Source: Phaeocystidibacter luteus
GTDB taxonomy: Bacteria; Bacteroidota; Bacteroidia; Flavobacteriales; Schleiferiaceae
Direction of reading: 5' to 3'
Assembly: GCF_008933115.1 (NCBI RefSeq)
Contig: NZ_WBVO01000005.1
Span: 124,001-188,000 of the forward strand
DNA: 64,000 bases
The notes under the pieces were generated by a model, which saw nothing but the letters and a program-made list of their open reading frames with translations, did not search any database and was not told the origin of the DNA. Both the position numbers and the translations under genes were made by a program. Shown here piece after piece: positions 1 to 64,000 of the stretch (position 1 is the stretch's first letter; each line of letters starts with the position of its first letter).

Positions 1-85
1 TCGGCTCCCCTAGTCATTGGCGTGAGTCCCTAATGCATCTTTTCACTTCAACGCAATGGCAGACTACCACGAAACACCTTAGTGC

Positions 86-93
86 TATATTTG
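86..93 (+). promoter_or_regulatory. Bacteroidota -7 promoter element (TATATTTG)
   Basis: TATATTTG fits the TANNTTTG element recognised by the Bacteroidota primary sigma factor. It ends 4 bases before the ATG at 98, so the transcript would have almost no leader. The -33 TTTG was not clearly identified. The rest of positions 1-97 shows nothing recognisable. Confidence 0.5.
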
Positions 94-97
94 ATAC

Positions 98-943
98 ATG
101 TCCCAACGATCTACCAAACTATTGAGACTTGCCTTTTGGCTCAATATCAGCTTTGCTGTGTTTGAACTCATTGGTGGATATATAAGTGGATCACTTGCCA
201 TTTTATCCGATGCACTTCACGATTTTGGAGATTCCCTCTCCCTCGGCCTAGCGTGGTACTTTCAGCACTTATCTCAACGTAGAAGCGACGATAAATTCAG
301 TTTTGGGTACGCGCGTTTTTCGACTCTCGGAGCACTAGTAAACAGTCTAATTCTGATTCTTGGAAGTGCGTTCTTGCTCTATCTTTCCATCTCTACTTTC
401 TGTGAACGCGAGGCTCCTTTAACAGGCTGGATGATGATTATTGCCGTTATTGGAGTTGTAATCAACACTGTCGCGTTTAAGACACTTCATTCGGGAGACT
501 CCCTCAATGAAAAAACAGCAGCCCTTCACCTACTCGAGGATGTTGTGGGATGGATCGCAGTGCTTATCGGTGCAATTGTCATGTACTTCACGGGGTGGGC
601 TTGGATTGACTCGCTTCTATCCGTAGCCATCGCCGTTTGGATTGGTACTACCGCGGTCCGACAGCTGCTCAAATCTACAGGCGTATTTATGCAGTCTGTA
701 CCTCCAGGCATTGATTTAGACGAGGTTTGTAGGGCGCTCGAAGCGGATCCAAGAGTGCGGGAAGTTCACAATGTGCGTATTTGGTCGCTCGACGGTAGCG
801 ATCACGTTGTGAGCATGCATGTTGTTTTAGATAGCGATATGCGTATTTCTGAAGTTGAAGCGGTTCGACGTGAGCTCAAATCCCAGCTGCAAGAAAGAGG
901 CTTGATGGAAGTAACCTTGCAATTTGAAGCGCCTAGGGTTTAA
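98..943 (+). CDS. Cation diffusion facilitator (CDF/CzcD-like) metal efflux transporter
   Basis: A 281-residue inner-membrane antiporter that probably exports Zn2+/Co2+/Cd2+-type divalent cations in exchange for protons. The first two thirds hold about six hydrophobic segments. The family metal site is visible as SDALHDFGDS (helix 2, about residue 38) and HLLEDVVGW (helix 5, about residue 144), which supply the His/Asp ligands. The last 80 residues form the soluble dimerising domain (REVHNVRIW followed by SMHVVL). Length and order of parts are normal for a complete CDF protein. The substrate cannot be told from sequence. The stop codon overlaps the stop of the converging flavoprotein gene by four bases. 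Confidence 0.93.
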   Translation: MSQRSTKLLRLAFWLNISFAVFELIGGYISGSLAILSDALHDFGDSLSLGLAWYFQHLSQRRSDDKFSFGYARFSTLGALVNSLILILGSAFLLYLSISTFCEREAPLTGWMMIIAVIGVVINTVAFKTLHSGDSLNEKTAALHLLEDVVGWIAVLIGAIVMYFTGWAWIDSLLSVAIAVWIGTTAVRQLLKSTGVFMQSVPPGIDLDEVCRALEADPRVREVHNVRIWSLDGSDHVVSMHVVLDSDMRISEVEAVRRELKSQLQERGLMEVTLQFEAPRV

Positions 944-1518
944 GCGTTTTTCTTACCCAGTTGGCGAACCTTTTCCAACCACTTAGCACGGTAGCTATCC
1001 TTCGATAGTCTAAGCGGCCCGATTGTCGTTACCTTCACTTTTCTAACTCCAGTATAGTGCAGGGTTAATCGCTTCATTGCGTTGTGACTCGGACTTTTAT
1101 ACATCAAGCGATAGAACCAACCAGGCTGGTCCAAAGTGCTGATAATTCGTGCCGTTTTACCCTTCAAGAGCTTTTTGGAGAATAAAGAGCCTTCAATTTT
1201 TTGAAAAGCAAAACCAGGAAGAAGAACACGGTCTAAAAAGCCTTTCATGATTGCCGGATATGAACCCCACCAAACAGGATAAACCCATACGAGATGGTCA
1301 GCCCACTTTAGCATTTTCTGTGCATCGAGTAGATCAGGCTCAAGCTCGGTTCGCTTTCTATATCCAAAGCTCAAATTTGGATTGAACTTTAGGTCGCGAA
1401 TATTGAGCATTTTTACATTGGACTTTGCACTTAGCGCGCCTTCTCGATAAGCCTCGGAAAGGGCGAAATTGTAGCTTTCGGAATCTGGATGTCCGTTGAT
1501 AATAAGAACGTTTTTCAT
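940..1518 (-). CDS. NAD(P)H-dependent oxidoreductase, flavodoxin-like fold (quinone reductase family)
   Basis: A 192-residue protein of the NQO1/KefF-type flavodoxin-like family, expected to bind FMN or FAD and reduce quinones or similar acceptors in the cytosol. The N-terminus MKNVLIINGHPDSESYN is the classic beta1/phosphate-loop start, and WVYPVWWGSYPAIMKGFLDRV (split here as WVYPVWWGSYP and MKGFLDRV) is the flavin-binding segment around residues 80-100. An upstream ATG would add about 44 unrelated residues; the start at 1518 was chosen because it begins the fold exactly and overlaps the preceding gene's stop by one base (TGATG), typical of coupled translation. It follows a small membrane protein and a Crp/Fnr regulator on the same strand, so the three may form one unit. 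Confidence 0.88.
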   Translation of the reverse strand: MKNVLIINGHPDSESYNFALSEAYREGALSAKSNVKMLNIRDLKFNPNLSFGYRKRTELEPDLLDAQKMLKWADHLVWVYPVWWGSYPAIMKGFLDRVLLPGFAFQKIEGSLFSKKLLKGKTARIISTLDQPGWFYRLMYKSPSHNAMKRLTLHYTGVRKVKVTTIGPLRLSKDSYRAKWLEKVRQLGKKNA

Positions 1519-1847
1519 CAGAAATAGAATTTGAATTTTTGCTCGAATAGAGTTCCAGAGAGATTTTCTTTTTTGAAAAATTGATAAAGAATGAACCCTC
1601 CGGGAACCGCGAGAAACAGGAAGCAAATGAGAAAGACGAGCACACCGCACGTCATGGAAAGTACCTCTGCGCCTGAATCGCCAAGTAGATCCGTAATATT
1701 AGTCTGAACGTATGCTTGTGTTTGAGAGGCGTACTCTATAAAGCGAATGGAGGTTTCATAAATGAGCCAAGCGGGGTAAAACCACTTTCGGAATGCACTC
1801 CAGTACGGCCCAAGAAAAGAAGGGGAAGGTGTCGATCTGCCTGACAT
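1518..1847 (-). CDS. Small membrane protein of unknown function
   Basis: A 109-residue protein not assigned to a family. Around residues 60-90 there is one strong hydrophobic segment (VLVFLICFLFLAVPGGFIL), with a weaker aromatic-rich stretch near residues 15-35 (FLGPYWSAFRKWFYPAWLIY). The C-terminus is basic and aromatic. It sits between the Crp/Fnr-like regulator (56 bases upstream) and the quinone-reductase-like gene, overlapping the latter's ATG by one base, which argues that it is genuinely translated. A role linked to the neighbouring flavoprotein is only inference. Confidence 0.6.
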   Translation of the reverse strand: MSGRSTPSPSFLGPYWSAFRKWFYPAWLIYETSIRFIEYASQTQAYVQTNITDLLGDSGAEVLSMTCGVLVFLICFLFLAVPGGFILYQFFKKENLSGTLFEQKFKFYF

Positions 1848-1903
1848 TGCTTTTACTTTTCGACAAAGTTCCAGCGGCCAAAGGCAGCGTCATTTGATTT
1901 ATA

Positions 1904-2485
1904 TCAAATTCGGTTTTTAGGATTTCGAATACGGCTAAGCGTTTCAAGTGTAATTCCCAGATAAGATGCAATGTGTGTAAGCGGCATTCGATTCGTGATG
2001 TTCGGATACATCTGAAGCAATTGCTCGTAACGTTCGTCTGCCTTATTGAACTGAATAGCGTTGAGCCTTGTACATAAACCGAGAAGAGTTTGGGTAACTA
2101 TTCGGCTTATCAAACGCTCGAAATCGTGATGCGCAGACCCCAATTCATCCATGAGCTCTTTCGAGAACTCTAATGCGGTAGAGTCTTCGATGAATTCGCA
2201 ATAATGCGGACTTGGACCATCACCGAAAAAGCTGAAAATGGGAGCCATGATTTCATTCTCGAACGAGAACCAATCAGAAATGTCCTTTCCATCCTTCAGG
2301 TAGTAAGCCCTACCGCTACCCTTCACAATGAGGAAGGCACGTTTGGAGTATTGACCTTCTCTTACGACAACCTCACCTTTAGAAAATGTTTTTAAGCTCG
2401 AACGCGCAAGGAGTTCCGCTTGGCACTCTTCGGAGAGGGGTGAGATGTTATCGGAAAGGGCACGAATGGAATCTTGAGGAGACAT
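1904..2485 (-). CDS. Crp/Fnr family transcriptional regulator
   Basis: A 193-residue regulator. Residues about 15-125 form the cyclic-nucleotide-binding-like beta-roll (KGEVVVREGQYSKRAFLIVKGSGRAYY), followed by the long dimer helix. The short C-terminal helix-turn-helix is LTHIASYLGITLETLSRIR, very typical of the compact Bacteroidota members of this family. No Fnr-type cysteine cluster is seen, so direct oxygen sensing by an iron-sulfur cluster is unlikely; the ligand is unknown. It lies immediately upstream of the small membrane protein and quinone-reductase genes on the same strand, so these are its likeliest targets or co-transcribed partners. A copy of the five-member intergenic element lies about 220 bases upstream of the start. 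Confidence 0.9.
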   Translation of the reverse strand: MSPQDSIRALSDNISPLSEECQAELLARSSLKTFSKGEVVVREGQYSKRAFLIVKGSGRAYYLKDGKDISDWFSFENEIMAPIFSFFGDGPSPHYCEFIEDSTALEFSKELMDELGSAHHDFERLISRIVTQTLLGLCTRLNAIQFNKADERYEQLLQMYPNITNRMPLTHIASYLGITLETLSRIRNPKNRI

Positions 2486-2702
2486 GTGACGAAGATAGTG
2501 GGATTGCTTGGTTCCTCAGCATATGGATTCTGGCAATAGACCGAAAGTGATGCCGGATATTTATGTAGAAGTCGGCGTTGAGGTCGATTAGAAGTTTACG
2601 AGAGAAAGTCTCGGAAGGGATACATATTGTTCTTAGAGGACATGTGTTTGGGAGCAATGTGGTGGGAGTATGACGCTTTGGACTGGGAGGGTCTATTTTG
2701 AC

Positions 2703-2910
2703 GGGGGCCCCTACCCCCACCCCTCGTGGAGAAGTTCCGAATTATCTTATTTAGTTCGTCCAATCTCATTGGGACTATCGGTGGACAAAAGGGTGACAAT
2801 TAGTGGACAGGCTTCGATTGTTCATTACTATCCGATTGTAAACGTTTGTCATCCGAATAACACCGTGTGGATTCGTAGCTTGAGAACGGGGCGGGGCTAT
2901 CAGTCCCCCC
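2703..2910 (+). repeat. Intergenic palindromic element, copy A
   Basis: One of five related elements in the window. It begins with GGGGGCCCCTACCCCCACCC and AGAAGTTCC, ends with GCTTGAGAACGGGGCGGGGC, and carries the core GTAAACGTTTGT at 2838-2849 flanked by ATCCG/TCCGA. It contains GACAATTAGTGGACA, which recurs in copy B as GACAATTGGTGGACA on the other strand. It sits upstream of the Crp/Fnr gene and downstream of the ALDH7 terminator. The flanks 2486-2702 and 2911-3080 show nothing else I recognise. Confidence 0.75.
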
Positions 2911-3083
2911 ACCTAATCATCCAACGCCAATTCACACTATTCGCACCCCCACCCACTCTATCTCCACAACAGTGTCATCAATGTGATGAGTCGCTAGAAC
3001 CAGATAGGTCAAACCTTCCCTCAGACTCAACAAGCCGACCTGATTCTTCGCGAGATGAGCATGACCTTCACCGCTACGTAGAA

Positions 3084-3125
3084 TGAAAAAAGGTTGACCA
3101 AAAGCCATTGCCTTTGGTCAACCTT
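3084..3125 (-). terminator. Rho-independent terminator of the ALDH7-type gene
   Basis: A perfect 13-base stem, AAGGTTGACCAAA (3090-3102) paired with TTTGGTCAACCTT (3113-3125), with a 10-base loop. Read on the minus strand it runs into TTTTTT at 3085-3090. It lies 75 bases after the stop of the aldehyde dehydrogenase gene. Two further small hairpins (CCGCC/GGCGG and AAAGCC/GGCTTT) sit between it and the gene at about 3137-3170. Confidence 0.85.
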
Positions 3126-3200
3126 GAACTCCTTCCGCCACATGGCGGACCCTTTTAAAGCCGCTAGGCTTTGATCCTTTTTCCGAGGAACGAGGAAATC

Positions 3201-4748
3201 TTAAATGTCAAACTTAATGCCCTGCGCCAACGGCAAATCCGTGGAGTAGTTCAATGTGTTTGTCTGACGTCGCATGTATGCTTTCCAAGCATCAGATCCT
3301 GATTCGCGACCTCCGCCGGTTTCTTTTTCACCACCGAATGCACCACCAATTTCAGCACCAGATGTACCGATATTCACGTTGGCAATTCCGCAGTCAGAAC
3401 CTGCAGCCGAAAGGAATTGATGCGCTTCACGCATGCTGTTTGTCATAATTGCTGATGACAATCCTTGAGGGACTCCATTCTGAAGAGCAATAGCTTCTTC
3501 GAAGGTCTTATACTTCATCAAGTATAGGATTGGTGCAAACGTTTCGTGCTGTACAATCTCAAAATGATTCTCAGCTTCGGCGATTGCAGGCTTCACGTAG
3601 CATCCGCTCTCGTAGCCTTCGCCTTCTAAAACACCACCTTCTACGATGAGTTTTCCACCCTCTTCCACAACTTTTTCAAGTGCGTGTTGGTAAGCCTTAA
3701 CCGCGTCTTGGTCAATTAAAGGACCCACGTGGTTCTTCTCATCAAGCGGGTTGCCAATGCTCAATTGGTCGTAAGCTTTAACAATTGCGTCTTTTACCTT
3801 GTCGTAAATCGATTCGTGAATGATAACGCGACGCGTTGAAGTACATCTCTGTCCGGCTGTTCCCACAGCACCGAATACGGTACCGATGGTTGTCATACGA
3901 AGGTCTGCATCCGGAGTTACAATAATGGAGTTGTTTCCACCAAGCTCAAGGATAGACTTTCCGAGACGTTTCGCCACTTCAGTTCCAACGATCTTACCCA
4001 TGCGGATAGAACCTGTTGCAGATACCAATGGAACGTTCTTGTCTTGAGTCATCCACTCGCCCACTTTATAGTCGCCGGTGATGATACATGAAATTCCCTC
4101 TGGTAGGTTGTTTGCTTCAGCCACTTTGTTGAAGAGGTTCTGACAAGCAATAGCGGTGAGTGGAGTCTTTTCACTCGCTTTCCAGATGGTAACGTCACCA
4201 CAAACCCAAGCAAGGGCAGTATTCCAAGACCAAACAGCTACTGGGAAGTTGAATGCGGAAATAATTCCGACAATACCCAATGGATGCCATTGCTCTTGCA
4301 TGTGGTGAGCTGGACGCTCAGACTTGATGGTAAGACCATAAAGCTGGCGAGAAAGACCGACTGCAAAATCGCAGATATCGATCATCTCCTGAACTTCACC
4401 CAAACCTTCTTGGTAGCTTTTACCCATTTCGTAAGAAACGAGCTTCCCAAGTGGCTCTTTGTATTCGCGGAGGATTTCGCCATACTGACGAACAATTTCG
4501 CCGCGCTGTGGAGCAGGCATTACTCTCCATGTTTGGAAAGCTTCTTTCGCTGTAGCGATTACCTTCTCATACTCTTCGCGAGTTGTAGTAGAAACGGAAC
4601 CGATGGTTTTGCCATCTACCGGAGACCATGATGTAATGGAGTCTCCTGATCCGAAGAAGTTTTTACCTGTTGATGTGCCTTTGTTCTCAGCTTGTAGTCC
4701 AAGCTTGTTGAGTACGTCTTGCATGTGTAGTATATTCGAATTCGTCAT
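3201..4748 (-). CDS. amaB: ALDH7-family aldehyde dehydrogenase (probable L-2-aminoadipate-6-semialdehyde dehydrogenase)
   Basis: A 515-residue NAD(P)-dependent aldehyde dehydrogenase of the antiquitin (ALDH7) type, expected to oxidise 2-aminoadipate semialdehyde/piperideine-6-carboxylate in lysine breakdown. The nucleotide-site motif SAFNFPVAVW lies near residue 163, the general base Glu in KSILELGGNN near 265, and the catalytic Cys in GTAGQRCTSTRR near 300. The C-terminal FGGEKETGGGRESGSDAWKAY matches the antiquitin signature for binding the aminoadipate chain (shown here only in part). Full length with no defect. A TAAATTTG promoter element lies 11 bases upstream and a strong terminator follows. 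The substrate assignment rests on subfamily resemblance; no other lysine-degradation gene is adjacent. Confidence 0.88.
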   Translation of the reverse strand: MTNSNILHMQDVLNKLGLQAENKGTSTGKNFFGSGDSITSWSPVDGKTIGSVSTTTREEYEKVIATAKEAFQTWRVMPAPQRGEIVRQYGEILREYKEPLGKLVSYEMGKSYQEGLGEVQEMIDICDFAVGLSRQLYGLTIKSERPAHHMQEQWHPLGIVGIISAFNFPVAVWSWNTALAWVCGDVTIWKASEKTPLTAIACQNLFNKVAEANNLPEGISCIITGDYKVGEWMTQDKNVPLVSATGSIRMGKIVGTEVAKRLGKSILELGGNNSIIVTPDADLRMTTIGTVFGAVGTAGQRCTSTRRVIIHESIYDKVKDAIVKAYDQLSIGNPLDEKNHVGPLIDQDAVKAYQHALEKVVEEGGKLIVEGGVLEGEGYESGCYVKPAIAEAENHFEIVQHETFAPILYLMKYKTFEEAIALQNGVPQGLSSAIMTNSMREAHQFLSAAGSDCGIANVNIGTSGAEIGGAFGGEKETGGGRESGSDAWKAYMRRQTNTLNYSTDLPLAQGIKFDI

Positions 4749-4758
4749 TGGATTGCCA

Positions 4759-4766
4759 CAAATTTA
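4759..4766 (-). promoter_or_regulatory. -7 promoter element (TAAATTTG) for the ALDH7-type gene
   Basis: On the minus strand TAAATTTG matches TANNTTTG and lies 10 bases upstream of the start at 4748, predicting a very short leader. Confidence 0.55.
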
Positions 4767-4808
4767 ACACTTTAGGCGGCGGATAGCCTAGGATTTAACA
4801 AAAGGATA

Positions 4809-5189
4809 TTGCGATACGAAATTGAATCACTCAACCTCCTTTCGAAAAATGAAAAAGGAGAAACCTATACGCTAGACGAAAGACCGACCTCTAGCTTTCT
4901 TTTTGCCAACAGAAAGAAGGGTGTGATGTTCGGTAATCACTGGCATAAGGGAGTGTCCTCGACAAAGAACCCCGAGGTTCTCCTGTTCATCTCAGGCCGT
5001 ATGACCATGTGGGTTTCAGATGTGGATGGAGGAAATAAAGAAGAGGTAGACCTTCGAGCTCCATTGAAGCTGAAAATCTACCCCCATGTACTGCATTTGT
5101 TTAAAGCAGAGACCGATTGTGTGTTCTTGGAGTTTAACTCTCTAGACGAACACGTGGCCGATACCTACTACCCTACTCAGGAAGGTTGA
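4809..5189 (+). CDS. Small cupin-fold protein
   Basis: A 126-residue single-domain cupin of unknown substrate. Cupin motif 1 is recognisable as GNHWHKG...PEVLLFISG (two His about residues 43-45, Glu near 56, Gly near 62), and motif 2 as YPHVLHLFKA near residue 96. Proteins of this layout can be metal-dependent sugar epimerases or small-molecule dioxygenases; nothing here distinguishes them. The start is uncertain: no in-frame ATG fits, TTG at 4809 is the best candidate, with AAAGGA only 2-3 bases upstream. The 3' end overlaps the converging MuiA-like gene by 17 bases. Confidence 0.7.
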   Translation: MRYEIESLNLLSKNEKGETYTLDERPTSSFLFANRKKGVMFGNHWHKGVSSTKNPEVLLFISGRMTMWVSDVDGGNKEEVDLRAPLKLKIYPHVLHLFKAETDCVFLEFNSLDEHVADTYYPTQEG

Positions 5190-7107
5190 GCGCATTTCGA
5201 AGTTCCTTCGGATAGGTTACTTCAAAGCTGTATTGGATGGTCCATTCTTCCCCGGGTTGAAGTGTCTTGCTCCAGGTTATAACCCCTGTTTTAGGGTTCA
5301 CCTCTGCACCATCAGCCATCTGCTCAGAGACTTCTACGTCTTCATCATTGCTGATTGGGAACTGCTCAAGCACCTCAATGTCAACCGCCACAGTCTTGGT
5401 GTTTCGAATCACGATTTCATACGCAAAAGACTCATCTACCTTGCTGCTAAAAGTATGTTGAGAAGAGTTGGCATTCAATCGATTCCGCTCAAAAACCACA
5501 CCTTGATCTACACCTAATGCAAGCGCTAACGTGTCATTCGTTGTGCTTGGGTTGATGTACCCAGAACCGTTGAAAGTACCCTCAAAGAAGAAGTTTGTTG
5601 TTCCCTCGAGCAGATCGAGATTCTCCCAATCTTCGATTCGTGCGATGGCAAAAACGTCTTCGGATAGTGCTGGGTAGGAACGATCTAGGTATTCTGCATT
5701 TGCTTCCATCGTTTGGATCCACACATCTTGTCCGCGGCCATTGCTTGGGAGGTTGAATGGCTGATCGATTGTGTACATCGTTGAAACTGCTTGGTACTTG
5801 CGCTCGAAGTTGCGAACTCTGACACCATCAACAAAAACCAAATTAGCGTCATCTCTTGTTCCTCGGACTATGATCTTTCCATCGTCATAGCCTGCTGCAT
5901 CGCCATATTGTGCAGGTGTTCCCCCTGTTACGACAACAATATTGCTCAATGTGCTAGCGCCATTTCTGTTGAGCGATAGTTTGCTCAACTGCGGTTCATT
6001 AGAAACTGCTATTGAAGTATTCAGGGTGTTGTACCCCTGGTATTCGCATTGAACTGTATAAGCTCCAAGCGCTAGGTCTTCTTTCATCACCTCACCCAAT
6101 TCATTCGAAACCAATATGTGGGTTTCATTGAATGCGCTGAGTGTGACGGTAGCGTACGGAATTGGCCTTCCAGTTTCACCCTCCAGAACGAAACCATGGA
6201 AGCTACCGGTGCTAGTTATGTGTGCATTTTGTCGAAACTCTGGGGCACTCGGCACGTAGTAATTGTTGTAGTTGAGTTCCCATACATTCATCTGGGGTTC
6301 AAATGCTCCAAGTGATGGATTTCCGGTAGAGAGGGAGAGGTTTACACCATCCCAGTTTTCGCCGGTGTTTTGAACAATGGTTCCCATAAACTCGAACGAT
6401 AGTGGGCTCGAAAAGTCGCTCGCTCGCACGTTGTAATAAGGTGTCCATTTCGCTTTTGGAGAGAAATATGAAATCCGGAAAGAGCCAGTCATAGTTTGTT
6501 CAACACGAATTTCAACTTCGATTACTGACTTCGGTTTTCCTAGGTTGTCTTCCAGTTCAGCGAGCTGGGCTCGAAGTTTTTGACTTTCTTCTTGAAGCCC
6601 TTTCACTTTTTCAATTGAGGCACGGAGGGCTTCGCGAATTTCGCGACGTCGACTTCGCAAATACGTATCCGCTGATTGAATCTCTTGAGCCGTCATATCA
6701 CCGCGAACCTTAGTATTCGCGCCAATGAACTGCAGATCTTCGTTCAAAGAAACCTGAATATCCTGTTCAGCGATGATGCGATCTTCTACACGGTCTATTT
6801 TCATTCCGAGATCCGTAAGGTCTTCTATACCCAACTCTTCAGGGGTTAGATATCGATAATTCACCTTGAGTAAGCGGACGTTATCTGGGGCCTTAACTTG
6901 AATTGCATTCGCGATAAGGTCGTTGGGAATATCGGTGAAATAGAGCGTCTTCGTATTGGCGGTCAGATTTACCTCGGCCGAACGTTCAACGATGGCCCCG
7001 TATCGGTACACCGTTACATCTTCTAATTCTGAATCTACACGGGTTTGCCCAACGCTTACTAGGGAGCAAACCAAAAATATGATGAAGCTTAACTTTTTCA
7101 TTTTCAA
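5173..7107 (-). CDS. Mucoidy-inhibitor MuiA-like secreted protein (DUF4140/DUF4139) with carboxypeptidase-regulatory insert and TonB-plug-like motifs
   Basis: A 644-residue secreted protein with a signal peptide (MKMKKLSFIIFLVCSLVSVGQ). Residues about 25-120 form the DUF4140 N-terminal domain, about 125-195 a charged coiled coil (KVKGLQEESQKLRAQLAELE), and from about 205 the DUF4139 beta-rich region (SYFSPKAKWTPYYNVRASDF). At about 305-375 a CarboxypepD_reg-like domain interrupts it (GFVLEGETGRPIPYATVTLS). This is followed by VVVTGGTPAQYGDAAG and IIVRGTRDDANLVFVDGVRV, which resemble the plug motifs of TonB-dependent receptors but in reversed order. The C-terminus (RNTKTVAVDIEVLEQFPIS...ITWSKTLQPGEE) completes DUF4139. 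The function of the family is poorly known. It lies 13 bases downstream of a 668-residue paralogue. Confidence 0.85.
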   Translation of the reverse strand: MKMKKLSFIIFLVCSLVSVGQTRVDSELEDVTVYRYGAIVERSAEVNLTANTKTLYFTDIPNDLIANAIQVKAPDNVRLLKVNYRYLTPEELGIEDLTDLGMKIDRVEDRIIAEQDIQVSLNEDLQFIGANTKVRGDMTAQEIQSADTYLRSRRREIREALRASIEKVKGLQEESQKLRAQLAELEDNLGKPKSVIEVEIRVEQTMTGSFRISYFSPKAKWTPYYNVRASDFSSPLSFEFMGTIVQNTGENWDGVNLSLSTGNPSLGAFEPQMNVWELNYNNYYVPSAPEFRQNAHITSTGSFHGFVLEGETGRPIPYATVTLSAFNETHILVSNELGEVMKEDLALGAYTVQCEYQGYNTLNTSIAVSNEPQLSKLSLNRNGASTLSNIVVVTGGTPAQYGDAAGYDDGKIIVRGTRDDANLVFVDGVRVRNFERKYQAVSTMYTIDQPFNLPSNGRGQDVWIQTMEANAEYLDRSYPALSEDVFAIARIEDWENLDLLEGTTNFFFEGTFNGSGYINPSTTNDTLALALGVDQGVVFERNRLNANSSQHTFSSKVDESFAYEIVIRNTKTVAVDIEVLEQFPISNDEDVEVSEQMADGAEVNPKTGVITWSKTLQPGEEWTIQYSFEVTYPKELRNALNLPE

Positions 7108-7120
7108 TTGATTTTGCTGC

Positions 7121-9127
7121 CTATCGAGGCAAGTTTACACCGTTGTTTTCTTTCGGATAGGAGACTAGGAACCGGTAGGAGACCTCGTGCGATTCATTCG
7201 GAGGCAACTCTTTTTCCCAGGTGATAAATCCGGTATTTCGCTCAACGCGAGCACCCTCAGCGAGCTTCTCACTTACACGTACATCGTCAATGGTACTGAT
7301 TGGAAACTGCTCTTCTATCTCTAAAGAAATAGGCACCTGCTTCGTGTTGCGTACGCTTATTTCATAATGGAAGGTTTCCTCTACTTTTCTAGAAAGGAAA
7401 ACTTTAGCAGTACGCGCGTTTATACGATTTCGTGTGAAAGTCACTCCGGGATCAACCCCTAACGGGATTTCCAAGGTGTCTTCCGTATTGTTTGGATTGA
7501 TGCGGCCGTTGCCGTTATAGTTCCCGTCTACAAAGAAGTTAGCGCTGGCCTCTTGTAGATTCAAAGCCTCCCAATCAGTAATTTTAGCGATGAGATATGC
7601 TCGAGTTGAGAGGGCAGGACGGATACGAACTACGAGCTCTGAGCTAGCGTTGGTTGTTTCAATCCAAACATCTTCAGGTAAACCGGTGCTTGGAATAGAA
7701 AAGGGTTCGTCTACCATGTATAGACTGCCCAACTGCTGGCTGATGCGTTGGAAGTTCCGGGTAGTAACTATTTCTACTTCAGCGAGATTATTACTATTTC
7801 CCCGGTTAAATTCCTCGTACTCCTCACGACTATACACAACGTCCGAGCTGTACGAGTTAGGACTCATTGTGGTGGTCATACCGACCTCTCGACTCGACAT
7901 CATAGCTATTTCATCCCGCTCCACCGCTATCGATCTCGAAGCTGGTACGGGCTTATCAAACTGTACCGTCACCATTTGCCCCGCCGCAGATTTACTCAAA
8001 CGTATTCTTTGGAGGTTGGGCTGACCCATCAGGGCTACACTCGAGTTCAAATCCCTATACCCTTCATAGAAGCAACGAAGCTGATAGGTGCTGAGGTCTA
8101 ACCTAGGAAGTTGAACTTGACCAAGAGTGTCAGAAGTAGCAATGATGCGTTCATTACCTCGAATCAGTTCTACTCGCGCATGGGGCAGAGGGTTGCCTGT
8201 TTCGAGATCTGTAATTAGCGCGTGAAAGGTTTGAGTTCTTGGGACCGCAACGCTTGGTCGAGAAACCGTTCTGTGAGGAACCAGGTAGTCGTTGCGGCTT
8301 AACCTCCATGTCGGGATACTCGGCTCATTCACTCCAAGCGATGGATTACCGGTTGATAGCTCGAGTGAAACATCGTCCCAATCTTCGCCCGTATTCTGGA
8401 CGATTGTTCCCATCAATTCAAAATCAATTGAACTGCTCTGCTCGTCGGTTCGCACGTTGTAATAAGGTGACCATGAGGCGAGCGGGGAATAATATGTAAT
8501 TTCTATAGCACCGTTCTTGGTTTGGGTCGAAGTGAGCGTCACCTCAATAACAGAGGCGGGTTTAGACATTCCTGCTTCGATAGATGCAAGGTCAGATTTG
8601 AGTTTCTGTGCCTCTTCTTGAAGTTCCTCTACTCGCTGAAGAGATTCGCGGATAGCCGTTCTAATTTCACGTCGGCGTCGGCTGAAGTACGCATCTGTAG
8701 AGCGGAGGTCTGCAACGGATGAGCCTTCATTTAGAACGGAGTTCTCACCGATGAATGAGAGGTCTTCTCTGAGAGAAGTTTGAATATCCTTCTCAGCTTC
8801 AATTTTATCCGTTACTTCGCGAATTTGATCGCCAATTGAAGTGAGATCTTCGAAGCCCATCTCGGTAGGAGAGAGGTATCGATACTCCATTTTCAGTAAG
8901 CGCACACCTGTGGGTGTTTTAACCTGAATGGCCTCAGATTGAAGGCCATTTGGAATGTCTGTTAAAAGAATGGTAGACTCACCCTTTTGAAAAGTTGTGG
9001 ATGCGGTCCGATGAATGGAGGCCCCGGCTTTATATACCGTAACTTGGTCAATCTCCGAGGAGACTCTGGCTTGACCGAAGGTCGCAACCGAGAGCCCGAT
9101 GAGGAGGAGCGAATACAAGGTTTTCAT
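7121..9127 (-). CDS. Mucoidy-inhibitor MuiA-like secreted protein (DUF4140/DUF4139), paralogue
   Basis: A 668-residue paralogue of the gene at 5173-7107 with the same parts in order: signal peptide (MKTLYSLLLIGLSVATFGQ), DUF4140 domain, coiled coil (RVEELQEEAQKLKSDLASIE), DUF4139, inserted carboxypeptidase-regulatory domain (ITDLETGNPLPHARVELI, about residues 310-375) and C-terminal DUF4139 (SVRNTKQVPISLEIEEQFPI). Instead of plug-like motifs the linker at about 385-450 is Ser/Met-rich and unrelated to its sister's. The start at 9127 was chosen because it opens directly with the signal peptide; the longer frame to 9196 would run into the divergent Nudix gene. Tandem duplication is the obvious origin. 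The 44-base space to the Nudix start must hold divergent promoters. Confidence 0.85.
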   Translation of the reverse strand: MKTLYSLLLIGLSVATFGQARVSSEIDQVTVYKAGASIHRTASTTFQKGESTILLTDIPNGLQSEAIQVKTPTGVRLLKMEYRYLSPTEMGFEDLTSIGDQIREVTDKIEAEKDIQTSLREDLSFIGENSVLNEGSSVADLRSTDAYFSRRRREIRTAIRESLQRVEELQEEAQKLKSDLASIEAGMSKPASVIEVTLTSTQTKNGAIEITYYSPLASWSPYYNVRTDEQSSSIDFELMGTIVQNTGEDWDDVSLELSTGNPSLGVNEPSIPTWRLSRNDYLVPHRTVSRPSVAVPRTQTFHALITDLETGNPLPHARVELIRGNERIIATSDTLGQVQLPRLDLSTYQLRCFYEGYRDLNSSVALMGQPNLQRIRLSKSAAGQMVTVQFDKPVPASRSIAVERDEIAMMSSREVGMTTTMSPNSYSSDVVYSREEYEEFNRGNSNNLAEVEIVTTRNFQRISQQLGSLYMVDEPFSIPSTGLPEDVWIETTNASSELVVRIRPALSTRAYLIAKITDWEALNLQEASANFFVDGNYNGNGRINPNNTEDTLEIPLGVDPGVTFTRNRINARTAKVFLSRKVEETFHYEISVRNTKQVPISLEIEEQFPISTIDDVRVSEKLAEGARVERNTGFITWEKELPPNESHEVSYRFLVSYPKENNGVNLPR

Positions 9128-9171
9128 ATACAAGGATTTATACTTACGTAACGCAATAAAGATTCCAAACG

Positions 9172-9561
9172 ATGGGAATTGAGGTGGTTTGCGCATTTAT
9201 TTTACAGAAAGATAAAGTTTGGATGGGGAGAAGGCCTCCTCACAAACATATGGGCGGACGACTAGAATTTCCTGGCGGCAAGGTTGATGCTGGGGAAACT
9301 CAAGTTGAGGCATTGAAGAGAGAGCTTTTGGAAGAACTTCGTGTGGAGGCTACTGTCCTCTCCGAAGCGGCACGTATCACGTTTCAATATCCTGAGAAGA
9401 TCATACATCTTACCGCCTATTTCGTTGAAATCAGCGGGGATATTCAGTGTGTTGAACACACAGAAGGCGTGTGGATTGAGTTGGATGGAAGTCCACAGTC
9501 CGACTGGGCTCCTGCCGATGTCGAACTATGGAATCAGTTTCGAGCTACACGTATTCGATGA
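9172..9561 (+). CDS. MutT/Nudix-family nucleoside triphosphate pyrophosphohydrolase
   Basis: A 129-residue Nudix hydrolase, likely an 8-oxo-dGTP diphosphatase-like nucleotide-pool cleaner. The Nudix box is complete: GGKVDAGETQVEALKREL followed by LEELRV (about residues 36-59), with the expected Gly, REXXEE and hydrophobic positions. The opening IEVVCAFILQKDKVWMGRR and EFPGGK are the usual beta-strand lead-in of MutT. Length is normal. Divergent from the MuiA-like genes; its 3' end overlaps the converging TM2 gene by 17 bases. The exact nucleotide substrate cannot be fixed from sequence. Confidence 0.9.
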   Translation: MGIEVVCAFILQKDKVWMGRRPPHKHMGGRLEFPGGKVDAGETQVEALKRELLEELRVEATVLSEAARITFQYPEKIIHLTAYFVEISGDIQCVEHTEGVWIELDGSPQSDWAPADVELWNQFRATRIR

Positions 9562-9886
9562 TTTCGTAAGCAACGGCCTGGTTGTATTCGAGGGCCATTT
9601 CTTTATAATTCACGATATCGATAATTGAGCCGATTAAGCAAAGGCCTGCGGTGAATAGGTAAAGCACGGCCATCAACACTTTATTTAGATACAGGCGTTG
9701 GATTCCCGGAATGACAAAGAGGCCGATTACGGCAAAAATCAGCACGTTTTGCGGGTCTCTACGGCGAGTTCTATAAATTCTGGCAAACTGAGAGAGTTGT
9801 TCTTGGTCGCACGTTTCAAGAAGTCGCTCTAGAAAATAGAGCTCTTCACCGGTGGCCTCCGGTATTTCAAGTAAAATTCGATTCAT
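9545..9886 (-). CDS. TM2 domain-containing membrane protein
   Basis: A 113-residue protein. Residues about 1-45 are soluble and charged (LEIPEATGEELYFLERLLETC). Two transmembrane helices follow at about 48-65 (VLIFAVIGLFVIPGIQRLYL) and 70-92 (VLMAVLYLFTAGLCLIGSI) joined by a short turn, the arrangement of the TM2 domain, ending in IIDIVNYK. Function unknown. It overlaps the DUF2752 gene upstream by 20 bases; a TM2 gene next to a DUF2752 gene is familiar to me from other Bacteroidota, which suggests they act together. Confidence 0.85.
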   Translation of the reverse strand: MNRILLEIPEATGEELYFLERLLETCDQEQLSQFARIYRTRRRDPQNVLIFAVIGLFVIPGIQRLYLNKVLMAVLYLFTAGLCLIGSIIDIVNYKEMALEYNQAVAYEIIEYV

Positions 9887-10160
9887 GAGTATGGAAGGTT
9901 GGATTGTTCCTGTACAAGGTAATTACACGTGAGAGAATAATGAGCAACGCGGGTATTGCAAACGGGTGAGAAGTGAAAGATGAGGTGAACTCGCCATGCA
10001 TGGCATGATGAATTCCACGTCCAATTCCGCACCCGGGGCAATACTGGAAGCCAAGACTATGGAGGAGACAAAGGGAGCCTTCTTCACCCAACGGCATGAA
10101 AAACAGTCCGATGAGTGCTAAGCTCCAGATCCAAAACTCCTTTTTCTTCGGCAATTCCAT
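9867..10160 (-). CDS. DUF2752 membrane protein
   Basis: A 97-residue protein matching DUF2752. It has a hydrophobic N-terminal helix (FWIWSLALIGLFFMP), then the family motif YCPGCGIGRGIHHAMHGEF (two Cys, about residues 40-58), then SHPFAIPALLIILSR as the second helix. The Cys pair suggests metal or disulfide chemistry but the function is not known. The start MELPKKKEF at 10160 is preferred over a GTG-led extension of nine residues (10187). It overlaps the TM2 gene downstream by 20 bases. Confidence 0.82.
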   Translation of the reverse strand: MELPKKKEFWIWSLALIGLFFMPLGEEGSLCLLHSLGFQYCPGCGIGRGIHHAMHGEFTSSFTSHPFAIPALLIILSRVITLYRNNPTFHTHESNFT

Positions 10161-10193
10161 ACCGAAAGATAAGAAATGTGTGTGCACACAGGG

Positions 10194-10799
10194 TTAATTG
10201 TCGAGGTCGGACAAGAATAAATCGGACGAGCCCAGCTTATGGAACCCTGCGAATCGAAGCCCTCTCAGGAGTCTCGATTCAGGAAACGGCTCATCTCTTT
10301 CCCAGGTGTCGGGAAGTAGTGGGTGAGCGAGGCCTTGAGGTTTTGGGGCTCCCTGCGAATAGGCTATCAGCAATCCACAACTCGATCTAAAATGGCGCTT
10401 CACTTGTTCCACAAGTACACGTCCCCATCCGTCCCCTCGATATTGCGGTTGAACGCGAATCTGTCTCAAGAACGCGATGTTCGGCTTAAAATGAAGGATG
10501 GGATAAAGCTCGGTGGATTCATCTGAGTAGTATCCGTCCGGAAGCAGAGTACGGTGGATGAATTGCCAATCTTCATCAACTTCGAAAACAGATTTTCGCT
10601 GCTTTTCGGAGAGGTGAACGAACTCATCAACGTGTGCGACTTCTACGATGGCGCTTCCGATGAGTACAGGGTTTCTGGCTTGAAGGTCGTCGCGCAACAT
10701 TCTGACTCGATGTCGGCGAATGAAATGTGCTCCAGGTCGATTCGGGTCGCAGGCATACAGCGACCGGATATCGAGCACAATGTTGTTAATCTCTTGCAT
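10194..10799 (-). CDS. GNAT-like N-acetyltransferase
   Basis: A 201-residue cytosolic protein. The acetyl-CoA-binding motif A is visible as FLRQIRVQPQYRGDGWGRVL (about residues 110-129), with the V-x-x-x-x-RGxGxG signature (here RGDGWG). The N-terminal 100 residues carry no recognised domain but may form the substrate side of the same fold. The acceptor substrate is unknown. It lies 33 bases upstream of the DUF2752 gene and could share its transcript. Confidence is high for the fold, low for any specific role. Confidence 0.7.
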   Translation of the reverse strand: MQEINNIVLDIRSLYACDPNRPGAHFIRRHRVRMLRDDLQARNPVLIGSAIVEVAHVDEFVHLSEKQRKSVFEVDEDWQFIHRTLLPDGYYSDESTELYPILHFKPNIAFLRQIRVQPQYRGDGWGRVLVEQVKRHFRSSCGLLIAYSQGAPKPQGLAHPLLPDTWERDEPFPESRLLRGLRFAGFHKLGSSDLFLSDLDN

Positions 10800-10866
10800 A
10801 GCGTAATAGGTTTGGTACTAGCTAATTTCGGAAAAAGAAATGAGCTTGACTATTACGCCTGCTTTA

Positions 10867-11568
10867 TTACATGTTCATTCTTAGATGGATACCGGAATTC
10901 AGGAAGGCGACGTACTGCTCACCATTGATTGAATTTCCCGGATCGAAAGCGGCGTAAAGTGTTTCCTTGGCAGAGGAGAAATCCGCAAAGAGACCTACAG
11001 ACCAGTAATTGGATAACTTATAGTCTACATCGAATCCGACGAGGTATGAGAACGACACGTCTGACTGAAAGTACAGTGCATCGGAGAAGATGAGGTCGTT
11101 GTTTGAATCGTACGCCTGAATGTTGATGGGGTTCATATTTGCCACAAGCATTCCGATGCCTGTTTTGAAAGTAGCGGAGAACGATTCGGAAAGCTCGGCT
11201 CGATAGGACGGTCCGATCATCACACGAACGGGGCGAAAGCCACCACCTTGGAGGTATGCCGTAGCATTTCCTTGCAGCGCTTCGTTGAATCCATTGTTTA
11301 ACGCATCAATATCGATGGGGTTGTTTTGGTAAGAATAGTAAATACCAATTCTGATTTCATCGATAAGCGCAGGCACTTGCATTTGAGCTTCAAACTGAAA
11401 TCCGAAGCCGGGTTGAGCGAAGCCACCTTCACGAATATCGCTTCGACCAAATTCACCCATTGGAGTGGAATAGATTCCACCGAAAGAGAGTGTTGACTGG
11501 GCAAAAGAGGTGGAGCTGAAGAAAATGAGACCACACAAAATGGAGAGGAAATGGATTGGCTTTTTCAT
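10867..11568 (-). CDS. Outer-membrane beta-barrel-like protein
   Basis: A 233-residue exported protein with a signal peptide (MKKPIHFLSILCGLIFFSSTSFAQ). The mature part alternates polar and aromatic/hydrophobic residues in strands with frequent Gly, for example FGFQFEAQMQ and IRIGIYYSYQ, and ends in IHLRMNM, all usual for small OmpA/OmpX-like barrels of the Bacteroidota. No peptidoglycan-binding or catalytic domain is seen. Family not identified more closely. An intergenic element (copy B) lies about 110 bases upstream of the start. Confidence 0.65.
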   Translation of the reverse strand: MKKPIHFLSILCGLIFFSSTSFAQSTLSFGGIYSTPMGEFGRSDIREGGFAQPGFGFQFEAQMQVPALIDEIRIGIYYSYQNNPIDIDALNNGFNEALQGNATAYLQGGGFRPVRVMIGPSYRAELSESFSATFKTGIGMLVANMNPINIQAYDSNNDLIFSDALYFQSDVSFSYLVGFDVDYKLSNYWSVGLFADFSSAKETLYAAFDPGNSINGEQYVAFLNSGIHLRMNM

Positions 11569-11675
11569 GAGTTGAAGATAGGGAAAAGCTCAATTGGTTC
11601 GCAAGCGAGAGGGTCGCCAGGCTTCGCGCAGGTAAAAGGCTTTGCGTCGGTTGGCGGAAGAGGGGAAGGGGGGAA

Positions 11676-11879
11676 GGGGGCCAACAGCCCCGCCCCGACT
11701 TCAAGTTACGAAGCAGAGGATGGCTAGTCGTGTGGTAAACGCTTAAAAAAGGGAAATTATTCACAGGACTCAGATGTCCACCAATTGTCCGTTTGATGTC
11801 TACGATTTGTCGCCCTGAAAAGTGGATGGTTCTTGTGGGAAAGTCGGAACTTCACAACAAGGGGTGGGGTAGGGCCCCC
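11676..11879 (-). repeat. Intergenic palindromic element, copy B
   Basis: Copy in reverse orientation. Read on the minus strand it begins GGGGGCCCTACCCCACCCCT and GAAGTTCCGAC like copy A, contains GACAATTGGTGGACA, a degenerate core TTAAGCGTTTAC (11735-11746), and ends CGTAACTTGAA followed by GTCGGGGCGGGGCTG. It lies upstream of the beta-barrel gene. The stretch 11880-12020 holds nothing else recognised. Confidence 0.72.
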
Positions 11880-12020
11880 ACGTGAATCCACCTTTCCTTT
11901 TGTCAAGCTGATCCATGGTTAGGGGGCTTATCCTTCAAAGCGCCCCACTGTTCCGCTACGCTCCACAGCACGGACTTTTTTACTTGCCCCCATCACTCAA
12001 ATATGAATTGGCTCAGCGGG

Positions 12021-12065
12021 CAAATAAAAAAGCCCTACTTCGCACTATGTGCTCAGCGGGGCTTT
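12021..12065 (-). terminator. Terminator downstream of tRNA-Cys
   Basis: On the minus strand AAAGCCC (12059-12065) pairs with GGGCTTT (12029-12035) and is followed by TTTTTTATTT. An inner GCAC/GTGC pair extends the stem. It begins 6 bases after the tRNA 3' end. Confidence 0.75.
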
Positions 12066-12070
12066 CTTTG

Positions 12071-12141
12071 AGGTCCCGAGCGGATTCGAACCGCTGTAGA
12101 TGGTTTTGCAGACCACTGCCTAGCCACTCGGCCACGGGACC
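12071..12141 (-). tRNA. tRNA-Cys (anticodon GCA)
   Basis: On the minus strand the acceptor arm GGTCCCG (12141-12135) pairs with CGGGACC (12078-12072). The D-arm is GGCCGAGTGGCTAGGC, the anticodon arm GTGGT-CTGCAAA-ACCAT gives anticodon GCA, and the T-arm contains GCGGTTCGAATCCGC. The 3' CCA is not encoded. About 71 bases, a compact but complete cloverleaf. Confidence 0.95.
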
Positions 12142-12184
12142 AATTTGATGGAGGGCAAAAATAGATAAAACTTTTACTTCTGCC

Positions 12185-12547
12185 CTATGAATTGCGCTTT
12201 CGATGCATTGTAACGCTTACACGCTCCACATCACCATTTATCGGAGGTGCTAACTTGCTCACACTCACCTGAACTTCTTCAACTCGAGATTCCTCAGAAA
12301 GGATACGCTGACAAATTCTTTCGGTAACCACCTCAAGTAGCTTGGCGCGAATCGCCATCTCCTCCTTTACAATGCGGTTGAGCATCACATAATCTACTGT
12401 ATCGCTCAATCTGTCTGTCTGAGCAGGCGCAGATAAATCCGCCCAAATGCTGAGGTTCACCTCGTAATCTGTGCCGATACGAGACTCCTCATCCATGCAA
12501 CCATGGTAGGCGTAAAGCTTAATGCCGTTGACATCTATTCTATCCAT
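12185..12547 (-). CDS. folB: Dihydroneopterin aldolase
   Basis: A 120-residue FolB, which cleaves 7,8-dihydroneopterin to 6-hydroxymethyl-dihydropterin and glycolaldehyde in folate synthesis. The family start VNGIKLYAYHGCMDEE is present, with the conserved Tyr and Glu, followed by GTDYEVNLSIW, DTVDYVMLNRIV, LLEVVTERIC and the catalytic Lys region VSKLAPP near residue 98. Length is normal and the protein is complete. It ends the pair with gltX, starting 3 bases after the gltX stop, so the two are almost certainly co-transcribed. Confidence 0.95.
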   Translation of the reverse strand: MDRIDVNGIKLYAYHGCMDEESRIGTDYEVNLSIWADLSAPAQTDRLSDTVDYVMLNRIVKEEMAIRAKLLEVVTERICQRILSEESRVEEVQVSVSKLAPPINGDVERVSVTMHRKRNS

Positions 12548-12550
12548 CGC

Positions 12551-14077
12551 TTATGCGAGATCTTCGATGGTTTTGTTCATTCGGCGAAGCGTTTCGTCTT
12601 TCCCGAGCAATTCCATCATTTCAAATGCAGAAGGACCAGTCATTGTACCCACAACAGCAATACGCAAAACAGGTCCGGCCTGGCCAAAGCCCAAGCCTTT
12701 TTCAGCCAAATAGGCTTTGAAATTGTTTTCGAGGGCTTCTGCGGTGAATTCCTCTTCCTCGAAACGAGCAGCCAAGTCGCGAACAATTGCTGCAGACTCT
12801 TCACCTTTCCACTTTTTGCTTACCGACTTTTCGTCGTAACCGCGAGGTTCATGGAACAAGAAATGACCTTCTTCGTAAATGTCCTCTACAAATACCGCAC
12901 GCTCTTTCACGAGGTCGATAATGCGGATGAAGGTGTCGTGGGCCGGAACGGCAACTCCCTTTTCTTCAAGTATGGGCTGCAGCAACGTTGCCAGCTCTTC
13001 GTTGGAGAGCTTGCGCAAGTATTGCTGGTTGTACCACTTCGCTTTTTCGAAGTCGAACTTGGCTCCACTCTTGCTCACTTTGGGGATGCTGAACTCTTTT
13101 ACGAGCTCATCCAAGACAAACATTTCACGGTTATCGCCAGGACTCCAGCCCAAGAACGCCAACATGTTGATAAAGGCTTCTGGGAAGAAGCCTTGCTCTC
13201 GATAGCCAGAGGCAGTATCACCCGTTTCTTTGTTTTCCCAACGAAGAGGGAATACCGGGAACCCTAAGCGATCGCCATCACGCTTACTCAACTTGCCATT
13301 GCCGTCAGGGCGAAGTAAAAGTGGAAGGTGAGCGAATTGTGGAGCTTCCCAACCGAAATACTGGTACATGATAATGTGCAGTGGAGCCGAAGGCAACCAC
13401 TCTTCTCCACGAATGACGTGAGAGATTTCCATGGTGTGGTCATCCACAATGTTCGCGAGGTGGTAGGTGGGCATGCCGTCGGCCTTCAACAAGATTTTAT
13501 CATCCATGTTGGCCGTGTTCACACTTACCCAACCGCGAATCATATCTTCAAACTTCACCTCTTCGTTGCGAGGGAGTTTGATACGGATGGTATAAGGTTC
13601 GCCAGATTCAAGGCGCTTTTGAACCTCCTCCGCCGGTAGCGTGAGGGAGTTCTTCATACTGTTTCGCGTGATGTAGTTATACTGGAAGTTTGCATTGCCC
13701 GCTTCCTTCGCTCTTTCACGAACAGCTTCAAGCTCCTCAGAGGTGTCAAACGCGTAATATGCGAGATCCTTCTCGATAAGCTCCTCAGCATACTTGCGAT
13801 ACATAGGCTTGCGCTCGCTCTGACGATAGGGTTCGTGTGGACCGCCCACAGAAACACCTTCGTCCGGCGAAATTCCACACCACTTAAGTGCCTCCACAAT
13901 GTAGTCCTCGGCACCCGCAACGAAACGCGTCTGATCCGTGTCCTCCAAACGAAGGATGAACTTACCGCCTAACTGTTTCGCAAAGAGGTAATTATATAAT
14001 GCAGTTCGAACTCCACCCATGTGCAACGGACCGGTTGGACTAGGGGCAAAACGTACACGAACATTAGAGTCGCTCAT
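12551..14077 (-). CDS. gltX: Glutamyl-tRNA synthetase
   Basis: A 508-residue class I aminoacyl-tRNA synthetase that charges tRNA with glutamate. The first ATP motif is RFAPSPTGPLHMGG (HIGH-type, residues 7-20) and the second is KLSKRDG (KMSKS-type, near 252), with the C-terminal anticodon-binding part complete. The start at 14077 was chosen because it opens with SDSNVRVRFAPSPTG; the open frame continues 39 codons upstream, but only through a 15-base tandem repeat giving low-complexity residues. A TAACTTTG promoter element lies 21 bases before this start. folB follows 3 bases later. It charges Glu and, if Asn/Gln amidotransferase is used, possibly also Gln tRNA. Confidence 0.97.
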   Translation of the reverse strand: MSDSNVRVRFAPSPTGPLHMGGVRTALYNYLFAKQLGGKFILRLEDTDQTRFVAGAEDYIVEALKWCGISPDEGVSVGGPHEPYRQSERKPMYRKYAEELIEKDLAYYAFDTSEELEAVRERAKEAGNANFQYNYITRNSMKNSLTLPAEEVQKRLESGEPYTIRIKLPRNEEVKFEDMIRGWVSVNTANMDDKILLKADGMPTYHLANIVDDHTMEISHVIRGEEWLPSAPLHIIMYQYFGWEAPQFAHLPLLLRPDGNGKLSKRDGDRLGFPVFPLRWENKETGDTASGYREQGFFPEAFINMLAFLGWSPGDNREMFVLDELVKEFSIPKVSKSGAKFDFEKAKWYNQQYLRKLSNEELATLLQPILEEKGVAVPAHDTFIRIIDLVKERAVFVEDIYEEGHFLFHEPRGYDEKSVSKKWKGEESAAIVRDLAARFEEEEFTAEALENNFKAYLAEKGLGFGQAGPVLRIAVVGTMTGPSAFEMMELLGKDETLRRMNKTIEDLA

Positions 14078-14098
14078 GGCATAATTCTTTTGAGGCGG

Positions 14099-14106
14099 CA
14101 AAGTTA
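14099..14106 (-). promoter_or_regulatory. -7 promoter element (TAACTTTG) for gltX
   Basis: TAACTTTG on the minus strand, a full TANNTTTG match, 21 bases upstream of the chosen gltX start. It supports that start over the in-frame upstream extension. Confidence 0.6.
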
Positions 14107-14139
14107 TGGATTCTGGTGGTCTTTTGTGTAGGGAGGGGG

Positions 14140-14199
14140 GAAACCTCACACGGGGAAATCTCACACAGAGAAATCTCACGCAGAAAAGTCTCACACAGA
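14140..14199 (+). repeat. 15-bp tandem repeat array (4 units)
   Basis: Four consecutive units of 15 bases: GAAACCTCACACGGG, GAAATCTCACACAGA, GAAATCTCACGCAGA, AAAGTCTCACACAGA. The last unit runs directly into the left inverted-repeat arm of the GxxExxY unit, with which it shares CTCACACAGAGAAA. Located between gltX and that unit. Confidence 0.85.
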
Positions 14200-14771
14200 G
14201 AAACAGAGGACACAGAGAGATTAGTGGTGTGTATAGTTTGAGAGAATACTTGAGTTAAGTGCCATAGCCGGAAGTTTTTTGAAGAATGATGGTTGAGATT
14301 CGGTCATGTGTGTTTCAATCAAGCTAACCTTGCACAAAACACACCAATGGAAATAAATCAAATATCCTGTGAGGTATTGGACGCAGCTATCGAAGTTCAC
14401 AACTATTTGGGTCCTGGACTGATAGAATCTGTTTACGAACAGGTTCTATTTGTAGAATTAAAATCAAGGGGGTTGTCCATAAAGCGACAAGTAGAAGTGC
14501 CGATTTTCTACAAGGGAATTCCAGTTGATAAGCGCCTATACATTGACCTCTTTGTAGAAGACAAAGTAGTAGTAGAGTTGAAATCAGTTCAAGAACTAAA
14601 ACCGGTTCATTCAATGCAGGTGCTCACCTATATGAAGCTCACATCTTCCAAACTTGGCTTACTTATAAACTTCAATGAGGATAGGGTGTCTAAAGGATTC
14701 AAAAGAATAATCCTGTAAATCGCACATCCCTAGAAACTCAGCTCTCTGTGTCCTCTGTTTCTCTGTGTGAG
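14190..14771 (+). mobile_element. GxxExxY unit bounded by perfect 30-bp inverted repeats
   Basis: A 582-base block with a 30-base arm at 14190-14219 (CTCACACAGAGAAACAGAGG followed by ACACAGAGAG) and its exact reverse complement at 14742-14771. The only gene inside is the 123-residue GxxExxY protein. No transposase is present, so if mobile it would need one supplied elsewhere. Positions 14220-14346 show no other feature. The call as mobile is inferred from the inverted repeats and from the patchy spread of GxxExxY genes. Confidence 0.6.
14347..14718 (+). CDS. GxxExxY family protein (PD-(D/E)XK nuclease-like)
   Basis: A 123-residue protein with the naming motif GLIESVYEQ (residues 24-32, G-x-x-E-x-x-Y). 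The later segment LYIDLFVEDKVVVELKSVQ (about 65-83) has the D...E-x-K spacing of PD-(D/E)XK nucleases, and MQVLTYMKLT and GLLINF complete the fold. The biological role of this family is unsettled. The ATG at 14347 was chosen over an upstream start at 14293 because the family begins at MEINQISCEVLDAAIEV. It is enclosed by perfect 30-base inverted repeats and is on the opposite strand from both neighbours. Confidence 0.88.
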   Translation: MEINQISCEVLDAAIEVHNYLGPGLIESVYEQVLFVELKSRGLSIKRQVEVPIFYKGIPVDKRLYIDLFVEDKVVVELKSVQELKPVHSMQVLTYMKLTSSKLGLLINFNEDRVSKGFKRIIL

Positions 14772-14785
14772 GCAGCAATCACGCA

Positions 14786-16159
14786 TCAGGGCCGTGCCTC
14801 GTACTTATCCAGCAAGTAAAGCATCGCCGCCATCGAAGCACTTCCAAGCTCCAAAGCCCGTGCATTAATCACCTCAAAAGTGTCTGTTGGTGCATGGTGA
14901 TAATCGAAATACCGTTGACCATCCGCACGATAGCCAAGAAGAATGGCGTCGTCGTTTCGAAGTTGACCCACATCTGCGCCTGACCAGCCCACAGAATATT
15001 CACGTAACCCATATGGCTCAAGGAACCACTTGAAAGATTCAACCACCGAAACGCCGGATGGAAGGGATTGAATACTGAATCCTCTCGGAACGTCACCACC
15101 GCCATCGCTTTCAATTCCAATGACATGCTTGTGTCCAAGTAGTTGAGCCTGACGGGCATATTCGCGGGCGCCATCGAGTCCAAACTCTTCGTTCATGAAA
15201 AGCACAACTCTATGCGTACGCTTCGGTTGGTAGCCTGATTTCATCATAAGATACAGGGCTTCCATACTTTGCACAGAACCCGCTCCATCGTCTTGTGCTC
15301 CTTCCGCCAAATCCCACGAGTCTAGATGTCCACCAACTACAGCATATTCGTCGGGGTATTCACTACCCACAAACTCTGCAATTACATTATAAGATGTGGT
15401 TGAATCATGCCATTCACAGGTCATTTTCATGTAAAGCTCTAATTCCGGATTCTCAGCGAGCAACGCTTGAAGATCGTCGGCGCTCTGATAGCCCAATGCC
15501 GCTGCTGGAATTTTGTTTGGAGCATCTCTGTACGACATGCTCCCAGTGTGAGGGGCATCGTCTTTCTTAGTGGTAACCGAGCGGATAACAACTGCCACAG
15601 CACCGTACTCGCTCGCCTTTGCGGCGCCGATATGTCGCTTTGCTACCGCTTCGCCATAAGCTGCACCAGTGCTTATGTAAGTCTGACGCATTGGCGCGCT
15701 GAAGAAGACGATTTTTCCTTCGATTTGATCCCGGCCAAAGCTTTCTAAATCATCCACATCCGGAATCTCGATTACCTTGGCAATCAAGCCGCCTTCTGGA
15801 GTTGCAACACTCCCACCGAGAGCGCAAGAAGTGAACTCTAAATCAGTATCCGAAAGTTGCACAGAACACTCGCCTCTTTCCCAATGAGGTACTTTTACCT
15901 CTTGAAGAAAAACTCTATCAAATCCCAAGGTGTCGAGGGTTTCCTGTGCCCACTCGACCGCTTTATCTGCTCCTTCTGTTCCGGCTAAACGCGGACCAAT
16001 TTCCTTGCACAATTCTTCAAGCCACCCATAGGCATGTCGCTCTTCGAGGGCCATGTCATAAAATGAGCGAATTGCTGCCTCATCAGCAGTCGTGTCCATT
16101 TGCGCAAAAGCAATTGAAGGCAGAGCAAGGAGGGCAAGAAGTGCTTTTTTCATCATCAA
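14786..16159 (-). CDS. Secreted M28-family zinc aminopeptidase/carboxypeptidase
   Basis: A 457-residue exported metallopeptidase with a signal peptide (MKKALLALLALPSIAFAQ). It resembles carboxypeptidase Q/plasma glutamate carboxypeptidase of family M28. Two-zinc ligands and catalytic residues are visible: GGHLDSWDLAEGAQDDGAG (His and bridging Asp, about residues 275-293), LFMNEEFGLDG (catalytic Glu pair near 323), GIESDGGG (Asp near 348) and the final His in YFDYHHAPTDTFE near 430. The N-terminal 100-240 includes a PA-like inserted domain. Complete length. The next gene upstream, DUF819, ends 2 bases before this gene's start, so they form an operon; the membrane protein may import products of this peptidase, but that is inference. 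Confidence 0.9.
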   Translation of the reverse strand: MMMKKALLALLALPSIAFAQMDTTADEAAIRSFYDMALEERHAYGWLEELCKEIGPRLAGTEGADKAVEWAQETLDTLGFDRVFLQEVKVPHWERGECSVQLSDTDLEFTSCALGGSVATPEGGLIAKVIEIPDVDDLESFGRDQIEGKIVFFSAPMRQTYISTGAAYGEAVAKRHIGAAKASEYGAVAVVIRSVTTKKDDAPHTGSMSYRDAPNKIPAAALGYQSADDLQALLAENPELELYMKMTCEWHDSTTSYNVIAEFVGSEYPDEYAVVGGHLDSWDLAEGAQDDGAGSVQSMEALYLMMKSGYQPKRTHRVVLFMNEEFGLDGAREYARQAQLLGHKHVIGIESDGGGDVPRGFSIQSLPSGVSVVESFKWFLEPYGLREYSVGWSGADVGQLRNDDAILLGYRADGQRYFDYHHAPTDTFEVINARALELGSASMAAMLYLLDKYEARP

Positions 16160-16161
16160 AA

Positions 16162-17571
16162 TTACATTGCTATGATTCGCATAAGGTTACCGCAAATGAT
16201 GGCTCCATAAGTGCCCAGAGCATATCCTAGAACCGCGAGCAAAACCCCAACAGGAGCTAGAGATGGGTGGAAAGCCGCAGCAACAACAGGCGCAGAGGCC
16301 GCACCACCCACATTTGCTTTCGAGCCAACCGCTAAGAAGAAGAATGGCGATTTGCTGAGTTTCGCGATTAGGAAGAGGAGCGCCACGTGGAAGGCCATCC
16401 AGATTAAGCCCACCAAGAACAGCCCTGGATTATCGAAGATTTCGAGGATGTTCATTTTCATACCAATGGTTGCCACGAGTACATAAATGAAAACGCTTCC
16501 AATCTTCGATGCGCCGGCGCCTTCCAAGTTTCTTGCCTTGGTAAAGCTCAACGCTAACCCTACCGTGGTAGCGATCACGATGAGCCAGAAGAAGCCACTG
16601 GATAAACTAAAATCACTCGCCCATTCAAAGGTTTCATCCATCCATGGAGCGATGGTATCCGCAGCTAAGTGAGATAAACCAACAGCACCAAACGCGAGCC
16701 CGAGAATGATAATGAGATCATTAAAAGTTGGAATCTTAGCGATTGAAAGTGAGAATTCGTGCATTTTGTCTTTGAGCGCTTCAACTCTGCTCGCGTCGGC
16801 CTTGAGCCATTTGTCGATAGACGCTGCACGACCCACACCGAGGAGGAGGAACATCATCCAGATCTCGGCAACGATTACGTCGACCGTAATCATAGCTCCG
16901 TAAAGCTTGGAAGAAATCAGACCCGTTTCTCCCGTTGCGGCATCAGTACCAAATACTTCGTACATGGCCGCCTGGTTTGCACCTCCACCAATCCAAGAAC
17001 CAGCGATGGTGGTCATGCCGCGCCAAACATTTCCCTCAACAATATCGGGGTTGATTGCATCAACAATGAGAAGGGCTATAGGGCCACCAATGACAATACC
17101 AATTGTGGCCGTAAAGAACATGATGAGTGCCTTTGGCCCTAGGCGGAAAACCTCTTTCAGACTTATACTCAATGTGAGCAACACCAAACTTGCTGGAAGC
17201 AAATAGCGCGAAGCCATGAAGTATAGCTGTGACTTTCCTATGAATGGCTTTACGAGCGCTTCGGTGCCTTCATTTTCGGCAACAAATTCTTTGAGCTGAC
17301 CAATTTTGGTGATTCCAGATACATTGAAACCGTTAGCTGTAAGCGCCGCCAGTGCCACATCGAAATCGATCCACCCTGGACTAACAAGGCCGGCGGTATT
17401 GAGTAACGAAGGGAGGAAGTAGCACAGCAAGAGTGCTGGGATGTACTTGAAAAACGATTTGAATTGTGGAAGCTGGGTCGCTTTAAATATGAGGGCTAGA
17501 ATGCCGATGAGCATCCCAAATACCACCGCATCATTCGTGATTAACGGCGTTTTCGAAACAACTACGTCCAT
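16162..17571 (-). CDS. DUF819 family multi-pass membrane protein (YjcL-like)
   Basis: A 469-residue inner-membrane protein with about 11-12 hydrophobic helices. The family hallmark GSWIGGGANQAAMYE (about residues 190-205) and its second-half counterpart SKANVGGAASAPVVAAAFH (about 420-438) resemble the inverted-repeat core of sodium-coupled transporters. No substrate is established for DUF819; gluconate/citrate-like carriers are distant structural analogues. Residues about 75-120 form an extra soluble loop (FNVSGITKIGQLKEFVAENE). It is followed after 2 bases by the M28 peptidase gene. Confidence 0.88.
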   Translation of the reverse strand: MDVVVSKTPLITNDAVVFGMLIGILALIFKATQLPQFKSFFKYIPALLLCYFLPSLLNTAGLVSPGWIDFDVALAALTANGFNVSGITKIGQLKEFVAENEGTEALVKPFIGKSQLYFMASRYLLPASLVLLTLSISLKEVFRLGPKALIMFFTATIGIVIGGPIALLIVDAINPDIVEGNVWRGMTTIAGSWIGGGANQAAMYEVFGTDAATGETGLISSKLYGAMITVDVIVAEIWMMFLLLGVGRAASIDKWLKADASRVEALKDKMHEFSLSIAKIPTFNDLIIILGLAFGAVGLSHLAADTIAPWMDETFEWASDFSLSSGFFWLIVIATTVGLALSFTKARNLEGAGASKIGSVFIYVLVATIGMKMNILEIFDNPGLFLVGLIWMAFHVALLFLIAKLSKSPFFFLAVGSKANVGGAASAPVVAAAFHPSLAPVGVLLAVLGYALGTYGAIICGNLMRIIAM

Positions 17572-17631
17572 AGAGTTGAAGTGTTAGGCTCGGCAAGATA
17601 AGAAACCTAAACACGTGTAAAAATGGCGTTG

Positions 17632-18402
17632 CTAGAGCTTGATGAGCATCGTGACGGCGATGATGACAATCATGACCGCGAAGGCCTTTTTCAATTGTGC
17701 TTGTGGTAGTTTACTCGCTACCCGTGACCCCAAATAAAGTCCAAACGCGCTTGCTGCCGTGAATAAAGCGATCAGCTTCCATTGTATTTCGACCAGACCA
17801 GTGAGCATATCGGTTCCAAAGCCCACCCCTGAGTTTACGGCGATAATGGCCAGAGACGTTCCAACTGCAACCGGCATGGATAGTCCTAATCCAAGAACGA
17901 GGACAGGAACAATGATGAATCCGCCACCCGCACCCACGAGGCCAGTTAGTATTCCGGTCAATACACCTTGTAAAACCAACACGGGCGCCGGACGATGTCC
18001 ATTGTTTGCAGACTTACGGCCTTTCCACATGGCGCGCGAAGCTGCGAGCATCAATATGGCGAACAAGGCAGTAATCACTTGGTCTCGATTCAACCCAAAT
18101 ACATCATTGGGGATGTGTGGAAGAATAACACTTCGGGCAACGGCGACCGCGAGTAGCATTGGCAACCCAAAAGACAATACGACCTTCCATCGCACATTTG
18201 ACTTGCGCTCAGCCCTGACGGTTCCGTAGAATGCTGTTGCGCCCACGATAAAAAGCGAGTAGGATGTGGCCTCGGTTGCAGGAATATGGAAGAGATACAT
18301 CAAAATAGGCATGGCGAGAATGCTGCCGCCGCTGCCCAGGCCTCCAAGTACGAATCCTGTGAAAACTGCCGCCAAATAAGCTAGGATGATTGTCCATTCC
18401 AT
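17632..18402 (-). CDS. TauE/SafE family sulfite/organosulfonate exporter-like membrane protein
   Basis: A 256-residue protein with seven to eight hydrophobic helices arranged as two repeats. The repeat signatures are GFVLGGLGSGGSILAMPIL (about 16-34) and GILTGLVGAGGGFIIVPVL (about 145-163), the Gly-rich motifs of TauE/SafE (DUF81) permeases. Members export sulfite, sulfoacetate or similar small anions; the substrate here is unknown. Length and both repeats are complete. A 16-base palindrome lies 47 bases upstream of the start. Confidence 0.88.
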   Translation of the reverse strand: MEWTIILAYLAAVFTGFVLGGLGSGGSILAMPILMYLFHIPATEATSYSLFIVGATAFYGTVRAERKSNVRWKVVLSFGLPMLLAVAVARSVILPHIPNDVFGLNRDQVITALFAILMLAASRAMWKGRKSANNGHRPAPVLVLQGVLTGILTGLVGAGGGFIIVPVLVLGLGLSMPVAVGTSLAIIAVNSGVGFGTDMLTGLVEIQWKLIALFTAASAFGLYLGSRVASKLPQAQLKKAFAVMIVIIAVTMLIKL

Positions 18403-18448
18403 GGCGCAAAGGTGAGAAACGCAGGAGGGGGGAAGTGTGACTAATATC

Positions 18449-18464
18449 TCATTTCATGAAATGA
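18449..18464. promoter_or_regulatory. 16-bp perfect palindrome upstream of the TauE/SafE gene
   Basis: TCATTTCATGAAATGA is a perfect 16-base palindrome 47 bases upstream of the TauE/SafE start and 13 bases after the end of the antitoxin pseudogene. It could be an operator or a weak terminator; no T-run follows on either strand. Confidence 0.35.
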
Positions 18465-18476
18465 AGTTGATACTCG

Positions 18477-18875
18477 TCACGCGAAGATACCATGTTCGAT
18501 GCGACCGATAAGGTCAATAACTAGTTCCTTGCCATAAGAACAAGACAATATATCAAGTGGTCTTTTGCCATTCAAATCAACGGACGGCGATTTCACCCAC
18601 ACATAGAACTTCGCTTTTGTTCCAAAAACTTCTATTCCGTAAAATGAAACTTCCGCTAGTTCCATTATTCTTTCGGATTCTACAGGGTTGGTTTTTCCAA
18701 CCGCATCACTCTCGATATGCCGTAGAGACTTCGCCGAAATGTTGAGAAATGAAGCCTACTCTTCCGAAGAAAAAGGTAGAATAGATTTGAGTTTGATGAA
18801 AGATTGAGCACTTATGCCTTTTTCGATCATGCAGATTAGCCTAAACCGGTCGGAGGAGAAAGATTCATAAGTCAT
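18477..18875 (-). pseudogene. MbcA/ParS/Xre-type antitoxin (DUF2384), broken by an in-frame TAG
   Basis: Read through one stop, the minus-strand frame from ATG 18875 gives a 132-residue antitoxin of the RES-Xre/MbcA type. The N-terminal half has the HTH-like part (EKGISAQSFIKLKSILPFSS, then FLNISAKSLRHIESDA) and the C-terminal half the toxin-binding part (EVFGTKAKFYVWVKSP, LNGKRPLDIL, IGRIEHGIFA). A TAG at 18758-18756 stands where the family has Trp (SSEE-W-A), a one-base TGG to TAG change. Both halves are in the same frame with no indel. No RES-domain toxin gene is adjacent, so this looks like the remnant of a lost module. The frame is also open back to the mutS2 stop. Confidence 0.82.
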
Positions 18876-18977
18876 GGGAGATTCTACAATTCCTATGGAG
18901 TTGCAAATCTCAGCTAGTAAAGGGTTTGGTTTTTCCAGTATAGCGAGAGGATTGTCTAATAAAAATAAACAATCGCC

Positions 18978-21086
18978 CTACATCTTCCTATTCGCCAAAA
19001 TGAATTTGTCCCGCTCCGTAGTAGTGGTAATGCCGTTGTCGTACGCGATGACGTATTTGTCCTTCTTGATTTCGACTATCTGACCCGACTGACGAGCATT
19101 GATGAGCTTGACCTTATCGCCAACTTTGACTTCCTCGGAAGTCAGTCTTTTAAGTCGAGCTTTCTTTTGTTTCTGAGCCTTAGATAGGCGCTTTTTCTCC
19201 ACCTTCTGGACCTCCCCACTGCGGTCGCTCAACATTTGTTGGAAGCGATCCATAACGGCTTTGCGCATTTGACGATTCGTCGCTTTGTTCCAGCTCTTAA
19301 CCAGCCCCTCAAAACGTTTGCCCCACATGAGCTGTTCGTTTTGATCTGCATTGGTCTGACTTTGCTTCTGAATCTTGTCTTCGAGCTTTTTGATTTGGGC
19401 ACCTTGACGCGCCTTCATGTTTTCGAGCTCTTCTAATCGGCGACTGGTTTCTTCGCGTTCTTGTCCAAGCGCATGACGTTCCTTCTGAAGTTCAACAAGC
19501 AGCTCATCGAGTGCACGGGTTCCTTCTTTCAAGCGCTTTCTCGCCGAGGTGATGAGACCTTTGGGAATTCCCGCACGTTCGGCCACTTCAAAAGTGTATG
19601 AACTTCCCGGTTGTCCTACTTGAAGGAGGTATTCAGGCTCAAGTGTATTACCATTGAAAAGCATAGACCCATTTACTACACCCGGTAAAGAAGCAGCCAA
19701 AGACTTGATGCTGTTGTAGTGGGTTGTCGCAATGCCATAAGCCTTTTTACGGTTAAGAGACTTGAGGAAAACTTGCGCAAGTACGGCACCAAGGTCTGGA
19801 TCGGAGCCCGACCCAAATTCATCTATCAAAAAGAGCGTTTCTGTGTCGGAGGTCTTGAGGAACTCCTTCATCTTCTCGAGTTTCGAACTGTAGGTGCTCA
19901 GCTCGTTTTCAATGCTCTGACTATCACCAATATCAGCAAGGATTTTGTTGATGATTGGAAAAGACGACGAAGGGTGAACCGGAAGCAATAGTCCACTCTG
20001 AAGCATGAGTTGGAAGAGCCCGACCGTTTTCAAAGTAATCGACTTTCCTCCAGCGTTTGGACCAGAAATCACCACGATTCTTTGATCTGGGTCAAGATTG
20101 ATGTCGAGGGGCACGACAGACCTGTTCTTCGTCTTGTGGAAATGACGTAGGACGGGATTGATACCCTTCGTGATTTCCCAAACGCCTTCGTTGTTAATGC
20201 TTGGAAGGCAGGCGTCTTCGGCAAGTGCATAACGCGCTTTAGCATGGATGAAGTCGATTTCAGCCATGATGCGCGAGAATGCCTTCAACTCATCTTGATG
20301 GAGAGCGAGGAGTTGGGTTAACTCTCGTAGAATTCTTCGGATTTCGCGTTTCTCGTCATCCACCAACATTGCAACTTCGTTGTTGATTTCGACGCATTCG
20401 CCTGGTTCGATGAAAACGAGACTGTGTTTATTCGAGGCCCCGTGCAATAAGCCATTAACTCGGCCCTTAAAACCGGCCTGAATTCCCATGGTTCTTCTGT
20501 CGTCGTGCACCCCTTCCCGCACATCGCCCAGTAAGCCAAGGCTTTCATACTTTCTGACCGCTTTGTAAAACAGTCGGTCTGCCGAGGTTCGCTTTCTGGA
20601 AAGCTGTGTGCGAATCTTCGACAAGTCTGACGAAGCGTTTGACTTCACAACACCATTTCGTTCTAGAACCTTGTCTATGGCCGCAGGGATCTCCAGGTTT
20701 GGCGGAAAGTTTCGAAACCGAAGTGCTACCGTGGGCAGGTATTCAAGATGTGTTTCGCAGAACTTTTGAAGTCGGTTATAAGATTCTACGAGCAGTTTTA
20801 CATCGAGAAACTGTTCTGGCTCAAGAACGGCGTTTTTGATTCTCAGCATCGACAAGGCTGAGGTAAGGTCTGCCGCAGCGAGCGCTGGCACCGAGCGTTC
20901 TGATTGGTAGATGGAGAGGATTTCGTTTACCTCTGTGAGCGCCTCTTCGATCTCGCGTTGATCCGAAGATGGAAGCAGGTGCTCGAGTTTATCTCGGCCA
21001 ACATTGGTCACGGCGTATTTTGAAACTGCCGACCTCACGTCGGTAAATTCCAAATGTTCGATGATATCGCTCGGGTAAATGATCAC
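18978..21086 (-). CDS. mutS2: MutS2-family DNA-binding ATPase without Smr domain
   Basis: A 702-residue MutS2 homologue. The clamp/lever region spans about 1-310, and the ABC-type ATPase follows with Walker A GPNAGGKS (near 342), signature region ELSTYSSKLEKM and Walker B TLFLIDEFGSGSDPD (near 415). Residues about 520-640 are a long charged coiled coil, and the tail has a KOW-like segment (KVGDKVKLINARQSGQIVEI). The C-terminal Smr nuclease domain of Bacillus-type MutS2 is absent, as I believe is common in Flavobacteriia, so suppression of recombination or ribosome rescue by cleavage should not be assumed. TACCTTTG lies 5 bases upstream of the start, predicting a leaderless message. Confidence 0.92.
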   Translation of the reverse strand: MIIYPSDIIEHLEFTDVRSAVSKYAVTNVGRDKLEHLLPSSDQREIEEALTEVNEILSIYQSERSVPALAAADLTSALSMLRIKNAVLEPEQFLDVKLLVESYNRLQKFCETHLEYLPTVALRFRNFPPNLEIPAAIDKVLERNGVVKSNASSDLSKIRTQLSRKRTSADRLFYKAVRKYESLGLLGDVREGVHDDRRTMGIQAGFKGRVNGLLHGASNKHSLVFIEPGECVEINNEVAMLVDDEKREIRRILRELTQLLALHQDELKAFSRIMAEIDFIHAKARYALAEDACLPSINNEGVWEITKGINPVLRHFHKTKNRSVVPLDINLDPDQRIVVISGPNAGGKSITLKTVGLFQLMLQSGLLLPVHPSSSFPIINKILADIGDSQSIENELSTYSSKLEKMKEFLKTSDTETLFLIDEFGSGSDPDLGAVLAQVFLKSLNRKKAYGIATTHYNSIKSLAASLPGVVNGSMLFNGNTLEPEYLLQVGQPGSSYTFEVAERAGIPKGLITSARKRLKEGTRALDELLVELQKERHALGQEREETSRRLEELENMKARQGAQIKKLEDKIQKQSQTNADQNEQLMWGKRFEGLVKSWNKATNRQMRKAVMDRFQQMLSDRSGEVQKVEKKRLSKAQKQKKARLKRLTSEEVKVGDKVKLINARQSGQIVEIKKDKYVIAYDNGITTTTERDKFILANRKM

Positions 21087-21090
21087 AGCT

Positions 21091-21098
21091 CAAAGGTA
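21091..21098 (-). promoter_or_regulatory. -7 promoter element (TACCTTTG) for mutS2
   Basis: TACCTTTG on the minus strand ends 4 bases before the mutS2 ATG. If transcription starts about 7 bases downstream, the mRNA would start at or inside the first codons, so either translation is leaderless or the start codon lies a little later. Confidence 0.5.
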
Positions 21099-21123
21099 AA
21101 CAGACTCAGCAAGGCCGTGTTCA

Positions 21124-21849
21124 TCAATCGAGTTGAAATTCAACAACAAAAGCGGGTTTATCATCTTCACGAATACCGATGCACACGCAACGGCCACCTT
21201 CAAGGGATGTTTTTAGCGTGAGATTCTGACCTTCACGAACTTCCTTTAAGTAGTTGACCGTCCAGCCGGTGGTGTGTTTACGGTGGTCGCCAGCTAACTC
21301 CGACCAAGCCCAATCGAGGTAGCGCGCGTTGTTCACATGCCCAATTTCATCTAAGTCGGTGTATATAGGAGAGATTTTGCGTTCGCAATGGAAGGAAGTC
21401 GGGATTGATATTCGCTTAGCGGGCACTTCAATGGCGTGAATACCACGGCGCTCCATAAACAAATCGGAGAGGCCGCTAACAGAAGTTGGCCTACCTGTTT
21501 GAGCATCGAGCAAGGCCCATGAACTCGTGGCGCGAAGGACTTCTGATTCACCAATGCGCGCAACGTAATCTCTGAGTGCAAAAATGCCGTGCGTTCCTTT
21601 TGGCCATGTTTGTACAGATAGGCTTTCGGCATGTTTCGGCCGAGCAACTAAATCGACTTGAATAGAGGAAAGAACCCAGTATTTTTGCTTTTCGTGAAGC
21701 GTTTCAACACCCCAACCAAGTTCGTGTGCATGAGCTCTCGCCGCCTCTTGAAGGGCATTCGCGAGTGCCGAAGGTTTAGCGCGCTTGTCTGCTCCGATAT
21801 CCACACTTGAGAGCGAATATGTTGAAATGTGAACGCTTTCTTCTTTCAT
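21124..21849 (-). CDS. Acyl-ACP thioesterase
   Basis: A 241-residue double-hotdog thioesterase of the FatA/bacterial acyl-ACP type, releasing free fatty acids from acyl carrier protein in the cytosol. The first hotdog has SALANALQEAARAHAHELGW and VLSSIQVDLVARPKHAESL (joined parts near residues 25-80). The second has the active-site segment TDLDEIGHVNNARYLDWAWS (about 165-184), with the Asp-Asn-His positions expected. Length is about that of bacterial members. Single gene, 38 bases upstream of mutS2 on the same strand; co-transcription is possible. Chain-length preference cannot be inferred. Confidence 0.87.
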   Translation of the reverse strand: MKEESVHISTYSLSSVDIGADKRAKPSALANALQEAARAHAHELGWGVETLHEKQKYWVLSSIQVDLVARPKHAESLSVQTWPKGTHGIFALRDYVARIGESEVLRATSSWALLDAQTGRPTSVSGLSDLFMERRGIHAIEVPAKRISIPTSFHCERKISPIYTDLDEIGHVNNARYLDWAWSELAGDHRKHTTGWTVNYLKEVREGQNLTLKTSLEGGRCVCIGIREDDKPAFVVEFQLD

Positions 21850-21898
21850 TTTAGAAATGCATTAGTCGTTTGGGCAAATATCGTATCTTCCCTATTCA

Positions 21899-23671
21899 AT
21901 GAAACTGATAGACTGGGTAGTTGGGGCAAATGATAAGTACACTGTCAATCAGCGAATACTGAATGCAGTAATCTTCTTTACAGCATTCTTCGTTTTGTAT
22001 TCGTTTATTGGCGGGATGGTACTTGGGCAACCTTGGACGATTCAAGGGCCAATACTTTTCATTATTGCTGTCTTCGTTTTAATCTATTACTTCGCTAAAA
22101 AGCGCAAGTACCCGAAGTTAATTCGGCCGGTTTACATCACCTTCGGTCTCCTCAGTATTTGTCTTTATTATTTCTTTTTGAACGGAATCAAAGGAGAAAT
22201 TCCATTGTATTTCGTGATGGGATCGGTGCTCTCCATTACCGTAGTAAAGCGCAGGTATTACGTATTTGTCACAGGCGTATGGATTGTTTCCTTCTTGATT
22301 TGTTATCAGCTTGAGAGATCTTTCGAGGGCATAGTCACAACGGATGCGGCAAACGCCGTGCGTGGAACTGAACACGTCATTGCCACCACGGGAATCATTG
22401 CTTTGGTTGCCGCCATGCTTGTTCTCTTCAAGAATCTTTTTGAAAATGAGCGACGCCATTTACGTGAAGTGAATTCTGAGCTGGAGACATTGGCGAAGGA
22501 GCTCAACCTTGCTAAAGTGGAGGCTGAGAGAGCCAACAAGGCGAAGTCGGAATTCCTCAGCACCATGTCTCACGAGATTCGCACTCCGCTGAATGCAGTG
22601 ATTGGAATGAGTTACATTCTATTGCAAGAGAAGCCGAGGCCGGATCAAATGGACAACATGAAGATCCTCAAGTTCTCCGCTGAGAATCTCTTGTCGTTAA
22701 TCAATGACGTTCTCGATTACAATAAAATCGAAGCTGGAAAGCTTGTGTTGGAAGACGCGCCGTTTAACATGAGCGATTTGCTCGACAGTGTGATGTCGGG
22801 CTTCCACATGAAAGCGGAGGAGAAGGGCATCGAACTCGTTTTAGAGAAACCGGAGGCCAGTCATTCGCACAACGTCAAAGGGGATTCTACCAGATTGACA
22901 CAAGTCCTTAACAACCTTGTAAGCAACGCTGTGAAGTTTACTGAAAAGGGTCACGTGCGCCTTTTGGTAGACTATGAAATGGTCAATGATGATGAGGTTT
23001 CAGCTCGCTTTACGGTGCAGGATTCAGGAATAGGAATTCCGGAAGACCTGAAGGATAAAATCTTTGACAGCTTCATGCAGGCGCACCCGGGCATTGCTAG
23101 AAAGTACGGTGGCACCGGACTAGGACTTGCTATTTCTCGAGAACTAGTTAGGCTGATGGGAGGAGATTTGGTCTTGAACAGCGTGGTTGGCCAGGGTTCA
23201 ATTTTCACTTTTGAATTACCTCTGCCGATACACGGAAAACGACTTGAAGCGCTTGACCTCGATTCGGAAGACGGAGACTCGCCACTTACAGGAGTTGATA
23301 TTCTCGTAGCTGAAGATAATGCCGTGAACGCCCTAGTTGCTCGAAAATTCTTGTCGGGTTGGGGCGCAAGTGTGGAGATAGCCAAGAATGGCAAAGAGGC
23401 TGTCCAGCGTTGGGAAGAAGGTGACTTCGACCTCATTTTAATGGACCTTCGAATGCCAGAAATGGACGGCATTGAAGCGACCAGAGAAATTCGTGGGAAG
23501 CAGTCCTTGAAGTCGGATGTGCCAATTCTAGCGCTTACTGCATCGGCCATGTTGGAGGAGCAGAATGAGATCTTCAAAGTTGGAATGAACGAATACATAA
23601 GCAAGCCGTTCAACCCAGGAGAGCTACTCGCTAAAATCAAAAAGGCTTCCATGAAAAAAGGCGTGAATTAA
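21899..23671 (+). CDS. Hybrid sensor histidine kinase/response regulator
   Basis: A 590-residue membrane kinase. Residues about 15-185 hold six hydrophobic helices with almost no periplasmic loop, so it probably senses within the membrane. A coiled coil (about 185-220) leads to HisKA with phospho-His 225 ([11 protein letters not shown]). The HATPase has the N box ([14 protein letters not shown]), G1 (DSGIGIP) and G2 ([10 protein letters not shown]). A C-terminal receiver domain starts near 465 ([15 protein letters not shown]) with phospho-acceptor Asp 516 in [11 protein letters not shown]. There is no Hpt domain or output domain in the protein, so a partner protein elsewhere is needed. Divergent from the thioesterase, convergent with lysS. 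Confidence 0.95.
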
Positions 23672-23690
23672 ATCCACGCCTTGTCTTTTG
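23654..23690. terminator. Bidirectional terminator between the hybrid kinase and lysS
   Basis: AAGGCGTG (23658-23665) pairs with CACGCCTT (23675-23682). On the plus strand TTGTCTTTT follows; on the minus strand TTTTTT follows. The left arm overlaps the last codons of the kinase gene. Confidence 0.8.
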
Positions 23691-23707
23691 TCTAATGTCA
23701 GAACAAC

Positions 23708-25429
23708 TTATTCGAACCAGCCAGCTACCTGCTCTTGAGTGAGTGTGCTAATGTCTAGCTTGTTCTTTTTGCGCAACCCGCTAAGCTGTTGGTGTACCGC
23801 TCCTGGTTTCTTTTCGCGCATGTCTGCAACCGTACCGAATAAAGTGGCCACGTGCTCCGCCCATTCTTCTGGTACTCCGATTTCAATGAACTCATCCGTC
23901 TTTGGACCAGCATCGAATGTTTCGGGACGCATTTGAGGGAAGAACAGCACTTCTTGAATGGAAGATTGATTCGTCAACATCATGGTAAGGCGATCGATGC
24001 CGATACCCAAACCAGAAGTTGGAGGCATACCGTATTCTAGTGCACGAAGGAAATCTTGGTCGATAAACATCGCCTCGTCGTCGCCCTTCTTGCTGAGCTT
24101 CAATTGATCTTCAAATCGCTCGCGCTGATCCACTGGATCGTTGAGCTCTGAGTATGCGTTCGCTACTTCTTTACCGTTCACCATGAGCTCGAAACGCTCT
24201 GTAAGACGAGGGTCTTCGCGGTGTTTCTTGCAGAGCGGTGACATCTCTACAGGATAGTCTGTAATGAATGTAGGTTGGATGTAGTGCTTCTCGCAGCACT
24301 CCCCAAAAATTTCGTCGATGAGTTTTCCTTTACCCATGGTATCGTCTACCTCCAAACCGAGGCTTCGAGCGATGGTGCGAATTTCATCTTCGTTTTTATC
24401 GATGAGCTGATGTCCGGTGTGATCTTCAATAGCCTTGAGGATTGGCACACGGGCGAAAGGCGCTTTGAAGTTTATCTTTTGGTCGCCTACCATCACTTCT
24501 GTTTCGCCTGAGTTCACCTCCTCAACCACCTCTTGGAGCATGGTTTCAACGAAGTTCATCATCCAATTGTAATCCTTGTAGGCCACATAGATTTCCATCA
24601 CCGTAAACTCCGGGTTGTGTGTACGGTCCATTCCTTCGTTGCGGAAGTCTTTCGCAAACTCGTACACGCCATCAAACCCACCCACGATAAGACGCTTGAG
24701 GTAGAGCTCGTTGGCAATGCGCAGATAGAGAGGTATGTCTAGCGCGTTGTGGTGCGTTACAAATGGACGCGCAGCTGCTCCGCCTGGAATAGGCTGAAGA
24801 ATAGGCGTTTCTACTTCAAAGTACCCCGCGCGATCGAAGATGCGACGCATGGTGTTGATGATCTTCGTGCGCTTGACAAAAATGTCGCGAACAGAAGGAT
24901 TTACGACTAAATCAACATAACGCTGACGGTAACGAAGTTCTGGATCGGTAAATGCATCGTGCGTGTTTCCGTCCGAATCCGTTTTAACCACAGGCAGTGG
25001 GCGGAGAGACTTGCTGAGTACGGTGAGTTCTTTCACGAGAATAGAAGGCTCGCCGGTTTGTGTACGGAACATGGTTCCTTTGATACCTACGAAGTCGCCA
25101 ATGTCAAGAAGCTTCTTGAACACGTCGTTGTACATCGTTTTGTCTTCACCAGGGCAAAGCTCATCGCGATTCACGTAGATCTGTACACGACCATCGGAGT
25201 CTTGGAGAACGGCAAATGAAGCCTTTCCCATGACGCGCTTGGTCATTAGTCGACCGGCCACACAAACCTCACCCACAGAATTTTCATCGGCCTCGAAATC
25301 GGCTAGAATCTGTTTGGATTTATGCGTAACTGGATATTCCGCAGCAGGATAGGGTTCGATACCCATCGTGCGGAGTTTGCTCATCGCCTCGCGGCGGAAA
25401 CGTTCCTGTTCGCTTAAAATACGCGCCAT
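23708..25429 (-). CDS. lysS: Lysyl-tRNA synthetase (class II)
   Basis: A 573-residue class II synthetase that charges tRNA with lysine. The OB-fold anticodon domain (about residues 55-150, [20 protein letters not shown]) precedes the catalytic core with motif 1 ([20 protein letters not shown]), motif 2 ([18 protein letters not shown], near 262) and motif 3 ([15 protein letters not shown], near 476). About 70 C-terminal residues beyond motif 3 are a lineage-type extension seen in Bacteroidota LysS. TACATTTG lies 32 bases upstream of the start with a TTGAC 19 bases further up. Convergent with the hybrid kinase gene and separated from it by a two-way terminator. Confidence 0.97.
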
Positions 25430-25461
25430 GATTTCAGTGATTTAGGCTTGAAAATTTCGCG

Positions 25462-25469
25462 CAAATGTA
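25462..25469 (-). promoter_or_regulatory. Promoter of lysS: TTG-N19-TACATTTG
   Basis: On the minus strand TACATTTG matches the -7 element and TTGAC (around 25487-25491) lies 19 bases further upstream, fitting TTTG-N17-23-TANNTTTG with one mismatch. The predicted leader is about 25 bases. Confidence 0.6.
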
Positions 25470-25479
25470 CGGATTGCTT

Positions 25480-25800
25480 TCCTGACGTCAAGCAAAAGGA
25501 TCGTGAGAGGTTAGCCAACCTCACATGAAAGGGTCTCCGCTATCCGCGGAGAAAGGATCTATCTCCTGACGTCAATAGAAAGGCCACGGTTGACAAGGCA
25601 AGAGTATTTATACCTCAGCTGCTTTAATGCTGAAAGCGGTCCTGTACGAAGCGCAAAAGGCAAAAACGCGATAAATTAGGACTGTTGGCTCAACGTAAAG
25701 ACTAGCCTCTTACGCGAAGCGTCTTGCAGCACAGCTACTCTTCCGCCGCAGGCGGTCTTGCGCGTAGCGCTTTGAAGATTCTCTCGAATCAACCAATAGA
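25480..25800. repeat. Intergenic region with several small hairpins and a repeated CCTGACGTCAA motif
   Basis: The space between lysS and katG has no gene. It contains CCTGACGTCAA at about 25481 and again at about 25565, and a series of short inverted repeats: GTGAG-AGGTT/AACCTCAC near 25502, TCTCCGC/GCGGAGA near 25537, ACGCGAAGCGT near 25711, CCGCC-GCA-GGCGG near 25743, and GCGCGTAGCGC near 25759. The CTTCCGCC-N4-GGCGG type recurs near 3137. These look like REP-like remnants; no ORF or RNA family was recognised. Confidence 0.45.
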
Positions 25801-25885
25801 CTTCCTCTATCACCCCTTCAACAACATCTTTCATGTTTCCAAGAACTTAGCGCTGCGAGAAGGGGTTAAACCTTTGATTTATTGA

Positions 25886-28201
<2,316 letters not shown>

Positions 28202-28224
28202 GGTCGACCCACTATATATTTTGA

Positions 28225-28254
28225 AAGCCGGCAGAATTTCTGTCGGCTTTTTTA
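28225..28254. terminator. Terminator after katG, shared with the converging lipoprotein gene
   Basis: AAAGCCGGCAGAA pairs with TTCTGTCGGCTTT (one G-U pair) around a tiny loop, followed by TTTTTATTT on the plus strand. It lies 24 bases after the katG stop and immediately before the end of the converging gene. Confidence 0.85.
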
Positions 28255-28662
28255 TTTCCTGGTGTACCGCCACACGAATTCTTCCTCATCACCGCCCACG
28301 TGAACTTCGATCTGGTCGCTAGAGAGGAAAACGTACTCAATTCTCTTTGGAAAGTCGTGCTCTGGGTTTTCAAACACGAAATCCGAGGTTTCGGTGAACC
28401 GCACGGGCTCTTCGTTTTCGGCAACATCTGCTATGTAAACACGACTTCCGTTTTCGTTGATGATGAGGAGTTCTTCGAAGACGAGCGTGTCGCCATGGCC
28501 GCGAATTGCCATGCCTTTCCCAATTAGCGAATCGCCTATGCTGGTCCAGCATTCCATGGTTTTGTCATCATCTCTTAACCAACAGCCATCAAGCGATTTA
28601 TTCGAATTTGATGAGCAAGCAGTAAGAGTGATTGCGAGGATCGGAAGGAGATAGGTTTTCAT
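28252..28662 (-). CDS. Lipoprotein of the DUF6265 type
   Basis: A 136-residue lipoprotein with lipobox LTAC (MKTYLLPILAITLTACSSN). The mature part resembles DUF6265: an opening GCWLRDDDKTMECWTS, then FEELLIINENGSRVYIADV, and the highly typical FENPEHDFPKRIEYVF near residues 98-113. The function of the family is not known. Convergent with katG; the two genes share a terminator. Confidence 0.78.
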   Translation of the reverse strand: MKTYLLPILAITLTACSSNSNKSLDGCWLRDDDKTMECWTSIGDSLIGKGMAIRGHGDTLVFEELLIINENGSRVYIADVAENEEPVRFTETSDFVFENPEHDFPKRIEYVFLSSDQIEVHVGGDEEEFVWRYTRK

Positions 28663-28749
28663 GGCAATGTTGGTTACTTGTTGATAACATGAGAGTTACA
28701 CGGCACGGTTACCTTGTAACACAAAGTCGAGATTGCTAATTTACACTAC

Positions 28750-29232
28750 ATGTCTGCAACAGCTTCAAAACTTTCGGTACATGAGGGAATAACATTCCGG
28801 ACCACCCAGGGGATGGTTGTAAGTGATATCCGCCAGTATGTGCGCGCATGGCTGCGAGAGCATCCCAAAGGCAAGGTATATATCGGCAGTGATTCTCAGG
28901 TTCGCGGAAATGTAGTTAAGTACAGCACTGTTATCTGTTTGTGGAATGTTGGATGTGGAGTTTGGGAGATCTACAGCACCGTTAAAATTCCACGTCCGAA
29001 TGATCGCTTCTCACGACTTTGGAATGAAGTACAACGCTCCGTAGAGGTAGCTGAACTACTTCGCGACGTAGCGCCAGTTGAGGTTCACATGGACTTTAAC
29101 TCAGACCCTTCTTTTCCCAGCTATCAATTATATGATGCGGGAATGGGATTGGTCAAATCAATGGGATTCGAAGCTGCAGGGAAACCCCACTCTTGGGCGG
29201 CGACATGCGGTGCAAACCGAAGGTGTCAGTAG
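28750..29232 (+). CDS. YkuK/DUF458 family ribonuclease H-like protein
   Basis: A 160-residue protein of the DUF458 family, which has an RNase H-like fold. The first acidic strand is KVYIGSDSQVRGNVVKYST (about residues 41-59), followed by STVKIPRPNDRFSRLWNEV, VEVHMDFNSDP (about 108-118) and the family end AAGKPHSWAATCGANRRCQ. Nuclease activity is predicted only from the fold; no substrate is known. Complete at both ends. It stands alone, converging with the DUF2461 gene with 3 bases between stops. Confidence 0.85.
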   Translation: MSATASKLSVHEGITFRTTQGMVVSDIRQYVRAWLREHPKGKVYIGSDSQVRGNVVKYSTVICLWNVGCGVWEIYSTVKIPRPNDRFSRLWNEVQRSVEVAELLRDVAPVEVHMDFNSDPSFPSYQLYDAGMGLVKSMGFEAAGKPHSWAATCGANRRCQ

Positions 29233-29235
29233 CGA

Positions 29236-29910
29236 CTACATTCCAAGTCCTTCTCTCAAAAAATGCATGAGATCCTTCGAGGCCTCGTAATGGTCCATTA
29301 CGGTGATGAATAGCCCATCTGTTGGGATGATTTCAGGGGGAACATCATGATGATAGTAGAACTGCTTTTGAAAGAGGATAGGTTCTTTTTCTGCAGCTTC
29401 GGCAACGGCCTTGTCCACGCGTTTTTGAGCTTGACCCACAATTCCTTCTGGAAAGTGCTTTCTAAAGTTTGAATCGCTATTGAGCTTTTGAAAGGCAGAT
29501 AAGTTTGCGGCCATATGCTCTCTAAGCTGCTTCACTTGAACGGGTTTCAACATATATGCGCCGCCATAAATTCCGAGTTTCTCGGGTGAGAGCTCGATAT
29601 AGAGTGCTGGGTAATCCGGACTTTTTCTTCCCTTCGCAGAAATCAGCGCTGAAACGTTTGTTTTATAAGGCGCCTTGTCTTTTGAAAAGCGGATGTCGCG
29701 ATTGATTCTGAAGATAGCATCCTTTGGTTCGATTAACAGGTTTGGTTCGTGAGATGCACGAAGTTGACCAATGATGTCGCCAACAAAAATCTTGAACGGC
29801 TCTTTGACTTCTTTTTCGTAGCGCTTGCGGTTTTCGTCGAACCAGTCTTTGTGGTTATTCGCAGCGAGTTCTTTAAAGAATTCAAGAAAGTCGGGGGAGA
29901 AGTAATTCAT
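29236..29910 (-). CDS. DUF2461 domain-containing protein
   Basis: A 224-residue cytosolic protein that is almost entirely DUF2461. Typical segments are FLKELAANNHKDWFDENRK-like text at residues 10-28 (read here FFKELAANNHKDWFDENR), RINRDIRFSKDKAPYKTN (about 68-85), GIYGGAYML (about 112-120) and the closing EASKDLMHFLREG. No catalytic function has been established for this widespread family. It stands alone; the upstream gene is 59 bases away on the same strand. Confidence 0.9.
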   Translation of the reverse strand: MNYFSPDFLEFFKELAANNHKDWFDENRKRYEKEVKEPFKIFVGDIIGQLRASHEPNLLIEPKDAIFRINRDIRFSKDKAPYKTNVSALISAKGRKSPDYPALYIELSPEKLGIYGGAYMLKPVQVKQLREHMAANLSAFQKLNSDSNFRKHFPEGIVGQAQKRVDKAVAEAAEKEPILFQKQFYYHHDVPPEIIPTDGLFITVMDHYEASKDLMHFLREGLGM

Positions 29911-29969
29911 CAGGAGGTGTTTTAGTCTGATGAAAGATACTTCGTTTCAAATGTGAAAACAAGGAGGCG

Positions 29970-30440
29970 CTACGACTGAAGTAGGCTTCCGATTCCGTTG
30001 AACTGCATTACGCTGCTTTTAGAGAATCTTCCAGGAATATGCAGTTTGCGAAACTTCTCTTTGCCGTTTTCATCTTTAAAAAAGACAATGAGGACGTACT
30101 TCCCGTATCTGGAAAAGCTGTCCTTGTACTCAACTCTGCTAATCGATTCCCGCGGGATGATTCGTTCGTTTGAGCGTTTCAAATCTTCTAGGAACTGGAT
30201 GCCAAAAATGACAGTAGTGAGCAGACCGACATAGAGATCTTTGCCAAAACCACTGTAAAAGGATTCAACAATAAAGAGGATTCCGACAATGAGCATGACC
30301 CCTCGCAAGACCTGGTAAATCCAGAAATTATTGCGTGGTGTAACCTCCGAGGGAACTTGTCCATCGGGCGAAATGACTAGTTTATCTGGGTACACATAGC
30401 ACGTCCCCCAGGTGGTCTTAAAGGAATCTTTGCAAGGCAA
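29970..30440 (-). CDS. Conserved membrane protein of unknown function
   Basis: A 156-residue protein. Residues about 40-60 (YQVLRGVMLIVGILFIVESF) and 68-85 (LYVGLLTTVIFGIQFLED) form two membrane helices. They are followed by a cytosolic beta-rich tail (SISRVEYKDSF...YVLIVFFKDENGKEKFRKLHIPG) that resembles PH-like tails found after two helices in small Bacteroidota membrane proteins. Not assigned to a named family. It follows another membrane protein of similar build (30501-31490) on the same strand. Confidence 0.6.
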   Translation of the reverse strand: MPCKDSFKTTWGTCYVYPDKLVISPDGQVPSEVTPRNNFWIYQVLRGVMLIVGILFIVESFYSGFGKDLYVGLLTTVIFGIQFLEDLKRSNERIIPRESISRVEYKDSFSRYGKYVLIVFFKDENGKEKFRKLHIPGRFSKSSVMQFNGIGSLLQS

Positions 30441-30500
30441 GTGTAAGCGCTTTGATGGGGCTAAAATACTATCCTATTCAACAATTGCAAACGCAATTAA

Positions 30501-31490
30501 TCAAGAAGAAATTGCCGCTTTGAATTCGTCGGGTTTATCGAGGTAAAGCGCAATTGCGGTGGTTGAAACTCGCGTGCCATACAGCCGAATCATTTCAACG
30601 GGCTCGGCAAAATGAAGAATGACGTTGTGAGACTCTAGTGCGCCTAACAGTCCCAGCTTAACCACGCTTCCGTCTTCCGGCAAATCGCTAGATGTAGTTT
30701 CGATTCTCTCAATATTCTGGATGTCAACTTCGGCAGAGGCCACGATTCCATAATTCAGTTTCACAGAATTGTTGTGAAGACGTATTGGCCTTGCGCTCAA
30801 TGAACGTGCATAAGCGAGGAATTGAATGGCCGTGTATAGACTTATACCGGTAAGAATCCATGCCGTAAGTGGACTCCATCTCTCGAGAAGGATGTGGAGT
30901 ACTGCTGTTTCAACAAGAATGATAAAGACAAGTGCTCCGTAGAGTGCTGTTACCCCGCTCTCCCTGTGGTAAGTGAATGAACCCTCAATCGGCTTCGCTT
31001 TTTTGAACCTGAATGCATAGTAGAAAACCGCGATTTCCAAGGCAAAAGGTCGAACCACTGGCCGAGGAAGAATATCGGAAACGGCCATTAGGAGGGAATC
31101 GAAGAAATCGGATGTGGTGTCGGCATTTGCCTTTAGCGCCTTCCTGATTTGAACGACTTTCCAAAGGATAAATCCAACCACTCCCAATTCGACAAAAGGA
31201 AGCACGAAGCTTTCGAAATAGTGCAGGTAGGTTTGATCTTCTGGACGAAGAAGAACAAAGCCCAAGATGAGGCTTAAAACCGTGATTGGCACCACCGTGA
31301 TGTTTGGGATTTCTCGTTTCCGAATCAATAAAAACCACGACAGTGGCACGAGAACGAGTAGGTCGATGGAAATGGCCAAATCCATCCTTGGATTGTTCAT
31401 CCAAGTAGATTGAACTCCAATCAATAATACCCCGCTTAGTAGAAAGAATGGAAGGAGCAGGGACGCCTTCCGGAGTTGTGTGGCGCTCAT
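30501..31490 (-). CDS. Multi-pass membrane protein of unknown function
   Basis: A 329-residue protein with about seven to eight hydrophobic helices between residues 10 and 235 (for example LLLPFFLLSGVLLIGV, IDLLVLVPLSWFLLI, VTALYGALVFIILVETAVL) and a soluble C-terminal beta-rich part (AEVDIQNIERIETTSS...VILHFAEPVEMIRLYG). I do not recognise the family. TACCTTTG lies 5 bases upstream, back to back with the promoter of the divergent dehydrogenase gene. Confidence 0.65.
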   Translation of the reverse strand: MSATQLRKASLLLPFFLLSGVLLIGVQSTWMNNPRMDLAISIDLLVLVPLSWFLLIRKREIPNITVVPITVLSLILGFVLLRPEDQTYLHYFESFVLPFVELGVVGFILWKVVQIRKALKANADTTSDFFDSLLMAVSDILPRPVVRPFALEIAVFYYAFRFKKAKPIEGSFTYHRESGVTALYGALVFIILVETAVLHILLERWSPLTAWILTGISLYTAIQFLAYARSLSARPIRLHNNSVKLNYGIVASAEVDIQNIERIETTSSDLPEDGSVVKLGLLGALESHNVILHFAEPVEMIRLYGTRVSTTAIALYLDKPDEFKAAISS

Positions 31491-31494
31491 AACA

Positions 31495-31502
31495 CAAAGG
31501 TA
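31495..31502 (-). promoter_or_regulatory. -7 promoter element (TACCTTTG), minus strand
   Basis: TACCTTTG lies 4 bases upstream of the membrane-protein start at 31490, predicting a leaderless or near-leaderless message. The divergent promoter of the E1 gene is 70 bases away. Confidence 0.5.
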
Positions 31503-31571
31503 CGCATTTGTCTGTTTTTGAACAGCTTGAAGGGCTAAAAATGCATGTACTTTTCTGCGCTCTCTGTTTCG

Positions 31572-31579
31572 TACCTTTG
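31572..31579 (+). promoter_or_regulatory. Promoter of the E1 alpha/beta gene: TTTT-N17-TACCTTTG
   Basis: TACCTTTG on the plus strand with TTTT at 31551-31554 as the upstream element, 17 bases apart. The ATG at 31597 follows after 17 bases. Confidence 0.6.
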
Positions 31580-31596
31580 CCCTTCAAATCGCATGT

Positions 31597-33681
31597 ATGG
31601 GCACGAAAGTGAAAGAGAATTCGACCAAGATTTCGAACGAGACATTACTCAAGGCATTCGAGTTGATGTCCACCGCCAAAGCAATGGCGGAGCTTTATGA
31701 AGAGAACAAGGAAGTTACGAGTAAGTACGTGCATGCCACCTCTCGTGGACATGAAGCAGTGCAGCTCGCTCTTGGTCTCCAACTCAAGAAGCAAGATTGG
31801 GTTGCCCCATACTACCGTGATGATAGCATCCTTCTCGGCATTGGTATGCGTCCGTATGACTTGATGCTCCAGCTTCTCGCAAAGCGCGACGACCCATTTA
31901 GTGGTGGTAGAACGTACTATTCTCACCCGTCGTTGAACGATGACGACAAGCCAAAAATCCCACATCAGAGTTCTGCCACAGGCATGCAAGCTATTCCAAC
32001 TACAGGGGTTGCCATGGGTGTTCAGTACAAAGAGAACCGCGGTATTGGCGAAGATTGGGGAGATGAAAAGCCAGTCGTAGTTTGCTCAATTGGCGACGCC
32101 GCGATGACCGAAGGCGAGATTTCAGAAGCCCTTCAGATGGCCGCTCTCAAGCAGTTTCCAATTCTGTATTTCGTACAAGACAATGGATGGGATATTTCAG
32201 CTAATGCAGAAGAAACACGTGCCCAAAATGCAGCCGAGTATGCAGCAGGCTTCCACGGAATTGAAGTTCGCTCTATTGACGGCGCCAACTTTTTCGAATG
32301 TTATGAAACCATCGAAGAGGTTATAGACACGATTCGCAAGGAGCGCAGACCATTCCTTATCCACGCCAACGTTCCACTTTTAGGTCACCACACCTCGGGT
32401 GTCCGCAAAGAATGGTACCGCGACGACCTAGAGGAGCACGCTACCCGAGATCCATACCCTCGTTTCCGCCAGCAGTTGCTTGAACATGGAATTGAAGAAG
32501 CGGAACTTGACAAGATCGAAAAGTCGGCCATCGACTTAGTGGCCAAAGATTACGAAGAGGCGCTTAAGGCAGAAGACCCTACACCTGAGGACCTCTATAC
32601 GTTCGATTACGCTCCAACTCCAATCACAGAGGAGAAGGGAGAACGCGAGCCTGCAGGTAAGGAGAAGACCGTAATGGTCGACGCGGCATTGTTTGCCATC
32701 CAAGAGATTATGCGCGAGCATCCAGAGGCCTTGCTTTATGGTCAGGACGTAGGCGGTCGACTCGGAGGAGTTTTCCGCGAAGCGGCGACCCTAGCGCAAA
32801 AGTTTGGCGATGATCGTGTATTCAATACTCCAATCCAGGAAGCATTTATCATCGGTTCTACCGTTGGAATGGCTGCAACAGGATTAAAGCCATTCGTTGA
32901 GGTTCAGTTCGCCGATTATATTTGGCCAGGCTTGAATCAGCTCTTCACGGAGTTGAGTCGAAGCTACTATTTGTCAAACGGTAAATGGCCGGCCAGCGCG
33001 GTGCTTCGCGTTCCTATTGGCGCATACGGGTCAGGTGGTCCATACCACAGCTCTTCGGTAGAATCTGTACTCACCAATATCAGAGGAATCAAAATCGCCT
33101 ACCCAAGCACCGGAGCCGATTTGAAAGGATTGATGAAAGCTGCTTTCCATGACCCTAACCCAGTGGTTATGCTTGAGCACAAAGGCTTGTATTGGAGTAA
33201 AATCAAAGGAACTGAGGGAGCGAAAACTGTGGAGCCTTCAGAAGATTATGTTATCCCATTTGGAAAAGGCCGGATTGCGCTCGAAGCAGATTCAGCAAAA
33301 ATCGAATCAGGTGATAGCCTTTGTATTGTTACCTACGGAATGGGTGTGTATTGGTCGAACACTGCTGCCAAGCAGTTCAAAGGTCAGGTTGAGATCGTCG
33401 ATCTGCGTACCCTCGTTCCACTTGACGAAGAACTAGTTTACGAGAGAGTGCGTGCGCACGGCAAGTGCCTTGTTGTAACTGAAGAGCCAGAGAAGAACAC
33501 GTTTGCACAGGCGATAGCAGGAATGATTCAAAAGAACTGTTTCCAGCAATTGGATGCCCCAGTGGATGTGATTGGCTCGGCAAATATGCCAGCGATTCCG
33601 TTGAATAGCACATTGGAAAGCGAGATGATTCCGAATGCGGATAAGGTGGCGAAGAGAATTGCTGAGGTTTTGGAGTATTAG
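31597..33681 (+). CDS. Branched-chain 2-oxoacid dehydrogenase E1, alpha and beta subunits fused
   Basis: A 694-residue thiamine-diphosphate enzyme joining E1-alpha (about 1-340) to E1-beta (about 360-694). It decarboxylates branched 2-oxoacids from Val, Leu and Ile and loads the acyl group on the E2 lipoyl domain. In the alpha part, HATSRGHEAVQLALG and PYYRDD mark the substrate side and GDAAMTEGEISEALQMAA the ThDP motif. In the beta part, YGQDVGGRLGGVFREA, FVEVQFADYIWPGLNQ and GPYHSSSVES are typical. A linker rich in Glu/Pro connects them. Such fusions are normal in Bacteroidota. E2 and E3 are not in the window, so the complex is assembled from other loci. Confidence 0.93.
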   Translation: MGTKVKENSTKISNETLLKAFELMSTAKAMAELYEENKEVTSKYVHATSRGHEAVQLALGLQLKKQDWVAPYYRDDSILLGIGMRPYDLMLQLLAKRDDPFSGGRTYYSHPSLNDDDKPKIPHQSSATGMQAIPTTGVAMGVQYKENRGIGEDWGDEKPVVVCSIGDAAMTEGEISEALQMAALKQFPILYFVQDNGWDISANAEETRAQNAAEYAAGFHGIEVRSIDGANFFECYETIEEVIDTIRKERRPFLIHANVPLLGHHTSGVRKEWYRDDLEEHATRDPYPRFRQQLLEHGIEEAELDKIEKSAIDLVAKDYEEALKAEDPTPEDLYTFDYAPTPITEEKGEREPAGKEKTVMVDAALFAIQEIMREHPEALLYGQDVGGRLGGVFREAATLAQKFGDDRVFNTPIQEAFIIGSTVGMAATGLKPFVEVQFADYIWPGLNQLFTELSRSYYLSNGKWPASAVLRVPIGAYGSGGPYHSSSVESVLTNIRGIKIAYPSTGADLKGLMKAAFHDPNPVVMLEHKGLYWSKIKGTEGAKTVEPSEDYVIPFGKGRIALEADSAKIESGDSLCIVTYGMGVYWSNTAAKQFKGQVEIVDLRTLVPLDEELVYERVRAHGKCLVVTEEPEKNTFAQAIAGMIQKNCFQQLDAPVDVIGSANMPAIPLNSTLESEMIPNADKVAKRIAEVLEY

Positions 33682-33764
33682 GGTGTTGAGACTTGGGGGT
33701 GGCTTAGGTAAATCGGCTACTTTCGGGAAATAGTTGTATCGATGGAGCGTGGCCACGAAGATGA

Positions 33765-33934
33765 GGGGGCCTCCAACCTCCTCCCCAGGACGAAGTTACG
33801 CAGCCATTTTTCAATTCTCCGAATCTCAGATATCTAATTCATCACTCCCGTTTTTATCCGTTTGTAAACGTTTACATTCCGACTCAGGTTTCCGTAAAAC
33901 ACGAACTTGAGACCAGGGGCGGGGTTGGCCCCCC
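33765..33934 (+). repeat. Intergenic palindromic element, copy C
   Basis: Forward copy with the cleanest core: ATCCGTTTGTAAACGTTTAC then ATTCCGAC; the GTAAACGTTTAC palindrome is at 33864-33875. Left end GGGGGCCTCCAACCTCC and ACGAAGTTACG; right end ACGAACTTGAGACCAGGGGC and GGGGTTGGCCCCCC. It lies between the E1 gene and the NAD(P)-binding gene; 33935-34078 holds nothing else recognised. Confidence 0.78.
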
Positions 33935-34078
33935 TAAAAGAATTTGCCACTACCTGCTCAATATCCAAAGTCGATTTAAAGGCCGGTCCATTCATCAATT
34001 TGTGCTCATCTCATCCGATTTTGTGCTCACCATGACTTCCAATCCGCTGTACGTTTGTAGTGTCAAAAGCGTACCACT

Positions 34079-34744
34079 ATGAAAGTTGTTATCACGGGAG
34101 CTACAGGAATGATTGGAAAGGGTGTTCTACTTGAATGCCTCGACAACCCTAGTATTACGGAGGTTCTCACTATTGGACGGTCAAGTCTCGACGTCTCTCA
34201 TGACAAGCTCCGCGAAATGCGGCTGCAGGATCTTAGAAACCTGTCTGAACACAATGACTCTGTAAGAGGGTATGACGCCTGCTTCTTTTGCATGGGAGTT
34301 TCATTCGTAGGCATGACAGAAGAGGCTTATACTGAAGTTACCTACGACATGGCTGTGGAGTTCGGACAAGCCTTTAAGTCGGTAAATCCCAAGGCTACCT
34401 TCGTTTTTGTTTCGGGAGCAGGCACAGACGCAAGTGAGAGTGGCCGACAAATGTGGGCAAGAGTAAAAGGCAAGGCCGAGAATGCTTTGTTAGGAATGGG
34501 CTTTCCGAAGGCATATATGTTTCGTCCAGGGATGATTATTCCAGAGCGTGGGATTACATCTAGAACCAGACTGTACCGCAATATGTACATTCTCTTCAGA
34601 CCGTTTTTTCCGCTGTTTAGAAGAATGAATTCTGTTGTGTCGACCGGAATGATCGGAAAGGCTATGATTGCACTCGTCGATGGTAACAGGCCCTCTGGAA
34701 TCATCAACCCAAAAGACATGCGTGAATTGGCGGGAACCTCGTAA
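34079..34744 (+). CDS. NAD(P)-binding Rossmann-fold protein (atypical SDR/epimerase type)
   Basis: A 221-residue protein with an N-terminal nucleotide-binding motif ITGATGMIGKGV (residues 5-16). VFVSGAGTDASESGRQMWARVKGKAE (about 108-133, split by name as VSGAGTDA and WARVKGKAE) carries a Lys in place of the usual YxxxK pair. FRPGMIIPERG follows. It resembles the small atypical SDR proteins often annotated as NAD-dependent epimerases; catalysis is doubtful because the Tyr is not obvious. Its stop abuts the converging vWA-like gene. Both genes together are flanked by inverted copies of the intergenic element. Confidence 0.8.
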   Translation: MKVVITGATGMIGKGVLLECLDNPSITEVLTIGRSSLDVSHDKLREMRLQDLRNLSEHNDSVRGYDACFFCMGVSFVGMTEEAYTEVTYDMAVEFGQAFKSVNPKATFVFVSGAGTDASESGRQMWARVKGKAENALLGMGFPKAYMFRPGMIIPERGITSRTRLYRNMYILFRPFFPLFRRMNSVVSTGMIGKAMIALVDGNRPSGIINPKDMRELAGTS

Positions 34745-35908
34745 TTAGCGATTGCTGAACTTTCCTCGCCGAAGAGTATAGGTTTCTCCATCAATCTCGA
34801 TCGTATCGCCATTGCGCATGCGGGATAGATCGAAAATATCTTGATCGATGGTATGGACAGAACCCCTGGTTTCTCTGGCGAGGTCCAGGTACTGCGTATT
34901 AACGCCCAGCTGCGTACCGCATAATATGACACGAACAGGGCGACGGATTCGATTCATCAACCCATAATCGCGCATAGGTGAGAGGTTATCGGCGATGAGG
35001 ACGACCTCTCCGCAATGTCGACAAGATTGGATGCCTTTGAGCAATGCTTCAATATCATTTTCCATGACATCTCCTCCAGCGCCACCTGTCATACATGCTT
35101 GAACCGTTTCCAGAAGCTCCGTCATATTATCGGGCGATATCGTGTAGATTCCTCCCGTACGATTCGGACGCTTTCTACTGTTATGCATGTCGTCACCGTC
35201 GTTAAAGAAGACGAAGTTGAGGATGCGATTAGTTTCAAGATTTAACTTGAACCACATTAAGAGTTGGGCGGTATATGGCGACATACTTCCGGTAAGGTCA
35301 CAATGCACGTTCATCCTTACCCAATCCGGATTGCGGTCGAAAATTGCCTGAAGAAGCGTGTCCTCAGGCTCCTTAGCGCGATAGTTTAACATGTTTACAC
35401 TATCGAGCTGTTCGCGGATTTCTGCAAACGTCGAATACCGACTCATATCCGTATAGTAGAGGATAAACCCGTGAAACTGCTCTTTTGCGATATCTCGTTC
35501 CCTAGGCTCTACTTGCTCATAAACCTGCCATCGGATGCGTTCGTCGAAAAACAGATAATCGGCAACATCATGAAGCTTGCGCAGTCTTCGTCGGTTGAGA
35601 TCGCCCTGATCAAATTGCGGACTTGTTTTGTACTTGGTGTAGATGTACGTGATGCCGATCACGTAGTGCTTGCGAAGCTCGTCGCGCAGTGCCTGTTCCT
35701 GAAGGTTGTCCATGGCAAAATCCATCGGGACCTGAATAATCTTCACCCCTGTGAGATCCTCGGGGTCAAATGTAGGGACCTCCTGAGCGTTCCGCAGTAT
35801 GCGATTGAACTCCCGATCAAGGCGTCTGCCTTGGTTTTGGCCAAACGCAAATAGAGGAAGCGCACAGATGAGAAGAAATGAAAACAGGCGATTTACGGGC
35901 ATTTGCAT
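34745..35908 (-). CDS. Secreted von Willebrand factor A-like protein
   Basis: A 387-residue exported protein with a signal peptide (MPVNRLFSFLLICALPLFAFGQ). Residues about 190-340 look like a vWA domain: HCDLTGSMSPYTAQLLMWF carries a MIDAS-like D-x-T-G-S-M, NFVFFNDGDDMHNS follows, GGAGGDVMENDIEALLKGI is the second MIDAS-like loop, and EVVLIADNLSPMRDY resembles the D-G/N-x-P-x segment. The N-terminal 170 residues are charged and unrecognised. The true ligand and partner are unknown. No vWA-associated AAA ATPase gene is nearby. The start at 35908 is MQMPV; the second Met (35902) is equally possible. Confidence 0.65.
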   Translation of the reverse strand: MQMPVNRLFSFLLICALPLFAFGQNQGRRLDREFNRILRNAQEVPTFDPEDLTGVKIIQVPMDFAMDNLQEQALRDELRKHYVIGITYIYTKYKTSPQFDQGDLNRRRLRKLHDVADYLFFDERIRWQVYEQVEPRERDIAKEQFHGFILYYTDMSRYSTFAEIREQLDSVNMLNYRAKEPEDTLLQAIFDRNPDWVRMNVHCDLTGSMSPYTAQLLMWFKLNLETNRILNFVFFNDGDDMHNSRKRPNRTGGIYTISPDNMTELLETVQACMTGGAGGDVMENDIEALLKGIQSCRHCGEVVLIADNLSPMRDYGLMNRIRRPVRVILCGTQLGVNTQYLDLARETRGSVHTIDQDIFDLSRMRNGDTIEIDGETYTLRRGKFSNR

Positions 35909-36042
35909 GGCGTGAATGTAACGTACAAAGTTGAGAAATGTTACGAATACGGCAGTGTCGGATGATTCGGGCGTGAGGGGACCTGAGTTATATAGGTTGA
36001 TTGGAGCAAGCGGGGATCTGTTGACTCTGTGGAGTTGGAGGT

Positions 36043-36219
36043 GGGTTGCCCGGGGACGCTACCCGCGTCCCCACTCTTAAGTTAATCTCAATTTCTGACA
36101 TGAGTCGGATGATAAACGTTTACAAATGGGTAGTTTTTCACATTGACAATCGACTTTGAGATTCGTCGATTTTGTGAAGTGAGTCGTAACTTGAGAACGG
36201 GGCGGGGCTGACCAGCCCT
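36043..36219 (-). repeat. Intergenic palindromic element, copy D
   Basis: Core on the minus strand GTAAACGTTTAT (36123-36112) followed by CATCCGACTC as in copy C. Outer hairpin CCCGGGGACGCTACCCGCGTCCCC at the left (first 20 bases listed as CCCGGGGACGCTACCCGCGT), right end CGTAACTTGAGAACGGGGCG then GGGCTGACCAGCCC. It lies between two divergent genes (vWA-like and 36277 membrane protein). Confidence 0.75.
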
Positions 36220-36276
36220 ACAGAATCCTTAAACCCTTGAGGTATCCAAAATGACGAAACACGCAGTGGCAATCAC

Positions 36277-36663
36277 ATGACCAAGCTGTTCCATGAAACC
36301 GCGAAAAGACCGCGAAAAGAGTTTATCCGCCCGGCACTATACCTCCTTTTTGCCTCTCTGATAGTTCTGGTTCCCGGCGATATGGTGCATATCCCGTTTC
36401 CTCTTATCCTGATTGGGCTTCGTCCGCTGCAACTTGCCGGACTTACTGCCTTAGGTCTCTTGATCGCATCAGCTGCAAGACGCGGATATTATTCAAAAGC
36501 TCTATTTACAATAGGCGCAGTCAGCTTGCTTCTAGTGCAAGGGGTTGTCTATTACAGGGTACAAATGCTGGATATGGATTCTGCCATCTATGTGGCTACT
36601 TCCGCAATTTTCCTGACGGTATGGATGTATGTATTCGTACAGGTGTTCAGGTCAAAAACATGA
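36277..36663 (+). CDS. Small multi-pass membrane protein of unknown function
   Basis: A 128-residue protein with four hydrophobic segments: LYLLFASLIVLVPG (about 22-35), LQLAGLTALGLLIASAA (about 50-67), LFTIGAVSLLLVQGVVYY (about 75-92) and IYVATSAIFLTVWMYVFVQV (about 103-122), with a basic N-terminus. No family recognised. Its start lies 57 bases from intergenic element copy D. It converges with the DUF3078 gene with 6 bases between the stops. Confidence 0.6.
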   Translation: MTKLFHETAKRPRKEFIRPALYLLFASLIVLVPGDMVHIPFPLILIGLRPLQLAGLTALGLLIASAARRGYYSKALFTIGAVSLLLVQGVVYYRVQMLDMDSAIYVATSAIFLTVWMYVFVQVFRSKT

Positions 36664-36669
36664 TCGGAC

Positions 36670-37569
36670 TTAATCCTCCTTATACTTCCCAAAAGCATAG
36701 CTAATTCCCAATCCTAACACGCTTTTGAACTGCGTGCCCGGACTTGTAAAATCGCCCGAAACAGGGTCTGGGTTTTGAACCAGGATGTCATCATCGTAAA
36801 TCAAGTGCAAGTGCCAGCTTACAGTGATGTTTTCCCATGCCTGAAGAAGGAATATGGTCTCCCAGTTTACGTCGATGTTTTGTGGGTTCTCAACATAATT
36901 TGAGAAGAGATTCAAGTTTGAAGTAACGTCAAGTGTTGGGGTAATCGCCTTCGTATAAGAAGCGTTCAAAGAAGCACCAACTTCATTTCTAAGCGTACTA
37001 CCAGCGTCTACACCAAAAGCTCCTTTAGCAGAAAGTGAATCGTCGAGCACGTAGGTTTGCTTGAGTGTAACCGGAGAAACGTAAAGCGTAAAATCCTCTT
37101 GCTTGTAGGTGAAACCTAGACCAGCCGTGAGGTAACCAGGCGCCATGAACGTCGAAATTGGCTTTGTCGCCTCGCGGTTCTCAAAACCATCCACAAACTG
37201 AGTTCTGAAGTTCAAAAAGGCAGATGTTCTCCACGTTTTCTTTTCGTTGATATTGCGATCCAAACGCGTGGTATACTCCAAGTTGTCACCTGTCTTCAAG
37301 GCGCTGCTGCCCTGGTAGTTCACCGCGTAAGTTGCGCTGAAGGTGTTCGCCCAAGTCCAATCTTCATTTTCAAAATCAGCCGCCTGGCGAATCAATGCAC
37401 TTAGGTTCAAACTGTTCTCACCACCCGCATTCCAGTTGGTTAGGGAGGTCTGACTCATAGAGAAAGAGTACAATCCAGCATAAGTCCAGTTAGAGGATTT
37501 AGTGGAATCTGCATCTTGAGCCGTGACAACAAAAGGAAGAATCAATAAAGAAAGTAGAAGCTTCTTCAT
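36670..37569 (-). CDS. DUF3078 outer-membrane beta-barrel protein
   Basis: A 299-residue exported protein with a signal peptide (MKKLLLSLLILPFVVTAQ). The DUF3078 hallmarks are near the start of the mature part: SNWTYAGLYSFSMSQTSLTNW and NAGGENSLNLSALI (parts of residues 26-62). The remainder is a run of amphipathic strands (for example TYAVNYQG, RTSAFLNFRTQF, FTLYVSPVTLKQTY) ending in LGLGISYAFGKYKED, typical of an outer-membrane barrel of Bacteroidota. Function unknown. Single gene. Confidence 0.88.
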   Translation of the reverse strand: MKKLLLSLLILPFVVTAQDADSTKSSNWTYAGLYSFSMSQTSLTNWNAGGENSLNLSALIRQAADFENEDWTWANTFSATYAVNYQGSSALKTGDNLEYTTRLDRNINEKKTWRTSAFLNFRTQFVDGFENREATKPISTFMAPGYLTAGLGFTYKQEDFTLYVSPVTLKQTYVLDDSLSAKGAFGVDAGSTLRNEVGASLNASYTKAITPTLDVTSNLNLFSNYVENPQNIDVNWETIFLLQAWENITVSWHLHLIYDDDILVQNPDPVSGDFTSPGTQFKSVLGLGISYAFGKYKED

Positions 37570-37630
37570 GCTTTAGGGGTTTGATTTTGATGGGCGAAAG
37601 ATACGAATGAATTGAGAACCAAGGCGACGC

Positions 37631-37668
37631 AAAAAAGGCTCCCAAGACATCTAGTGGCAAAGGAGCCT
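37631..37668 (-). terminator. Terminator after the enoyl-CoA hydratase gene
   Basis: On the minus strand AGGCTCC (37668-37662) pairs with GGAGCCT (37642-37636) and runs into TTTTTT. It lies 25 bases after the hydratase stop. Confidence 0.78.
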
Positions 37669-37693
37669 CTTATGGGTGTATAAAGAAGGGTGG

Positions 37694-38467
37694 TTACTTC
37701 TTGCTTTTGAACTTATTGATGGCGTTTCGCGTGAAGTCACTCAACACAAGTCTGCCTGAAATTGCAGCGCGCTCCGCGAGCAGTTGATCCCAGTCTTCAG
37801 TGCCGCGCCAGAAGGTCTTCTTCAACTCTGCCATAGCTTCTGGGTTTGAAGACGAGAGTTTTGCAACGAGTTCTTCGATAGCGGCGTCCATAGCATCTAC
37901 ATTGTCGTAGATGTCGGTATACAAGCCACGCATGTGTGCCCATTCAGCCGTACGCCATTCTGTTGCATCGATTGCCAGTTCGTTCATTCCGCTTACGCCG
38001 ATTTTGCGCTCTACAGCCGGACCAACAACGAAGGGTCCGATTCCAATTGCCAGCTCACTCAGCTTCACTGCTGCGAATTTTGTCGCGAAGCAATAATCTA
38101 CGGATGACGCGAGTCCGACACCGCCACCTACAGCTTTGCCCTGAACACGTCCTATGATGAACTTTGGACATTTTCTCATGGCGTTAATTACGTTGGCGAA
38201 GCCTGAGAAGAAGATTTTACCGGTATCGAGATTGTCAATGCTGATGAGCTCGTCGAAACTTGCACCCGCGCAGAATGCGCGATCTCCGGCTGAACGTAGA
38301 ACTATAACGAGAACCTCGTCATCCTTGCCCAATTGGGTAATTGTTTCTGCTAATGTTGATAGAACTTTACCTGGTAAGCTGTTGCTCAATGGGTGATGAA
38401 ACTCAACATGAGCAACACCGCCTTCTCTGTGTACATCAACTCCACCTTGGTCTACTGCGTCTGTCAT
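37694..38467 (-). CDS. Enoyl-CoA hydratase/isomerase family protein (possible PaaF-like hydratase)
   Basis: A 257-residue crotonase-fold enzyme. The first oxyanion-hole segment is DRAFCAGASFDELI (about 62-75) and the second RVQGKAVGGGVGLASSVDYC (about 105-124). The position usually holding the second catalytic Glu reads LSELAIGIGPFVVGPAV (about 135-152), somewhat unlike canonical hydratases, so chemistry is uncertain. It lies 11 bases downstream of an ABM-domain gene and near paaZ; because the main paa operon here has only paaG, this could supply the PaaF step (2,3-dehydroadipyl-CoA hydration). That is inference from context. Confidence 0.8.
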   Translation of the reverse strand: MTDAVDQGGVDVHREGGVAHVEFHHPLSNSLPGKVLSTLAETITQLGKDDEVLVIVLRSAGDRAFCAGASFDELISIDNLDTGKIFFSGFANVINAMRKCPKFIIGRVQGKAVGGGVGLASSVDYCFATKFAAVKLSELAIGIGPFVVGPAVERKIGVSGMNELAIDATEWRTAEWAHMRGLYTDIYDNVDAMDAAIEELVAKLSSSNPEAMAELKKTFWRGTEDWDQLLAERAAISGRLVLSDFTRNAINKFKSKK

Positions 38468-38478
38468 TATTCTCGCTT

Positions 38479-38805
38479 TTATTTTCTTCTGAAATCGTCG
38501 AAATGTTCAATCTTACAAATCACGGTGCGATAAGCATCGTACCATCGAGCGTGACCTTCGGCTTTTGCGGCCTTATGAAGCTTGTTGTGTTTCCATTCTT
38601 CGATGGCTTTCACATTCCTCCAATAGCTGATAAAGATGCCGTCTTTGCCGGTCCTTGCTACATCAAACCCTATGAACCCTTCAATTGTTGAAACCTCCTT
38701 CATTGTGGCGTCATCCATTTCGGGATATCCTTCCGGTGCGGGATCCACCTCACGCTCCGAAATAAAGAGTACGGCGTATGCGGGTTTTTCGGGTAGGTTG
38801 TTCAC
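38479..38805 (-). CDS. Antibiotic biosynthesis monooxygenase (ABM) domain protein
   Basis: A 108-residue dimeric alpha/beta-barrel-type protein. Typical parts are YAVLFISEREVDP (strand 1), IEGFIGFDVARTGKDGIFIS (about 41-60) and SYWRNVKAIEEWKHNKLHKAA (about 60-80), the W-x-x-x-x-x-x-x-W-x-x-x-x-x-H pattern of ABM proteins. Members act as cofactor-free monooxygenases or haem-degrading enzymes, and many have no known role. It starts the pair with the enoyl-CoA hydratase gene. The adjacent REP/transposase region separates it from paaZ upstream. Confidence 0.85.
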   Translation of the reverse strand: MNNLPEKPAYAVLFISEREVDPAPEGYPEMDDATMKEVSTIEGFIGFDVARTGKDGIFISYWRNVKAIEEWKHNKLHKAAKAEGHARWYDAYRTVICKIEHFDDFRRK

Positions 38806-38944
38806 AGGTTCAATAATTAGTGAGATGCTAAGGTAGGGGGAGCGCGTGAAGGTTCAAAGGGGAATCTGAATCGAATCGCGCGTGAAGGTCGCGGAGAGGT
38901 GTTTGAACCACCCCGCTGGGGTTAGGGCGCCGTGTGCAATTAAA

Positions 38945-39168
38945 CCCCTCGGGTTGCATCCGCTGCGCGGATTTACCCGAGGCTATTGGAATGACCACCT
39001 CCGGTGGAAGTGGTTGCGTTCGCGAATTCGCCACGATTTCATTAATGGCCCAGGAAGGGCCTGTTCTCCATTAGCCCGGGGGTTCAAACCCCGGGTGTGG
39101 AGTGACAATTTGTGGCAGTGGCCCCAGCGGGGCCTGTTATATATAGCAGGGTAGTTTTAATCCAATGC
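38945..39168 (+). repeat. REP-like repeat, copy 1
   Basis: Contains nested stem CTCGGGT-TGC-ATCCGC/GCGGAT-TT-ACCCGAG, CACCTCCGGTGG, GGCCCAGGAAGGGCC, CCCGGGGGTTCAAACCCCGGG (listed in halves CCCGGGGG and CCCCGGG) and GGCCCCAGCGGGGCC. Ends GTAGTTTTAATCC. Positions 38880-38944 add another small ACCCCGCTGGGGT hairpin. Confidence 0.85.
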
Positions 39169-39192
39169 TATTAATTCGAGGATAGCTCTACC

Positions 39193-39642
39193 TCAATCCC
39201 CAAATACATACCTATCCTCATATTCTACCTGATAGTCCACCAACCATTTGAGGTATTCCTCCTCGAAATTATGAGTCTCGTGATGTTTGACTTGGTTCTC
39301 GATGTAATTTTTAACGCGAGCTACGTGGGATGCAGAAATTGAGAAAGCACCATATCCTTGCTGCCACTGTAAGATGTGGCCGTATTTTTCATTTATTCTC
39401 TTTGATGTTCTCCCTTTAGCCTTACCAATGACTTCACTTATCAATACGGGGGATTTGATTCTCAGTAGCATGTGAACGTGATTCGGCATTGCAAAAATTG
39501 AAACGGTTCCCACCCCGAGTTCTTTTGCAACACTAATTAAGAGGCTCTCGACCTCCAATTTTATGGATGGGGTTATTTGATGGTTGCGATACTTGGTTGA
39601 CCACACAGCATGTATGTACACTGAGGTGAATGAATTGCCCAT
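39193..39642 (-). CDS. REP-associated tyrosine transposase (IS200/IS605-like Y1 family, RAYT)
   Basis: A 149-residue single-strand DNA transposase of the Y1 (TnpA_REP) type. SVYIHAVWSTKYRNHQI begins the fold, the HUH metal motif is in FAMPNHVHMLLRI (His-Val-His, about residues 51-60), LQWQQGYGAFSIS is highly typical, and the catalytic Tyr is likely in VKNYIENQVKHHE near residue 116. The protein is complete. It is framed by REP-like repeats in direct orientation, the expected arrangement for an active or recently active RAYT. It is transcribed in the same direction as paaZ and the ABM gene. Confidence 0.92.
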   Translation of the reverse strand: MGNSFTSVYIHAVWSTKYRNHQITPSIKLEVESLLISVAKELGVGTVSIFAMPNHVHMLLRIKSPVLISEVIGKAKGRTSKRINEKYGHILQWQQGYGAFSISASHVARVKNYIENQVKHHETHNFEEEYLKWLVDYQVEYEDRYVFGD

Positions 39643-39753
39643 TGGATTATGATTTGGTAATCACAATTTGACAATTCGGAATGGAAACATGCCGAATCTC
39701 ACCGTGGAAATTGCAAAAACCCCGCCGGGGTTGATGTTCGGGTTGGGATCGTC

Positions 39754-39977
39754 CCCCTCGGGTTGCATCCGCTGCGCGGATTTACCCAAGGCTATTGGAA
39801 TGACCACCTCCGGTGGAAGTGGTTGCGTTCGCGAATTCGCCACGATTTCATTAACGGCCCTGGAAGGGCCTGTTCTCCATTAGCCCGGGGTTTCAAACCC
39901 CGGGTGTGGAGTGACAATTTGTGGCAGTGGCCCCAGCGGGGCCTGTTATATATAGCAGGGTAGTTTTAACCCAATGC
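39754..39977 (+). repeat. REP-like repeat, copy 2
   Basis: Matches copy 1 over its whole 224-base length with about six single-base differences seen by eye (for example ACCCAAG for ACCCGAG, CGGCCCTGG for TGGCCCAGG). Located 809 bases after copy 1, on the other side of the transposase gene. Confidence 0.85.
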
Positions 39978-39998
39978 GGAATTGTACACCGTTAATTG

Positions 39999-40118
39999 AA
40001 TTCGCTACGATTTCATGAATGGCCCTAGAAGGGCCTATTCTCCATTAGCCCGGGCTTTCAAACCCCGGGCGTGGAGTGACAATTGCGGTAGTGGCCCCAG
40101 CGGGGCCTATTTTTATTT
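39999..40118 (+). repeat. REP-like repeat, partial copy 3
   Basis: Repeats only the right half: ATTCGCTACGATTTCATGAA, TGGCCCTAGAAGGGCC, CCCGGGCTTTCAAACCCCGG and GTGGCCCCAGCGGGGCC. It is more diverged than copies 1 and 2, and lies just before the paaZ stop. Confidence 0.75.
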
Positions 40119-40150
40119 ACGCGGTGGCATTAAGCCCGCGCTAAACTCAA

Positions 40151-42202
40151 TCACATCGACTGATCAATTTTCTTCACCATAGTCAAAATAGTGGCTATCG
40201 CAACAGTCTCCTCCTCATCGTCGTAGACCTCAACATTGAATTTCACAATGCCCTTGGCAACGTCGTCTTCCGACCGCTTTTCCTGATCTATTTTTTCTTT
40301 CACCGTGAACTTCACACCAATGGTAGTTCCCGGGTACACCGGTTTTGTGAAACGCGCTTCGTCGATTCCGTAATTTAGTAGAACCGGACCTTTTTTCGCC
40401 TCCACGAATAGGCCAGCAGCCTTGCTTAGAATGAAGTATCCATGCGCCACTCGGCCTTCGAAAATGGTTCCCTCCAACGAGGTTTCGTCCATGTGCGCGT
40501 AGAAGTTATCACCGCTTACATTCGCGAAGTTTACAATATCAGTTACAGTAACCGTATGCTTAGCCGTGTAGACCGTCTCACCAACTGATAGCTCTTCGAA
40601 GTGCTTGCGGAAGACGTGCTTGTCAGCCTCTGGACGAGAAGCTCCAGGTTGATAGGTCTGCGTAATTTCTGTGATCGTGTCCGGGTGTCCCTGAATAGCC
40701 GTGCGTTGCAAGTAGTGCAGAATTCCGCGCTTTCCACCCATCTCTTCGCCGCCTCCAGCTCTACCCGGACCTCCATGGGTGAGGAGTGGCATCGGAGAAC
40801 CGTGTCCCGTAGATTCCTTAGCACACTTTTCATTTAGTACGAGAATACGTCCATGCATATGCGCGGCGTTTACCGTGAAGTCACGTGCCTCCTTGTCGTC
40901 TCCTGTAACAATGGAAGAAACAAGTGATCCCTTACCTAAATTCGCAATTTCAACCGCTTCATCAAGGTCCTTGTACGGCATCAATGTAGATACTGGACCA
41001 AAGGCCTCGATATTGTGTGCCTCGAGTACTTCGAATGGCTTATCGTTACGGAAGAGGATTGGCGACATGAAGGCTCCTTTCTCAGCATCAGCTCCTATGA
41101 GATTCAGCTCTTTATCCTTTCCACCGTATACCGTTTCCATAGCGGCCGACATTTTCTCAACCGCCGCCATTACACGTTCAACTTGAAGCTTGGTTGCAAG
41201 CGCTCCCATCCGTACTCCTTCTTGACGAGGGTCGCCGATAGTCGTTTTATCTAGGCGCTGAGCAATTCCAATCTGTACATCTTCCATGTATTTTTCTGGC
41301 ACGATGATACGTCGAACCGCGGTACATTTCTGACCCGCCTTAACCGTAATCTCTTTGGAAACTTCTTTGATGTAGAGGTCGAATTCCGGAGTGCCAGGTG
41401 CCGCAGCCTCTCCTAAAACGGAGGCGTTGAGTGAATCAGCTTCTAGGTTGAACGTAACGCCTCTTTCCAGAATCTGCGGACTAGCTTGAAGCTTTTTTCC
41501 GGTTGCCGCCGAACCCGTGAAGGTGACGGTATCGCCTAGCTCTACATGATCGAGAATTCCTCGTCCCAGGCCAGTAATGAGCTGTAAGCTTCCTTCTGGA
41601 AGAATCTTAGAGGCAATGATTTCACGAACGACAACCTCAGTGAGGTAAGAGGTATATTCTGATGGCTTCACTACCGCAGGAACACCGGCCATTAGGTTTA
41701 CGGCAATCTTCTCCAACATGCCCCAAACAGGGAAGTTGAAAGCGTTGATGTGTACTGCAACACCGCGTTTTGGAACCATAATATGGTGACCAATAAAGGT
41801 TCCATTTCGACTTAGCCCTGCGGCTTCTCCATCAACGTAATAAGGTAGGTCCGGAAACTGTCGGCGCAATGAGGCATTGGCAAAGAGGTTACCAATTCCT
41901 CCTTCAATATCAATCCATGAATCAATTTTGGTAGCACCTGTTTTATAGCTCACTTCATAGAACTTGTCCTTGATTTTCATCAAGTGCAACGCGAGCGCCT
42001 TGAGCATTCTGCCACGCTCCTGGAAGGTCATTTTTCTCAGTGCTGGTCCGCCTTTTTCGCGTCCATATTCAAGCACTTGTTTGTAGTCGATTCCAGCAGA
42101 AGAAACAATGCCGATTTCGTCTCCAGTAATTGCATCGGTAGCCAATAATTCCTGGCCTTCACCGCTTACCCATTCACCGGCAACGTAGTTCTGTATAGTC
42201 AT
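40151..42202 (-). CDS. paaZ: Bifunctional oxepin-CoA hydrolase / 3-oxo-5,6-dehydrosuberyl-CoA semialdehyde dehydrogenase
   Basis: A 683-residue fusion acting in phenylacetate breakdown: it opens the oxepin-CoA ring and oxidises the resulting aldehyde. Residues about 1-520 are the aldehyde dehydrogenase part, with HINAFNFPVWGMLEKI, the base Glu region NLEADSLNAS and catalytic Cys in KAGQKCTAVRRI near 295. Residues about 535-683 are the MaoC-type enoyl-CoA hydratase part, with the dyad segment DNFYAHMDETSLEG...GRVAHGYFILS. Both halves are complete and their order matches E. coli PaaZ. It is separated from the main paa operon by about 14 kb. TACCTTTA, a near match to the promoter element, lies 28 bases upstream. 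Confidence 0.96.
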   Translation of the reverse strand: MTIQNYVAGEWVSGEGQELLATDAITGDEIGIVSSAGIDYKQVLEYGREKGGPALRKMTFQERGRMLKALALHLMKIKDKFYEVSYKTGATKIDSWIDIEGGIGNLFANASLRRQFPDLPYYVDGEAAGLSRNGTFIGHHIMVPKRGVAVHINAFNFPVWGMLEKIAVNLMAGVPAVVKPSEYTSYLTEVVVREIIASKILPEGSLQLITGLGRGILDHVELGDTVTFTGSAATGKKLQASPQILERGVTFNLEADSLNASVLGEAAAPGTPEFDLYIKEVSKEITVKAGQKCTAVRRIIVPEKYMEDVQIGIAQRLDKTTIGDPRQEGVRMGALATKLQVERVMAAVEKMSAAMETVYGGKDKELNLIGADAEKGAFMSPILFRNDKPFEVLEAHNIEAFGPVSTLMPYKDLDEAVEIANLGKGSLVSSIVTGDDKEARDFTVNAAHMHGRILVLNEKCAKESTGHGSPMPLLTHGGPGRAGGGEEMGGKRGILHYLQRTAIQGHPDTITEITQTYQPGASRPEADKHVFRKHFEELSVGETVYTAKHTVTVTDIVNFANVSGDNFYAHMDETSLEGTIFEGRVAHGYFILSKAAGLFVEAKKGPVLLNYGIDEARFTKPVYPGTTIGVKFTVKEKIDQEKRSEDDVAKGIVKFNVEVYDDEEETVAIATILTMVKKIDQSM

Positions 42203-42272
42203 GATTGAGCCTTTTCTTTTTGAGGGGAGTAAAGGTAAGGATTATGAATCATGAGCAATGCCTCTTCATTGC

Positions 42273-42902
42273 TCACCACAAATGATATCCAAACCCAAAT
42301 AAGTAGTATTCATTGAAGTAACCATATGGTTGAGGCAATATACCTCGACCCGCCTGTATCGATAGCCGATACGACTCCGCCTTATAGACAAATCCCAAAT
42401 AGGGAATGACATCTATCCCGTTCGATCTTCCTTCTTCACGTATAGGGCTATCTGCAGGGCCGTTAATAATCTCAACTAGAGTAAGTTGTACGTCCAACCC
42501 TCCCATGATATGACCACCATATCCTTTGAGGATTCTCACGTTAAAGTCGACAGGAATATTCAAGTTGTGCATGGTTCGGCTATCCATTGAATCGCCGCGT
42601 CTTCCAAGCATCGAGTATCGCACTCCAACTGCCCAATTGAAGGCGTCATCATACTTAGAGAAATTCTCTTCGTAAACGACCCCAACATTGAACCCATGCC
42701 TCGTTCCGCCAATCCTCCAGTCATCATCTGAGAATTGAAAAGCTGGTTGATATCCGCCAAAGACGTAGAGCTGGGTAATGTGTACGGGTACTCTTTCTTG
42801 TTGATTTTGAAACGCAAAGTCCTTCTCTTGGCCAAAAAGGGGCATGGACACGACTGCGCTTAGTCCCGAAATGAATAAGATATGTAACCGGGTCAATTTC
42901 AA
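42273..42902 (-). CDS. Exported beta-barrel-like protein of unknown function
   Basis: A 209-residue protein with a signal peptide (MKLTRLHILFISGLSAVVSMPLFGQ). The mature part has alternating aromatic strands (LYVFGGYQPAFQF, FNVGVVYEENF, WAVGVRYSM, PYLGFVYKAE) and ends YYLFGFGYHLW with a terminal aromatic, as outer-membrane barrels do. No named family. It is the last gene of a three-gene leftward unit (lipoprotein, larger barrel protein, this), 3 bases after the preceding gene. Confidence 0.6.
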   Translation of the reverse strand: MKLTRLHILFISGLSAVVSMPLFGQEKDFAFQNQQERVPVHITQLYVFGGYQPAFQFSDDDWRIGGTRHGFNVGVVYEENFSKYDDAFNWAVGVRYSMLGRRGDSMDSRTMHNLNIPVDFNVRILKGYGGHIMGGLDVQLTLVEIINGPADSPIREEGRSNGIDVIPYLGFVYKAESYRLSIQAGRGILPQPYGYFNEYYLFGFGYHLW

Positions 42903-42905
42903 CGC

Positions 42906-44246
42906 TTAGTTCGTGTTTGGCCAGAGTATCCCATAATTTAAGCCGAACCCAAATGTGTCGAGCCCAAAAGGAACCGTTTCATTTGAGATGTAGGATTCGG
43001 TGGAATAGTAGAGGTAGAGCAAGATTCCGTTATGGATGGCTTCGAGTCGAATGGTCATGCTTTGAGTTTGCGGACCATCATCATTTCCGAACGCGAGGAA
43101 ATTAATAGGACTATCAACTCGGCTATCTACCCAAATAAAGGACCCTCGTGCAATCAAGCCCTCATCTTCATCTTTTGTAAAATATATTGAAGACCGGAAG
43201 CCGCCATGGAATTGCAAATCTCCGCCTAAATCGCGGTTGTACATCTGTCCCGTATTTAAGTCTTCTCCCGAAGCGGTACCGGATAATTGAAGGCCTCGGA
43301 ACACGTAATCGATCTCGATTACATCAAAGAAAGTGAAACCCAAATGCGGTGTGATCTCATAGCGCTCGTAGTTATCCCCCATAAAATCGACTTGTCCAAG
43401 GAAACCATAAGAAAGTCTAATTGACCTGTCATCGGTTAAGAAGGAAGTATGCTCAATATTCATGTTGAGACCAACTCCTCCAAATGAAGGAGAGTTTTCG
43501 AGACCAGGTGTGCGCTCTACGTCATAGAGGTTGCCAGAAACGCCGAGTGTGAAGAAACCGTTGATTTCCTCATCGAATTGAGGTCTAGAAGTATATGAAC
43601 GAGGACGTTGACTCTGGCTTTGTTGATCTCTTATAATGTATTCGCGTATATGTCCAGTTGCTGGGGAGTTTTCAGAGTTTCCATAATCATAACTCAAACC
43701 TCCTGAAAACACCTCTCCAGAATATCCATCACCAGATTCACGAATGCACTGGTTAAAAGAGTTACTAGATGACTTCAACTCATCCACAAATTGGTAGCTT
43801 TCTCCCGTTTGGTCGCCAAAGACGAAGAAATTCAGATGGAGTGGCCCCGAAATCCTACAAACTTCTCGTCCATTTGAATTTTTGAAGGACATGCCATCGA
43901 TTTTGAATACCAGATTATCAACAAAATCGTCTGGACGGAATACGTATCTCTCGCGTTCGCCATCCCTTTCTCTATAAACACCTTGCCGGTCTAGAATACT
44001 CTGAACTTGAGACTTGGTATAGCGTTGACCACCTACTTCCATATAAAGGAATCGGAAGGACTTTAAGATATACGACGGATAAAGCGTGTAGCCCGAAGAT
44101 TCGGTGTTGTGTTCGAATGAAATCTCATAATGACCGCCATATTCGTCTGTAAATGAGAATGAAATGAGGTCGCCTTTACCGTAACTCTGCGCCTGAGATA
44201 AAAGCGTCGAAAGGATTAATGTGAGGGTAAGTAATAGCTTTTTCAT
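42906..44246 (-). CDS. Exported protein with C-terminal barrel-like region, unknown function
   Basis: A 446-residue protein with a signal peptide (MKKLLLTLTLILSTLLSQAQ). Residues about 20-200 are a soluble beta-rich domain (GGHYEISFEHNTESSGYTLY, then FLYMEVGGQRYTKSQVQSI). Residues about 230-446 read as repeated barrel strands (GFFTLGVSGNLYD, IRLSYGFLGQVDF, ITPHLGFTFFDVIEI) and end in a short aromatic/polar tail. Family unknown. The ATG at 44246 overlaps the preceding lipoprotein stop by four bases and opens with the signal peptide, so it is preferred over the in-frame ATG at 44273. Confidence 0.6.
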   Translation of the reverse strand: MKKLLLTLTLILSTLLSQAQSYGKGDLISFSFTDEYGGHYEISFEHNTESSGYTLYPSYILKSFRFLYMEVGGQRYTKSQVQSILDRQGVYRERDGERERYVFRPDDFVDNLVFKIDGMSFKNSNGREVCRISGPLHLNFFVFGDQTGESYQFVDELKSSSNSFNQCIRESGDGYSGEVFSGGLSYDYGNSENSPATGHIREYIIRDQQSQSQRPRSYTSRPQFDEEINGFFTLGVSGNLYDVERTPGLENSPSFGGVGLNMNIEHTSFLTDDRSIRLSYGFLGQVDFMGDNYERYEITPHLGFTFFDVIEIDYVFRGLQLSGTASGEDLNTGQMYNRDLGGDLQFHGGFRSSIYFTKDEDEGLIARGSFIWVDSRVDSPINFLAFGNDDGPQTQSMTIRLEAIHNGILLYLYYSTESYISNETVPFGLDTFGFGLNYGILWPNTN

Positions 44247-44701
44247 GGATAAGGAACTCTGTATACACGACAATAGCGGTCGTTGTTAACAAACTCACGA
44301 TCTACACGTACCGGACCTCCTGGCGCCTCGAGGTCGAATACATCAAAATCACTACCGTATTCGAGTAAGATTTCTTCCCCTATTCCATCCTCACATCTAG
44401 TGGCGCCCGTTTGCCATGGCGCAACACTTGGGATTTCAAGATTGAACTCATCACCAGAGTCTAAATCAACAAACAAAATATCTCGCGTAGGTCCGTAGAT
44501 AGCTAAGATGGAGTCTCTGAATCTTAAAGAATCCTGAATCGACATTGGATTCCCAGAATTGAACCGATTGAAACTACTGAATGAGATAAGCGTTTGCCTA
44601 TCGTCAGGAATGCGGTAACGCGGGTTTTCTTCCAGCTCAATTCCTTCAATACAAGAGAGCAATAACAAGGGAAGAGCCGCTAGGAGCAGAACTCTTTTCA
44701 T
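44243..44701 (-). CDS. Lipoprotein of unknown function
   Basis: A 152-residue lipoprotein: signal MKRVLLLAALPLLLLSCIEG with lipobox L-L-S-C. After the anchor comes an acidic stretch (GIELEENPRY). The mature part has two cysteines (near ATRCEDG and DRYCRVYR) that could form a disulfide. No family recognised. It starts a three-gene unit with two barrel-like proteins, overlapping the next gene by four bases (ATGA), which suggests the three products act together at the outer membrane. Confidence 0.62.
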   Translation of the reverse strand: MKRVLLLAALPLLLLSCIEGIELEENPRYRIPDDRQTLISFSSFNRFNSGNPMSIQDSLRFRDSILAIYGPTRDILFVDLDSGDEFNLEIPSVAPWQTGATRCEDGIGEEILLEYGSDFDVFDLEAPGGPVRVDREFVNNDRYCRVYRVPYP

Positions 44702-44728
44702 GAAAGTAGGTTTTCACCATGAAGATAC

Positions 44729-45364
44729 ATGGATAAATTTATAAGGGCGAAATCTCAACATCTAAAAACAGCAGGCATTAATCCATTTGAAATCATACCC
44801 GACGATTTATCAGATCAACTTGAACTGCACTTTGATGTGCTTGACAATGGGCATGAACTGTACCAAAATCTAAGGACGAACATTGAATGGAACCAGCGAG
44901 AGATCCGAATGTTTGGAAAAACGCATTTAGAACCGAGGTTGGTAGCTTGGTATGGAGACCGAGCGGCACGGTACGTCTACTCTGGAATTGAAAACGTGCC
45001 CTTGAGTTGGACGCCTGATTTGATCAGGATTAAAAGTCATGTTGAGAAAGTTGCAGGTACACAATTCAACAGTGTGCTGCTGAACTTGTACCGTGACGGT
45101 AATGATTCGATGGGGTATCACTCGGACGATGAACCAGAACTTGGAAGAGAACCTGTAATTGCTTCCTTGAGCTTGGGGTCTGATCGGAAGTTCAACATGA
45201 AGAATAAAGAATCGGGCAGGCTCATCTCGATGAACTTACCGAATAATTCGCTCCTTATCATGAAAGGCAAGTTTCAAGAGGAGTGGAGGCATGCCGTTCC
45301 GAAGACGAAGAAAATTGCGGGCGAAAGAATCAATCTGACATTTCGGAAGATTCATCATCAATAG
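44729..45364 (+). CDS. alkB: AlkB-like 2-oxoglutarate/Fe(II)-dependent DNA repair dioxygenase
   Basis: A 211-residue AlkB homologue that oxidatively removes methyl groups from alkylated bases. The iron ligands are in MGYHSDDEPELG (His-x-Asp, about residues 130-132) and EWRHAVPKT (second His near 187); the 2-oxoglutarate-binding Arg pair is in GERINLTFRKI (about 198-208). FNSVLLNLYRDG and ASLSLGSDRKF are also family-typical. Complete length. Its 3' end overlaps the converging exported-protein gene by 35 bases. No adaptive-response regulator is adjacent. Confidence 0.93.
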   Translation: MDKFIRAKSQHLKTAGINPFEIIPDDLSDQLELHFDVLDNGHELYQNLRTNIEWNQREIRMFGKTHLEPRLVAWYGDRAARYVYSGIENVPLSWTPDLIRIKSHVEKVAGTQFNSVLLNLYRDGNDSMGYHSDDEPELGREPVIASLSLGSDRKFNMKNKESGRLISMNLPNNSLLIMKGKFQEEWRHAVPKTKKIAGERINLTFRKIHHQ

Positions 45365-46154
45365 CGTGATCCACTAACCGGAACTCCCTTTTGTCAACAA
45401 TTTCAATAAATCCATTGGCGATTCTTTCGAGCCCCTCATCATCGATTGCAGGGTATCTCATATCAAAGAAAGGGTCATCTTGAGATGAGTACGTCATCTC
45501 GTTTCCTCGGTAAATTTTTAGGTATGCGTCGTGGTAGAGATACCCGCGGAAATAATAAATATCCTCTCTTACTTTTCTAATTTGAATCTCCCAGCTTCTA
45601 CTGTAGATGGTCAATTTCGCCTCTGTAACCGGGCTATGCGAAAGGTTAACGAGACTGAGTGCTCCCTCAAAGCAAGTATTACAACCCCGCACTTCGGTAT
45701 ACAACATCACGAGTGTTTCATTGTCTCTTTGGAGTACATCAACAGCTTGGGTGTACCCGCTCAGTCCTAGGTCAACCAATTGTGATTGTCCGTCGGACTC
45801 TATCCAAGCGTAGACGTACACTTGTTGGAATGACCCGCCGGTCTTGGCATCCCATTGCAAGATGGAAGCGTTTGTTCCTTCGATGGGTAGGATGTCAATC
45901 ATGTCAATATTGGTGATTGAATCGAGCGGAATATTGAGGGCGGCAAGTTTTTCTAGACTTGAAATCATGACCCATTGGAACTCGCCAATGATATCCGCAG
46001 GGTACGCACCGTCGATTGGATCATCGAATGGATATGTTCCTTGAATGGTGTCGCTGGCTAATTTGAGGCTATCGAGGTGAATGCGCCAATCTTGAGCGCG
46101 AGTATGGGGTGAGAGAGTGCAGAGGAAAAGTAGAGTGATGAGTCGGAGGTGCAT
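45330..46154 (-). CDS. Exported protein of unknown function
   Basis: A 274-residue protein with a signal peptide (MHLRLITLLFLCTLSPHTRAQ). The mature part is acidic and beta-rich with no recognised domain; it contains a Cys pair (VRGCNTCFEG) and ends in an acidic tail (VDHAIDDESSEMSD). It overlaps the converging alkB gene by 35 bases at the 3' end. Copy E of the intergenic element lies about 80 bases upstream of the start. Confidence 0.55.
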   Translation of the reverse strand: MHLRLITLLFLCTLSPHTRAQDWRIHLDSLKLASDTIQGTYPFDDPIDGAYPADIIGEFQWVMISSLEKLAALNIPLDSITNIDMIDILPIEGTNASILQWDAKTGGSFQQVYVYAWIESDGQSQLVDLGLSGYTQAVDVLQRDNETLVMLYTEVRGCNTCFEGALSLVNLSHSPVTEAKLTIYSRSWEIQIRKVREDIYYFRGYLYHDAYLKIYRGNEMTYSSQDDPFFDMRYPAIDDEGLERIANGFIEIVDKREFRLVDHAIDDESSEMSD

Positions 46155-46234
46155 TGTGCGGTGAGGGTTGGAGGTGGGTGGAAGGTTGATGATGGGTGGG
46201 GTGGTTTATTGATGTCCTTCAGTGGGTTGAAAGG

Positions 46235-46417
46235 TGGGGTTTTGCCCGGGGCCACTTCCCGCGACCCCACTCTCAAGTTCTGAAAAAAGTTGGACAAGAT
46301 TCGTGCCTTAAACGGAAGTAAACGTTTAATACGGATAATGACGAAAAGCAACGTGAGATTCGGAGTTTTAGTGAAGTAGTGGCTAACTTGAAACTGGGGA
46401 GGGGCAAGCCATTCCCC
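46235..46417 (-). repeat. Intergenic palindromic element, copy E
   Basis: Core on the minus strand TTAAACGTTTAC (46329-46318) preceded by TTATCCG and followed by TTCCG, as in copy C. Left end GCCCGGGGCCACTTCCCGCG and ACTCTCAAGTT; right end CTAACTTGAAACTGGGGAGG and GGCAAGCC. It lies between divergent genes at 46154 and 46675. Positions 46418-46674 show no further feature. Confidence 0.7.
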
Positions 46418-46674
46418 ATGAGGTATTACGTTAGCTATTAGTCCACCTTGAGGCCCCACGAATGCAATCATCCACTTCAAGGAGGCCCATTTCGAAGATA
46501 ACGGAACGTTTCGAAAAAAACACCGACCTAACCACTTGATCCTCAGCGCTCTGTTTACAAATGCTCATTATACTGACAAATTTGGCCTTTGAAACTGACA
46601 AGTGTTTATAAAGAGGTCGTTAGGTTTGCAGTCGCACCCTACCACTAGGTTTCACTGTAAACCTATTTAAACCA

Positions 46675-47184
46675 ATGAAGACTATTTCTTCAATGGGGTA
46701 TGTTATGCTGCCCCTACTTTGTTTGACCGTTGCATGTAAAGATCCTTTACCGGCATCAAGTCAAAAGCAAGCGCTTACTCTAGAGCTTGGACAGTACATG
46801 AACCTTTCATTTTGCGATGAGCTGAGTGAGGGGGAGGAACGTGATGTGCGTGTGTATGTGCATCGGGATGAGTATGAAGGGAATCGAATAATAGCCTATA
46901 ACGTCGCCGCCGGCCGCTATTATTTGTCCAACGACATGACTAAGCTTGAGAATGTTCAGTTGGTGGACCCAGATCGATTCGGCGTACCTCTAGTGATTCC
47001 TGAACACGGCACATACGCTTTGAGGGTTACTGCCCAAGGTCGTGATTGTTACACCTGCTGCAATGGTCCTTCTTGCCCATCGGGAGAAGGAGAACCATCA
47101 TTCGAAGCTGTTGCCATTGAATTCGATCGAGACGACAATCCATCTACCAAAAATGTTTCCTTAAAATATAAAGCTTGTGAATAG
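46675..47184 (+). CDS. Lipoprotein of unknown function
   Basis: A 169-residue lipoprotein (MKTISSMGYVMLPLLCLTVACKDP, lipobox L-T-V-A-C). The mature part contains a cysteine cluster, RDCYTCCNGPSCPSG (about 123-137), plus two outlying Cys, enough for several disulfides. No family recognised. It leads a rightward group of four genes, the other three being members of one lipoprotein family; its last codons overlap the next start (GTG 47177) by eight bases. Confidence 0.62.
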   Translation: MKTISSMGYVMLPLLCLTVACKDPLPASSQKQALTLELGQYMNLSFCDELSEGEERDVRVYVHRDEYEGNRIIAYNVAAGRYYLSNDMTKLENVQLVDPDRFGVPLVIPEHGTYALRVTAQGRDCYTCCNGPSCPSGEGEPSFEAVAIEFDRDDNPSTKNVSLKYKACE

Positions 47185-47977
47185 TTTGTCAACAACCTTG
47201 AAGAAGAGCTGTATTAGAATCGTATTCAATTTTATTTCAGCTGGAATTGTGCTTGCCTCTTTAACGAGTTGCGATAAGGACCAACTTGAGAATAGCGCTG
47301 GAGGAAGCGAGTTCCCAATCTTGTTTTCATCTGAATCGTATGAAGATGTAAAGCACAAGATTAATATCGGCAGGTCCCAATTATCAAATTCGTACAGTAC
47401 CATATATCTCAGCGGAGGGTTCAGGGATCCTTTTGGTTTGTTCACAACAGCAGGTCATTTAACCGTAGGTCAATGGAATTGCCCTGTACAAGAGAACCTG
47501 TTTTACAAGACTGTACTAGACACCGATCCAGACCATTCCAGCGTGGCGAATGACATGAATGGTAAAAACGTGAATATCGACTATGAAATCTATGGTGTTA
47601 ATCAAATAAGCACCATTTATTCACCTGCTTATATCGATGTTTATTTCAATCAAGATGTGTGGCACTTTGATAAAACGCAGGATCTCGTCATGACGTGGGA
47701 CGTCGACCAAAACTCGCCTTTCGATAAGATCTACGTGGCATTTGTGAGTCGCGGTGTGGACGGTGTACCAGATGAATACACTAGAGGGCTAGTAATCGAT
47801 GAAATTACTGACGATGATGGAGAGTATGTGTTCCCATCTAGTACGTTCTCTTCATGGCCCGATGATCTTTGGATTGACGTGATTGTCATGCGAGGAAACC
47901 AGAAGTTCATAGAAGAAACGGGAACGTTGATAACCGTGCTAAACTATAACTACACTTCGGGTAGGATTAGAAATTAG
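47177..47977 (+). CDS. Tandem lipoprotein family, member 1
   Basis: A 266-residue lipoprotein (signal ending VLASLTSCDK). It is the first of three consecutive paralogues that share KHKINIGRSQ/KHTINIGRAQ, a Gly-Phe strand (YLSGGFRDPFGL), GQWNCPVQENLFYKT and a nearly identical C-terminal third (YVAFVSRGVDGVPDEYTRGL, IDEITDDDGEYVFPS, WIDVIVMRGNQKFIEE). I do not recognise the family; the last segment looks like an all-beta binding domain. The start is uncertain: GTG 47177 or TTG 47198. A 16-base perfect stem-loop follows the stop. Confidence 0.68.
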   Translation: MNSLSTTLKKSCIRIVFNFISAGIVLASLTSCDKDQLENSAGGSEFPILFSSESYEDVKHKINIGRSQLSNSYSTIYLSGGFRDPFGLFTTAGHLTVGQWNCPVQENLFYKTVLDTDPDHSSVANDMNGKNVNIDYEIYGVNQISTIYSPAYIDVYFNQDVWHFDKTQDLVMTWDVDQNSPFDKIYVAFVSRGVDGVPDEYTRGLVIDEITDDDGEYVFPSSTFSSWPDDLWIDVIVMRGNQKFIEETGTLITVLNYNYTSGRIRN

Positions 47978-47985
47978 ATGAAGGA

Positions 47986-48019
47986 AAGTCTAGGAAATGA
48001 TACATCATTTCCTAGACTT
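47986..48019. terminator. Stem-loop after lipoprotein member 1
   Basis: AAGTCTAGGAAATGAT (47986-48001) and its exact complement ATCATTTCCTAGACTT (48004-48019) around two bases. It lies 9 bases after the stop. No T-run follows, so it may be an mRNA-stabilising or attenuating hairpin rather than a full terminator. Confidence 0.55.
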
Positions 48020-48045
48020 ATTCCCTAGCAAAGCTCAAAGAAGAA

Positions 48046-48810
48046 ATGAGGAAAAAACCGCTGTTCATTCTTGGTCTCATAATTTTCGTTCAGGTCTTAA
48101 TTGGTTGTGAGGACGATGTTTTTAATGAAGATTACCAAGAAAGTGAATTCCCTATGCTCTGGCCTTCCGAGTCCCTTGACGTGAAGCACACCATTAACAT
48201 TGGCCGGGCGCAAGAGAGCAATTCGCGAAGAGCAATCTACCTCAGCGGAGGATTTAAGGATCCATTTGGTTTATCAACGACCACAGGGCATTTGAGTATT
48301 GGTCAATGGAATTGCCCAGTTCGAGAGAACCTCTTTTATAAGACGGTTTTAAGTTCTGACCCAGACCATGCAAGTGTGGTAAACGATGTTAATGGTCACA
48401 ATGTGCTCATTGATTACGAAGTATACGGTGTCAATCAACAAAGCACCATTTATTCACCTGCTTATATCGATGTTTATTTCAATCAAGATGTTGACGCTTT
48501 AGATAAAACCCAGGATCTGGTTATGACATGGGACGTCGATCAAAACTCGCCCTTCGATAAGATTTACGTGGCATTTGTGAGTCGTGGTGTTGATGGCATG
48601 CCTGATGAGTACACTCGAACGCTAGTGATTGATGAAATTACTGACGATGACGGTGAGTACGTCTTTCCGTCAAGAACGTTTTCTTCATGGCCGGATGGTC
48701 TTTGGATTGATGTGATTGTCATGCGGGGGAACCAGAAGTTCATAGAAGAGACGGGAACGTTGATAACCGTTTTGAACTACAACTATACCCTTGGTGAGAT
48801 TCAGAGCTAG
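48046..48810 (+). CDS. Tandem lipoprotein family, member 2
   Basis: A 254-residue lipoprotein (MRKKPLFILGLIIFVQVLIGCED, lipobox L-I-G-C). It is closest to member 1: the segments YLSGGFKDPFGL, GQWNCPVRENLFYKTVL and TIYSPAYIDVYFNQDV are almost the same, while the 20 residues after the anchor differ. The C-terminal third is again nearly invariant across the three. Function unknown. A hairpin follows about 20 bases after the stop. Confidence 0.7.
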   Translation: MRKKPLFILGLIIFVQVLIGCEDDVFNEDYQESEFPMLWPSESLDVKHTINIGRAQESNSRRAIYLSGGFKDPFGLSTTTGHLSIGQWNCPVRENLFYKTVLSSDPDHASVVNDVNGHNVLIDYEVYGVNQQSTIYSPAYIDVYFNQDVDALDKTQDLVMTWDVDQNSPFDKIYVAFVSRGVDGMPDEYTRTLVIDEITDDDGEYVFPSRTFSSWPDGLWIDVIVMRGNQKFIEETGTLITVLNYNYTLGEIQS

Positions 48811-48829
48811 TATGTAAATAAGGAGATGT

Positions 48830-48855
48830 CCGGGGAGGATGAAGTTCTTCTCCGG
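48830..48855 (+). terminator. Stem-loop after lipoprotein member 2
   Basis: CCGGGGAGGA (48830-48839) pairs with TCTTCTCCGG (48846-48855), all pairs allowed if G-U is counted, followed by CCTTTTCTCTT on the plus strand. It lies 20 bases after the stop and shares no primary sequence with the hairpin after member 1. Confidence 0.55.
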
Positions 48856-48891
48856 CCTTTTCTCTTAAGTAGAACACGTCTACATATCAAA

Positions 48892-49656
48892 ATGAAAAAC
48901 AGGATAACCCTAACCTTCTTCACGGCATTAATTTTCACGTTATCAAGCTGTAACAACAACCAACTCGAGGAAGAATTTCACGGAAAGGACTTCCCAATGC
49001 TTCTGTCTTCTCAATCGTATGAAAACGTGAAGCACACAATCAATATCGGGAAAGCCCAAGAGGGTAACGAGCTTCATATGATCAATTTGAATGGTGAGTT
49101 CAAAAGTCCATTTGGACTACTCACTACCTCTGGATATTTGAATTTCGGACAATGGACGTGCCCAGTTCAGGAGGACTATTTCTATCGCAAGATTTTTGAT
49201 AATCAGCCCGAGTTTGCGGCAATTGCGGCGGACCTCGATGGGAAGGATGTACTCATAGAATATGAGGTGTATGGTGAAAGCCAAAAAACGAAGATTTATT
49301 CGCCCGAGAATATCGATATCGGTTTCAGTCAGGATATTCGATACATCGACAAAACTGAAGATTTGGTTATCACTTGGGACGTCGACCCCAATACGCCCTT
49401 CGAAAAGTGCTACGTGGCATTCGTGAGTCGCGGTGTGGACGGTATTCCTGATGAGTATACCCGCACGTTGGTGATAGATGAAATTACCGACGATGACGGT
49501 GAGTACATTTTTCCTTCAAGCACGTTTTCGTCTTGGCCAGATGATTTATGGATTGACGTGATTGTCATGCGTGGAAATCAGAAATTCATCGAAGAATCTG
49601 GAACGTTGATTACCGTCTTGAACTACAACTATACTGCGGGTAGGATTAGGGATTAG
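48892..49656 (+). CDS. Tandem lipoprotein family, member 3
   Basis: A 254-residue lipoprotein (MKNRITLTFFTALIFTLSSCNNN, lipobox L-S-S-C). The most diverged of the three in the middle (NLNGEFKSPFGLLTTSGYL, GQWTCPVQEDYFYRKI) but still nearly identical in the last third. The start at 48892 was chosen because it opens with the signal peptide; a longer frame to 48826 would run through the hairpin of the previous gene. A hairpin follows the stop. Function unknown. Confidence 0.7.
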   Translation: MKNRITLTFFTALIFTLSSCNNNQLEEEFHGKDFPMLLSSQSYENVKHTINIGKAQEGNELHMINLNGEFKSPFGLLTTSGYLNFGQWTCPVQEDYFYRKIFDNQPEFAAIAADLDGKDVLIEYEVYGESQKTKIYSPENIDIGFSQDIRYIDKTEDLVITWDVDPNTPFEKCYVAFVSRGVDGIPDEYTRTLVIDEITDDDGEYIFPSSTFSSWPDDLWIDVIVMRGNQKFIEESGTLITVLNYNYTAGRIRD

Positions 49657-49665
49657 GAATGGATG

Positions 49666-49699
49666 CACCAGGGGAGTTTCTATTGAGGCTCCTCTGGTG
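49666..49699 (+). terminator. Stem-loop after lipoprotein member 3
   Basis: CACCAGGGGAG (49666-49676) pairs with CTCCTCTGGTG (49689-49699) with one G-U pair. It lies 9 bases after the stop. Positions 49700-49951 hold no other feature I can support. Confidence 0.5.
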
Positions 49700-49951
49700 T
49701 TCATCGCTATCTTCCGAACTCCATCAGCGTGCCGCCCTACTTACCATAGAGTCCAAAATGTCCCTGAATACTTTCGGTGCTGAATCGATCAGAAGTATAG
49801 TGGAAAGGGGTGCCAGTGAGCAAGGCGCCCATGGATTCAATTAAACTATTCGAACAACCGGCTTCTTTTGACAAGCTTCTTATCAAAGAATTCAACGATA
49901 ATTCATAATTAGTCAAGAAGTTGTCAGTATTCTTATCCAGCAAATGACCCA

Positions 49952-50473
49952 ATGAAAAACACCCTCTTCAATATTTCACTCGCGTTGGTTTCCACCTTTA
50001 CGCTAATGTCACCTAAGAGTGTGTCGCCGGCCGATTATAGATGCGTTGTTAACATCAATAATCAACCCATAACAATGCCGTACCCCATCATCATTTCTAT
50101 CGTCGAAGATGGGCAAAAAGTGAGGTATTACGGTGAGTACAGGGCAGGCTCAATTTCGATGGACTCTTCTTTTTCACATCACATTTCTTCTTCCAATTCG
50201 GACAGCTGTGAACTAGTCATACGTGATGACTCTTATTCATATCGAGAAGAAGAATCTTTGTGCGAAGGAATGCCGGGGAGCTATAGATTTATGGTGGATA
50301 GGGAGTTGTTTCAGTCCAGTTATTTTACCATTGAAATCAAATCAGGCTGCTTGAATGTCCACGAGCTAGTAGATTATGAAAAAAGAGGACCAGAAATCAA
50401 TCATTGGTTTACTCTGAGAATTTCTAGACCTGACAAGGTGGAACGCATTCAAAGCATTGAAAATGAGTGGTGA
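49952..50473 (+). CDS. Exported protein of unknown function
   Basis: A 173-residue protein with a signal peptide (MKNTLFNISLALVSTFTLMSP). The mature part is beta-rich with four Cys (near DYRCVV, DSCELV, ESLCEG, SGCLNV), suggesting disulfides, and no recognised domain. It follows the three tandem lipoproteins on the same strand after 295 bases and may belong to the same neighbourhood, but it does not share their conserved C-terminal segment. Confidence 0.5.
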   Translation: MKNTLFNISLALVSTFTLMSPKSVSPADYRCVVNINNQPITMPYPIIISIVEDGQKVRYYGEYRAGSISMDSSFSHHISSSNSDSCELVIRDDSYSYREEESLCEGMPGSYRFMVDRELFQSSYFTIEIKSGCLNVHELVDYEKRGPEINHWFTLRISRPDKVERIQSIENEW

Positions 50474-50531
50474 GAGATTTCTATTCTGAGATGCGAACCT
50501 TAGAATCTTGATTGCTTAACTTTGAAAGAAA

Positions 50532-50777
50532 GTGAAACACTTCATGACCATTTCAGAGAGACTTGATAGAATTTTCCTGCTGCTCAAAGAAGCAGATGCA
50601 GGTATGCTAGAGAAGGTCGAAGCTCTCTTAGAGCGAGGCAATTCTTCAAACATTTCAAAGGCTCAAAAACGCGAACTCGATAAGCAAGAGAAGTTATACA
50701 AAACCGGCGCCGGTAAAACTTACTCATGGGAAGAGATCAAGCAAGAATTGATCGACAAACATGGGCTACAAGATTGA
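50532..50777 (+). CDS. Antitoxin partner of a ParE/RelE-type toxin
   Basis: An 81-residue protein (77 if ATG 50544 rather than GTG 50532 is used). It is mostly helical and charged: ERLDRIFLLLKEADAGMLEKVEALLERG, then KTYSWEEIKQELIDKHG. The closing SWEEIKQ motif is common in small antitoxins that bind ParE/RelE toxins. It overlaps the toxin start by 17 bases, the usual order antitoxin then toxin. It should bind the toxin and repress the shared promoter. Confidence 0.75.
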   Translation: MKHFMTISERLDRIFLLLKEADAGMLEKVEALLERGNSSNISKAQKRELDKQEKLYKTGAGKTYSWEEIKQELIDKHGLQD

Positions 50778-51048
50778 ATTTAGAGAGAAAGCACGAGCAG
50801 GTATAATTGATGGATATCGTTGGTATGAATCTAAACAAGCTGGACTAGGGGCCCGCTTTGTGTCCGAGGTAGAAAATGCTGTCTATAGAGTTTCTCAATA
50901 CCCTTTGCATTTTCAGAAACGTTACAAGAACTATCGAGAAATCTGCCTTGATAGTTTTCCATTTGTAGTCGTCTACGAGCTCAAACTAGAACTGATAATC
51001 TTTTCTGCAGTTTTCCCAACCAAGTCTGACCCCTCAAAGAAGTACTAA
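50761..51048 (+). CDS. ParE/RelE-family toxin
   Basis: A 95-residue toxin of the RelE/ParE superfamily. The opening YKIEFREKARAGIIDGYRWY (helix with Ala/Tyr), GLGARFVSEVENAVYRV (about 33-49) and closing CLDSFPFVVVYELKLELIIF are the standard strand-helix-strand pattern. ParE types poison DNA gyrase while RelE types cut mRNA on the ribosome; the long second helix suggests ParE, but this is not certain. Overlaps the antitoxin gene by 17 bases. No frameshift or stop was seen, so the pair looks intact. Confidence 0.88.
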   Translation: MGYKIEFREKARAGIIDGYRWYESKQAGLGARFVSEVENAVYRVSQYPLHFQKRYKNYREICLDSFPFVVVYELKLELIIFSAVFPTKSDPSKKY

Positions 51049-51051
51049 TCC

Positions 51052-51555
51052 TCACCCCCTCAACCTCTCCTTCCCATACTTCACTTCTCCATAGTTAGAG
51101 AGTATAGCTACGGCCTTGTCTAGCTTTTCTTCCAATGCAATGTGCTTTCGACGAATGTCTCGATATTTGAAGAAGGAGAGTGTTTGTGTGCCCGTTGAAA
51201 TACCGCCGAAGATGAAGTAAACTCGCTTTCCAGAAGCCAATTCAAATTTGTCCATTATAGCCTCGCCGTAAAAGATGATAGCCAATAATAGGCCCACAAT
51301 TACTGCTACGTTGCCCACATTCAACGCGAAATAATATTTCCTCTGCGAGTGCGCCCTACGTTCCTCCCTCACCAACTTCTTCATCTTTAGGTGGATGTCA
51401 TCCTTCTCAAAGAAGTTACACTCCCCCTTTACCCGGCCACTTGGAAGGATTTTGCAATAAGCACCTCTGCCCGTTTCAAAGCGCTGATGCGCACAGTATT
51501 CACAGTGGTAAATGTCTTGTGTGTTGACCTGTGGGATGTCCAGAATACGATTCAT
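51052..51555 (-). CDS. Small two-helix membrane protein with zinc-finger-like N-terminus, unknown function
   Basis: A 167-residue protein. The N-terminal 45 residues hold four Cys (CEYCAH, AYCKI, GECNFF), a possible metal site. Two hydrophobic helices follow (VGNVAVIVGLLLAIIFYGE and VYFIFGGISTGTQTLSFF), then a charged tail. No family recognised. The ATG at 51555 is preferred over 51582 because the longer frame would start inside a transcription terminator. Confidence 0.55.
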   Translation of the reverse strand: MNRILDIPQVNTQDIYHCEYCAHQRFETGRGAYCKILPSGRVKGECNFFEKDDIHLKMKKLVREERRAHSQRKYYFALNVGNVAVIVGLLLAIIFYGEAIMDKFELASGKRVYFIFGGISTGTQTLSFFKYRDIRRKHIALEEKLDKAVAILSNYGEVKYGKERLRG

Positions 51556-51561
51556 GAGAGC

Positions 51562-51599
51562 AAAAAAAACCGGGCTAAACACTGTCGTCTAGCCCGGTT
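51562..51599 (-). terminator. Strong rho-independent terminator
   Basis: AACCGGGCTA (51568-51577) pairs exactly with TAGCCCGGTT (51590-51599). On the minus strand it runs into TTTTTTTT at 51562-51569. It ends transcription of the lipoprotein gene at 51621-52307. Confidence 0.9.
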
Positions 51600-51620
51600 A
51601 AAATAAGATTTATTCGATAC

Positions 51621-52307
51621 CTAGTCTTCCAATTTTACCTTGAAAGCGGTTTCCATTTCCATATCGGCAGAGTTAAACGGACGATAGCGCAACACCACAC
51701 CTTTTCTATTGCTGCTCATCAACACATCTTCATTATTCAACTCGTCTACCTTGCCATTGAATTTCACTTCCGTGATGAAAGCCATATCCTGGAACATCAT
51801 CATCATCATTTGCATGCTTGAATCAGCATCCTCACCCATAGCCTCAGCCATTTTCGCCTGTAAGTCGCTATAGCCGTTGAATGCAAACTCTCTTCGAGAC
51901 TTTCGCACAAACAAGTCAGGCATACCGTCGTAAAGTGTATCCTCAATCATCAGGTTCGCCCCAGCGTTGAGCGCTTCCATATCTTCAAAGTCGAATGCAA
52001 CATGTAATTCTGTTCCATCTTCACTTTCATAGGAACGAACGTTGTCCAAGCCATCAATAGCCATCAATTCGTCCAACTTCGCTGTAAATGGCACTCCTTC
52101 TGCGGTGTCCAACATAGCCTTCATGCTGAACTTCTCTCCTTCAGCTTCCGCTTTAGCCGCAAGCATAGCACCCATTTCTCCAAAACTGAAAGAGAAGTCA
52201 TAACTCCCACTTCCATTCGAATTCATGTTTACCGTTTGCTTTATCTCAAAACAACCCGTTAAAGCCACGGCTAAAACGGCAATCGACATTAACTTAAATA
52301 CTCTCAT
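51621..52307 (-). CDS. Lipoprotein of unknown function
   Basis: A 228-residue lipoprotein (MRVFKLMSIAVLAVALTGCFE, lipobox L-T-G-C). The mature start EIKQTVNMNSNGSGSYDFSF is typical of Bacteroidota lipoproteins of the general LppM-like/beta-rich kind; the middle is rich in Met (QMMMMMFQ) and Glu/Asp. No enzyme motif is seen. TAAATTTG lies 7 bases upstream of the start and a strong terminator follows the stop. Confidence 0.65.
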   Translation of the reverse strand: MRVFKLMSIAVLAVALTGCFEIKQTVNMNSNGSGSYDFSFSFGEMGAMLAAKAEAEGEKFSMKAMLDTAEGVPFTAKLDELMAIDGLDNVRSYESEDGTELHVAFDFEDMEALNAGANLMIEDTLYDGMPDLFVRKSRREFAFNGYSDLQAKMAEAMGEDADSSMQMMMMMFQDMAFITEVKFNGKVDELNNEDVLMSSNRKGVVLRYRPFNSADMEMETAFKVKLED

Positions 52308-52314
52308 TTTAGGT

Positions 52315-52322
52315 CAAATTTA
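52315..52322 (-). promoter_or_regulatory. -7 promoter element (TAAATTTG) for the lipoprotein gene
   Basis: TAAATTTG on the minus strand, 7 bases before the ATG at 52307, again predicting an almost leaderless message. Confidence 0.5.
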
Positions 52323-52331
52323 GTTTGATAT

Positions 52332-52757
52332 CTAAGGAAGCTTCGTTCCTCGTGCTCCCCACCAAGGGTGAATTTCTGCTACTAATCTACCAGCCTTAAT
52401 CGCTGGATCTTCACTTACCAATTCTTCAACTTCTTCCACCGTAGGAACGTTGAAAATCAGGATTCCACGCCATTCAGAGTCGTCGCCAAACGGACCTGCA
52501 ATCGCGAGCTTTCCACTTTCCGCAAGCTTGTTCAAGTGCGCCATATGGCCTGCCTGGATTTCCTGCAATTGCTCTGCGGTAAAATCATCTTTGTTCGGTC
52601 CAGCTTTCAACATCACAAATACATACTGACGCATGTGAAAGGTGGTGTCGCCTTCCTGATAGGAAAAGCTCTGGAACCCATCTTCATCTACCTCCGCCTG
52701 ACCATAGCCCACGGCCGAAACTGAGATGAATGCAAGTATGGCAAGTAGCTTTTTCAT
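52332..52757 (-). CDS. Exported YCII-related domain protein
   Basis: A 141-residue protein with a signal peptide (MKKLLAILAFISVSAVGYGQ) followed by a YCII-type alpha/beta domain: FVMLKAGPNKDDFTAEQLQEI, then HMAHLNKLAESGKLAIAGPFG and the end VEELVSEDPAIKAGRLVAEI. YCII proteins are usually cytosolic, so export is notable. The family's exact activity is not known. Its ATG overlaps the stop of the prolyl oligopeptidase by one base, so the two are translationally coupled. Confidence 0.8.
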   Translation of the reverse strand: MKKLLAILAFISVSAVGYGQAEVDEDGFQSFSYQEGDTTFHMRQYVFVMLKAGPNKDDFTAEQLQEIQAGHMAHLNKLAESGKLAIAGPFGDDSEWRGILIFNVPTVEEVEELVSEDPAIKAGRLVAEIHPWWGARGTKLP

Positions 52758-54874
52758 TATTGATCTAGACTTGTGATTCCCATATTCCAGAATGCAAAGG
52801 CCCAAACATCCGCCTGCTCCTGAATGATCATGCTGGTTGGTTTTCCTGCACCGTGACCCGCATTCACGCTAATGCGAATCAACGTTGGATTTTCACATTG
52901 CTGCATTTCCTGAAGCCTTGCTGCAAACTTGAAGGAGTGTGCCGGAACAACGCGATCGTCATGATCTCCCGTAGTTACCATTGTGGCCGGATAACACGCC
53001 TTGTCAATATTGTGATACGGCGAATAGCCGAGCAAATACTTGAACATTTCTTCGCTATCCTCTGATGTTCCGTAGTCGTACGCCCAACCTGCACCTGCGG
53101 TGAAGGTGTGGTAACGAAGCATGTCTAGAACACCAACGGCTGGAAGTGCAACCTGGCACAGGTCTGGACGTTGCGTCATGACCGCACCAACAAGTAGTCC
53201 ACCATTTGATCCGCCACGTATGGCGAGTTTCTCTTTAGAAGTATAACCCTCTGCCATGAGGAATTCAGCCGCAGCGATGAAGTCGTCGAACACGTTCTGC
53301 TTTTGCATTTGCGTCCCAGCCGTGTGCCATTCTTCGCCATATTCACCCCCACCTCGAAGGTTTGCCACAGCCCAAATTCCACCGTTCTCAAGCCATGGAA
53401 TTCTTGCCGTGCTAAAGCTTGGAGTAAGACTAATGTTGAAGCCTCCGTAGCCATAAAGCATCGTTGGATTCGACCCGTCCATTTTCAAACCTTTCTTGTA
53501 GGTGATGATCATCGGCACTCGCGTTCCATCTTTAGATTGATAGAACACCTGCTCCGAAGTGTATTCGTCCGGATTGAAGGCTACCGCACTACGCTTGTAA
53601 AGCTCGCTTTCACCTGTTTCAATATCGTATTTGAATGTTGTACTTGGGTTGATGTAGTTTGAGAACGAATAGTAGAGGTGATCGGCATCCCACTTAGCTC
53701 CAAAGCCTCCGGCATCGCCAGGTCCAGGGAGTTCGATGGTGCGAATAGATTCTCCGTTCAACGTAAACTGCTCCACGTGCGAGAGGGCATCCTTCAAATA
53801 GTTTCCAAAGATGTATCCACCACCGGTTGAGTAAGATCCTACTTCTTCTCTCTCCGGAATAACGTCTACCCAATTCTCAGGAGAAGGGTCGTCCATACTC
53901 ACACTTACCAACCTGCGGTTCGGAGCATCGCGGTTTGTGGAGATATAAAGTGTTCCGTTGTGCACGTGAACAAGATCTTGCTCAAACTTTAGGTCATCCG
54001 TTACCTGAACGATGTCAGCCTCAGGGTTGGTGAGGTCGAGAAGGAAGAGGTTGTTGCCGCTTGTTGACTTCGCTGCCGAAATCGCAAGAACCGTTTGGTC
54101 TTCACTCACACCGCCACCGATATAACGGTAGCCAGCTTCTTCACCACCAAAGATGAGCTCATCCTCTTCTTGAGGGGTCCCCAACTTGTGGAAGAAAAGT
54201 TTGTGGTATTGTGTCATCCCCGATAAGGCACTTCCTTCTTCAGGCTTGTCGTAGCTGCTGTAGTAGAACCCTTCCGTTCCTCTCCAAGAAAGACCACTGA
54301 ACTTCACATCCATCAAGGTGTCTTCCAATTGTCGACCTGTTTCCGCTTCGAGGATGATAACCTTTCTCCAGTCGGAACCCGCTTCTGAAATCTGGTAAGC
54401 CACCAGGCTCCCGTCTTTTGTGAAGCTCATTCCTGCCAAGGAAGTGGTACCGTCTTCGCTAAAGCTGTTTGGATCGAGGAAAACCTCTGTCGGACCGTCT
54501 TCACCTTTCTTTCTGTACAAAACAGAATGATTTTGAAGCCCGTCGTTTTTATACCAATAGATGTACTCTCCGCGCTCGAAGGGGGCAGAGAATTTTTCAT
54601 AGTTCCAAAGTTCGGTAATGCGATCTACCAAGGCTTGGCGGTAGGGAATAGAATCGAGGAATGCGAAGCTGACTTCATTTTGGCGGGCCACCCAATCGGC
54701 GGTTTCCTCGCTCATATCGTCTTCCAACCAGCGGTATGGATCTTCTACTTGTGTTCCAAAGTATTCATCGACCACGTCGCCTTTTCGCGTATCTGGGTAC
54801 ATGGAATTCTTTTCGTTTTGAGTGCAAGCCACAACGGCTAATGCAGAAATAGGGATAAGGAATTTGCCTTTCAT
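52757..54874 (-). CDS. Prolyl oligopeptidase family lipoprotein (S9A serine peptidase)
   Basis: A 705-residue peptidase that cleaves peptides after proline. The signal MKGKFLIPISALAVVACTQ has a lipobox-like V-V-A-C, so it should be anchored in the cell envelope. The N-terminal beta-propeller spans about 60-410 (starting DPYRWLEDDMSEET), and the C-terminal alpha/beta hydrolase carries the nucleophile in RGGSNGGLLVGAV (Ser near 552), Asp in GDHDDRVVP and His in NAGHGAGKP (near 680). Complete. TATATTTG lies 34 bases upstream. It is followed by the exported YCII gene with a one-base overlap. Confidence 0.93.
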   Translation of the reverse strand: MKGKFLIPISALAVVACTQNEKNSMYPDTRKGDVVDEYFGTQVEDPYRWLEDDMSEETADWVARQNEVSFAFLDSIPYRQALVDRITELWNYEKFSAPFERGEYIYWYKNDGLQNHSVLYRKKGEDGPTEVFLDPNSFSEDGTTSLAGMSFTKDGSLVAYQISEAGSDWRKVIILEAETGRQLEDTLMDVKFSGLSWRGTEGFYYSSYDKPEEGSALSGMTQYHKLFFHKLGTPQEEDELIFGGEEAGYRYIGGGVSEDQTVLAISAAKSTSGNNLFLLDLTNPEADIVQVTDDLKFEQDLVHVHNGTLYISTNRDAPNRRLVSVSMDDPSPENWVDVIPEREEVGSYSTGGGYIFGNYLKDALSHVEQFTLNGESIRTIELPGPGDAGGFGAKWDADHLYYSFSNYINPSTTFKYDIETGESELYKRSAVAFNPDEYTSEQVFYQSKDGTRVPMIITYKKGLKMDGSNPTMLYGYGGFNISLTPSFSTARIPWLENGGIWAVANLRGGGEYGEEWHTAGTQMQKQNVFDDFIAAAEFLMAEGYTSKEKLAIRGGSNGGLLVGAVMTQRPDLCQVALPAVGVLDMLRYHTFTAGAGWAYDYGTSEDSEEMFKYLLGYSPYHNIDKACYPATMVTTGDHDDRVVPAHSFKFAARLQEMQQCENPTLIRISVNAGHGAGKPTSMIIQEQADVWAFAFWNMGITSLDQ

Positions 54875-54907
54875 CGGAATTGAGATGTTAGGTTCAAGTG
54901 CAGAACC

Positions 54908-54915
54908 CAAATATA
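54908..54915 (-). promoter_or_regulatory. -7 promoter element (TATATTTG) for the prolyl oligopeptidase gene
   Basis: TATATTTG on the minus strand, 33 bases upstream of the start at 54874; a more ordinary leader length than at most other sites here. Confidence 0.5.
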
Positions 54916-54952
54916 AGGTTCAGAGTTGAGGATGTAGAGAAAATAAAACGAG

Positions 54953-56476
54953 TTACAGCAGGCGCAAGCGGAACGACTGTACATGTCCGGCTTTTTCAAG
55001 CTGCAAAATGTAGATGCCCGGCTGAATTGATCTAAGGTCATATCGACCTTCACGGTTGCTATTGGTTGCTAACAGCTTCCTTCCGTCTAAGCTCAACAAC
55101 GACACACTGTAATTGTCGAGTGAACTACTCGTAATCTGAACAATACCATTTGAAGGATTTGGAAATACCGATACACTCTCGTCACTCCACTCCTGGCGTC
55201 CAATTTTGCAATCGTAAACATTCAAGATATGTACGGACGTATCGCCACACCCATGCGTTCCAGGAGCGATGTACTGCAGCTTGATGATATCTCCGGCATT
55301 CAACATGCGAAGGTGTATATCTGTAGCAGTGTCATTCGTGGCTAAGTTCATCCAGTATCCAGTTTGACTAACCTGAGAGCCGGCTAACAAAGACTGAAGC
55401 GACAACGTTGAGTCTTGAATGCAAATTGAATCACGCGAATCAGCTCCAGCAATTCCTGGAGTTCCTACAGTGACATGGGCGCTACGCGGAACACCAACGC
55501 AAAGCACTTGCACCGACATGTCAAACAGGTAGTAATATCTGTTAGGGTGACCATTATTCGTGCTGTCAATCCGCATCAAACCAGGTAAAACATAAGGATA
55601 GTCTTGTTGCGATGAGCTTCTGAAAAGCCGCCCTCCACCAGGTTTTATATCCAATCCGATAAAGTAATCTCCAGGTCCAAGAGGTAAGTTTAAACCAAAT
55701 CGTTGTGTGCCGGGGTTGTCAAAATGGAGCTCCTCTGTTTGCGCGATGATTCTTGTTCGTTGTGAGTTCCATATTTGAACGGTGAAGCTTGTAGCCCCAT
55801 CGGCCATGAGCGTTGCGCTGTCAATAATCAAGGTGTCCATCACCTGAATCATCTGACCACTTGAGAAATTAGCAAAGTGCCCAGTTTGAGTAGCTAAGCT
55901 TGGTCCAACGCTCTGAGAACCTCCGTTTTCGATGCTCGGCATCATCCAATATGTCCGGTCGTAGTGCAAAGTGTCGGTCTCATATGAACTCCCATACCAA
56001 ATTGGATCGCCTGCATACCACCAAACGCACGTTTTATTCTGCGGCGCTTGTAGCAAAGCCTTTCCTGAGCCACAAATGATTTCACTTGTGTGGGTGACGT
56101 TGGAAACCTGAGGGCACGCCGGCAGTGCTTTCAAACTTATTGGTCCAACCCAAGCGCTCCCAGCCGATCCGCATTGAGATTGCACGTAAGCCTCCATCGG
56201 GCCAACGCTAGGATCTAGATTGAGAATCGCCCAGTCATCCGAAGTAGTAAGTTGATAGGGCATGGCCGTTGCCGGAGAACCAACCGGACCCCAAGCGACG
56301 GTCCATGAAGTGGCCTGACCAAGTTCATCCCACACCAACCCAGCTTGATTCACCATACAGCTCACCTGCTCAAAATTGGCCGGCGAAATGCACGCATTGC
56401 TCTGTCCCATTACGAAGCCGGGTAGAGTAAAAATCAATGCGCAAAGCAGTTTGGTTAGTCGCTGCGTTGCGAACAT
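54953..56476 (-). CDS. Secreted protein with type IX secretion sorting domain
   Basis: A 507-residue protein with a signal peptide (MFATQRLTKLLCALIFTLPGFVMGQ). The N-terminal region has a fibronectin-like segment (VSCMVNQAGLVWDELGQATS, then WTVAWGPVG). The centre is Ser/Thr-rich beta structure with several Cys, and the C-terminal about 75 residues form a T9SS type A sorting domain (VSVFPNPSNGIVQITSS, LLSLDGRKLL, DLRSIQPGIYILQLEKAG). It should be exported through the outer membrane and attached to or shed from the cell surface. No enzymatic domain is seen; an adhesive role is only a guess. Confidence 0.85.
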   Translation of the reverse strand: MFATQRLTKLLCALIFTLPGFVMGQSNACISPANFEQVSCMVNQAGLVWDELGQATSWTVAWGPVGSPATAMPYQLTTSDDWAILNLDPSVGPMEAYVQSQCGSAGSAWVGPISLKALPACPQVSNVTHTSEIICGSGKALLQAPQNKTCVWWYAGDPIWYGSSYETDTLHYDRTYWMMPSIENGGSQSVGPSLATQTGHFANFSSGQMIQVMDTLIIDSATLMADGATSFTVQIWNSQRTRIIAQTEELHFDNPGTQRFGLNLPLGPGDYFIGLDIKPGGGRLFRSSSQQDYPYVLPGLMRIDSTNNGHPNRYYYLFDMSVQVLCVGVPRSAHVTVGTPGIAGADSRDSICIQDSTLSLQSLLAGSQVSQTGYWMNLATNDTATDIHLRMLNAGDIIKLQYIAPGTHGCGDTSVHILNVYDCKIGRQEWSDESVSVFPNPSNGIVQITSSSLDNYSVSLLSLDGRKLLATNSNREGRYDLRSIQPGIYILQLEKAGHVQSFRLRLL

Positions 56477-56570
56477 GAGGGGATGAATTGTTAGTTGTTC
56501 ATCCCGAAAATAAGAAATCTAGATTACCTGTACAGGTTGTTGAGAAAGTAAAGTGGTGAAATTGACCATT

Positions 56571-57158
56571 TTACTTCTTTCGAGGCATATAAGAAGTAGG
56601 GTGTTTTGGACGATCAGCCTCTACTTCGCGAAGGGGCTCCACTGCCTCCAAATGCTCGTGAAGTTCGCCCGGAAGTTGTTGATAGAGCTTCGTTCCTTCC
56701 GTTTTCCAATCAATCATTTCGTCGCTTACCTCTTTCACAATTTTTACTGGATTGCCCACGGCAACACTGCGACGAGGAATTCTCGTTTTCTGTGGGACAA
56801 AACACAAGGCCCCTATGATGCACTCGTCTTCGATGACCACTTCGTCCATCAAAACAGCATTCATTCCAACGAGGCAGTTCTTGCCAACTTCAGCCCCATG
56901 CACAATTGCACCGTGACCTATGTGTGCGCCTTCGTGAAGTGTAACCGTCACTCCAGGGAACATGTGCACCGTACAGTTCTCCTGTACATTACAGCCGTCC
57001 TTTATTACAATTCTTCCCCAATCACCACGAAGTACACACCCCGGACCGATGTAGACATCTTTACCGATAATCACATCGCCTGTAACATTGGCCTGTGGGT
57101 GAACAAACGCCGATTCATGTACTACGGGAGTGAATTCTTTGAAGCGGTAAATGGCCAT
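56571..57158 (-). CDS. paaY: PaaY-type hexapeptide-repeat thioesterase/carbonic-anhydrase-like protein
   Basis: A 195-residue left-handed beta-helix protein of the PaaY/gamma-carbonic-anhydrase family. Hexapeptide repeats run from VTGDVIIGKDVYIGPGCVLR through VQENCTVHMFPG, HEGAHIGHGAIVHGAEVG and VEDECIIGALCFV-like turns (here IEDECIIG), with the His metal ligands in CTVHMF and IGHGAIVHG. In the phenylacetate pathway PaaY hydrolyses dead-end CoA thioesters. It is the last gene of the leftward paa operon, starting directly after the OmdA-like gene. Confidence 0.9.
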   Translation of the reverse strand: MAIYRFKEFTPVVHESAFVHPQANVTGDVIIGKDVYIGPGCVLRGDWGRIVIKDGCNVQENCTVHMFPGVTVTLHEGAHIGHGAIVHGAEVGKNCLVGMNAVLMDEVVIEDECIIGALCFVPQKTRIPRRSVAVGNPVKIVKEVSDEMIDWKTEGTKLYQQLPGELHEHLEAVEPLREVEADRPKHPTSYMPRKK

Positions 57159-57758
57159 CTACTTTCGGTATTTGTGATTGAGGTCAAGGTTTGCTTCTAG
57201 AAGCTCCATAACCTTAGCGACTCTGCGAACCTTGGTTTCTTCCTTCGCAGCAGAGTCTATGTGCTGAATGAACTCATTTCTTTTGCCGAATGACATCGCT
57301 TCGAAGTTTTCTTTTGCTCTCGGACTGTTAGACAACGCATTGGCAAATACCTCCGGAATTGCATCTTGCTTTGTCTGTTTTTTAGGCTTGGTTTTCTTTC
57401 CTGCAAGACTGTTTTCAATAGCCTCTTCGATGTACGCCTTGATGAGGTCTCGGTCTAACTCATCACCTTCAACAAATCGCCACTGACGCAGCGCGTCGGT
57501 GCTTTCATTTGCGGACATCAAAACCTGGCTTGGGTCTTTTAAGAATACACCTTGATAGAACCAAAGCGCCACATGGTTTTTGAATGCAGCAATAGACGCC
57601 ACATTACCGTTGTTCATGTACGTTGGAGCACCCCATTTCACTCCTTCTTCCAAATCACAACTGACGAGAATCGAGCGGAGCTCTTTCAAGGTCGAACCTT
57701 TCCATCCGTCGCCCTTTTTCTCAATGTATGCGGTCACTTTTTCTTCTGCCGAAGCCAT
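57159..57758 (-). CDS. YdeI/OmdA-like protein (DUF1801 + bacteriocin-protection family)
   Basis: A 199-residue cytosolic protein. The N-terminal 100 residues are DUF1801-like (WKGSTLKELRSILVSCDLEE, VKWGAPTYMNNGNVASIAAF, HVALWFYQGVF), and after a Lys-rich linker (GKKTKPKKQTK) the C-terminal part is OmdA-like (IPEVFANALSNSPRAKENFE, KRNEFIQHI, TKVRRVAKVMELL). No enzymatic role is known. It sits between paaJ (3 bases upstream) and paaY (directly abutting), so it is transcribed with the phenylacetate genes without an obvious reason. Confidence 0.82.
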   Translation of the reverse strand: MASAEEKVTAYIEKKGDGWKGSTLKELRSILVSCDLEEGVKWGAPTYMNNGNVASIAAFKNHVALWFYQGVFLKDPSQVLMSANESTDALRQWRFVEGDELDRDLIKAYIEEAIENSLAGKKTKPKKQTKQDAIPEVFANALSNSPRAKENFEAMSFGKRNEFIQHIDSAAKEETKVRRVAKVMELLEANLDLNHKYRK

Positions 57759-57761
57759 GGC

Positions 57762-58973
57762 TTACAGTTGAGTGTTCTCTATGATTGTAGCGTACCCTTG
57801 CCCAACACCAATGCACATGGACACTAGGGCATATTTCTTTTTCTTTTGAATGAGTTCAATAGCAGCTGTTTGAAGAATCCGTGAGCCACTCATTCCAAGC
57901 GGATGGCCAATGGCAATCGCGCCTCCATTCGGATTTACGCGAGGATCATCATCCGCAATGCCTAGCTCTCGGGTGCAAGCAAGCACTTGAGCAGCAAAAG
58001 CTTCATTCAGCTCAATGATGTCCATGTCATCTATCGTTAGTCCTGCTTTTTTCAATGCTTTTTGGCTTGCGTACACAGGTCCAATTCCCATAATTCTCGG
58101 CTCAACCCCAGATACGCCACTAGAAACGATGCGTGCCATAGGTGTGAGGTTGTGACTTTTCAACCCATCTGCGCTAGCAATGAGCAAGGCGCCAGCACCA
58201 TCGTTGAGGCCTGAACTGTTACCGGCCGTTACGGTTCCACCTTGGCGAAACGCTGGGCGAAGGCCCGCAAGAACCTCTGTAGTGGTCGTGCTTTTGATAA
58301 ACTCGTCGTCCGTGAATGCAAGCGGATCTCTCTTGCGCTGAGGGATGCTCACAGTTGTAATCTCTTGGGCAAGTCTACCTGAGCGTTGCGCTGCGGCAGC
58401 TTTTTGCTGAGATCGATAAGCGAACAGGTCTTGATCTTCTCTTGAGATGTTGAATTTTTCGGCCAGGTTTTCAGCGGTTTCACCCATTGCTTCCGTGCCG
58501 TACATCTCCTTCATTTTTGGATTGATGAACCTCCACCCAAAGCTTGAGTCATACATCTTGCTATCCGTGCCAAATGCACGAGAAGATTTGCTCATTACGT
58601 ATGGCCCTCTGGTCATGTTTTCAACTCCGCCGCTAATAAATAGGTCGCCGTCGCCATGGGCTACCGCTCGCGAAGCATGAATAGCTGCACTCATTCCCGA
58701 AGCACAAAGACGGTTTACCGTTTCACCCGGAACACTCCATGGCAAATCTGCCAGAAGCAACGCCATACGTGCAACGTTTCTGTTGTCTTCTCCGGCTTGG
58801 TTTGCACAACCGAGAATGACATCATCTATAGCAGCAGGGTCGATATTGGGATTGCGATTGACAAGCTCTTTGATAACAATGGCAGCCAAATCATCTGTGC
58901 GAACAGCGCTTAGGGTGCCACCGAACTTACCAATTGGGGTGCGGATTCCGTCGACTATGAAAGCCTCTTTCAT
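57762..58973 (-). CDS. paaJ: 3-oxoadipyl-CoA/3-oxo-5,6-dehydrosuberyl-CoA thiolase
   Basis: A 403-residue thiolase that performs the two CoA-dependent cleavages of phenylacetate breakdown, giving acetyl-CoA and finally succinyl-CoA. The nucleophile Cys is in [13 protein letters not shown] (near 90), and the second-half catalytic residues are in [17 protein letters not shown] (His near 353) and SMCIGVGQG (Cys near 390). The opening [17 protein letters not shown] is the typical PaaJ/PcaF start. The gene is within the leftward paa operon. A TAACTTTG element 33 bases upstream, inside the end of the kinase gene, could give an internal promoter. Confidence 0.92.
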
Positions 58974-58994
58974 GGGGAGTGATCTTTTCTGGGG

Positions 58995-59930
58995 TTAAAC
59001 GCGACCCAAAGTTATGGAGAATTGAGCACCTTTCGTGTCTAGGTTCTTTGCGCTCAATTTTCCACCGCCAATCTCCATGAATTCTTTTGTTAGGAATAGC
59101 CCGACACCCATGCTCTCGGTTGTTTTTGAAAGTGTCTTTGTTTGACTAGCGTCTAGCAACTCGTCCAAGCTTTTCGCGGGTATGCCCGGACCTTCATCAA
59201 TTACATGCAGTTTAAGAGTAGTGGAGTTTACCTCAGAGACAATTCGTACTGGAGCAGATTCCGGCGAGTGCTTCACGGCATTGTTCACCAGGTTGGTAAG
59301 GGCAATTATCACGACGTTCGGATCGGTCTCGAGTACGAGTTCATCGTCCCAGTTTATCTGTAAACCATTGCTTCTATGTATGGCGAATTGATCTCCGTAT
59401 CGTTGAACCTCAGTGCGAATTTCTCCGAGTTTGAATCGTTTGATTTCTAGGGAGGATTCATGCATTCTCAGCTTCACCCAATACGTCAATCGGTCTAAGG
59501 TGTCCTTTGTAAACTGAAGCTGGGGTTCAAGTTGCTCCATAATGGCGAACAACTCTTCCTTGGTCATATCTTCTTTCATCAAATCCATCAAATTGATGAG
59601 CATACCAAGGGGGCTGCGAACATCATGGCTTATGATTCCAAGAAGTTTGGAGCGCATTTCATTTTCCTCTTCGAGGAGGGCCTTGGTCTTTTCAACCCTC
59701 TTCCAAAGCTTGATGATGTAGTGGCTCGTAGGCCACGCCACAACTAGAGGAATTGCAAAGGAAATGACGAAGCCGTACCATCCGGTTGGATAGTCGGAAA
59801 GCATCCAAAAGTAGAAAATGAGATAAATGAGCTCCGAGGCAAGGATACTCACAGCCGTGATTGCGAAAGGGGTGAAATACCACTTTCCGACCGCTGTCAG
59901 CGCTTGGGGTTTGTTAGATTCTCGGGCCAT
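58995..59930 (-). CDS. Sensor histidine kinase inside the paa operon
   Basis: A 311-residue kinase with two N-terminal helices (about 16-40 and 50-70, WYFTPFAITAVSILASELIY and GFVISFAIPLVVAWP) joined by a very short outside loop, so there is almost no extracellular sensor. A coiled coil leads to HisKA with phospho-His in LGIISHDVRSPLG (near 103). The HATPase has N box LTNLVNNAVKHS, G1 DEGPGIP and G2 MGVGLFLTKEF. No receiver domain and no response-regulator gene is adjacent. The 5' end overlaps paaI by 34 bases, a strong sign of co-translation. A role in sensing phenylacetate metabolites is inference from position only. Confidence 0.88.
   Translation of the reverse strand: MARESNKPQALTAVGKWYFTPFAITAVSILASELIYLIFYFWMLSDYPTGWYGFVISFAIPLVVAWPTSHYIIKLWKRVEKTKALLEEENEMRSKLLGIISHDVRSPLGMLINLMDLMKEDMTKEELFAIMEQLEPQLQFTKDTLDRLTYWVKLRMHESSLEIKRFKLGEIRTEVQRYGDQFAIHRSNGLQINWDDELVLETDPNVVIIALTNLVNNAVKHSPESAPVRIVSEVNSTTLKLHVIDEGPGIPAKSLDELLDASQTKTLSKTTESMGVGLFLTKEFMEIGGGKLSAKNLDTKGAQFSITLGRV
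59007..59014 (-). promoter_or_regulatory. Possible internal -7 promoter element (TAACTTTG) before paaJ
   Basis: TAACTTTG on the minus strand 33 bases upstream of the paaJ start, within the 3' end of the kinase gene. A chance match is possible, so confidence is low. Confidence 0.3.
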
Positions 59931-60334
59931 TCTTCTTCACGGTAAAAGACCGTTCCTTTGAATAAAGCTACGGTTTTACCTTTTTGGTTGGTGACGATCA
60001 CCTCATAAATTCCAGTTCGCTTGGACTTATTCTTCTCAACCGCCTCGGCTGTGAGCACGTCGCCAATAGCCACTGGACGTGTATGCGAGATTGAGGTTTC
60101 AATGCTCACTGCCTGCGCTCCATATCCATTGGAGGCAAAGGCTAGAGCGCTGTCTGACAGACTGTAGGTAATCCCACCATGGGCAATTTTAAAGCCATTG
60201 GTCATTTCCTCGCGCACAGTCATTTGCAGCTTGGAGTTTCCAGGTGAAACGTGAAGCACTTCAATGCCCAACCACTGACTAAAGTCGTCGTTGGCCATCA
60301 TGTAGTCCACTATTTCCCTCGATCTATCAGGCAT
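59897..60334 (-). CDS. paaI: Hydroxyphenylacetyl-CoA thioesterase
   Basis: A 145-residue hotdog-fold thioesterase of the PaaI family, which frees CoA trapped as ring-hydroxylated phenylacetyl-CoA. The active-site motif is FKIAHGGITYSLSDSALAFA (about residues 48-67), with the conserved HGG and Asp. SIETSISHTRPVAIGD completes the fold. It overlaps the unknown-protein gene upstream by 8 bases and the kinase gene downstream by 34 bases, the most compact part of the operon. Confidence 0.92.
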   Translation of the reverse strand: MPDRSREIVDYMMANDDFSQWLGIEVLHVSPGNSKLQMTVREEMTNGFKIAHGGITYSLSDSALAFASNGYGAQAVSIETSISHTRPVAIGDVLTAEAVEKNKSKRTGIYEVIVTNQKGKTVALFKGTVFYREEEWPENLTNPKR

Positions 60335-60830
60335 CCGTGTCTTTGGGTTTTGCGTTTGGATCTACCGCGTGCTCCTCTAGCGCAGAGATAATCACATCAA
60401 CCATCAGGCTGATGTTTGCTTGGGTCTCATCCAAAATTGGCATCTTTTCACCCAACTCTTCCTGAACCCACTTGCGAACCCTCTGAAATACGATAGGGCT
60501 GTTGGCCACGTCGCGCATCCCTGCGATGTCAAGTTCATCCTCGTCCTCGAGTTTCTCGTAGGCTTCAACTTTGTCTTCAATAATCTTGTCGAGGCCCGCC
60601 GGAGTAATCAAATCAATATTGATCCCAGCTTTTTGAAAGGCAATCGCCAAAATCACCGTAATGCGTAGGAGCTGCTCGTGCACTTCTTCGGTGAAATCAT
60701 CTGATATATTGATGAGAAATGCCATAAGGTGAGGCTGTTCGTCCATGGCCTGACCCAACATTTCCTGCCATTGGTTTTCACCAATCAGGTTCATTTCTCT
60801 TATGGCGCTTTCTAATGCGTCGTTGTGCAT
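60327..60830 (-). CDS. Unknown acidic protein encoded within the paa operon
   Basis: A 167-residue, strongly acidic, mostly helical protein with no recognised family. Features seen: an amphipathic start (ALESAIREMNLIGENQWQEM), a hydrophobic helix (LLRITVILAIAFQKAGINI) and an acidic patch (EKLEDEDELDIAGM). No signal peptide, Cys cluster or catalytic motif. It lies 11 bases after paaH and overlaps paaI by 8 bases. Position suggests a helper of the phenylacetate pathway, such as a chaperone or regulator of a multi-subunit enzyme, but nothing in the sequence proves it. Confidence 0.7.
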   Translation of the reverse strand: MHNDALESAIREMNLIGENQWQEMLGQAMDEQPHLMAFLINISDDFTEEVHEQLLRITVILAIAFQKAGINIDLITPAGLDKIIEDKVEAYEKLEDEDELDIAGMRDVANSPIVFQRVRKWVQEELGEKMPILDETQANISLMVDVIISALEEHAVDPNAKPKDTDA

Positions 60831-60841
60831 CTATCCAATCT

Positions 60842-61999
60842 TTAAAAGAATGTCTTTCCACTTTTAGCCATGCGCTTCAGCAATACACATGGGCGATATC
60901 TATCGTCGCCGTATTCAGCGAACAAACCTTCTAGCCGTTCAAGAACCGTTTCAATTCCAATTTCATCTGCCCAAGCCAAAAGACCTTTAGGGTAATTCAC
61001 ACCCTTTGTCATGGCTAGGTCAATGTCTTTTGGAGTGCCAATTCCCATGAGCACAGCATCGGCCGCTTCATTAATAAGCATGGCAACGATTCGGTCAACT
61101 ATTTGGCGTCCGAGTGTTTCATCCTTATTTGGGTCCGGCATTTCAGCACCTTCTGTATAATTGAACCATCCTCGGCCTGTTTTGCGCCCAAGCATGCGCC
61201 CCTCTAAAAGTCGTTTTTGACTGATAGATGGTTTGAAACGTGGATCATAGAAAAATTCTTTCCAAACGGTTTCGGTAACCACGTAGTTAACGTCGTGACC
61301 AATAAGATCCGTGAGCTCGAAGGGTCCCATTCGGAACCCACCGATGGTCTTTAGGGCATGGTCTATCGTTTCTGGCGAGGCAACACCCTCTTCATACATT
61401 TTAATTGCTTCGCTGTAGAAAGGTCGCGCAACACGGTTCACAATAAACCCAGGCGTGTCCTTGGCGAGAACCGTCACCTTCTTCCATGAATCTACAAGAG
61501 CTCTAGAGCTTTCTGTAACCTGGTTTGAAGTGAGCATGGATGGTACAATCTCAACCAAAGGCATCAGAGGAGCAGGGTTGAAGAAGTGTATGCCAACCAC
61601 CCTCTCTGGATGCTTTGCAACGGCAGCAATAGATGCGATGCTGAGGGAAGATGTATTGGAGGCCAAAATGGTCTCTTTCGAAACAATGCCTTCGAGCACC
61701 TCAAAAACGCTCTGCTTGGCCGACAGCTTTTCGATGATGGCCTCGATGACCAACCCCGTGTTTTTCATGGGTTGAAGGCTATCCACGTAATGCACTCTGC
61801 CAAAAGTTGCGTCTTTGTCCTCTTGAGTAATTCGACCTTTTTCTACGAGGCGGTTGAGTATAGCTTCTAATTTAGATTTGGCCTTCTCAAGTGCGTGATT
61901 TTGGGTATCGTATACATAAACGGTATGTCCACTTTGCGCCGCTACTTGAGCGATGCCATTTCCCATGGCTCCTGCGCCAACTACTCCTACTTCGATCAT
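60842..61999 (-). CDS. paaH: 3-hydroxyadipyl-CoA dehydrogenase
   Basis: A 385-residue NAD-dependent dehydrogenase that oxidises 3-hydroxyadipyl-CoA in phenylacetate breakdown. The NAD-binding motif GVVGAGAMGNGIAQVAAQSG opens the protein, followed by SNTSSLSIASIA, VVGIHFFNPAPLMPLVEIVP (catalytic His near 138) and the C-terminal helical domain with GPFELTDLIGHDVN and KTGRGWFNY. It is shorter than E. coli PaaH (about 475) because the second C-terminal repeat is reduced, which is normal for many Bacteroidota. It starts 5 bases after paaG. Confidence 0.92.
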   Translation of the reverse strand: MIEVGVVGAGAMGNGIAQVAAQSGHTVYVYDTQNHALEKAKSKLEAILNRLVEKGRITQEDKDATFGRVHYVDSLQPMKNTGLVIEAIIEKLSAKQSVFEVLEGIVSKETILASNTSSLSIASIAAVAKHPERVVGIHFFNPAPLMPLVEIVPSMLTSNQVTESSRALVDSWKKVTVLAKDTPGFIVNRVARPFYSEAIKMYEEGVASPETIDHALKTIGGFRMGPFELTDLIGHDVNYVVTETVWKEFFYDPRFKPSISQKRLLEGRMLGRKTGRGWFNYTEGAEMPDPNKDETLGRQIVDRIVAMLINEAADAVLMGIGTPKDIDLAMTKGVNYPKGLLAWADEIGIETVLERLEGLFAEYGDDRYRPCVLLKRMAKSGKTFF

Positions 62000-62004
62000 A
62001 GGGA

Positions 62005-62778
62005 TTAGTGTCCTTTAAATTCTGGTTTGCGCTTTTCGAGAAAGGCTTGAGTACCTTCCTGATAGTCGTGAGTTCTCCCGGCTTGCGACTGTAGCTCGTC
62101 TTCTAAATCGAGCTGCTGTGTCAAGTTGTTAGAGAGACTCTGGTTCAGTGCACGCTTAGTTAACCCAAGGCCTTTTGTAGGCATTTGAGCGAGCATGTGT
62201 GCTGTTTTCTCTATGGTTGATGCAAAATCTTCTTCGGCAACAGCCTTGTAAATCATTCCCATTTGCTCTGCATCCTTGGCTGAGACTTTTTCACCGGTCA
62301 TCATGAGTGCAGACGCTCGCTGCCAACCAATGAGACGTGGTAAAAAGAACGTACCTCCGCTATCTGGGATTAGGCCAATTTTGGAGAAGGCCTGAATAAA
62401 TGAGGCCGATTCGCTTGCTATAACAATATCGCAGGCGAGTGCAATGTTTGCTCCGGCCCCTGCCGCAACACCGTTCACTGCCGCGATGATGGGCTTTTCA
62501 ATTCTACGAATGCGTTGAATAATCGGATTGTAGTGCTCACTCACAATAGCTGTAAGCTCTGGACCGTGCGGATCGGTCGCTTCGGCAAGATCCTGTCCGG
62601 CACAAAAAGCTTTTCCTTCACCAATAAGCACGATGCATCGAATAGAATCATCCGACGATGCATTGTCCAATTTGCCCTGGAGGTCGAGCGCCATATCTCG
62701 AACAAAGCTGTTGAACTTCTCAGGTCGATTCATGCGAAGCGTACAGACCCCGTTCGCGATTTCTTCAATAATGTACAT
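62005..62778 (-). CDS. paaG: 1,2-epoxyphenylacetyl-CoA isomerase
   Basis: A 257-residue crotonase-fold isomerase that converts ring-1,2-epoxyphenylacetyl-CoA into oxepin-CoA. The first oxyanion segment GEGKAFCAGQDLAEATD (about 52-68) has the FCAGQDL typical of PaaG; the second is AVNGVAAGAGANIALACDI (about 98-116); the acid-residue segment is FSKIGLIPDSGGTFFLPRL (about 130-148), with Asp rather than the second Glu of true hydratases. It is the first gene of the leftward paa operon, with TACCTTCG upstream. Confidence 0.92.
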   Translation of the reverse strand: MYIIEEIANGVCTLRMNRPEKFNSFVRDMALDLQGKLDNASSDDSIRCIVLIGEGKAFCAGQDLAEATDPHGPELTAIVSEHYNPIIQRIRRIEKPIIAAVNGVAAGAGANIALACDIVIASESASFIQAFSKIGLIPDSGGTFFLPRLIGWQRASALMMTGEKVSAKDAEQMGMIYKAVAEEDFASTIEKTAHMLAQMPTKGLGLTKRALNQSLSNNLTQQLDLEDELQSQAGRTHDYQEGTQAFLEKRKPEFKGH

Positions 62779-62795
62779 GGGTAGAGGATTTGCGC

Positions 62796-62803
62796 CGAAG
62801 GTA
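62796..62803 (-). promoter_or_regulatory. -7 promoter element (TACCTTCG) of the paa operon
   Basis: TACCTTCG on the minus strand, one mismatch from TANNTTTG, 17 bases before the paaG start. It is placed between the terminator of the secreted protein gene and paaG, so it is the likely start of the eight-gene transcript. Confidence 0.4.
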
Positions 62804-62814
62804 CGGAAGTTCAG

Positions 62815-62840
62815 GAAAAAAGAAGGGCGCCGAAGCGCCC
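62815..62840 (-). terminator. Terminator of the secreted-protein gene before paaG
   Basis: GGGCGC-TTCG-GCGCCC (62840-62825 on the minus strand), a GC-rich tetraloop hairpin, followed by TTCTTTTTT. It isolates the paa operon from the upstream gene. Confidence 0.85.
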
Positions 62841-62848
62841 GTAAAGTG

Positions 62849-63538
62849 TTATTCTTGATATCTGAGGTATCGATCTATAAGGTGCAATGGCATTCGATAG
62901 ATCTCAGGTTTTGGAACGATAAAGGAGTCATCCAAATCACATTTTTCTGTGTTGACGATCAAGCCGTAGGCGTAGAACCCATTCACTACTTGGTCGCCAT
63001 CCATTTCGTCATACAGGTCTTCAACCGTCTCGTATCCCGTCTCTATAAAGAAGGCCTCGTGTGTCCCATGCGGTGCCTCATAGTGGGTTTTCTTTCCCGT
63101 TTCATGATGGGTCTCTTCACCTATAACCTTACCGCGGTTTACCTGAACCATCCAGGCATCCCCGATAGCGGCGCCATTTAATCGACGGTAGCGGCCGGTT
63201 ACACCTTCTACATCGTGACCGTGATAAAACCAGTTTAGATTTTTAGCGTAGAGCTTATCATTGGCATAAAGGAGCTCGATGTACGTTTGATTGCTTTCAT
63301 CAACTAGCACAATGCTTTCTATAATGACCGACTTACTGGAGTCTGTGTTATATACCGTATCCCAAACACGAACTCGCCCACCTGCAAGGTGAAACGTTTT
63401 CAGAGGCTCAAATTGAAGATAGGCATCCAATTTACCGGAGCCCCATTTTAAATCGAGAAGGGTTCGCGTATAGTCCTCACCTTGCCCAAATGAGGCAATG
63501 CTGAAGATTAGTCCAAGAATGGTCAGTGTTTTTTTCAT
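62849..63538 (-). CDS. Exported protein of unknown function
   Basis: A 229-residue protein with a signal peptide (MKKTLTILGLIFSIASFGQ). The mature part is beta-rich and acidic, with a His-rich stretch (ETHHETGKKTHYEAPHGTHE, about 143-162) that could bind metal. No family recognised. A strong terminator follows, so it is transcribed separately from the paa operon although it lies between paaD and paaG. Confidence 0.6.
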   Translation of the reverse strand: MKKTLTILGLIFSIASFGQGEDYTRTLLDLKWGSGKLDAYLQFEPLKTFHLAGGRVRVWDTVYNTDSSKSVIIESIVLVDESNQTYIELLYANDKLYAKNLNWFYHGHDVEGVTGRYRRLNGAAIGDAWMVQVNRGKVIGEETHHETGKKTHYEAPHGTHEAFFIETGYETVEDLYDEMDGDQVVNGFYAYGLIVNTEKCDLDDSFIVPKPEIYRMPLHLIDRYLRYQE

Positions 63539-63624
63539 GCTTGTCAGTTGTAGTTAGCTGCTTTCTAATTTCGGAATATTCTTCTAATAACCACTGCTTT
63601 TGAACAATTTACCCTTCATATTGG

Positions 63625-63632
63625 TAATTTTG
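63625..63632 (+). promoter_or_regulatory. -7 promoter element (TAATTTTG) of paaD
   Basis: TAATTTTG, a full TANNTTTG match, 4 bases before the paaD ATG, predicting an almost leaderless message for this rightward paa unit. Confidence 0.5.
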
Positions 63633-63636
63633 TAAG

Positions 63637-64000
63637 ATGGCAACAGTAGAAGAAATCAAAGTTTGGTTGGAGGATGTTATCGATCCGGAAATCCCTGTAC
63701 TCACGGTTATGGATATGGGCGTGGTTCGTGATGTTCGAATCACTTCTGATTCCATCGAAGTGGACATTACCCCAACCTATACGGGTTGCCCAGCGATGGA
63801 TGAGATTTCTGAGAACATCGTCAAGCGATTGAATTCTGAAGGGTTCTCCAAGGTTCATGTCAAGGAAGTGCTTACTCCACCGTGGACGACCGATTGGCTT
63901 ACCGAAAAGGGAAAGAAAAAGCTAGAAGATTACGGAATTGCCCCACCTACCGATGAATCGGCCGACAAGCGTGCGCTGTTCAATAAGCAGCCGGTTGTGC
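63637..64000 (+). CDS. paaD: Phenylacetyl-CoA epoxidase assembly protein PaaD (partial, runs off the window)
   Basis: The first 121 codons of a PaaD/SufT-type (DUF59) protein: EIKVWLEDVIDPEIPVLTVM, MDMGVVRDVRIT, ITPTYTGCPAMDEISENIV and TPPWTTDWLTEKGKKKLEDY. PaaD is needed to mature the iron site of the PaaABCE epoxidase. The start is the ATG at 63637; the C-terminal Cys-rich part lies beyond 64000. It runs opposite to the other paa genes, so the epoxidase genes may continue to the right on the plus strand. Confidence 0.9.
   Translation, partial: MATVEEIKVWLEDVIDPEIPVLTVMDMGVVRDVRITSDSIEVDITPTYTGCPAMDEISENIVKRLNSEGFSKVHVKEVLTPPWTTDWLTEKGKKKLEDYGIAPPTDESADKRALFNKQPVV

Follow-up and report, generated by a model that had tools for sequence, protein, structure and literature searches.

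The question raised by this locus is why a histidine kinase gene is placed inside a phenylacetate (paa) operon, and whether the kinase serves the pathway with which it is encoded. The gene lies in a window of 64,000 nucleotides, the whole stretch of DNA that was analysed, from Phaeocystidibacter luteus (contig NZ_WBVO01000005.1, positions 124,001 to 188,000). The kinase was found to be a HisKA-type orphan in an unusual, genus-restricted place.

The described local regulators of paa genes are PaaX and PaaR, both of which are one-component repressors responding to phenylacetyl-CoA (PMC9493321, PMC13186573). A survey from 2026 of the surroundings of paa genes (PMC13186573) uses neither the term histidine kinase nor the term two-component, and two-component control of paa in trans has been reported for GacS in Acinetobacter, as cited in PMC9493321. 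No report of a kinase encoded within a paa operon was found in the literature searched, the coverage of which was partial.

The kinase gene within the paa run

Eight co-directional genes were found from position 62778 to 56571 in the order paaG, paaH, an unknown gene, paaI, the kinase gene, paaJ, a ydeI-like gene and paaY (Table 1), with successive gaps of 5, 11, -8, -34, 21, 3 and 0 nt, the kinase gene being the fifth. The preliminary description had given the kinase gene an overlap of 34 bases with paaI and a gap of 21 bases before paaJ in an eight-gene leftward run, all of which was confirmed from the coordinates. The ATG of the kinase was found within conserved Glu-Trp codons (GAATGG) close to the end of paaI. 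The paaD, paaABC and paaE-like reductase genes were located just outside the eight-gene run, in separate transcription units. The 167-aa protein encoded before paaI had no Pfam or NCBIfam match; its gene adjoined paaI in almost all of the family's genomes that were read and was not found in the 40 paaI loci from other families.

Table 1. Positions of the genes, kinase domains and related features (window numbering unless a locus is named)
Feature	Position	Strand	Remark
paaY-like hexapeptide protein	56571..57158	(-)	Pfam and NCBIfam
YdeI-like protein (DUF1801 and OmdA)	57159..57758	(-)	Pfam
paaJ, 3-oxoadipyl-CoA thiolase (PaaJ/PcaF)	57762..58973	(-)	TIGR02430 over cut-off
Orphan HisKA/HATPase_c histidine kinase, 311 aa	58995..59930	(-)	ATG at 59930
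HATPase_c domain, residues 203-308	59007..59324	(-)	N box (NxxxNAVK), DxGxG and GVGL invariant in three orthologs
Codon of putative phospho-acceptor His102 (HDVRSPL)	59625..59627	(-)	Invariant in three orthologs
Predicted membrane helix 2, residues 51-72	59715..59780	(-)	Hydropathy and AlphaFold helix 51-103, moderate confidence
Predicted membrane helix 1, residues 21-46	59793..59870	(-)	Hydropathy and AlphaFold helix, moderate confidence
Overlap of kinase start and paaI 3' end, 34 nt	59897..59930	(-)	
paaI, thioesterase	59897..60334	(-)	TIGR02286 over cut-off
Unknown protein, 167 aa	60327..60830	(-)	paaI neighbour throughout the family
paaH-like 3-hydroxyacyl-CoA dehydrogenase	60842..61999	(-)	Pfam and NCBIfam
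paaG-like isomerase	62005..62778	(-)	Pfam and NCBIfam
NrtR-like regulator, paaI/paaJ junction, genera g15 and g8	L054 7802-8503; L047 685-1413; L019, L025, L026, L027		

The genus was sampled by three genomes, the source and two others, and in both of the others the same kinase occupied the paaI/paaJ junction and started from the same codon, within the GAATGG of paaI. The overlap with paaI was 34, 31 and 19 nt in the three genomes, differing only through a shifting paaI stop. The kinase was 45% and 38% identical to its two orthologs, with 84% for paaJ and 72-76% for paaI. The substitutions in the kinase gene were distributed as 43/32/60% over codon positions 1/2/3, which indicates that the kinase is under coding constraint; together with the shared place and start codon, this makes a chance reading frame improbable. 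Another orphan kinase of the source genome was 51/47% identical to its genus counterparts, so rapid divergence may be common in kinases of this class. The retention of the kinase in place is modest evidence, since it comes from three genomes of one genus whose gene order is also shared elsewhere.

The kinase protein and comparable sensors

The kinase was found to contain a HATPase_c match (Pfam, E=1.1e-15) and a HisKA match below its cut-off (E=4e-4). The sequence around His102 was SHDVRSPL and the N, G1 and G2 boxes were present in the HATPase_c domain, as in the domains of HisKA kinases. In solved structures, the kinase model and profile matched the cytoplasmic portion of HisKA kinases such as WalK/YycG, HK853 and KdpD, with BceS lower down, and the profile matches began at kinase residue 82-92.

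Two predicted membrane helices with a loop of very few residues between them were found at the N-terminus, by hydropathy in the three orthologs and in the AlphaFold model (mean pLDDT 67; only about 60 in the membrane region). This supports the small hairpin sensor region of the preliminary description, in which the protein was a two-helix kinase with almost no outer domain. In the model, the helix 51-103 leaves the membrane straight into the dimerisation and signalling helix, followed by a normal ATPase domain. Intramembrane-sensing kinases are defined by two N-terminal helices with fewer than 25 residues between them and no outer domain (PMC4388633), and each of these features was present in the predicted protein. 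No ABC transporter or membrane-protein accessory component was found among the products of the eight-gene run.

In SaeS of Staphylococcus aureus, two helices are connected by a linker of 9 residues (PMC4388633), and fatty acids inhibit this kinase (PMC5539427). The kinase resembles SaeS and BceS in its two membrane helices with a short linker, the lack of an outer sensor domain and the HisKA/HATPase output, and BceS structures were matched both by the profile and by a fold search with the kinase. However, SaeS and BceS each rely on accessory proteins and a regulator of their own, whereas no such partner is linked to the kinase, and the likeness is one of architecture.

It is very improbable that the main activity of the protein is that of a phosphatase or of a modulator of another two-component system. 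Such a role would agree with the lack of a partner, the weak HisKA score and the presence of Ser or Gly four residues after His102 in the three orthologs, whereas the histidine and all motifs of the ATP site were invariant and the close relatives look like ordinary kinases.

Distribution, origin and orphan status

The paaI gene was present in 18 of the 19 genera of the family. Outside the genus, no kinase was found directly downstream of paaI in 35 genomes from the 17 other paaI-bearing genera of the family (in two of these genomes, G003 and G015, paaI lies away from paaJ), and no kinase was found between paaI and its neighbours in 40 genera across the rest of the phylum. Retention of the kinase in the paa operon of related Bacteroidota, proposed earlier as a check, was seen in all three genomes of the genus and not beyond it. 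A location elsewhere in relatives, which would have spoken against a tie to the operon, was not encountered, since the searches uncovered no close relative beyond the operon; a scan of genome contigs with the kinase alone gave one distant match (24%).

The junction between paaI and paaJ was elsewhere either empty or filled by other genes. Of the genomes read, five of g15 and one of g8 carried an NrtR-like winged-helix regulator at this place, and hit coordinates placed it beside paaI in two further g15 genomes; it is a possible paa regulator in these lineages. Other occupants in Bacteroidota were an S23-like four-helix protein, a GxxExxY-like protein and a YpfJ-like metallopeptidase, these names being assigned by eye from the sequence, without a family search. 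The kinase as a plain replacement of a lost NrtR-like gene was rejected, the closest relative of that gene in the source genome being located beside trxB, outside the operon.

Kinases of other kinds were also observed near paa genes. In G014 (genus g13), a different HisKA kinase was found directly upstream of paaG (L052 16969-17922, minus strand); it was not detected in G028, which also belongs to g13. A kinase of another type, with a propeller-like outer part and an HHRVKNN motif, was convergent to an enoyl-CoA hydratase gene about 5 kb from paaI in three genera of a different family (L172 1-1314, L173 3-1430 and L177 2-1018).

In a tree of 33 kinase rows, the three paa kinases formed one clade (support 100/99), and the nearest sequences outside the genus were orphan kinases of G023 (C33) and G064 (C1), with moderate support (88/91). 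These closest relatives are TPR-type orphan HisKA kinases of Bacteroidota with no response regulator seen adjacent; unlike the paa kinase, which has the hairpin only, they are ORFs of 467-693 aa with a long N-terminal region that is TPR-like by eye.

Of the 43 receiver domains found in the source genome, the nearest was located 35.4 kb from the kinase, within a hybrid kinase, in agreement with the earlier remark that no partner regulator lies nearby. In the source genome, no receiver was found within 4 kb for 5 of the 7 members of the wider clade that could be scored, counting the paa kinase, as would be expected for kinases signalling in trans, against about 6 of the 34 other HATPase proteins, these counts being based on PF02518 alone, by which some kinases are missed, such as a TPR protein matching HisKA_3. 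The Fisher p of about 0.01 for this excess is only indicative, because the clade was picked after the tree was seen, the 34 proteins include some that are not kinases and the wider clade is moderately supported. Judged from these sequences, the missing neighbour regulator is ordinary for the clade of the kinase, since its near relatives are mostly orphans too.

A LuxR/NarL-type regulator (G000 C23:117251-117871) was considered as a candidate partner. It was 86-87% identical in both other species and 38% or less in the other genera sampled, with no HATPase_c match nearby, and was rejected because in each of the three genomes the gene immediately upstream encodes a TPR protein that matches HisKA_3.

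The variety of occupants bears on whether the kinase merely borrows the operon for its expression, the junction tolerating insertions and the function being unrelated to phenylacetate. The S23-like, GxxExxY-like and YpfJ-like genes in the same junction, the rapid change of the kinase beside paa enzymes that evolve slowly and the orphan status typical of its clade are all consistent with such a passenger. However, the same start codon was kept in all three species despite differences at about 60% of third codon positions, and two other genera carry a regulator in the junction; we therefore consider this reading quite unlikely.

Regulation of the paa genes and the possible role of the kinase

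No PaaX or TetR-type gene was found beside the operon. PaaX had no match over the cut-off in the source genome, and only two TetR-type genes were found as candidates for PaaR, neither of them near the paa genes. Just past the window end, a 464-aa protein is encoded beside paaD (L059 10283-11677, plus strand, corresponding to 64282-65676 in window numbering). All three genomes of the genus encode it (61/55% identity), and a shorter relative with 27% identity was found within the paa operon of G012. The protein contained a Kelch-like region (weak Pfam matches) and one membrane helix, followed by a highly conserved basic C-terminal part with predicted helices and then two strands, an order that would fit a winged helix, although the AlphaFold model is poor (pLDDT 49). 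It is a candidate membrane-bound local paa regulator and a rival to the kinase in that role.

StyS/StyR, which controls the styrene genes upstream of phenylacetate, offers a known case of a histidine kinase associated with a gene cluster for aromatic catabolism that feeds phenylacetate (PMC2442086). The paa kinase is small, membrane-bound and alone; StyS, by contrast, is a large hybrid kinase that contains PAS domains and is encoded together with StyR, its regulator. With PaaX and PaaR the kinase would share the theme of regulating phenylacetate degradation, but these are one-component repressors and none was found at the kinase locus.

The kinase could be a dedicated regulator of phenylacetate catabolism that reports flux or toxic intermediates in place of PaaX or PaaR. 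Its position within the operon with a translational overlap, the lack of PaaX over the cut-off and the distance of both TetR-type genes from paa agree with this role, as do the NrtR-like regulator in the same junction of two other genera and the kinase upstream of paaG in G014. Nevertheless, no partner regulator is linked to the kinase, most genera keep paa without it, and the membrane protein beside paaD is an alternative local candidate in all three genomes. The association with paa genes was found in one genus only, and not conserved across lineages as would mark a dedicated paa regulator. The position and the missing partner, from which a different kind of signal had been proposed, are weak evidence for a paa-specific signal, because the junction also takes unrelated genes and orphan status is usual for the clade. 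A dedicated role is accordingly rated as unlikely.

The explanation that we prefer, and to which we give about an even chance, is that an orphan kinase was inserted once, in the common ancestor of the genus, and that its synthesis is tied to paa expression and its signal sent to a distant regulator. A HisKA-type orphan kinase would have entered the paaI/paaJ junction once and been inherited there since. Translational coupling on the paa mRNA is probable, since the start codon of the kinase lies inside paaI, and with presumed co-transcription the dose of the kinase would follow paa expression. The membrane hairpin would feed directly into the signalling helix and the dimerisation domain. The signal would probably arise in the membrane or the cytosol or be passed on by a partner protein in the membrane, because an outer sensor domain is lacking, and by analogy with SaeS the input could plausibly be a membrane-active acid or a change in lipids. 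The kinase would probably autophosphorylate on His102 and pass the phosphate to a response regulator encoded elsewhere. Control of paa itself by the kinase is possible, to which its position alone points.

It is an improbable, more speculative suggestion that the genus swapped the control by a phenylacetyl-CoA repressor for a membrane kinase whose production keeps pace with the pathway enzymes. This kinase, possibly together with the membrane protein beside paaD, would report the membrane or flux status of phenylacetate catabolism to a regulator acting in trans. Should the kinase sense the pathway, phenylacetate operons, for which PaaX and PaaR are the local regulators described, would gain two-component control. 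Different lineages seem to place different genes in the paaI/paaJ junction, and two kinds of these occupants are signalling or regulatory.
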